Positions 1 to 23,190 of a stretch of DNA of 23,190 bases are shown here, in pieces. The position numbers were made by a program, and so were the translations under genes. Numbering within the stretch: position 1 is the stretch's first letter; each line of letters begins with the position of its first letter. Under the pieces are notes generated by a model. It saw only the letters and a list, made by a program, of their open reading frames with translations, searched no databases and was not told where the DNA came from. This stretch comes from a virus: positions 1 to 23,190 of the IMG/VR virus record IMGVR_UViG_3300030339_000244; one strand, given 5' to 3'.

Positions 1-2
1 AT

Positions 3-1103
3 GTTATAGCCGCTGAAACTGGCGAAAAAATGTCAGACGATTTTAAAATGTTGTGGTTTAGAGATACAACCCATCTAGTCAAACTTGGAACAATGTTTTA
101 TTTTAATGATAATTATTGGCTCTGTATAAATACGGAAAAAATAAAATCATTGACTACGGCTGTAACGGTTAAAAGATGTAATAATACTCTTCGTTGGATG
201 GATGAAAATGGGGGAATTTATAATGTTCCTTGTTCATTAGCTGACCCATTAATTAGAGAAAACAGAGACTATTCAACAACGGGAAGCGCTGTTGTTAATG
301 TGTCTGGTGTTATCGAGGTTATGGCTCAATTCAATGTTAAAACAAATAAAATTAAAGCCAATCAAAGATTTCTTTTTGGGAATCCTGAAAATTGGTACTG
401 TTACAAGATATTTGGTTCGGGCGTTAACAATATAAATCTAATGACTACTGAAGACTTATATTCTTCTGGAGTAATTAGATATACTATGGGCGGTTGGCAA
501 CTGAATGAAGACACAGATGATTTAGTCAATGGTGTATGTGATGTTAATCAAAACATATATCAAATTCAGGTCTCTCCTTCTTCACTGAAATTAAATATTG
601 GTGAGCAAATAACCATAACTCAAAGAGTTCTTCATAATGGAAAATATGAGGAGTTAGATGTTGTTTGGGAAACTAGTAATCCGTTGATTGCGAATATTAC
701 TCAAGATGGCTTGGTAAATCCAATAAAAGATGGAATTGCCCAAATAAAAGTCTCTCTGAAAAATAACTCATCCGTATTTACAGAAATTCCAATCGAAATA
801 TCTCAAGAGATAAATACCAATTGGGAAATAAGAATTAGTCCGAAGGATAATTTTGTTCTTGAGGGAACAAGTAAAACCTTTGAAACAAGATTATACTCGA
901 ATAACGTACTGAATCCGCTCGTATTTACTTATTCCGTTATTGGGACAGATGTTCCTAAAGAAAATTACGTGTTCTCAGTTATTGACGGAAATAGATTCTC
1001 AATTACAAATATTGAAAAATATCTTGTAGATTATCTTACTGTTAGATGCACAAGTGATTCCTACCAAAAGGATTTGCAAATCTATTTGAGGGGGGCATGG
1101 TAA
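3..1103 (+). CDS. Head-tail joining (neck) type protein with C-terminal Ig-like domains, 5'-partial
   Basis: The frame is open from position 3 and there is no ribosome binding site before the ATG at 30, so the gene almost certainly begins outside the window and that ATG is internal. The visible N-terminal part (GEKMSDDFKMLWF, then a wording like 'GTMFYFNDNYWLCIN') resembles small head-closure or connector proteins of Gram-positive siphophages, but this is from memory only. From about residue 178 (counting from the ATG at 30) comes a bacterial Ig-like (Big_2 type) domain with IQVSPSSLKLNIGE, WETSNPLIANI and the turn DGLVNPIKDG. A second beta-rich segment at about 265-357 may be another Ig-like fold. 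Such domains often decorate phage virions and may bind the host surface. The next gene starts one base after the stop, so the two are co-translated. Confidence 0.6.
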   Translation, partial: VIAAETGEKMSDDFKMLWFRDTTHLVKLGTMFYFNDNYWLCINTEKIKSLTTAVTVKRCNNTLRWMDENGGIYNVPCSLADPLIRENRDYSTTGSAVVNVSGVIEVMAQFNVKTNKIKANQRFLFGNPENWYCYKIFGSGVNNINLMTTEDLYSSGVIRYTMGGWQLNEDTDDLVNGVCDVNQNIYQIQVSPSSLKLNIGEQITITQRVLHNGKYEELDVVWETSNPLIANITQDGLVNPIKDGIAQIKVSLKNNSSVFTEIPIEISQEINTNWEIRISPKDNFVLEGTSKTFETRLYSNNVLNPLVFTYSVIGTDVPKENYVFSVIDGNRFSITNIEKYLVDYLTVRCTSDSYQKDLQIYLRGAW

Positions 1104-1104
1104 A

Positions 1105-1677
1105 ATGGCAAAAGAGACTGTCTTTGAAAAATCAGATAGAATTGCATATAATGCTTTTAATGATTATGATGAAATTCCATATCAAATCATAAATCATCTT
1201 ATGGATAATAATGAACTGATATGGAAACTTTTAAAGTATGACAACCCAGAAGCATGGAAAGATAGTTTCCCAAATTTAACAAAGGCGGAAAAGGGAAAAC
1301 TAATTTATGATGGGGGAGAAGTTACAAATAATTTTAGAGTTTTCATGGATGTTGGTCAACCGGATGCCGTTACAAAAGAAATGACTATTTTGAGGGTTTC
1401 CCATTGGCACATTTCTCCTAAAAGTAGAACTGTCGGAATCATAACTATGTCATTTCAGGTTTATGCCCACTATAAAATCAATCATCTTTCCAACTATAAA
1501 ACAAGAAATGATGTAATTATAAACCAATTATTAAATACCCTGAACGGAATTCAAGTAAAGGGTGGGCTTGGAGTTATGTACTTTGATGGAAAACGAGAAC
1601 TAACAGACAGAATGATTGTTACGGGGCAAATTCCCTTTATTGGTAAACAATTATTTATGAGTATGAACTATGGGTAA
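1105..1677 (+). CDS. Probable tail-completion/neck protein
   Basis: This 190-residue soluble protein has no signal peptide or membrane segment. It lies between the neck-type protein and the tail tube gene, the slot normally taken by tail-terminator or tail-completion proteins that cap the tail where it meets the head. Visible features are an acidic N-terminal half and a beta-rich centre (FRVFMDVGQPD, ILRVSHWHISPKSRTVG) followed by a short helical segment (NDVIINQLLNTLNG). That arrangement fits the small alpha/beta fold of tail terminators, but the sequence alone does not prove it. The start at 1105 follows the preceding stop by one base, with a G-rich ribosome binding region (GAGGGGGGC) upstream. 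The last 8 bases overlap the next gene. Confidence 0.5.
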   Translation: MAKETVFEKSDRIAYNAFNDYDEIPYQIINHLMDNNELIWKLLKYDNPEAWKDSFPNLTKAEKGKLIYDGGEVTNNFRVFMDVGQPDAVTKEMTILRVSHWHISPKSRTVGIITMSFQVYAHYKINHLSNYKTRNDVIINQLLNTLNGIQVKGGLGVMYFDGKRELTDRMIVTGQIPFIGKQLFMSMNYG

Positions 1678-2539
1678 TGATTCTAGATTCTCAAAATATG
1701 AGACATACTATATGTATGATGAACCAGTGAAGTATAAAAATTTAACCATACATCCGGCACTCGTAAAGGATTATTTCAAATTTTTCTATTTTGCAGATTG
1801 TTTCACTCTGGATAAGAACAGCATAAATGATGCAAAAGTAATTTCAATGAGTTATTTGGATTATATGTATGAAGAGGGGGCTTATTATGAATATGTTGAG
1901 TTTATTAATTCATCTGATGAAAAGATAGATTATATTTCATATGTTAATAATAAGTATGGTGAGGAAAGAAAACCTCTCGTCGCGTTTTTTGATGCAATAA
2001 TGAGAATTGTTACCAGAGATGAAAATATAAAAATTTCTTATGGAAAAAATAAAAAAAATAAACCAGTCATTGTTGTTAACGACGAAGAATATAATTCATC
2101 TGATTTCGATGAAATCAAAAATATAATTTGTGAATATAATACCGTCGAACTTCCTGATGACACAATTCAAAAGGAAATCCGAGACAACATGAAAAAAGCT
2201 AGGGAATTAAGAAGCAGGAGTAATATAAAAATGGCTTCTCTGGAAGACCAAATAATATGTATTTTAATTTCTTCTAGTTTATCTTTGGATAATATATATA
2301 ATCTTCCAATAAGAAAATTTGTAAAAATACTGGAGAGAGTTGATGCAACGCTCCATTACAAAATATATTTAGCGGCATCTATGAGCGGAATGGTTGAATT
2401 TAAAGATAAATCATTCATTAAACATTGGATGTCCGATTTAACAAGAAACAAGCTCGATTTGGTTCCGTTTGAACAAATAAAAGATACTGTTTCTGGAAAG
2501 GCTTCCGTCGCCACAAATAAACGCGGAAGAAAACAATAA
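1670..2539 (+). CDS. Conserved tail-module protein, function unknown
   Basis: A 289-residue acidic protein whose start overlaps the previous gene by 8 bases. The N-terminus (KYETYYMYDEPVKYKNLTIHPALVKDYFKFF) and the C-terminal segment around residues 220-265 (LPIRKFVKILERVDATLHYK, then MSGMVEFKDKSFIKHWMSDL) have the conserved look of a protein family found next to the tail tube gene in Bacillota phages. A tail-assembly chaperone role is possible, but those genes usually lie after the tube gene, and here it lies before. The C-terminus ends in a basic tail (NKRGRKQ). There is no membrane segment. The ribosome binding site is weak, so translation probably depends on coupling to the upstream gene. 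Confidence 0.5.
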   Translation: MGNDSRFSKYETYYMYDEPVKYKNLTIHPALVKDYFKFFYFADCFTLDKNSINDAKVISMSYLDYMYEEGAYYEYVEFINSSDEKIDYISYVNNKYGEERKPLVAFFDAIMRIVTRDENIKISYGKNKKNKPVIVVNDEEYNSSDFDEIKNIICEYNTVELPDDTIQKEIRDNMKKARELRSRSNIKMASLEDQIICILISSSLSLDNIYNLPIRKFVKILERVDATLHYKIYLAASMSGMVEFKDKSFIKHWMSDLTRNKLDLVPFEQIKDTVSGKASVATNKRGRKQ

Positions 2540-2555
2540 GGAGGATATAAATACA

Positions 2556-3599
2556 ATGGCAGAAAAACTTTTTATGGTTTCTGTTGCCGATTACTATATG
2601 TATGATGGCGACCAAAATCTGTTGGCGGCTGGAAAAACCCTTTCAGAGTCAACTATGGAACTTGCTGTAACTAGCAAGGATGTTCGTGGTGGAAAGGGTG
2701 CGCCATTGCAATACATTTACTTCAACTCACCGGATATGAATATTACTTTGACTGATACACAGTTTAATTTACCATTCTTGTCCATGTCGGTTGGAGAATC
2801 TATTGCAAATAGTGCGAATGTATGGAAGGAAGAAAATGTTACTTTGAGTGCGGGACTCGTTGGAACCGTTTTAGGAACCCCCGCTGGATTTTTAGGAAAT
2901 ACCACAAAATATGCTTGGGTATCTCATGCTGATGGTTCAATGGAACGCTTGGCTTTTACTGGACAAACTTTTACATCCCTCACCGGTACAAGTGGAGAAG
3001 TTGTTTGTGCTAGATTCTACGAATCTGATGCTTCAGCTAAGGAAATAACAATTCCCGCAAATATCATACCTTCCATTATAACTTTGGTTCTCGATGCTCA
3101 ACTTGCTTCAAGTGATGAATCAACAAACGTGGTTGGAAGTGTTCAAATTGTTCTTCCTAAAGTTCAATTAACTGGTGGATTCTCTTTGAGTATGACTATG
3201 GATGGAGTTAGCACGACCCCACTCAAGGCTAGAGCTTTAAGCTATGAACCTGTTGGTGTTGCAGGTTGCGCCAATCAAAATGTGTTTGGTTATATCAAGC
3301 AAGTTAGAACTTTGGCTAATTGGTATGACGATGTTTATGCTTTGGCAATTTCTAATGCTGATATTACTTTGACTCATCCTGCAACTAGACAGTTAGTTGT
3401 TAAGGCTTTGCATGAAAGTGGAAGTCCTTCGACTCCCCCGATGGCAGATTTAACATTTGCCAGCAGTGTAGTTGGAAAAGCAACGGTTGGGGCGCATACC
3501 GGCTTAATCACTACGGTTGCCACTGGGGACACGACAATCTCTGTTGCTATTACGGCGAAACCATCTGTTGATGCGTTTGCTGATGTTACTGTTTCTTAA
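2556..3599 (+). CDS. Major tail (tube) protein with C-terminal Ig-like segment
   Basis: A 347-residue protein with a strong AAGGAGG site about 12 bases upstream. Support for a tail tube protein comes from position in the tail module and from its beta-rich composition, in particular VRGGKGAPLQYIYFNSPDMN followed by ITLTDTQFNLPFLSM, a pattern seen in tube proteins ('VRGGKGN..L..Y.....L.ITLTD..F'). The last 50 or so residues (LTFASSVVGKATVGAHTG, TTISVAIT) look like a short Big_2-type Ig-like domain, a common surface decoration on siphophage tube subunits. Codon use is richer in G+C than in the neighbouring small genes, as expected for a highly expressed structural gene. A perfect stem-loop follows 14 bases after the stop and may protect this abundant mRNA. 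Confidence 0.75.
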   Translation: MAEKLFMVSVADYYMYDGDQNLLAAGKTLSESTMELAVTSKDVRGGKGAPLQYIYFNSPDMNITLTDTQFNLPFLSMSVGESIANSANVWKEENVTLSAGLVGTVLGTPAGFLGNTTKYAWVSHADGSMERLAFTGQTFTSLTGTSGEVVCARFYESDASAKEITIPANIIPSIITLVLDAQLASSDESTNVVGSVQIVLPKVQLTGGFSLSMTMDGVSTTPLKARALSYEPVGVAGCANQNVFGYIKQVRTLANWYDDVYALAISNADITLTHPATRQLVVKALHESGSPSTPPMADLTFASSVVGKATVGAHTGLITTVATGDTTISVAITAKPSVDAFADVTVS

Positions 3600-3613
3600 T
3601 ATTTTTAATCTGA

Positions 3614-3643
3614 TATGGAGGGTAATTTTAATTACCCTCCATA
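3614..3643 (+). repeat. Perfect 14-bp stem-loop after the tail tube gene
   Basis: TATGGAGGGTAATT at 3614-3627 pairs perfectly with AATTACCCTCCATA at 3630-3643. The loop is only two bases, so the inner AT pairs probably open. There is no U-run after either arm, so this is not a classical intrinsic terminator. It may stabilise the 3' end of the tail tube mRNA or give partial termination. Confidence 0.6.
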
Positions 3644-3664
3644 GTGGATGAAGGTTGGTGAAAA

Positions 3665-3892
3665 ATGAATGAAAACGAACGTGGGTGGAAATTTAATTTT
3701 CAACTCGAAGAAGATGAGAAAAAAGAACTCCCCTCAGAGGAATTTGAAGTTGTTTTAATAGGGAAAAATTTTCTAATATTGAAAAACAAAGAAGGGAATA
3801 ATTCAAGAGTAAAATATTCTTTCCCCAATCTTTATACAATAGGTGAAAAAATTTATAAGGAAAATGGTATCTTTTTATGGGCGAAGGAGTAG
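3665..3892 (+). CDS. Small hypothetical protein
   Basis: A 75-residue protein not recognised. It is charged at the N-terminus (GWKFNFQLEEDEKKE) and then beta-rich (FEVVLIGKNFLILKNKEG), with a C-terminal FLWAKE. The pattern suggests a small single-domain beta protein. The start lies 5 bases after an AAGGTTGG stretch that can serve as ribosome binding site. Its last 16 bases overlap the next gene in the -1 frame, so the two are probably translationally coupled. The position directly after the tail tube gene would suit a tail-assembly chaperone, but nothing in the sequence confirms that. Confidence 0.6.
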   Translation: MNENERGWKFNFQLEEDEKKELPSEEFEVVLIGKNFLILKNKEGNNSRVKYSFPNLYTIGEKIYKENGIFLWAKE

Positions 3893-4350
3893 CTGACGAA
3901 AGTAGAAGATTAGAAATACTCGAAGCAAGATTTAATAAATCTGAAGAAAAAGTCATGCAATTAGATAAAAGTATTGCTGTTTATTCGGCAATATTTGAAA
4001 GAAATTTACAAATTCAAGAAAAACTAGCCGTAGCAATAGATAAACTTTCTGCAACCATTAGTGATATTCAGCAAACAATAGTGGGGGTTGTTAGGGATAC
4101 AGAGAGAAATTCAGAACTCCATGAGAGTAATGCTCACAGGATAATTGAAGTAGAAGGCTCAACGGAAAAAAAGATAACCGAAATAGAAAATAAGTTAAGA
4201 ACTAAGATGGATAAACTAGATGACGAATTAAAGGAAGTAGACAATAAGGGTAAATTTGACATTTTGAAGTTTATTAAAGACAACTTTTTTTCTGTAACCC
4301 TAATAGGGTATATGATATATGATGCGGCAAAGTCATATTTTATGAAGTAA
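3877..4350 (+). CDS. Coiled-coil protein with C-terminal membrane segment
   Basis: A 157-residue protein made mostly of heptad-like helix from about residue 8 to 130 (RRLEILEARFNKSEEKVMQL, ITEIENKLRTKMDKLDDELK). A short hydrophobic segment near the C-terminus (NFFSVTLIGYMIYDAAKSYF) is probably membrane-associated. Coiled coil plus C-terminal anchor is the architecture of XhlA-type lysis accessory proteins, though those are shorter. That role would suit the neighbouring duplicated membrane protein at 5312, but it is inference. No strong ribosome binding site precedes the ATG, and the 16-base overlap with the upstream gene points to coupled translation or possibly frameshifting. Confidence 0.6.
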   Translation: MGEGVADESRRLEILEARFNKSEEKVMQLDKSIAVYSAIFERNLQIQEKLAVAIDKLSATISDIQQTIVGVVRDTERNSELHESNAHRIIEVEGSTEKKITEIENKLRTKMDKLDDELKEVDNKGKFDILKFIKDNFFSVTLIGYMIYDAAKSYFMK

Positions 4351-4442
4351 TAAAAAGTAGAAAAATTGCTGGAGATAATAAGAAATTTTTAGAAGAGCCT
4401 TACAAAACAAAATAGTATAAAAAATAATTATTAGAGGAAATA

Positions 4443-5024
4443 ATGGAAGAAAAAATAAAGATTAAAGTTTCAAAACGTTCAAATGCCATAGTTAACTTCT
4501 TCGGAAGAGAGATTATTGTCAATCCTATAATTACTATTCCAGAACAAAAAAACATTTTAAGCACAGCATTCAACTCCATGTTTAGTGAAGGAAAAAAAGG
4601 TATTTGGGATGAGTATTTCTTTGAAGTTTCGTTCAGGTATGGGGTTTTAAGTTTCAAGACAAATATTGACCTTTCCGAAATGAGAGATGATGACTTAGGT
4701 GAAATTATGTGGGGGGAATTTTATGACAAGGTATCTTCCAGTATCATAAATTATAAAGAAGTAAAGGATTCCATTTATCTATCTTTGAATAATGAAATAA
4801 AAAGATATGCTGTAGACAATAGTATTTCTGGGATTGTAAATTCACTCGTGGAAAAGGTATTACCTATTCTGGAACAATTCAAAGATATTTCCCCAGAAAA
4901 ACTCGATGAATTTAAAAACATGGCAAATGACATAATTGAAAAAATTAAACAAGAGCCTATCACCAGTGTTATTGGGGATATGAATAGAAATAGTTCTTCA
5001 AACAAAGAAGTAAAGGATAATTAA
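4443..5024 (+). CDS. Conserved tail-region protein, possible tail-assembly chaperone
   Basis: A 193-residue protein with an AGAGGAAAT ribosome binding region before its ATG. The N-terminal half is beta-rich and distinctive (NFFGREIIVNPIITIPEQKN, then FNSMFSEGKKGIWDEYFFEV). The C-terminal half is predicted helical and acidic, ending in a polar tail (NRNSSSNKEVKDN). It is not recognised with certainty. Its location between the tail tube and tape measure genes is where tail-assembly chaperones lie, and the next gene follows in the same frame after a single TAA, which recalls paired chaperone ORFs without showing frameshifting. The 92 bases upstream (4351-4442) are AT-rich and hold no gene that I can see. 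Confidence 0.55.
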   Translation: MEEKIKIKVSKRSNAIVNFFGREIIVNPIITIPEQKNILSTAFNSMFSEGKKGIWDEYFFEVSFRYGVLSFKTNIDLSEMRDDDLGEIMWGEFYDKVSSSIINYKEVKDSIYLSLNNEIKRYAVDNSISGIVNSLVEKVLPILEQFKDISPEKLDEFKNMANDIIEKIKQEPITSVIGDMNRNSSSNKEVKDN

Positions 5025-5312
5025 ATGTTTCCAGAAGAAGCAGTAGAAAAAAATGATTTGGGAAGATTAAAACATACCACAAAAGAGACGTGTGAAGATT
5101 GTGGAAAATCAAAAATGCAACTTAGGGCAAGAAAAGTTGAAACCGTTGAGGTCGAATATCTTTATTGCCCTAAATGCCAATATGAAAAATCAAACGGCAG
5201 AGTCAAAGTTGTTGAATTGTTAAAGAAACAATCCGAACAGGTATTGAAGTTTGAAGAAAAAGTTGTAAAGGCTCAAGAACTAAAGAATAAAAGTAGATAT
5301 AGGAGGAAGTAA
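5025..5312 (+). CDS. Small zinc-ribbon protein
   Basis: A 95-residue protein with two CxxC knuckles, C23-x2-C26 (CEDCG) and C48-x2-C51 (CPKCQ), 21 residues apart. This is the layout of a zinc ribbon. The C-terminal half is a basic helix (VVELLKKQSEQVLKFEEKVV, ending in KSRYRRK) that could bind nucleic acid or a partner protein. The start codon follows the upstream stop directly (TAA-ATG) in the same frame, with AAGGAT as ribosome binding site inside the previous gene. The end overlaps the next start (TAATG). Its role is unknown. It could be a chaperone partner of the 4443 product or a small regulator. Confidence 0.6.
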   Translation: MFPEEAVEKNDLGRLKHTTKETCEDCGKSKMQLRARKVETVEVEYLYCPKCQYEKSNGRVKVVELLKKQSEQVLKFEEKVVKAQELKNKSRYRRK

Positions 5313-5665
5313 TGAATTTAGAATTTCTAAAAGGTAGAGAAAGAATGCTATTGGCTTTGGGCGGCGGAATTGTATTTATGATTCTCCAAGTTTTGTTTCC
5401 TTCAATGAAATTGGATGAGACTCAAACGTTAATGTTTATTGGTCTTATTGGTTCCTATATTGTTGGTGAAGGTTTGTCCTCAAAACAATTGGGAGAAGGA
5501 TTCAAAGACTTATTTAAATCTCAGAAATTTCAAGCACTTTTGGCTGGAGTTTTGGTGCTGGTTGTTCAGGGAATTTTTCCGAATGCAAAAGTTTCAGAGG
5601 AAAGTGTTATGTCAATAATTGCATTGCTTGGAACATTTATTTTGTCTGCTGGTGTAAAAAGTTAA
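5312..5665 (+). CDS. Four-helix membrane protein with internal duplication, holin-like
   Basis: A 117-residue hydrophobic protein preceded by a strong GGAGG site. It consists of two copies of the same unit, about residues 11-55 (LALGGGIVFMILQVLFPSMK, then LDETQT, then GLIGSYIVGEGL) and 72-115 (ALLAGVLVLVVQGIFPNAKV, then SEESVM, then ALLGTFILSAGV). The units are separated by a short polar linker (KDLFKSQK). Each unit gives two membrane segments around a conserved FP motif, so four in all. Small size, several membrane segments and location in a phage late operon suit a holin, but no endolysin lies beside it and I cannot name a family. It could equally be another phage membrane protein. Confidence 0.6.
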   Translation: MNLEFLKGRERMLLALGGGIVFMILQVLFPSMKLDETQTLMFIGLIGSYIVGEGLSSKQLGEGFKDLFKSQKFQALLAGVLVLVVQGIFPNAKVSEESVMSIIALLGTFILSAGVKS

Positions 5666-5684
5666 TATAAAAAGGAATATAAAA

Positions 5685-6155
5685 ATGGAAAAATATATCT
5701 GTGCAATAGATAGTTCTTTAAGCAGGAGTGGAATTGCCATAATGTCAAGAGATGGAAAAATTGTTTTCGTTTCTTCGATACCCACTTCTGCTGATATTCC
5801 AATTCAAAAAAGGCTTGGAATAATTGGGGAAACGCTTTTAAAAATTAGGAAGCAATATCCTTGTGACGTTTTAGCAATCGAGGAAGGTTTCTGTCGTTAT
5901 CACAATGCCACAAAAGCATTATTTAGAGTGAGAGGTGTTATAGAATATATTTTTAAAGATTGTGAAATATATTCATATTCTCCAAGAACTGTAAAAAAAG
6001 TGGTAACAGGAAATGCTAAGGCTGAAAAGGATGAGGTTGCAAATGGGGTACTTAAAATTTATCCCAAGATTAAAATGAATAATACAGATGAGTCAGACTC
6101 CGTTGGGGTTGCCATAACTCACTATAAAATAATATCTGGAGAATATAAATTATGA
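5685..6155 (+). CDS. RuvC-like Holliday junction resolvase
   Basis: A 156-residue protein with the RNase H-like fold of RuvC-type resolvases, which cut four-way DNA junctions in replication, recombination and packaging. Visible acidic residues fit the family: D9 in CAIDSSLSRSGIAI, E66/E67 in LAIEEGF, and D135/D138 in TDESDSVGVA. The basic stretch GNAKAEKDEVANGV before the last aspartates is also typical. Length is close to that of E. coli RuvC (173 residues). The stop overlaps the start of the integrase gene (ATGA), so the two are made together, suggesting joint work on recombination or resolution of phage DNA. A good ribosome binding site (AAAAGGAA) precedes the ATG. Confidence 0.85.
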   Translation: MEKYICAIDSSLSRSGIAIMSRDGKIVFVSSIPTSADIPIQKRLGIIGETLLKIRKQYPCDVLAIEEGFCRYHNATKALFRVRGVIEYIFKDCEIYSYSPRTVKKVVTGNAKAEKDEVANGVLKIYPKIKMNNTDESDSVGVAITHYKIISGEYKL

Positions 6156-7129
6156 TTAAGATTGATGATGTCACAGAAGAAAATTGGAATTCTGTAAATC
6201 CACTAAATAAGAAAATAGTGGAGGAATTTTTAGAACAGTCTACAACATTGAGTGACCAAACATTAAAGCAATATCGTTCATCTTTACAAATTTATTTCTT
6301 CTGGGTAAAAAATAACGCTGGAGACAAATGTTTTCATGAACTCAAGAGTCGCGATTTTTTGTTCTACCAGAACTGGTTAACTAAGATGGAACAGTCTTCC
6401 GCGTCAATTAGATTTAAGAGAAGTGCAGTAAGTAGTTTCAATAACTATGTTTCATTGTTTTATGGGGAGGACTATCCATTATTTAGAAATTATATTTCGA
6501 AAGCAATCCCCCTGCCACCAAGTAATTTTGTGAATGAAAAGAAACCTTTAAATATGGAAGAGTATAAGAACCTTTGTTCTATTTTAGAACAAGAGGAACG
6601 ATGGCAAATTTTAGCATACCTAAAATTTTCTTTTTCAACGGGAGCTAGAAGAAGCGAGGTTAGACAATTACTAAAAGAAGTTGTTGATTATCAACCAAAG
6701 GTTTTAGATTCAAACGACGAAAAGGTAAATGTTTATACTACTCATAAAATCCGGTGCAAAGGCAGAGGAAAAACTGGAAAAATAAGACAATTGAACTTTG
6801 ACCAAGAAGCAATGGACTCAATTAAAAAATGGTTGGAGATAAGGGGAGAAGATGATTGTCCTTATGTTTTTGTAACCAAAGAAAATGGACAATACTCAAA
6901 TGTTGGAGAATCAACATTCAATTCATGGGCAGAAAATCATTTAGAGAGAATTGTTGGTCGCCGGGTTCACCCTCATATTTTGCGCGAGTCGAGGGCAACG
7001 AGTATGGTGGTAGAACAAGGGAAAGATATTTCGTCTGTCCAAAAATTACTCGGCCACATGAGTTCTGCAACTTCAGAAATTTATGTCATTCGTGAAGATA
7101 AAGATGAAGCGGATGATGCTTTTTTATAG
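6152..7129 (+). CDS. Tyrosine recombinase (phage integrase family)
   Basis: A 325-residue protein with both domains of tyrosine recombinases. Residues about 20-120 form the SAM-like DNA-binding domain (TLSDQTLKQYRSSLQIYFFW). Residues about 133-325 form the catalytic domain. The catalytic set is visible: R166 in FSTGARRSEV, a basic strand near 198-212, H275 and R278 in HPHILRESRATSM, H302 in LLGHMSSATSE, and the nucleophile Y311 in EIYVIRE. It starts inside the resolvase stop (ATGA) with GGAG upstream. It sits within the late tail-gene operon rather than beside lysogeny genes, so it may act in resolution, inversion or another late step instead of, or as well as, integration. No attachment site can be proved. 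Confidence 0.9.
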   Translation: MIKIDDVTEENWNSVNPLNKKIVEEFLEQSTTLSDQTLKQYRSSLQIYFFWVKNNAGDKCFHELKSRDFLFYQNWLTKMEQSSASIRFKRSAVSSFNNYVSLFYGEDYPLFRNYISKAIPLPPSNFVNEKKPLNMEEYKNLCSILEQEERWQILAYLKFSFSTGARRSEVRQLLKEVVDYQPKVLDSNDEKVNVYTTHKIRCKGRGKTGKIRQLNFDQEAMDSIKKWLEIRGEDDCPYVFVTKENGQYSNVGESTFNSWAENHLERIVGRRVHPHILRESRATSMVVEQGKDISSVQKLLGHMSSATSEIYVIREDKDEADDAFL

Positions 7130-7132
7130 AAC

Positions 7133-7152
7133 AATAAAATAGGGATTTTATC
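7133..7152. repeat. ATAAAA-N6-TTTTAT motif after the integrase gene
   Basis: AATAAAA-TAGGGA-TTTTATC, starting 4 bases after the integrase stop. The right side continues as TTTTATCGTA, identical to the core of the 19390-19419 inverted repeat. It is the only copy seen in the rightward operon. Confidence 0.6.
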
Positions 7153-7167
7153 GTACAGGAGGACTTT

Positions 7168-7650
7168 ATGGAAATGAGAAATGAAAAAGATATAGAAATC
7201 GCATTAAATAGAGTCCTTCTTGAAGTTGTAAAAGAAGTTGGAGTAGTCATGAGAGAAAGATTAGTTGAGTATATAAAAGAATCAACTTATCGTAATGATT
7301 ATTTTCCAAACTATGAATATGAAAATGGTGATGGTTCTGCTGGTAGTGGAGAACCATCTTATGAATTTGAACAAGCGTGGAGATGGAAAGGGAGTGTAGC
7401 TAGTCTGAAAGAAATTTCTGATGAGTTATATTATGCTTGGGAAAACATGACGATTGATAGATTTTCCGGCAGACACTGGGAAGACGGTCAAGATACAAGA
7501 AAAAAACTTGCAGATATGATGAATGTAAGCGGAATTGTTGGTCATAAAGAAAGAGAACCTTATTGGGATTTGTTTATAAAAGAAATGGATAAAACAGTGG
7601 ATTCTCTATGGAAGAAAAAATTACAAAGTAAAGGTTTGAATATTATGTAA
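7168..7650 (+). CDS. Small virion-type protein upstream of the tape measure
   Basis: A 160-residue soluble protein with a strong CAGGAGG site. An N-terminal helix (IALNRVLLEVVKEVGVVMRE) is followed by a central region with SYEFEQAWRWKG, LYYAWENMTIDR and the motif GRHWEDGQDTRKKLADMMN, then FIKEMDKTVDSLWKKKLQSK. This resembles the HK97 gp10-like or minor structural proteins of Gram-positive phages, in which a helix is followed by '...Y...H/G..D.R..L..I...G'. It directly precedes the tape measure gene and is likely a virion component or a tail-assembly factor. The family assignment is from memory and not secure. Confidence 0.55.
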   Translation: MEMRNEKDIEIALNRVLLEVVKEVGVVMRERLVEYIKESTYRNDYFPNYEYENGDGSAGSGEPSYEFEQAWRWKGSVASLKEISDELYYAWENMTIDRFSGRHWEDGQDTRKKLADMMNVSGIVGHKEREPYWDLFIKEMDKTVDSLWKKKLQSKGLNIM

Positions 7651-7676
7651 CTCTCTAACGGAGAGAAAGGAGGGTT

Positions 7677-10600
7677 ATGGGAGCTAGTGATTATTCTGTA
7701 CTATTAAGAGCCAGATTAGATACATCTCAGGTGGCAAAAGACGTATTATCAGTTCAGGCGGAGTTGAATAAAGTCATCCTTTCCGTTGGTTCAAAAGAAA
7801 GTTCTTCTAAAATAAAGCTCATTGATGCTCAGGCTGAATTAAAATCTTTAGACGAAATAAAATCAAGAATATCTGAATTATCTGGAAAAAATGTTCAAAC
7901 AACGGAAGTAAAAGGAAATCTAGGGGAAGTAACCGGCCAAATAATTAAATATAGAGACGAGAAGGGAAAACTCGTAACAGAAACATATAAATTAAAAGCC
8001 GCCACAGATGAAGAGAATGCCGGATTTTCACAAACAACAAAAGTTGTTCAGGGTTCAACGACTGCTGTAAAAACTTGGACAGATGGAATTGGAAATGCAA
8101 TTTCAAGAACTCTGCAATATGCTACAAGTGTTGGGTTAGTCTATGGGGCGTTGAATCAATTGAAACAGGGGCTTCAATATATAAAAGATTTGAATAAAGA
8201 AATGGTCTCTATCCAAATGGTTACTGGTGGAACAGATTCCGAAATATCTTCTCTCGCAAATGGATATAATAATTTAGCAAAAGAAATGGGGACTACGACT
8301 CTTGAAGTTGCAAAAGGTTCTTTGGAATTTGTGAGACAAGGTAAAACCGCTGAAGAAACTGGAATATTGATTAAAAATTCAACCATGATGTCTAAATTAG
8401 GCAACATGGAAGCGGCGGATTCTTCGGAAGCTTTGACTTCCATCATGAATGGTTTCAAAATGGAAGTTTCTGATACTGGGGATGCGGTTTCAAAATTAGT
8501 GGCAATTGATAATGTTGCGGCAACCTCCGTTAAGGAATTAAGTACCGCCATGAGATATTCTTCAAACTCTGCCAAACAAGTAGGTGTGGACTTTGACCAT
8601 TTAGCGGCATATATAGGAACTGTCAGTTCTGTTACAAGATTGAGCGAAGAAACAATAGGGCAAGCATTCAAAACTATATTTGCTCGTATGACCAGCATTA
8701 AAAACTTAAAGGCTTTCGATGAAGAGGGACAAGCTGTAAACAAGGTAGAATCTTCTTTATCTAGAGTTGGTATAAATCTTAGGGATAATAATGGACATTT
8801 CCGAGACATGCAAGATGTTCTTGGAGATATTGGAAAAAATTGGAATAATATAAACAAAGAAGACCAGTTATATATTGCGGAACAAATAGCCGGAGTGAGA
8901 CAAAAAGAAACATTCTTAGTTTTGATGAATAATCAATTAGAAATGCAGAAACAACTAACCGCAGAAACAAAATCTGCCGGTTTAGCTGAAGAACGTTATG
9001 CTATATATCTACAAGGTGTTGAAGCCGCTCAAAACAGAATGACTGCTTCTTGGGAAAAATTAGTTCAAGGTGCTGTTACAGGTGGATTGGTATCTGGATT
9101 CTATGATTTAGCCGCTGGAATAATGAATACAATTGATGCAATTGGTGGTTTGAAAACAATTATTTTATTGGCTTCTGCCGCATGGGTTACTTATGCGGTA
9201 TCTCAAAGTGCGGCTGGTTTATCTGGAATCATAAGCACAATTGAATTTGTCGTCAGCGGTCTCGTTGGGGTCACATCTGCAACTGAGGCAATGACAGCGG
9301 CACAATGGCTACTCAACATTGCTATGGATGCCAATCCGGTAGGAGTAATAATCGCTGGATTTACACTTTTGGCTGGAGTAATATGGGGATTATCTAGTGC
9401 AATAGAGACAGCCGCAGAAAAAGAAGCCAGATTAAATGATGAATTCAATGAATCTGCCAAAGTTGTAGAAGAACAAAGAAAAAAACTAAAAAGTATAAAA
9501 GATTTAACTGCTGAATATCAAAAATTAAAAGACAATAAGAGTGGGGAAAAATTAACCGCAGACCAAGAGCAAAGACTTTTAGATATTCAGAATCAAATGA
9601 AAGACTTGCTTCCCACTTTATCTGGTCATTACGATGATTATGGAAATTTTCTTTTTGATGCAACAACAAATTTAAAAGCATTGACTGATGCCCAAGACGA
9701 AAATGTAAAGTCCACTCAAAAAGCTAGTCAAGCGGCGTTGGACGCTCAAGCTAAAGAAAGAGCTAGATTATTACTTGAAGCAAATGATTTAAAAAATAAA
9801 TCAACCGGTGGAAGCATAGATAGATATACCGGAAAAAAAGTATCCGACACTAAAAATGAGGATTGGAAGAAGGCATTAGAAGACGAAAAAGCATCATTTA
9901 CTAAAATGGGAGACGAAGGAAAAAATGCGTTTATAGCCGCCCTGCAAGCATCCGGAGATGATGGTAAAAAATTAGCTGAAGACATATTTATTCCAATGAT
10001 GTCTAAAGCTAAAGAAATTGTTGATGCTAATCAACCTGAAATAAAACCTGAAATTGATATGGAAGCCGCAAAGAAAGCATACGAAGATGGTATTGCTGAA
10101 TTGCTAAAGACTACCATAGAAATGATTAAGCAGAAAAAGAATGCTGAAAAGGATGCTCTTCAGGAACAACTTCGCTTATTGAAAGAAAACGATGATGCTC
10201 AGAAAACATATTATAAATATCAGTTAGATGAAATAAAAAAAGTTTCAGACGAAAAGAAAAAGGCTCTGGAACGTGAGGCGGAAGAACAAAAAAGAAACTA
10301 TGAGCTTCAAAAAAAAGCAGTTGAAGAACAACTTGCCGCCTATGAAAAGATAATTGATAACCAAAAAGAATCATTAAAACTTCAAGAAAAAGAAGATGCT
10401 TATAATGATGCTAAAGCGGAAAAACAAAAAAATCTTTCCGACCTTCAAGACCAAATTGCAGAACTATCCTTAGATACGAGTGCTGAGGGTATTGCAAAGA
10501 GAATGGAACTTGAGGCACAAGCATCCAAGTTGGTTGAGGAATTATCCAAAGATGAAAGAGACAGAACATACGAGCTTCAGAATGATGCGTTAGATGCCGA

Positions 10601-11453
10601 AAAGCAAAAGGCAGAAGATGAAGCAAAACTTCAACTTTCAGCAATGGAAAAAGCTCAGGAACAAGCCGATTATGAAAATAAACTTCGTCAACAGGCATTA
10701 GATGATGAGCAGGAAAAAGCCCAACAACGTTATGAAATAATTGTTAAAGGATTAGATGACCAAACAGCCGCCCAAGAAGAAGCACTTAGAAAACAAATAG
10801 CGGCAGTAGATGATTATCTAAAACAAGAGGGAACAATTAGAAATGATGCTATGGCTATGATTGAGGATAAGAATTCAAATCTATATTCTCAACTATTAGA
10901 TTGGAATAAAAAATATGGCACAGGAATTAATGATGACATAACATCCATGTGGAAGACGGCGATGGATGCTGTAAAAGAATATGCCGATGCAATAAATTCC
11001 ATTCCGAATACCAGACAGTTGTTCAATCAAGGAGAATCGGATTCTTTAAGTAATTCAAATAATATTGTTTTAGAAACTGATGATGGTAATAGAGCCACAT
11101 TAGGAATGCACCATTCTGGAATTGATTCTGGATTTGTTGGTGGAAATTCAAGATTAAAATCAAATGAAGAATTCGCAAAACTGATTAAGGGAGAAATCGT
11201 TGTAAATCCCGAACAGATGGATAACTTCATGAAAAAAGTTCTGCCGGAAACTATGAGTTCAAATCCCAAAACCGAAAATAACGGAATCAAAGGGCTTGAA
11301 GTGGGAAATCTAATGAATATTGTTGTAAATGGTTCATTAGATTCGAGCGTTCTTCCAGATATAGAAAAGATTTCTCAAAAAGTAATGGGGGAGATAAATA
11401 AAATAATGTTAGGCAGGGGTATTTCAAGACGAGCCGATGCTTTCGGTCAATAA
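7677..11453 (+). CDS. Phage tail tape measure protein (TP901 type)
   Basis: The longest gene in the window (1258 residues) with an AAAGGAGGG site right before the ATG. The tape measure sets tail length, fills the tube before DNA ejection and helps assembly. About residues 150-470 form the TP901-type core (GSLEFVRQGKTAEETGILIK, LSTAMRYSSNSAKQVGVDFD, SEETIGQAFKTIFARM). Hydrophobic segments lie at about 490-575 (TIILLASAAWVTYAV, VGVIIAGFTLLAGVIWGL), as usual for proteins that enter the host membrane. About 815-1050 is a long charged coiled coil rich in K, E and Q. No peptidase or muramidase motif was seen. With about 0.15 nm per residue, the known ruler relation, the length predicts a tail near 190 nm. 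Confidence 0.95.
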   Translation: MGASDYSVLLRARLDTSQVAKDVLSVQAELNKVILSVGSKESSSKIKLIDAQAELKSLDEIKSRISELSGKNVQTTEVKGNLGEVTGQIIKYRDEKGKLVTETYKLKAATDEENAGFSQTTKVVQGSTTAVKTWTDGIGNAISRTLQYATSVGLVYGALNQLKQGLQYIKDLNKEMVSIQMVTGGTDSEISSLANGYNNLAKEMGTTTLEVAKGSLEFVRQGKTAEETGILIKNSTMMSKLGNMEAADSSEALTSIMNGFKMEVSDTGDAVSKLVAIDNVAATSVKELSTAMRYSSNSAKQVGVDFDHLAAYIGTVSSVTRLSEETIGQAFKTIFARMTSIKNLKAFDEEGQAVNKVESSLSRVGINLRDNNGHFRDMQDVLGDIGKNWNNINKEDQLYIAEQIAGVRQKETFLVLMNNQLEMQKQLTAETKSAGLAEERYAIYLQGVEAAQNRMTASWEKLVQGAVTGGLVSGFYDLAAGIMNTIDAIGGLKTIILLASAAWVTYAVSQSAAGLSGIISTIEFVVSGLVGVTSATEAMTAAQWLLNIAMDANPVGVIIAGFTLLAGVIWGLSSAIETAAEKEARLNDEFNESAKVVEEQRKKLKSIKDLTAEYQKLKDNKSGEKLTADQEQRLLDIQNQMKDLLPTLSGHYDDYGNFLFDATTNLKALTDAQDENVKSTQKASQAALDAQAKERARLLLEANDLKNKSTGGSIDRYTGKKVSDTKNEDWKKALEDEKASFTKMGDEGKNAFIAALQASGDDGKKLAEDIFIPMMSKAKEIVDANQPEIKPEIDMEAAKKAYEDGIAELLKTTIEMIKQKKNAEKDALQEQLRLLKENDDAQKTYYKYQLDEIKKVSDEKKKALEREAEEQKRNYELQKKAVEEQLAAYEKIIDNQKESLKLQEKEDAYNDAKAEKQKNLSDLQDQIAELSLDTSAEGIAKRMELEAQASKLVEELSKDERDRTYELQNDALDAEKQKAEDEAKLQLSAMEKAQEQADYENKLRQQALDDEQEKAQQRYEIIVKGLDDQTAAQEEALRKQIAAVDDYLKQEGTIRNDAMAMIEDKNSNLYSQLLDWNKKYGTGINDDITSMWKTAMDAVKEYADAINSIPNTRQLFNQGESDSLSNSNNIVLETDDGNRATLGMHHSGIDSGFVGGNSRLKSNEEFAKLIKGEIVVNPEQMDNFMKKVLPETMSSNPKTENNGIKGLEVGNLMNIVVNGSLDSSVLPDIEKISQKVMGEINKIMLGRGISRRADAFGQ

Positions 11454-11460
11454 ACACAAG

Positions 11461-11502
11461 TATATAAAAGTTAACTTTAAATATTAAGTTAACTTTTATA
11501 TA
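11461..11502 (+). repeat. Perfect 17-bp AT-rich stem-loop between tape measure and Dit genes
   Basis: TATATAAAAGTTAACTT at 11461-11477 pairs perfectly with its reverse complement at 11486-11502, with an 8-base loop (TAAATATT). It fills most of the 68-base gap before the next gene, and the AAGGAGG site for that gene lies just downstream. The right arm ends in a U-rich run (CTTTTATATATA), so partial termination is possible, but the stem is weak in G+C. An mRNA processing or stability role, or a protein operator, is equally possible. Confidence 0.55.
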
Positions 11503-11521
11503 TAAGAAAGGAGGAAAGTTA

Positions 11522-12319
11522 ATGGCTTTTTATGCTATCAGTTATCAATATAATGGAGTACCGAGTGAAACATATAACTTAAAAATAAGCGGAATAGAAT
11601 CATCCGGAGAAAGTAGCAGTATGGGTTCTACTCCTATGGACATTATAACTCAGAAAATATTTAGAAGACCGACTCCTTATTTGTTGGGCGTTACTCCCTC
11701 TGAAGTTCTAACTTTTGACATTGAGGTAACTTCTCCCGACGAGATAGATGCCGAAACATATCAACTAATACAAAAGTGGATGTTTTCATCCAGAAAGTAT
11801 CACCCGCTTTTGATATTCCAGCCGGATATGGCTTCTGTTTATTTCAACTGTATATTCAATAATCCAAAGACGATAAGAATTGGAAACGTGATTGTTGGCT
11901 TTACCGCAACCGTAGTTTGTGATTCTCCATTTGCTTATGAGTGGGAAAAGGATATAAACTACACTTATACATCCCCAACAGTAAATTCAAATGTTTTATT
12001 TTATAATTCTTCGGATGATAATGAAGCATATATTTATCCAAAGTTTATAATCACGATGAACAATTTTGGAGGGTTTGTTTCAATTACTAATTCCGATGAT
12101 TCTGGGAGAGTTTTTTCATTTACTGGACTATCTCCATCTGAAATAATAACAATGAATAATGACCTTCAGACAATTTCTTCCTCTACGGGATTGAGGAGAT
12201 TATCTAATTTTAATAAAAATTTTATGAGATTGGTTCCCGGAAAAAACAATCTAAATATACAGGGAAATATTGCAAACATAAAAATGACAACACAATTTTT
12301 AGCTAAGAAAATAGGATAA
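11522..12319 (+). CDS. Distal tail protein (Dit)
   Basis: A 265-residue protein that forms the hexameric hub at the tail tip, joining the tube to the receptor-binding machinery. The N-terminal domain has the pattern of the Siphovirus Dit family: FYAISYQYNGVPSETYNLKI with the turn ISGIESSGES, then IITQKIFRRPTPYLLGVTPS and LTFDIEVTSPDEID. The wording WMFSSRKYHPLLIFQP followed by FNCIFNNPKTIRIGN and DSPFAYEWEK is also characteristic. The C-terminal half is a beta-rich galectin-like region. Position between tape measure and tail-tip genes is canonical. A strong AAAGGAGG site precedes the ATG, and the next gene begins 9 bases after the stop. Confidence 0.9.
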   Translation: MAFYAISYQYNGVPSETYNLKISGIESSGESSSMGSTPMDIITQKIFRRPTPYLLGVTPSEVLTFDIEVTSPDEIDAETYQLIQKWMFSSRKYHPLLIFQPDMASVYFNCIFNNPKTIRIGNVIVGFTATVVCDSPFAYEWEKDINYTYTSPTVNSNVLFYNSSDDNEAYIYPKFIITMNNFGGFVSITNSDDSGRVFSFTGLSPSEIITMNNDLQTISSSTGLRRLSNFNKNFMRLVPGKNNLNIQGNIANIKMTTQFLAKKIG

Positions 12320-12327
12320 GGAGGAAA

Positions 12328-15075
12328 ATGGAAATAATATTTGACAAATTTGACCAATATAATATTCCGACATTAACCTTAACAAATCCTAACAAACAAG
12401 AATTATACTCTCTAAAATTAGCATTTGATACTGAAATATCAATTAGATTTAATGCTCTTTCAGAATTCAAATTTAAATTTCCAAAATCAATAGATGGTGG
12501 AGCTACAACTATTGAGGCTTACTCATATATCCAAAATAAAAGACTGGTAAAGGTTGAAGGATATGGTTACTTTATAATAGTAAATTCGGTTGAAGATTCG
12601 GATGGTTCTGTTCCAATAAAGACAGTGACGTGCGATTCTTTGGAATCCGAATTAATTCAAAAAAAAGTAACCGTGTATGGTGGAACAAAACCCCTATATA
12701 ATATATTTAATCCAGAAGGAACTATTATTCAGGATATGTTGAATCTAGCTCCAAACTGGTCTGTTGGAATAATTGACTCTGTCCTATTAACAAAATTCAG
12801 AACGTTCAATATTTCAGATTCGAACATCTATAATTTTTTAATGAATGATGTTGCTAAAGCATTTGAGTGTGTATTTTTCTTTGACACAAATAATAGAACC
12901 ATAACTGCTAGAGCAATAGAAAATTCAACATTGAATACCGATATATTCATGTCATTTGATAATTTGATAAGTAAATCCTCTTTTTCTGAAAAATCGGATG
13001 AAATAGTAACTTGTTTGAATGTTTATGGTGGAAATGATTTAGGGATTGCTGGTGTAAATCCTTTAGGCGGAAATTCAATATATGATTTTTCATATTATGC
13101 AAATACTAATTGGATGACACAAGAACTTGTTAATGCAATAAATTCTTGGAAATCTGTTGTCTCTGCAAGTCAGTCAAATTATTCATTTCATTTATTACTA
13201 GTAAAACAATATAGTGGAGAATTACTTATTTTGGAAGGTGAACTTTCGACTTTAAATTCTCAATATACGGCACTTGAAACATTACAAAAAGTTAGAATAG
13301 AGGGAGGTCAAAGTTACTCCGATATAACCTCTCAGATGGCTTCAAAACAAGCGGAAATAGATGCTAAAAAAATATTAATACATAATAAACAATTACAAGT
13401 TGATTCACAAAAAGCAGAGCTTGTTTCAATAAATAATTCTGTATCTTTTTCTTCAAATTTTACAGAACCTCAACTCTTAGAATTAAACACTTTCATATAT
13501 CAAAATACTTATAAAAACAATAATATAATAAAAACAGATATTATGAGTGATGTTGAAATTATGAATGCCCAACAGGATTTATACGAACAGGCTCAACTGG
13601 TTTTATCTCGCGTTTCTCAGCCTAGGTATGAGATAAGTATGGACGCGGTTAACTATTTAGTTATTCCGGAATTTTCGGTATTTACATCTCAAACACAACT
13701 AGGTTCGTTAGTTACTGCTGAAATAACACCAAATGTTTTTATCTCAACAGTTTTATTAGAAATAAATTTTACCTTTGATGACCCTTCATCTTTCTCTTTA
13801 TTATTTAGTAATAGAATTAGAATTGATGGTAGCGGATTTGTTTACACCGATTTAGCGGGGGAAACAGTAAAGACAAGTTCATCGGTTAGTTTTGATAGTT
13901 TGAAGTGGAGTGATTGGGATAATAACCATAAAGACGATGTTACGACTTTTATTACATCTGCGCTTGATACAACAACGAATAACTTAATAAATAATGCAAA
14001 CCAAGAAATATTAATAAACCAAAATGGATTAAGGGGCAGAACCTTCAATCCAAATACTCATACCTATGACCCAACTCAAGTTTGGTTGACAAGTAGTGTT
14101 TTGGCTTTTACTGATAATGCTTTTCAAACAAGTAAACTGGCTTTAGGGAAAGTAACTGTTAACGGTGTTCCACAATTCGGTTTGGTAGCCGGAGTTATCG
14201 TCGGGAATATGATTGCTGGCAACACTCTCACTATTACTAATTCTGGAAATAATTTTACACTAGATGCTACTGGCGCAACTCTCACGAATGCAAAGTTTAC
14301 AATCCAAACCACTAATACAAAGGTAATTATAGACCCAACATCAACCATTCCTTTTAATATTCAGCAGAATGTGGGCGGAACGTTTACAAATAAATTTTGG
14401 GTAGATAATGCTGGAAATGTAAATTTATCCGGAATACTATCTGGAGCAAGCGGAAGTTTCACTGGCTCAATTACCGCTACGAGTGGAACAATTGGTGGAA
14501 TAGGCATAAACACATCAATTCCGGGAATTGGGGGTGGTGGTGGAATTTATAAAGTTTCAGACCCATCTCATTATTATATTGCGGCAAATGGAAACATGGT
14601 TTGGGGGGCGATTAGTATAATTGGAGGAACAACCGTTTTTAATGGTACTGTTAGAGCAGACCAATTATTCGGAACAATAAATTGGAATCAGGTCACTCAT
14701 GTTCCGGCAAATACTGTTGCGGCAGGAACAACTTCGGGTGTTGATTTATCTTGGCCGGGAGGATTGGCGGTTACTGGTTCCGGGGGATACGTTAGTATCG
14801 CGTCTCCTAACGAAATAGAAATATCGGCTAGTCCGGGAGGCGTTTCAAGTTTTTTATTATTAGATAATGGGGGGATTAGTTTAACTTCTGGATTAAATAC
14901 AATAATATCGGCATCTGATACCATATATATAGAAGGTGCAGAAACACATATATCCGGAAAAATATACACTCAAGCACCCTCTACCACCGGAGGATATGGA
15001 CAAACAAGATTTGTCACAATTGCAGTAGGTCAAAGACTTCAATTTAACAATGGGATATTAATATCCGTAGCATAA
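12328..15075 (+). CDS. Tail-tip / tail-associated (Tal, gp27-like) protein
   Basis: A 915-residue protein with AAGGAGG upstream. Residues about 1-260 resemble the gp27-like hub domain of prophage tail-tip proteins (RLVKVEGYGYFIIVNSVEDS, TVTCDSLESEL, FECVFFFDTNNRTITAR). Residues about 268-375 are a coiled coil (EGELSTLNSQYTALETLQKV, MASKQAEIDAKKILI). After that the hub pattern resumes (SQPRYEISMDAVNYLVIPEF, then FTFDDPSSFSLLFS). The C-terminal 250 or so residues are glycine-, threonine- and serine-rich fibre-like repeats (GASGSFTGSITATSGTIGGI, GIGGGGGIY). No peptidoglycan hydrolase motif was found, so cell-wall cutting is not evident. It is expected to close the tail tip and carry receptor-binding parts. 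Confidence 0.85.
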   Translation: MEIIFDKFDQYNIPTLTLTNPNKQELYSLKLAFDTEISIRFNALSEFKFKFPKSIDGGATTIEAYSYIQNKRLVKVEGYGYFIIVNSVEDSDGSVPIKTVTCDSLESELIQKKVTVYGGTKPLYNIFNPEGTIIQDMLNLAPNWSVGIIDSVLLTKFRTFNISDSNIYNFLMNDVAKAFECVFFFDTNNRTITARAIENSTLNTDIFMSFDNLISKSSFSEKSDEIVTCLNVYGGNDLGIAGVNPLGGNSIYDFSYYANTNWMTQELVNAINSWKSVVSASQSNYSFHLLLVKQYSGELLILEGELSTLNSQYTALETLQKVRIEGGQSYSDITSQMASKQAEIDAKKILIHNKQLQVDSQKAELVSINNSVSFSSNFTEPQLLELNTFIYQNTYKNNNIIKTDIMSDVEIMNAQQDLYEQAQLVLSRVSQPRYEISMDAVNYLVIPEFSVFTSQTQLGSLVTAEITPNVFISTVLLEINFTFDDPSSFSLLFSNRIRIDGSGFVYTDLAGETVKTSSSVSFDSLKWSDWDNNHKDDVTTFITSALDTTTNNLINNANQEILINQNGLRGRTFNPNTHTYDPTQVWLTSSVLAFTDNAFQTSKLALGKVTVNGVPQFGLVAGVIVGNMIAGNTLTITNSGNNFTLDATGATLTNAKFTIQTTNTKVIIDPTSTIPFNIQQNVGGTFTNKFWVDNAGNVNLSGILSGASGSFTGSITATSGTIGGIGINTSIPGIGGGGGIYKVSDPSHYYIAANGNMVWGAISIIGGTTVFNGTVRADQLFGTINWNQVTHVPANTVAAGTTSGVDLSWPGGLAVTGSGGYVSIASPNEIEISASPGGVSSFLLLDNGGISLTSGLNTIISASDTIYIEGAETHISGKIYTQAPSTTGGYGQTRFVTIAVGQRLQFNNGILISVA

Positions 15076-15092
15076 AGGAGGTAAAACAAGTA

Positions 15093-15449
15093 ATGACATA
15101 TACACCATATTCAGAAATAAATTATCTTGAAGAGTTTTCTCTTATTGCGGGAAATTCATATACTGTAGATTTTGTGGCATATGAATACGATGGTGTTACA
15201 CCTATGGATTTAGGCGGAGCGAGTGTTTATTGGGTTTTATCTCCATACGGTAGACCCGATTATACCATAGTTCAGATTACAGGAATAGTGACTGGAGCAA
15301 ACACTTTTGAATTTAATTTTACTTCGACTCTAAGTTCTCCTTTGTCTGGAAAATATATTCATCAACCAGTAATTGTTTCTTTTTCTGGAAAGGAATATAG
15401 ACCGGCTCAAGGATTATGCTTAATAATACCAAAGATTGCAAAGACATAA
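15093..15449 (+). CDS. Small baseplate/fibre-type protein
   Basis: A 118-residue beta-rich protein with an AAAGGAGG site 11 bases before the ATG. The sequence FSLIAGNSYTVDFVAYEYDG, then MDLGGASVYWVLSPYGRPDY and LSGKYIHQPVIVSFSGKEYR, looks like the N-terminal domain of BppU-type baseplate proteins: an Ig-like fold in which a polymer of charge and turn motifs follows 'D.F.....Y..G.P.dLtG'. The gene lies between the tail-tip protein and the intron-containing fibre gene and is likely a virion protein. No enzymatic motif is present. Confidence 0.6.
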   Translation: MTYTPYSEINYLEEFSLIAGNSYTVDFVAYEYDGVTPMDLGGASVYWVLSPYGRPDYTIVQITGIVTGANTFEFNFTSTLSSPLSGKYIHQPVIVSFSGKEYRPAQGLCLIIPKIAKT

Positions 15450-15464
15450 ATAAAGGAGACATAA

Positions 15465-16157
15465 ATGATAACATATTATAGCGCGAATCGTGTTTTAGAT
15501 AGGCTATTCGGAACAACAGCATTTTCACCAGCCACAACTTATTACTTTGGGTTGTCAACAACAACGTTAAATATAGACGGAACTGGAGCGACAAAATAAC
15601 TATCGCAACATATAGTAATATATGGATTGGTTAAATCCAATTAGAATGTATCTATATCGGTTAAAATCCAGAAATGGACAAGACCGAGGAAAGAGCGGAG
15701 TAATCCGCAATCCGTAACGACTACAGGGATTCTATGGCAACATAGTTTCTGAAGATACACTCTCCTTTTATGGGAGATGAATATATAGTCTGAACTGCAA
15801 CTATAATAGAATGAAATTGCAGATTTAGGAAGAAACTCCTAAACGCCTAATTAAAATTAGGTTATAAAAGTAACAGATTGAGAACCGTCGGGTGGTGCTT
15901 ATGCTAGAGTAGCTTTAACGAACGATAAAACAAATTGGGGAGTTGCTTCAAATGGAGCATTAACAAATTTAAACGCAATTACATTTGTTGAAAGTACAGC
16001 ATCTTGGGGAACCATCACATATGTATTTTTAGCAGACGCATTAACGGGAGGTAATATCTGGTTTTACGATGTTCTTTCCCCTGCTAGAACTGTCGCAAGT
16101 GCTACGACCGTACAGTTTGCTATTGGTGCAGTATCCGTAACAATGAATAATACTTAA
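15465..16157 (+). CDS. Tail-fibre-type protein, gene split by a group I intron: join(15465..15592, 15881..16157)
   Basis: Exon 1 starts at the ATG after AAAGGAGAC and encodes a beta-rich N-terminus (ANRVLDRLFGTTAFSPATTY, YFGLSTTTLNIDGTGAT). Read on, it meets a TAA at 15597-15599. Exon 2 resumes the same protein family: EPSGGAYARVALTNDKTNWG, TASWGTITYVFLADALTGGN, and a C-terminus ending in VSVTMNNT*. The joined frame has 134 residues with no stop. This is a widespread phage tail or fibre accessory family with the hallmark 'LFG.TAF.P...Y.GLSTT...DGTG.TEPSG..YARV...N....W.........N...I.F..ATA.WGTI......D...GGN'. The split falls exactly within the most conserved motif, between A-T and E-P-S-G-G. 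Without splicing only a 44-residue product would be made. Splice sites may be off by one base because an A is shared. Confidence 0.85.
15593..15880 (+). ncRNA. Group I self-splicing intron (IA-like), no homing endonuclease
   Basis: A 288-base intron in the fibre gene. Hand-drawn pairings: P1 15588-15592 with 15602-15606; P2 15623-15628 with 15634-15639; P3 TGTATCT 15647-15653 with AGATACA 15753-15759; P4 CGGTT 15658-15662 with GACCG 15682-15686; P5 TCCA 15667-15670 and TGGA 15675-15678 around GAAA; P6 GGA 15688-15690 with TCC 15711-15713, and P6a GCGGA 15695-15699 with TCCGC 15704-15708 around GTAA; P7 GACTA 15719-15723 with TAGTC 15786-15790; P7.1 15724-15729 with 15746-15751; P7.2 CTATG/CATAG around GCAA (15732-15745); P8 TCTCC 15761-15765 with GGAGA 15773-15777; P9 CTGCAA 15795-15800 with TTGCAG 15817-15822; P9.1 15824-15830 with 15837-15843; P9.2 15846-15851 with 15856-15861. 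The core wording AACGACTA and ATATAGTCTG matches the group I R and S elements. The terminal base is G15880. P7.1/P7.2 between P7 and P3' marks subgroup IA. No ORF lies inside. Confidence 0.85.
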
Positions 16158-16173
16158 TAAAGGGAAAATAATA

Positions 16174-16659
16174 ATGACAGGAAATAGAAAATCATTTTCC
16201 CTAATAATCAAAGAAAGAAAATCCTTTAATGTAATTTTGAGTTATTTTGATTTCGCAATCACTTTTTTATTTTCCATAAAACAGAAAATAAGTCTTTCTT
16301 ATGTGATGAGTACCCTGTCTAAAATATCTCAATCTTTTTATATAAAAAAGATAAGAATATCCATATTGTCTTTTAAACTATTCATAAGAATATTTCAATT
16401 AATTAATATTAAAAGAATAAAACTATCCATAGTATTGAGACAGATAATGAGGTTTGTAATAGTCCCGAAACTTCAAATAGATTTATCGGCATATTCAATT
16501 TTACGACAAAAAATTTTATCATCCATAATATTGAAGAGAATAAAATTAAACTTAACGGCTGTTTTAGCTACATTCTATCCCCTCTCCACTTATGACCCAC
16601 AATCGTTATTAACGCTTGATTCAAAAACATTGGGTGAAATGGATTATACTGCCATATAA
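16174..16659 (+). CDS. Repetitive basic beta-strand protein in the fibre cluster
   Basis: A 161-residue protein with AAAGGGAAA upstream. It is made of about five to seven repeats of 19-22 residues, each starting with a K/R-rich then alternating hydrophobic strand: KQKISLSYVMSTL, KKIRISILSFKLF, KRIKLSIVLRQIM, KLQIDLSAYSILRQ, KRIKLNLTAVLAT. The N-terminus shows shorter copies (RKSFSLIIKERKSFNVIL). The C-terminus (YDPQSLLTLDSKTLGEMDYT) matches a wording found at the ends of small phage tail proteins. The pattern looks like stacked beta strands in a trimeric fibre or spacer rather than a membrane protein, despite high hydrophobicity. Its function is unknown. It is encoded among fibre genes and probably belongs to the virion or its assembly. 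Confidence 0.65.
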   Translation: MTGNRKSFSLIIKERKSFNVILSYFDFAITFLFSIKQKISLSYVMSTLSKISQSFYIKKIRISILSFKLFIRIFQLINIKRIKLSIVLRQIMRFVIVPKLQIDLSAYSILRQKILSSIILKRIKLNLTAVLATFYPLSTYDPQSLLTLDSKTLGEMDYTAI

Positions 16660-16671
16660 GGAGGAAAATAA

Positions 16672-17934
16672 ATGACAACACCCAGTCCGATTTTAGGACT
16701 TACTCTATATAATTCAACGACAGACCAAGCCGAACTTTTCAGTTCTTTCCGAGCCGTTACTGCTGGAGTTTCAAGTTCTAGTAATTTTTATAAGCTAGAT
16801 ACCGCATATGGAGTTCAAGCAAGTCAGATTACGGCTTTACAAAATAAGGCTGGTTCTGTATACGTCCCATGTACATTTGTTTCAGCAAATTATTATGAAT
16901 CTAATTCCATAGCCGAAATAACTTCACTCATTAATAACATGACAATCATTATTAGGTTGGATACAACTTCTGCTGGAACAGTAACATTAAATATAAATGC
17001 CCTTGGAACAAAGTCTCTAATGAAGGTAAATTCATCTGGAGCAATAGTTAATATTGCTGGCGGAGAATTAAAAATAGGGAAGAATTACCTGTTTAGATAT
17101 GATGGAACACAGTGGATATGGGTTAACTCACAATCCGCTGACCAAATATATATCTCCGGAACAACTGGAAATGTTCTTACGGTTGGTTCCGATAATACAA
17201 TTCTTGGAACAACTACACCTTCACTTTTAATTTCTGATACTATACACGCTGGAGCATCTAAAACAACGCCCGTAGATGCTGATGAAATTGGAATTTGGAA
17301 TAGTGTCGGAAGTGTTCTTGGAAAATTAACTTGGTCTAATTTAAAAGCAACCCTAAAAACATATTTTGATACTTTATATGGGGATATGATTTTATCATCC
17401 GTTCAAACAATAACTGGAGCTAAAACTTTTGGGACAATTGGTGGAGCAGTAAGTAAACTTATACTCGCTGGTTCAACAAGTGGGTCAACTATTTTAAATG
17501 CGAGTGCTGTGGCAGGAAGTACCACCGTTGTTCTTCCCTCTGCCAGTGATACCCTTATCGGGAAAGCGACAACCGATATATTAACAAACAAGAGTATAAC
17601 TCCGAGGATTGCCGCAGTCACTCTTTCGGCAACTCCCTCTATAACCGTTGCAACAACAGATATTGCGAATATTCATGCTTTGAACACCGCTATAACTTCG
17701 ATAACTACGAATTTCAATTATACCACTCCTACAGTGGCGGTAGATGGGCAAAAAATAATAATCAGAATTTATGACAATGGAACGCCGAGAGCTATAACTT
17801 GGGGAGCCGCTTTTAGGTCTTGTGGAGCTACCCTTCCAACTACAACCGTTGCTAATAAATGGGTATATGTTGGTTTAATCTATAATTTATTGTTAGATGT
17901 TTGGGATTGTATTGCCGTAAGTCAGGAAGCATAA
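16672..17934 (+). CDS. Phage tail fibre / receptor-binding-type protein
   Basis: A 420-residue protein with AAGGAGG upstream. The N-terminus (SPILGLTLYNSTTDQAELFS, then SSNFYKLDTAY) is the attachment segment seen in many siphophage fibre proteins. The middle has carbohydrate-binding-like beta sequence (TVTLNINALGTKSLMKV, GKNYLFRYDGTQWIWVNS) followed by turns rich in T, S and G. The C-terminal third carries the recurrent fibre motif LPSASDTLIGKATTDILTNK, SITPRI, and a final domain with GQKIIIRIYDNGTPRAITWG, KWVYVGLIYN and WDCIAVS. These features suit a trimeric fibre that contacts the host. No enzyme motif is visible. Confidence 0.8.
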   Translation: MTTPSPILGLTLYNSTTDQAELFSSFRAVTAGVSSSSNFYKLDTAYGVQASQITALQNKAGSVYVPCTFVSANYYESNSIAEITSLINNMTIIIRLDTTSAGTVTLNINALGTKSLMKVNSSGAIVNIAGGELKIGKNYLFRYDGTQWIWVNSQSADQIYISGTTGNVLTVGSDNTILGTTTPSLLISDTIHAGASKTTPVDADEIGIWNSVGSVLGKLTWSNLKATLKTYFDTLYGDMILSSVQTITGAKTFGTIGGAVSKLILAGSTSGSTILNASAVAGSTTVVLPSASDTLIGKATTDILTNKSITPRIAAVTLSATPSITVATTDIANIHALNTAITSITTNFNYTTPTVAVDGQKIIIRIYDNGTPRAITWGAAFRSCGATLPTTTVANKWVYVGLIYNLLLDVWDCIAVSQEA

Positions 17935-18015
17935 TATGAAAATTACAGATATTATTTCCTTTTCAATCATGAATAATATTAAGTATAATTTATTTAATTA
18001 TTTTAGGAGTCTTCC

Positions 18016-18687
18016 ATGTCTGTCCCAATCTTAGATTCTTCCACGAATGGTGCGGGTACTACGTCAACCGTAACGAGCTTATCGTGGACACATACTTGTT
18101 CCGGGTTAAACAGATATTTATTCGTTCCTATTTATTTTAATTCTCCTGTTACCTCTCTGGTTGTCACATATAATGGTGTAGCAATGACACAAGTTGATAA
18201 TGTTAATGACGCATCAAAATATGGATATTTTTATGGTCTTGTAAATCCAGATGCGGGAAGTTCATATACTGTGTCAGCCACTTGGACAACAGCAAGATAT
18301 GCTTGTTCGAATTCCATTTCTTACAACAATGTAAACCAATCAACTCCACTTGGGACGGGAGCAAAAATAAGTATGACAGGCTCCCCAACTTCATTAAATA
18401 TAAGTCTTGGGAGCGAAGATATTGGGATTGGATTTTTCGTAGCACAAAATCAAACAAGCACAGTTTTCCCGACAATTACTGCCGTTGGAACTGGGCAAAC
18501 CGACAGGTGTATACAAACATGGACGGCGGGGGCATCATCCGCAAGGATAAGAGCAGGTGATATAACCGGAACCGGAACAGTAACAATGAGTTGGACATCT
18601 TCAAATGCAACCCCAAGGTTTTCGATTGCTTATCCCTTGCGTGGTGCGGCAATTTCTTCTGGAAACTTCTTTCAATTTTTTAACTAA
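18016..18687 (+). CDS. Virion adhesin-like beta-sandwich protein
   Basis: A 223-residue protein whose ATG follows TTTTAGGAG by 8 bases. The pattern LSWTHTCSGLNRYLFVPIYF, then SLVVTYNGVAMTQV, GYFYGLVNPDAGSSYTVSAT and SISYNNVNQSTPLGTGAK is a known module in phage and bacterial surface proteins ('..W.H...G.nR.L.V.......v..VtYnG..mt...'). It looks like a beta sandwich with roughly internal symmetry. It is the last late gene before the bidirectional terminator, a usual place for accessory adhesion proteins. No signal peptide or catalytic motif is seen. It is likely a fibre or decoration protein. Confidence 0.7.
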   Translation: MSVPILDSSTNGAGTTSTVTSLSWTHTCSGLNRYLFVPIYFNSPVTSLVVTYNGVAMTQVDNVNDASKYGYFYGLVNPDAGSSYTVSATWTTARYACSNSISYNNVNQSTPLGTGAKISMTGSPTSLNISLGSEDIGIGFFVAQNQTSTVFPTITAVGTGQTDRCIQTWTAGASSARIRAGDITGTGTVTMSWTSSNATPRFSIAYPLRGAAISSGNFFQFFN

Positions 18688-18688
18688 T

Positions 18689-18729
18689 AAAAAATAACCT
18701 TAAACGATTATTGTTTAAGGTTATTTTTT
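18689..18729. terminator. Bidirectional intrinsic terminator between convergent operons
   Basis: A perfect 17-bp inverted repeat, 18689-18705 and 18713-18729, with a 7-base loop (GATTATT). Core AATAACCTTAAAC pairs with GTTTAAGGTTATT. The outer AAAAAA on one side and TTTTTT on the other give a U-run in both directions. It lies between the last rightward late gene (stop at 18687) and the end of the leftward dUTPase gene, so it should stop both transcripts. Confidence 0.9.
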
Positions 18730-18736
18730 ACTCTAT

Positions 18737-19333
18737 TTATCGTGATGTACTTCCTAGCCCACCTTTTCTTTTTTTTCCAATAAAACTATCTCCGTCGATT
18801 AACTTGTAATCCTCGAAACTACCTTGTGCGAAAGCATCATTCTTATTTATTGTAACTGGAATATTCCCCTCATTTCTAACTTTTATCCAAATATGTCCTT
18901 CTGTTTCTTCGCTATCAATGTAATCCGAATCAATTTTTCCAATCGTATTTGCGAGGCGAAGATAATACTTAAAGCCTAATCCACTTCGGGGAGAGATTTC
19001 AAACTTCTCACCATCTAACATATACGTTTTAATTCCAGTCGGAACTTTTATGTCTTCTCCGGGTTTAAGTACAAAACCAATTGGTGAAAAAATATCATAG
19101 CCACCACTTTTTGCCGTTGCCCTAGATGGAAATTTTATATCCTCATATTTTATAATGTTGGGATAGTCTGGTTTCAAAGCATCCTTATTCCACTGCTTGA
19201 GAGAAATCTTTCTAAATCCTCTTTTCGATTGAGTTTTTGATAAGATTATTCCCGATATATACCACATGAACTCAAACAATAAAAATGTTGCAATTCCGCC
19301 GCAAAAAACCTTAACCCAGTAATCAGAAAGCAT
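18737..19333 (-). CDS. dut: dUTP diphosphatase with N-terminal membrane segment
   Basis: A 198-residue dUTPase (dUTP to dUMP plus pyrophosphate), which keeps uracil out of DNA and supplies dUMP for dTTP. Trimeric dUTPase motifs are present: motif 1 ATAKSGGYDIF (residues 72-82), motif 2 SPRSGLGF (114-121), motif 3 LANTIGKIDSDY (127-138) with the catalytic D135, motif 4 AFAQGSF (167-173), and motif 5 KRKGGLGSTSR at the C-terminus. After motif 3 the usual arginine of DYRG is replaced (DYID). The first 31 residues are extra, with a hydrophobic stretch VFCGGIATFLLFEFMWYISG that can span the membrane. The start is well supported by AGGAG ten bases upstream, so the segment is not an artefact of start choice. 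No other gene overlaps. Confidence 0.9.
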   Translation of the reverse strand: MLSDYWVKVFCGGIATFLLFEFMWYISGIILSKTQSKRGFRKISLKQWNKDALKPDYPNIIKYEDIKFPSRATAKSGGYDIFSPIGFVLKPGEDIKVPTGIKTYMLDGEKFEISPRSGLGFKYYLRLANTIGKIDSDYIDSEETEGHIWIKVRNEGNIPVTINKNDAFAQGSFEDYKLIDGDSFIGKKRKGGLGSTSR

Positions 19334-19389
19334 ATGTTCGTTTCTCCTATTTCATTTCAAAATAACCCAAAAATCTTTCAAATTTCATA

Positions 19390-19419
19390 ACTACGATAAA
19401 ATCGACATTTTATCGTAGT
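19390..19419. repeat. Perfect 13-bp inverted repeat in a 214-base gap
   Basis: ACTACGATAAAAT at 19390-19402 and ATTTTATCGTAGT at 19407-19419 are perfect reverse complements around a 4-base loop. It lies in the 214-base non-coding gap (19334-19547) upstream of the dUTPase start. No U-run follows on either strand, so it is not a typical terminator. The core matches the repeated motif GATAAAA-N6-TTTTATC. It could be an operator, an RNA hairpin, or, with 11-bp arms and an 8-base centre, a recombinase core site. Confidence 0.7.
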
Positions 19420-19509
19420 ATTTGACCGTTTTATACCCCCATATACAGACAAAATAAGCATTTTTAGTATATTAAGTCTATATATGGTTTCGTATAGTTT
19501 AGTAATTTA

Positions 19510-19529
19510 TCACTTCTACAAAAAAGTGA
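19510..19529. repeat. Small stem-loop downstream of the 19548 gene
   Basis: TCACTT at 19510-19515 pairs with AAGTGA at 19524-19529, loop of eight bases. It lies 19 bases past the stop of the leftward gene ending at 19548. On the plus strand it is followed by CTTTTT, so it would look like a terminator only in the direction opposite to the local genes. Its significance is uncertain. Confidence 0.3.
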
Positions 19530-19547
19530 CTTTTTACGACTTCCCAC

Positions 19548-19877
19548 CTACTTAATTGTAACTCGTGCAGGTTTCGGCGCACCTTTGGGAACTTCAACTT
19601 GCAATGCTTCACAAACTTCCTTCCACTTTACAGAAGGTTCTTGTTCCTTGGAATATGGTGAAAGGTCAAATCCATCAGGCATATTTACTTTTGCTACTTG
19701 TTCATAATCGGGGGTTTCAAATCCTTCTGAAAAATACTTTGCTGTAACACCAGCAATCTTTGAAGATTCCTTGCGTTCAAGGATTTCCTCTTCAATTTTC
19801 TTTGAAATCTCTTCTTGTTGTTTTCCGTGTTCCGCATACTCAATAAAAAGTTGAGCAAATTCCATTTCCGATAACAT
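19548..19877 (-). CDS. Hypothetical acidic protein
   Basis: A 109-residue protein with no recognised family. The first half is helical and charged (FIEYAEHGKQQEEISKKIEE, EILERKESSK); the second is proline-rich (MPDGFDLSPYSKEQEPSVKW, VEVPKGAPKPARVTIK), so it may be partly disordered. The ATG follows directly after the stop of the upstream gene, and the AAAGGAG site lies inside that gene, showing tight operon structure. The role is unknown; it may be a small phage host-interaction factor. Confidence 0.65.
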   Translation of the reverse strand: MLSEMEFAQLFIEYAEHGKQQEEISKKIEEEILERKESSKIAGVTAKYFSEGFETPDYEQVAKVNMPDGFDLSPYSKEQEPSVKWKEVCEALQVEVPKGAPKPARVTIK

Positions 19878-20141
19878 TTAATTATTCTCCTTTATTTCTC
19901 TAAAAATTTGAAAAAATTTACTTCCATCTGCTTCAACATAAACACTTCTAAAAAATGACGAGTGAGAGTTATACCATTTCTTATTGGGACAAATAGATTT
20001 ACACTTAACTAGCTTATCCCCCGTTTTTACATCATACTTGTGAAAAATAAAATTATCGTCAAGTTCGGAACCACATTTTTCACAATATAATTCTTCTACA
20101 TTTTCTCCCCAGTGTCCATTACTTATATATATATATTTCAT
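19878..20141 (-). CDS. Small protein with paired cysteines
   Basis: An 87-residue protein. I choose the ATG at 20141 over the TTG 21 bases upstream because CGGAG lies 7 bases before it. It has C20-x2-C23 (YCEKCGSE) and C47-x3-C51 (KCKSICPNKK), a likely zinc site, and a tyrosine- and phenylalanine-rich C-terminus (FFRSVYVEADGSKFFQIFRE). No family is recognised. Small cysteine-paired proteins of this size are common in phage early operons. Confidence 0.65.
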   Translation of the reverse strand: MKYIYISNGHWGENVEELYCEKCGSELDDNFIFHKYDVKTGDKLVKCKSICPNKKWYNSHSSFFRSVYVEADGSKFFQIFREIKENN

Positions 20142-20152
20142 ATCACATCTCC

Positions 20153-20172
20153 GATAAAACAATTATTTTATC
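20153..20172. repeat. GATAAAA-N6-TTTTATC motif, perfect 7-bp arms
   Basis: GATAAAA-CAATTA-TTTTATC fills the gap between the 60-residue gene (its stop TAA is part of the arm) and the ribosome binding site of the cysteine-pair gene. Confidence 0.6.
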
Positions 20173-20350
20173 CAAACCTGTTTGTAAACATCCTGTTAAT
20201 AAACAAGATACTATTTCCGCCAATCTCAATTTCCCGACTTTCTTTGATTGCCTTTTCTACACCTTTGAATAAATTCTCTGCATAGTGAGGAAGGGTTGAA
20301 AGCATATTCCTGTTTCTTAGCATATAAATTTTACCTTCAATTTCTTTCAT
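20168..20350 (-). CDS. Small hypothetical protein coupled to the methyltransferase
   Basis: A 60-residue basic protein (MKEIEGKIYMLRNRNMLSTL, HYAENLFKGVEKAIKESREI). Its ATG shares one base with the methyltransferase stop (TAATG), and GGAG lies just upstream inside that gene, so it is translated together with it. No domain is recognised. The 26 bases between its stop and the next start form one copy of the GATAAAA-N6-TTTTATC motif. Confidence 0.55.
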   Translation of the reverse strand: MKEIEGKIYMLRNRNMLSTLPHYAENLFKGVEKAIKESREIEIGGNSILFINRMFTNRFG

Positions 20351-21033
20351 TATTTGTCTCCTCCGAAAATGTTTTGTTTCCCATAACGAAAAACTTCTTC
20401 GTCATATTCAATACCCGTATAGTTCATATTGTTATTTTTAGACCATAAACCCAAAGAAAACGTTCCACCAAAAGGGTCAAATATTTCATTATGTTCATCA
20501 TCCACAAATGGGGCAATAATTCTGTCATATAATTTTAAAGGCTTTTGCCAACGTATCAAGTGACCATCATCTTTCTTAACTCTTTCCAGAGCAGTTGTTG
20601 TAAGAGTGCAATCGTCAATCCATGCTGTAGCCTGTTTAGTTTCTCTACCTGAAGGATTCAAACCCTTGTTTTTTGTGACTTTCGGAACTTGAATTTTTTC
20701 TGGATGAAACACCCATTTCTCGGAATTTGAATAAATGATTACATTGTCAAAACACTGATGAAATTTATTGCGAGGATGGTTTCCCCACTCGCACTTAAGA
20801 ACTGCATCATTTACCAATATTCCACCGCAAACATCCTCAACAAAAACCCGGTATCTATGATTTGTATGCCAATCTGTCTGAGCAATAAAAACAGAATTAG
20901 GTTTCATATATTTCCAGAATTTTTCAACCCAATTGAAGTTCTTGTCTTCATAAATATAATCGGCGTAAATTACATCAAATTTCTTATATGGTTGATAAGC
21001 CATATTATCCATATTGTGAATATCAATTGTCAT
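20350..21033 (-). CDS. Beta-class DNA methyltransferase (N6-adenine or N4-cytosine)
   Basis: A 227-residue S-adenosylmethionine-dependent DNA methyltransferase. I place the start at the ATG at 21033, eight bases after AGGAAA, rather than at the GTG at 21066. Motif IV comes first (DVIYADYIYED, residues 20-30, where DYIY stands in place of DPPY) and motif I near the end (FDPFGGTFSLGLWS, 185-198), which is the beta-class order. Between them the wording LNPSGRETKQATAWIDD and RVKKDDGHLIRWQKPLKL is characteristic of a phage methyltransferase family and is the likely target-recognition part. No restriction endonuclease gene is adjacent, so it is an orphan, suited to protecting phage DNA from host restriction. 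Confidence 0.85.
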   Translation of the reverse strand: MTIDIHNMDNMAYQPYKKFDVIYADYIYEDKNFNWVEKFWKYMKPNSVFIAQTDWHTNHRYRVFVEDVCGGILVNDAVLKCEWGNHPRNKFHQCFDNVIIYSNSEKWVFHPEKIQVPKVTKNKGLNPSGRETKQATAWIDDCTLTTTALERVKKDDGHLIRWQKPLKLYDRIIAPFVDDEHNEIFDPFGGTFSLGLWSKNNNMNYTGIEYDEEVFRYGKQNIFGGDK

Positions 21034-21128
21034 TAAAGATTTCCTATGATGATATAATATAAACACTTTAGAAAAGTTTTTATTTCCATATAAACCCTTC
21101 TAATGAATTGAAATAAATAAAATGTCAT
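21033..21128 (-). CDS. Candidate small ORF overlapping the methyltransferase start
   Basis: A 31-codon frame beginning at an ATG with AAAGGAAAG about five bases upstream and ending in TAATG shared with the methyltransferase start. The predicted peptide (MTFYLFQFIRRVYMEIKTFL and so on, ending IIIGNL) is hydrophobic with a few basic residues and might be membrane-associated. The good ribosome binding site and precise stop-start overlap suggest translation, either as a real small protein or as a leader that couples translation of the methyltransferase. Confidence 0.4.
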   Translation of the reverse strand: MTFYLFQFIRRVYMEIKTFLKCLYYIIIGNL

Positions 21129-21145
21129 AAAACTTTCCTTTTATC
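21126..21145. repeat. ATAAAA-N6-TTTTAT motif over a start codon
   Basis: CATAAAA-CTTTCC-TTTTATC on the plus strand. On the coding strand the centre GGAAAG is the ribosome binding site of the 31-codon ORF and its ATG lies in the right arm. Confidence 0.55.
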
Positions 21146-21149
21146 GCAG

Positions 21150-21380
21150 TTATTTTTTCCAAACATAAATTTGCTTGTCTGGGTGAACATACTTGTTGAC
21201 CTGCTTAAGAGTAGAATCGTTAGTTCTTTCTAATCTAGCGAACTTTACGGAATTTCTATTTAGAGAATAGCCCAAACAAATCCATAAATCTCCATCAGAA
21301 GTAAAAGAAAATAAGTTATCTAAGTAGTTTTCCGAAGCAATCTCGTGAGCGGAAATGATTTTTAAACTATGTTTCGTCAT
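21150..21380 (-). CDS. Small hypothetical phage protein
   Basis: A 76-residue protein with no recognised domain (KIISAHEIASENYLDNLFSF, DGDLWICLGYSLNRNSVKFA, KYVHPDKQIYVWKK). The ATG is 3 bases after the upstream stop, so it is probably co-translated. It shows a mixed alpha/beta pattern. Neighbouring genes are small early-type phage proteins of similar size. Confidence 0.6.
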   Translation of the reverse strand: MTKHSLKIISAHEIASENYLDNLFSFTSDGDLWICLGYSLNRNSVKFARLERTNDSTLKQVNKYVHPDKQIYVWKK

Positions 21381-21383
21381 AAT

Positions 21384-21665
21384 TTACTCTACATGTTTAG
21401 TTACGGTTATATAGCAGGGATATGTCATTTCTATAGCATATCCTGTTTCTACCAAATTCTTTGCAACCTGCCTATATATGTATAGGTCTGGGGTTAGATA
21501 AGAATTATGTGAATTTACAACCTCCACGATAATTCCATCTTCTGTTTTTTCTAATTGAAAAGAAGGAGTTTCCTTATCAATAATTTTTAACCCGTTATGA
21601 TAACCGAATGACAGAAGTGTTTTTAGTATTTGCAAATTTAGAACGTCTATTTTTTCTTTTCTCAT
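21384..21665 (-). CDS. Small hypothetical phage protein
   Basis: A 93-residue protein. I take the ATG at 21665, which overlaps the upstream stop as ATGA, rather than the TTG twelve bases earlier. The sequence is alpha/beta (VLNLQILKTLLSFGYHNGLK, QLEKTEDGIIVEVVNSHNSY, YAIEMTYPCYITVTKHVE) and could form a small single domain. No family is recognised. Confidence 0.6.
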   Translation of the reverse strand: MRKEKIDVLNLQILKTLLSFGYHNGLKIIDKETPSFQLEKTEDGIIVEVVNSHNSYLTPDLYIYRQVAKNLVETGYAIEMTYPCYITVTKHVE

Positions 21666-21862
21666 GTCGGTGTCCAAGTTTCAACGTTTATTCTTTCTGC
21701 ATCTTTTTTTTCAATCCAAGCACAACCGTCAGCCAATTCGTATAATTTCTTATTTTTAGAATTGTTTTTTACTAGAAAAACATTCCCTATAAATTTGTTA
21801 TACCAATAACCACTTTCTTTTTCATTCTCTTTATTTACTCTAACATAAAAATATTTTGTCAT
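21662..21862 (-). CDS. Small hypothetical phage protein
   Basis: A 66-residue protein rich in aromatic residues (YFYVRVNKENEKESGYWYNK, CAWIEKKDAERINVETWTPT). Its start codon lies inside one copy of the ATAAAA-N6-TTTTAT motif: the ribosome binding AAAAGG is in the loop region and the ATG is in the right arm. Its stop overlaps the next start. No family is recognised. Confidence 0.6.
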   Translation of the reverse strand: MTKYFYVRVNKENEKESGYWYNKFIGNVFLVKNNSKNKKLYELADGCAWIEKKDAERINVETWTPT

Positions 21863-21879
21863 AAAATTGACCTTTTATT
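21860..21879. repeat. ATAAAA-N6-TTTTAT motif over a start codon
   Basis: CATAAAA-TTGACC-TTTTATT on the plus strand. On the coding strand the ribosome binding bases are in the centre and the ATG of the 66-residue gene is in the right arm, so a hairpin here would cover the start. Confidence 0.55.
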
Positions 21880-22081
21880 ACACTTTCACAAACCAATCAG
21901 AATCGTACCCAACAATCTTTTTTCCATCTCTGTCCTTAACATCTACAATCCACCCGCTTTGGCTAATTTTCGGATATGATTCTAAGACTGAACAAACGGT
22001 AAAGATTTTTCTTGATAGTTTTTCATTCCAAATTTCCCACATTTTAACTCTTTCACCTACTTCGAATGGCTTATTTTTCAT
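21878..22081 (-). CDS. Small SH3/KOW-like protein
   Basis: A 67-residue protein with GAGGAAAAAATA before its ATG. It begins with the pattern PFEVGERVKMWEIWNEK, then FTVCSVLESYP, ISQSGWIVDVKDRDGKKIVG and YDSDWFVKV. This is the shape of a small SH3-like or KOW-like beta barrel, as found in many small phage proteins. The assignment is structural guesswork; the gene itself looks real by spacing and ribosome binding site. Confidence 0.6.
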   Translation of the reverse strand: MKNKPFEVGERVKMWEIWNEKLSRKIFTVCSVLESYPKISQSGWIVDVKDRDGKKIVGYDSDWFVKV

Positions 22082-22092
22082 TATTTTTTCCT

Positions 22093-22112
22093 CATCAAAT
22101 AGTTATTTTATC
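22093..22112. repeat. ATAAAA-N6-TTTTAT motif, imperfect copy
   Basis: CATCAAA-TAGTTA-TTTTATC, between the stop of the kinase-like gene and the start of the next gene. One arm differs at two positions. Confidence 0.4.
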
Positions 22113-22548
22113 ACACACCATAATCATAACAAATCAATTTGCCGTTTTCCAAAACACCATAATTTCTATCGCTGTCAACGTCACATATATTATAACTTTC
22201 CATTACGTCAAAAAACTCGTCTTTCAATTTCTTATCAATTTGAGTAAGGTATGCCTCTTTTATTTTCATTCTTGGTTGTATCACATATTTGTATTTACCG
22301 CATCGTCCAACCTTCAGCAAGGGGACGAAATAATCTTTGTGACATTGTTTTATATTTTTAAACCATAAGGCTTTTTCGGAATCTGTTTGTCCTAAACCCT
22401 TCTGTTGGCTTTTATTCTCCAATTTTACGACATGATTTTTTCCGAAAAATAAAAATCTAGAAGACTGTTTTGCATAACTCCTCACAAGTTTTTCTTCATC
22501 TAAATACACGGTAATTCTTCCACTACTTTCAGTTATTGTTACTTTCAT
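22111..22548 (-). CDS. Miniature protein-kinase-like protein
   Basis: A 145-residue protein. The ATG at 22548, preceded by GGGAG, is preferred over the TTG twelve bases upstream. The order of motifs follows the kinase fold: a strand lysine K42 in NHVVKLEN, an acidic helix with E58 (TDSEKALWF), a hinge-like YKYVIQPRMKI (residues 86-96), DVDSDRNYGVLENGK (123-137) resembling the catalytic loop D...N, and D142-Y143-G144 resembling DFG, where the protein ends. A full kinase is about twice as long, so the C-lobe after DFG is missing. It may be a reduced pseudokinase-type protein. No other hint of substrate is available. Confidence 0.6.
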   Translation of the reverse strand: MKVTITESSGRITVYLDEEKLVRSYAKQSSRFLFFGKNHVVKLENKSQQKGLGQTDSEKALWFKNIKQCHKDYFVPLLKVGRCGKYKYVIQPRMKIKEAYLTQIDKKLKDEFFDVMESYNICDVDSDRNYGVLENGKLICYDYGV

Positions 22549-22567
22549 AAATACTCCCAAGAATTAG

Positions 22568-22599
22568 AATTACCCCATCTTATCACGGATGGGGTAATT
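22568..22599 (-). terminator. Probable terminator after the ribonucleotide reductase gene
   Basis: AATTACCCCATC at 22568-22579 pairs perfectly with GATGGGGTAATT at 22588-22599, 12 bp with an 8-base loop. It lies 35 bases past the nrdJ stop and before the ribosome binding site of the next gene. In the leftward direction only a mixed CTAATTCTT follows the stem, so termination may be partial. Confidence 0.6.
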
Positions 22600-22618
22600 T
22601 GTCAAGGGTCTATTTCAC

Positions 22619-22638
22619 AATAAAAGAGTCATTTTATG
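22619..22638. repeat. ATAAAA-N6-TTTTAT motif, copy at the nrdJ stop
   Basis: AATAAAA-GAGTCA-TTTTATG on the plus strand. It overlaps the stop codon of nrdJ and precedes the terminator stem. One of seven junction copies discussed in the findings. Confidence 0.55.
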
Positions 22639-23190
22639 ATGGTTTTTCGAGAATTTGAAATGACTTGCTGTTGTTCCTGTAAATAGTCCCACCTTTTAAT
22701 CCCATCTTCCACATGTACAAATAAGCATCATAAATATCTTGTGGAGTCGATTTTTCAGGTAAGTTTACAGTTTTTGAAATTGCATTGGAAAACCACTTTT
22801 GCCAGACTGCTTGCATATCTATGTGATTTTTCCAATCTATTTCATTTGCTGTTTTGAATAAATCTTGCAACTCTTTATTAACTAATTTGCACCCAGTCAT
22901 TGTCCCATGCTTATTTACATACTCCATAATTTCAATAATTGTTTCAGGAGTATATTTATGTTCTTTTAACTTACTTTCTAGAACTGGATTTATTTCAAAC
23001 AAAGAATCCTTTGCAATGTTACCCACACCTTCAGTTATATTCCTTTTGTAAGCCAAAGCAAAAAATGGTTCAATTGAGGAATTGACACCACCCAAAAGAG
23101 CAATACTTCCCGTAGGAGCCACAGAAGAAACCGCAACATTTCTTACACCGGTTTCATACAAATCGGATGGAGAAATCTCGGACTTACCAA
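22634..23190 (-). CDS. nrdJ: Adenosylcobalamin-dependent (class II) ribonucleotide reductase, C-terminal part
   Basis: The 3' end of a ribonucleotide reductase gene; the frame stays open to the right edge, so the start is outside the window and the TTG at 23161 is internal. The conserved finger-loop region reads VAVSSVAPTGSIALLGGVNS then SIEPFFALAYKRN, and the end reads TPQDIYDAYLYMWKMGLKGG followed by TIYRNNSKSFQIL. This wording is that of the B12-dependent NrdJ type, which makes deoxyribonucleotides from ribonucleotides in the cytoplasm without oxygen. The protein stops soon after the YRNNS motif and lacks the C-terminal cysteine-rich tail found in many NrdJ proteins. It fits with the dUTPase in a nucleotide-supply operon. 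Confidence 0.88.
   Translation of the reverse strand, partial: GKSEISPSDLYETGVRNVAVSSVAPTGSIALLGGVNSSIEPFFALAYKRNITEGVGNIAKDSLFEINPVLESKLKEHKYTPETIIEIMEYVNKHGTMTGCKLVNKELQDLFKTANEIDWKNHIDMQAVWQKWFSNAISKTVNLPEKSTPQDIYDAYLYMWKMGLKGGTIYRNNSKSFQILEKPS

Follow-up and report, generated by a model that had tools for sequence, protein, structure and literature searches.

Phage introns have mostly been reported in genes of nucleotide and DNA metabolism, and the reason for this is an open question (PMC11878797). A 2025 survey of the Bastillevirinae encountered no introns outside nucleotide, polymerase and terminase genes, asked why, and noted that the Rfam group I model is incomplete (PMC11878797). Reviews hold a U-G pair at the splice site to be strictly required or critical for group I introns (PMC6155759, PMC8395846). 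Collaborative or trans homing combines an ORF-less intron with a free-standing endonuclease (PMC2988022, PMC3984707), and reverse splicing is a described route into new genes (PMC3679873). Group I introns are already well known; new here are the locus, which is of interest in itself, and the unusual pair predicted at the splice site.

The window analysed here is the whole 23,190-nucleotide stretch of viral DNA. We consider it very likely that a Gp80-type tail-fibre gene in this window is split, between the second and third bases of its Thr43 codon, by a group I intron that is autocatalytic and lacks an ORF, and we infer the splicing of this intron, its use of a C-A pair and its endonuclease-aided spread.

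The split fibre gene and the identity of its intron

On the plus strand, not one ORF of at least 50 aa was called between 15450 and 16173. The reading frame opening with the ATG at 15465 meets an in-frame TAA (15597-15599) inside the intron, and the frame of exon 2 has a TGA (15879-15881) immediately upstream and no usable start; the stop inside the intron and the missing start are as the original prediction had described. Joining the exons at 15592/15881 leads to a 134-residue protein with a full-length profile match to PF23140 (Gp80, podophage GP4 fibre protein) of 107.7 bits (cut-off 27), compared to 25 and 71 bits for the halves searched apart, in agreement with the joined fibre protein that had been proposed. 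The protein also matches PHROG 240 and the solved virion-associated protein 8jou (E 2.2e-6), and its gene was placed in a siphovirus-like tail cluster. The predicted boundaries hold as well. The junction 15592/15881 aligns gap-free to two syntenic siblings, L134 and L002, and is the only one among the alternative junctions listed by hand that retains both Glu44 and the terminal G of the intron. Comparison of both exons with the siblings gave dN values of 0.16-0.30 and dS values of 1.4-2.1, with no frameshift or stop. By these values exon 1 and exon 2 are both under purifying selection, i.e. both halves are kept as protein, with dN/dS being an average across the whole divergence in which a very recent loss would stay invisible.

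Elsewhere in the window, positions 16174-16659 encode a 161-aa protein of unknown family with a C-terminal DPQ(S/T)L..TLD..TLG.MDY motif common to both siblings. Within the structural region, a RuvC-like gene (5685-6155) is directly followed by a tyrosine recombinase gene (6152-7129), and the opposite strand at 18737-23188 carries genes for a DNA methylase and for a dUTPase with an N-terminal hydrophobic stretch, together with the terminal part of a ribonucleotide reductase gene.

A search with Rfam at its gathering threshold gave no match; the general group I model RF00028 scored the intron at 21.8 bits (E 0.0033) with a gathering score of 50, a threshold that is a search criterion and not a biological one. 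On Rfam alone, the intron would be a weak case. The RNA fold of the intron had a z of -4.7, and none of 100 shuffles was equally good. A covariance model, R2, trained on L217, L221, L003 and L004 only, with the window sequence left out, matched 15642-15880 with 193.4 bits (E 2.3e-51) and ended exactly at the terminal G, with the second-best place within the window at 10.8 bits. The check that had been suggested, with the Rfam model, thus stayed below the cut-off; a covariance-model match was nevertheless obtained with R2, and the outcome named beforehand as refuting, no such match at all, did not occur. For four full-length members, RNAalifold finds P2, P4, P5, P6, P6a, P7, P7.2, P8, P9, P9.1 and P9.2, and at 32 of the 68 predicted pairs one or more of the four sequences differ in both bases. 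P3, a pseudoknot that RNAalifold does not draw, is different in all six sequences and pairs at 38 of 38 positions (45% with swapped partners), in a check that leans towards pairing as the strands were picked by eye.

All helices from P1 to P9.2 are present as originally drawn, and so are the P3-P9 core with the guanosine site in P7, the terminal G and the in-frame exon junction. An extra hairpin, P7.1/P7.2, lies between P7 and P3 and agrees with the proposed group IA-like layout, this subgroup assignment being by layout only and the hairpin being absent in L004, L020 and L021. With the R2 match and the covarying helices, 15593-15880 is, as judged from its sequence, the group I intron that had been predicted. 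Because a sibling gene lacks the intron and purifying selection acts on both exons, it is very probably still spliced and active. Coordinates are collected in the table.

Table. Coordinates of the fibre gene, the intron and related features (window positions unless a locus is named).
Feature	Position	Strand	Details	Basis
Shine-Dalgarno-like AGGAGA	15454..15459	+	ahead of fibre gene	sequence
Exon 1 of fibre gene	15465..15592	+	codons 1-42 and AC of Thr43	
Group I intron	15593..15880	+	288 nt, terminal G 15880	
Exon 2 of fibre gene	15881..16157	+	last base of Thr43 and invariant Glu44 up to TAA 16155-16157	
P1	15588..15606	+	GCGAC 15588-15592 / AUCGC 15602-15606; in-frame TAA in loop	
Possible P10	15600..15601	+	2 pairs only, CU with exon-2 AG 15881-15882	sequence; inference
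P2 and P2.1	15609..15642	+	P2 CAUAUA-GUAA-UAUAUG, 15609-15624; P2.1 15625-15642	
P3	15647..15759	+	15647-15653 / 15753-15759	
P4 and P5	15657..15687	+	P4 15657-15661/15683-15687; P5 15667-15670/15675-15678	
P6a	15695..15708	+	short hairpin, GUAA loop; site of the endonuclease-like ORFs of L003, L004 and L215	
P7 (guanosine site)	15719..15790	+	GACUA 15719-15723 / UAGUC 15786-15790	
P7.1/P7.2 hairpin	15725..15751	+	group IA-like; CUAUG-GCAA-CAUAG, 15732-15745	
P8	15760..15777	+		
P9, P9.1 and P9.2	15795..15861	+	P9 15795-15799/15818-15822; P9.1 15824-15830/15837-15843; P9.2 15846-15850/15857-15861	
GIY-YIG/NUMOD3 endonuclease gene	L002:727-1536		just upstream of L002 fibre gene	
GIY-YIG endonuclease gene	L134:2070-2993		directly upstream of intron-free L134 fibre gene	
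ORF-free intron of L239	L239:1501-1784	minus		
phrog_559-type endonuclease gene	L239:243-1163	minus	free-standing, adjoining the intron-bearing gene of L239	

The splice-site pair and rival explanations

In the proposed mechanism, the transcript would fold and a guanosine bound in P7 would attack after C15592, with the pair C15592-A15602 in P1 being recognised as a wobble in place of the usual U-G. The freed exon 1 would then attack after the terminal G15880 and join AC/A GAA CCG to give ...GAT-EPSGG... in the protein. On unspliced RNA, ribosomes would halt at the TAA in the P1 loop, and therefore only spliced mRNA would yield the 134-residue fibre. Spread of the intron might be aided by free-standing endonucleases in related phages, by collaborative or trans homing. 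Points against this mechanism are the Rfam score below the cut-off, the P10 of only two pairs, the strictness with which the literature requires U-G, the single contig and an endonuclease gene missing from the 23 kb.

P1 is present in the window with a predicted C-A in place of U-G at the 5' splice site, no other pair being compatible with both the protein and the terminal G, and this pair is the fifth from the bottom, a position as in most relatives. In eight relatives (L239, L217, L221a, L221b, L003, L004, L215 and L218) exon 1 ends in GGU, the guide starts with GCC and the pair is U-G. For L217, L221a, L239, L004, L215 and L218, translation through the spliced junction stays in frame and gives a protein that is in most cases a tape measure, and the junctions of L003 and L221b were read by eye. 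Where the relatives have G as guide base the window has A, and were A15602 misread for G, the pair would be C-G, again not U-G. Of the fibre homologues, 160 of 167 have Thr at residue 43 and 168 of 169 have Glu at residue 44, and 162 of 167 have C as the middle base of codon 43; therefore, the protein fixes the C. The missing U-G was not treated as excluding group I membership, because core, terminal G and junction are all in place and C-A is another wobble pair. In 1989, Doudna, Cormack and Szostak reportedly observed cleavage at wobble pairs in general, with the Tetrahymena ribozyme recognising such a pair, C-A included, about five pairs up P1, which would make splicing via C15592-A15602 plausible. 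A natural C-A splice-site pair was not found in searches of the open-access literature, which is not evidence of absence.

The original prediction had allowed for a relic, and a decaying intron that has lost splicing, or splices poorly through loss of the U-G, in a phage living with a broken fibre gene, would fit a splice-site pair other than U-G, the minimal P10 and the absent endonuclease ORF. We regard such decay as unlikely, given that all helices are intact, that dN is well below dS in both exons and neither has a frameshift or stop, and that the changes in exon base and guide base go together and yield another wobble. Also, the introns of L217, L221a and L239 are likewise ORF-free, so that the ORF-free state is ordinary and an empty P6 is no sign of decay. 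Less probable still is splicing one base further, at 15593/15882, with an A at the 5' splice site. Such a junction would lead to the identical protein product, and A15593 could pair with U15601; however, the intron would end in A where all eight relatives have a terminal G, and no wobble, U-G or other, would stand at the splice site. The intron allele at codon 43 was seen on one contig only, as might be expected for two separate genes or an assembly insertion artefact, but the match of an independent ribozyme model, the exact in-frame join and the existence of intron-free orthologues make an explanation without any intron hardly credible.

We therefore prefer a spliced intron, and about an even chance is given to its fullest form, namely a working natural group I intron in which U-G was swapped for a similarly shaped C-A wobble because the Thr codon fixes the C at the exon end, belonging to a lineage that repeatedly invades phage tail genes and residing at an intron and endonuclease hotspot, the fibre gene. 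The C-A pair, the tail-gene lineage, and the second intron and endonuclease genes of the siblings at the same locus had gone unnoticed in the original prediction.

Sibling loci, intron lineage and mobility

L134 is located on a 147,646-bp contig, probably of a phage, that was binned in a soil Bacteroidetes MAG. The fibre gene of L134 has no interruption, shows 74% protein identity and has the same neighbours on both sides, and thus provides the intron-less relative that had been sought as a check. In L002, a 4.25-kb viral contig, the fibre gene is uninterrupted at codon 43, but its codon 8 is followed by another group I intron, which is 314 nt long (L002:1564-1877; RF00028 30.8 bits, E 4e-6), with GCAAAU/GUUUGC as P1 (read by eye); the general Rfam model missed this intron in a joint search of several loci, and a focused search was needed. 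In both siblings, a GIY-YIG endonuclease gene, with 32% identity between the two, separates the fibre gene from its upstream neighbour, whereas the window has no gene at the matching place. No intron at the same site was detected with model R2 in 67 loci comprising siblings and fibre homologues. Pattern-scan matches for the same insertion site were rejected as coding-sequence coincidences only.

At the DNA level, the intron resembles one that interrupts the tape-measure gene of Thomasclavelia phage TR-TP1 (70% over the 3' 60%), and the search also led to Microcystis phage MaeS. L217, L221, L215 and L218 were added by scanning viral contigs for a sequence pattern; most matches of the 3'-end pattern scan were rejected as chance. 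The 3' ends of the relatives are similar to that of the window intron, with AACAGATTG or a close variant. When five introns were compared with that of the window over their full length, identities ranged from 58 to 69%, with L239 being closest (69%). L239 resides on the same contig as the intron-less sibling L134, and its intron, placed after codon 146, interrupts a 215-residue gene that matches no family. The phrog_559-type endonuclease encoded next to this gene and the one that the TR-TP1 intron encodes within P6 are 46% identical across 117 residues, and endonucleases of one family are intron-encoded in L003 and free-standing in L239.

Among the nine lineage members, P6 of L003, L004 and L215 holds endonuclease-like ORFs and L218 carries another ORF, and the introns of the window, L217, L221a, L221b and L239 (281-308 nt) have no room for an endonuclease ORF. 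Six of the introns sit in tape-measure genes. The other three targets are the window fibre gene, the unassigned gene of L239 and, in L217, a gene for a virion protein that was read as tail tube, and by these assignments the lineage appears to sit mainly in phage tail structural genes. On L221, two ORF-free lineage introns (5934-6224 and 6408-6715) occur within one tape-measure gene, and the same contig has a third match at another place (G004:C1:66262-66458, minus strand). In L021, an apparent capsid gene harbours two group I-like introns within about 1 kb (around 5680-5930 and 6450-6685, reverse complement).

In line with the predicted lack of a homing endonuclease, no endonuclease gene was found in the 23-kb window, and the homing-endonuclease proteins of the relatives give no convincing match there. 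Mobilisation in trans, the other option of the original prediction, by free-standing endonucleases in related phages would fit collaborative or trans homing, as suggested by the gene neighbourhoods, and the lineage could have moved into new genes by reverse splicing.

Comparison with known systems

The C-A site represents a natural test of whether group I recognition depends on the wobble shape or on the letters U and G, and the fibre gene, with no intron, the window's intron or the other intron in different siblings, represents a natural homing experiment.

With subgroup IA introns (RF00028; phage T4 td/nrdB/nrdD type) the window intron shares the P1-P9.2 layout, the P7 guanosine site, the terminal G and P7.1/P7.2. 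In contrast to them, it scores under the Rfam cut-off, has a predicted C-A at the 5' splice site and resides in a fibre gene, not in a nucleotide-metabolism gene. Like the lineage introns L217, L221a/b, L239, L003, L004, L215 and L218, it lies in a phage structural gene, an apparent one in some of these relatives, whereas theirs are other insertion sites with a U-G pair, and L003, L004 and L215 have endonuclease-like ORFs in P6. Collaborative or trans homing is resembled in the ORF-less introns and in the GIY-YIG and phrog_559-type free-standing genes beside intron-target genes in the siblings; however, the window has no endonuclease gene, and the resemblance in the siblings is one of gene neighbourhood. 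The joined protein resembles PF23140 Gp80 (podophage GP4 fibre I protein) over its full length, but the window gene is split by an intron and belongs to a siphovirus-like tail cluster.
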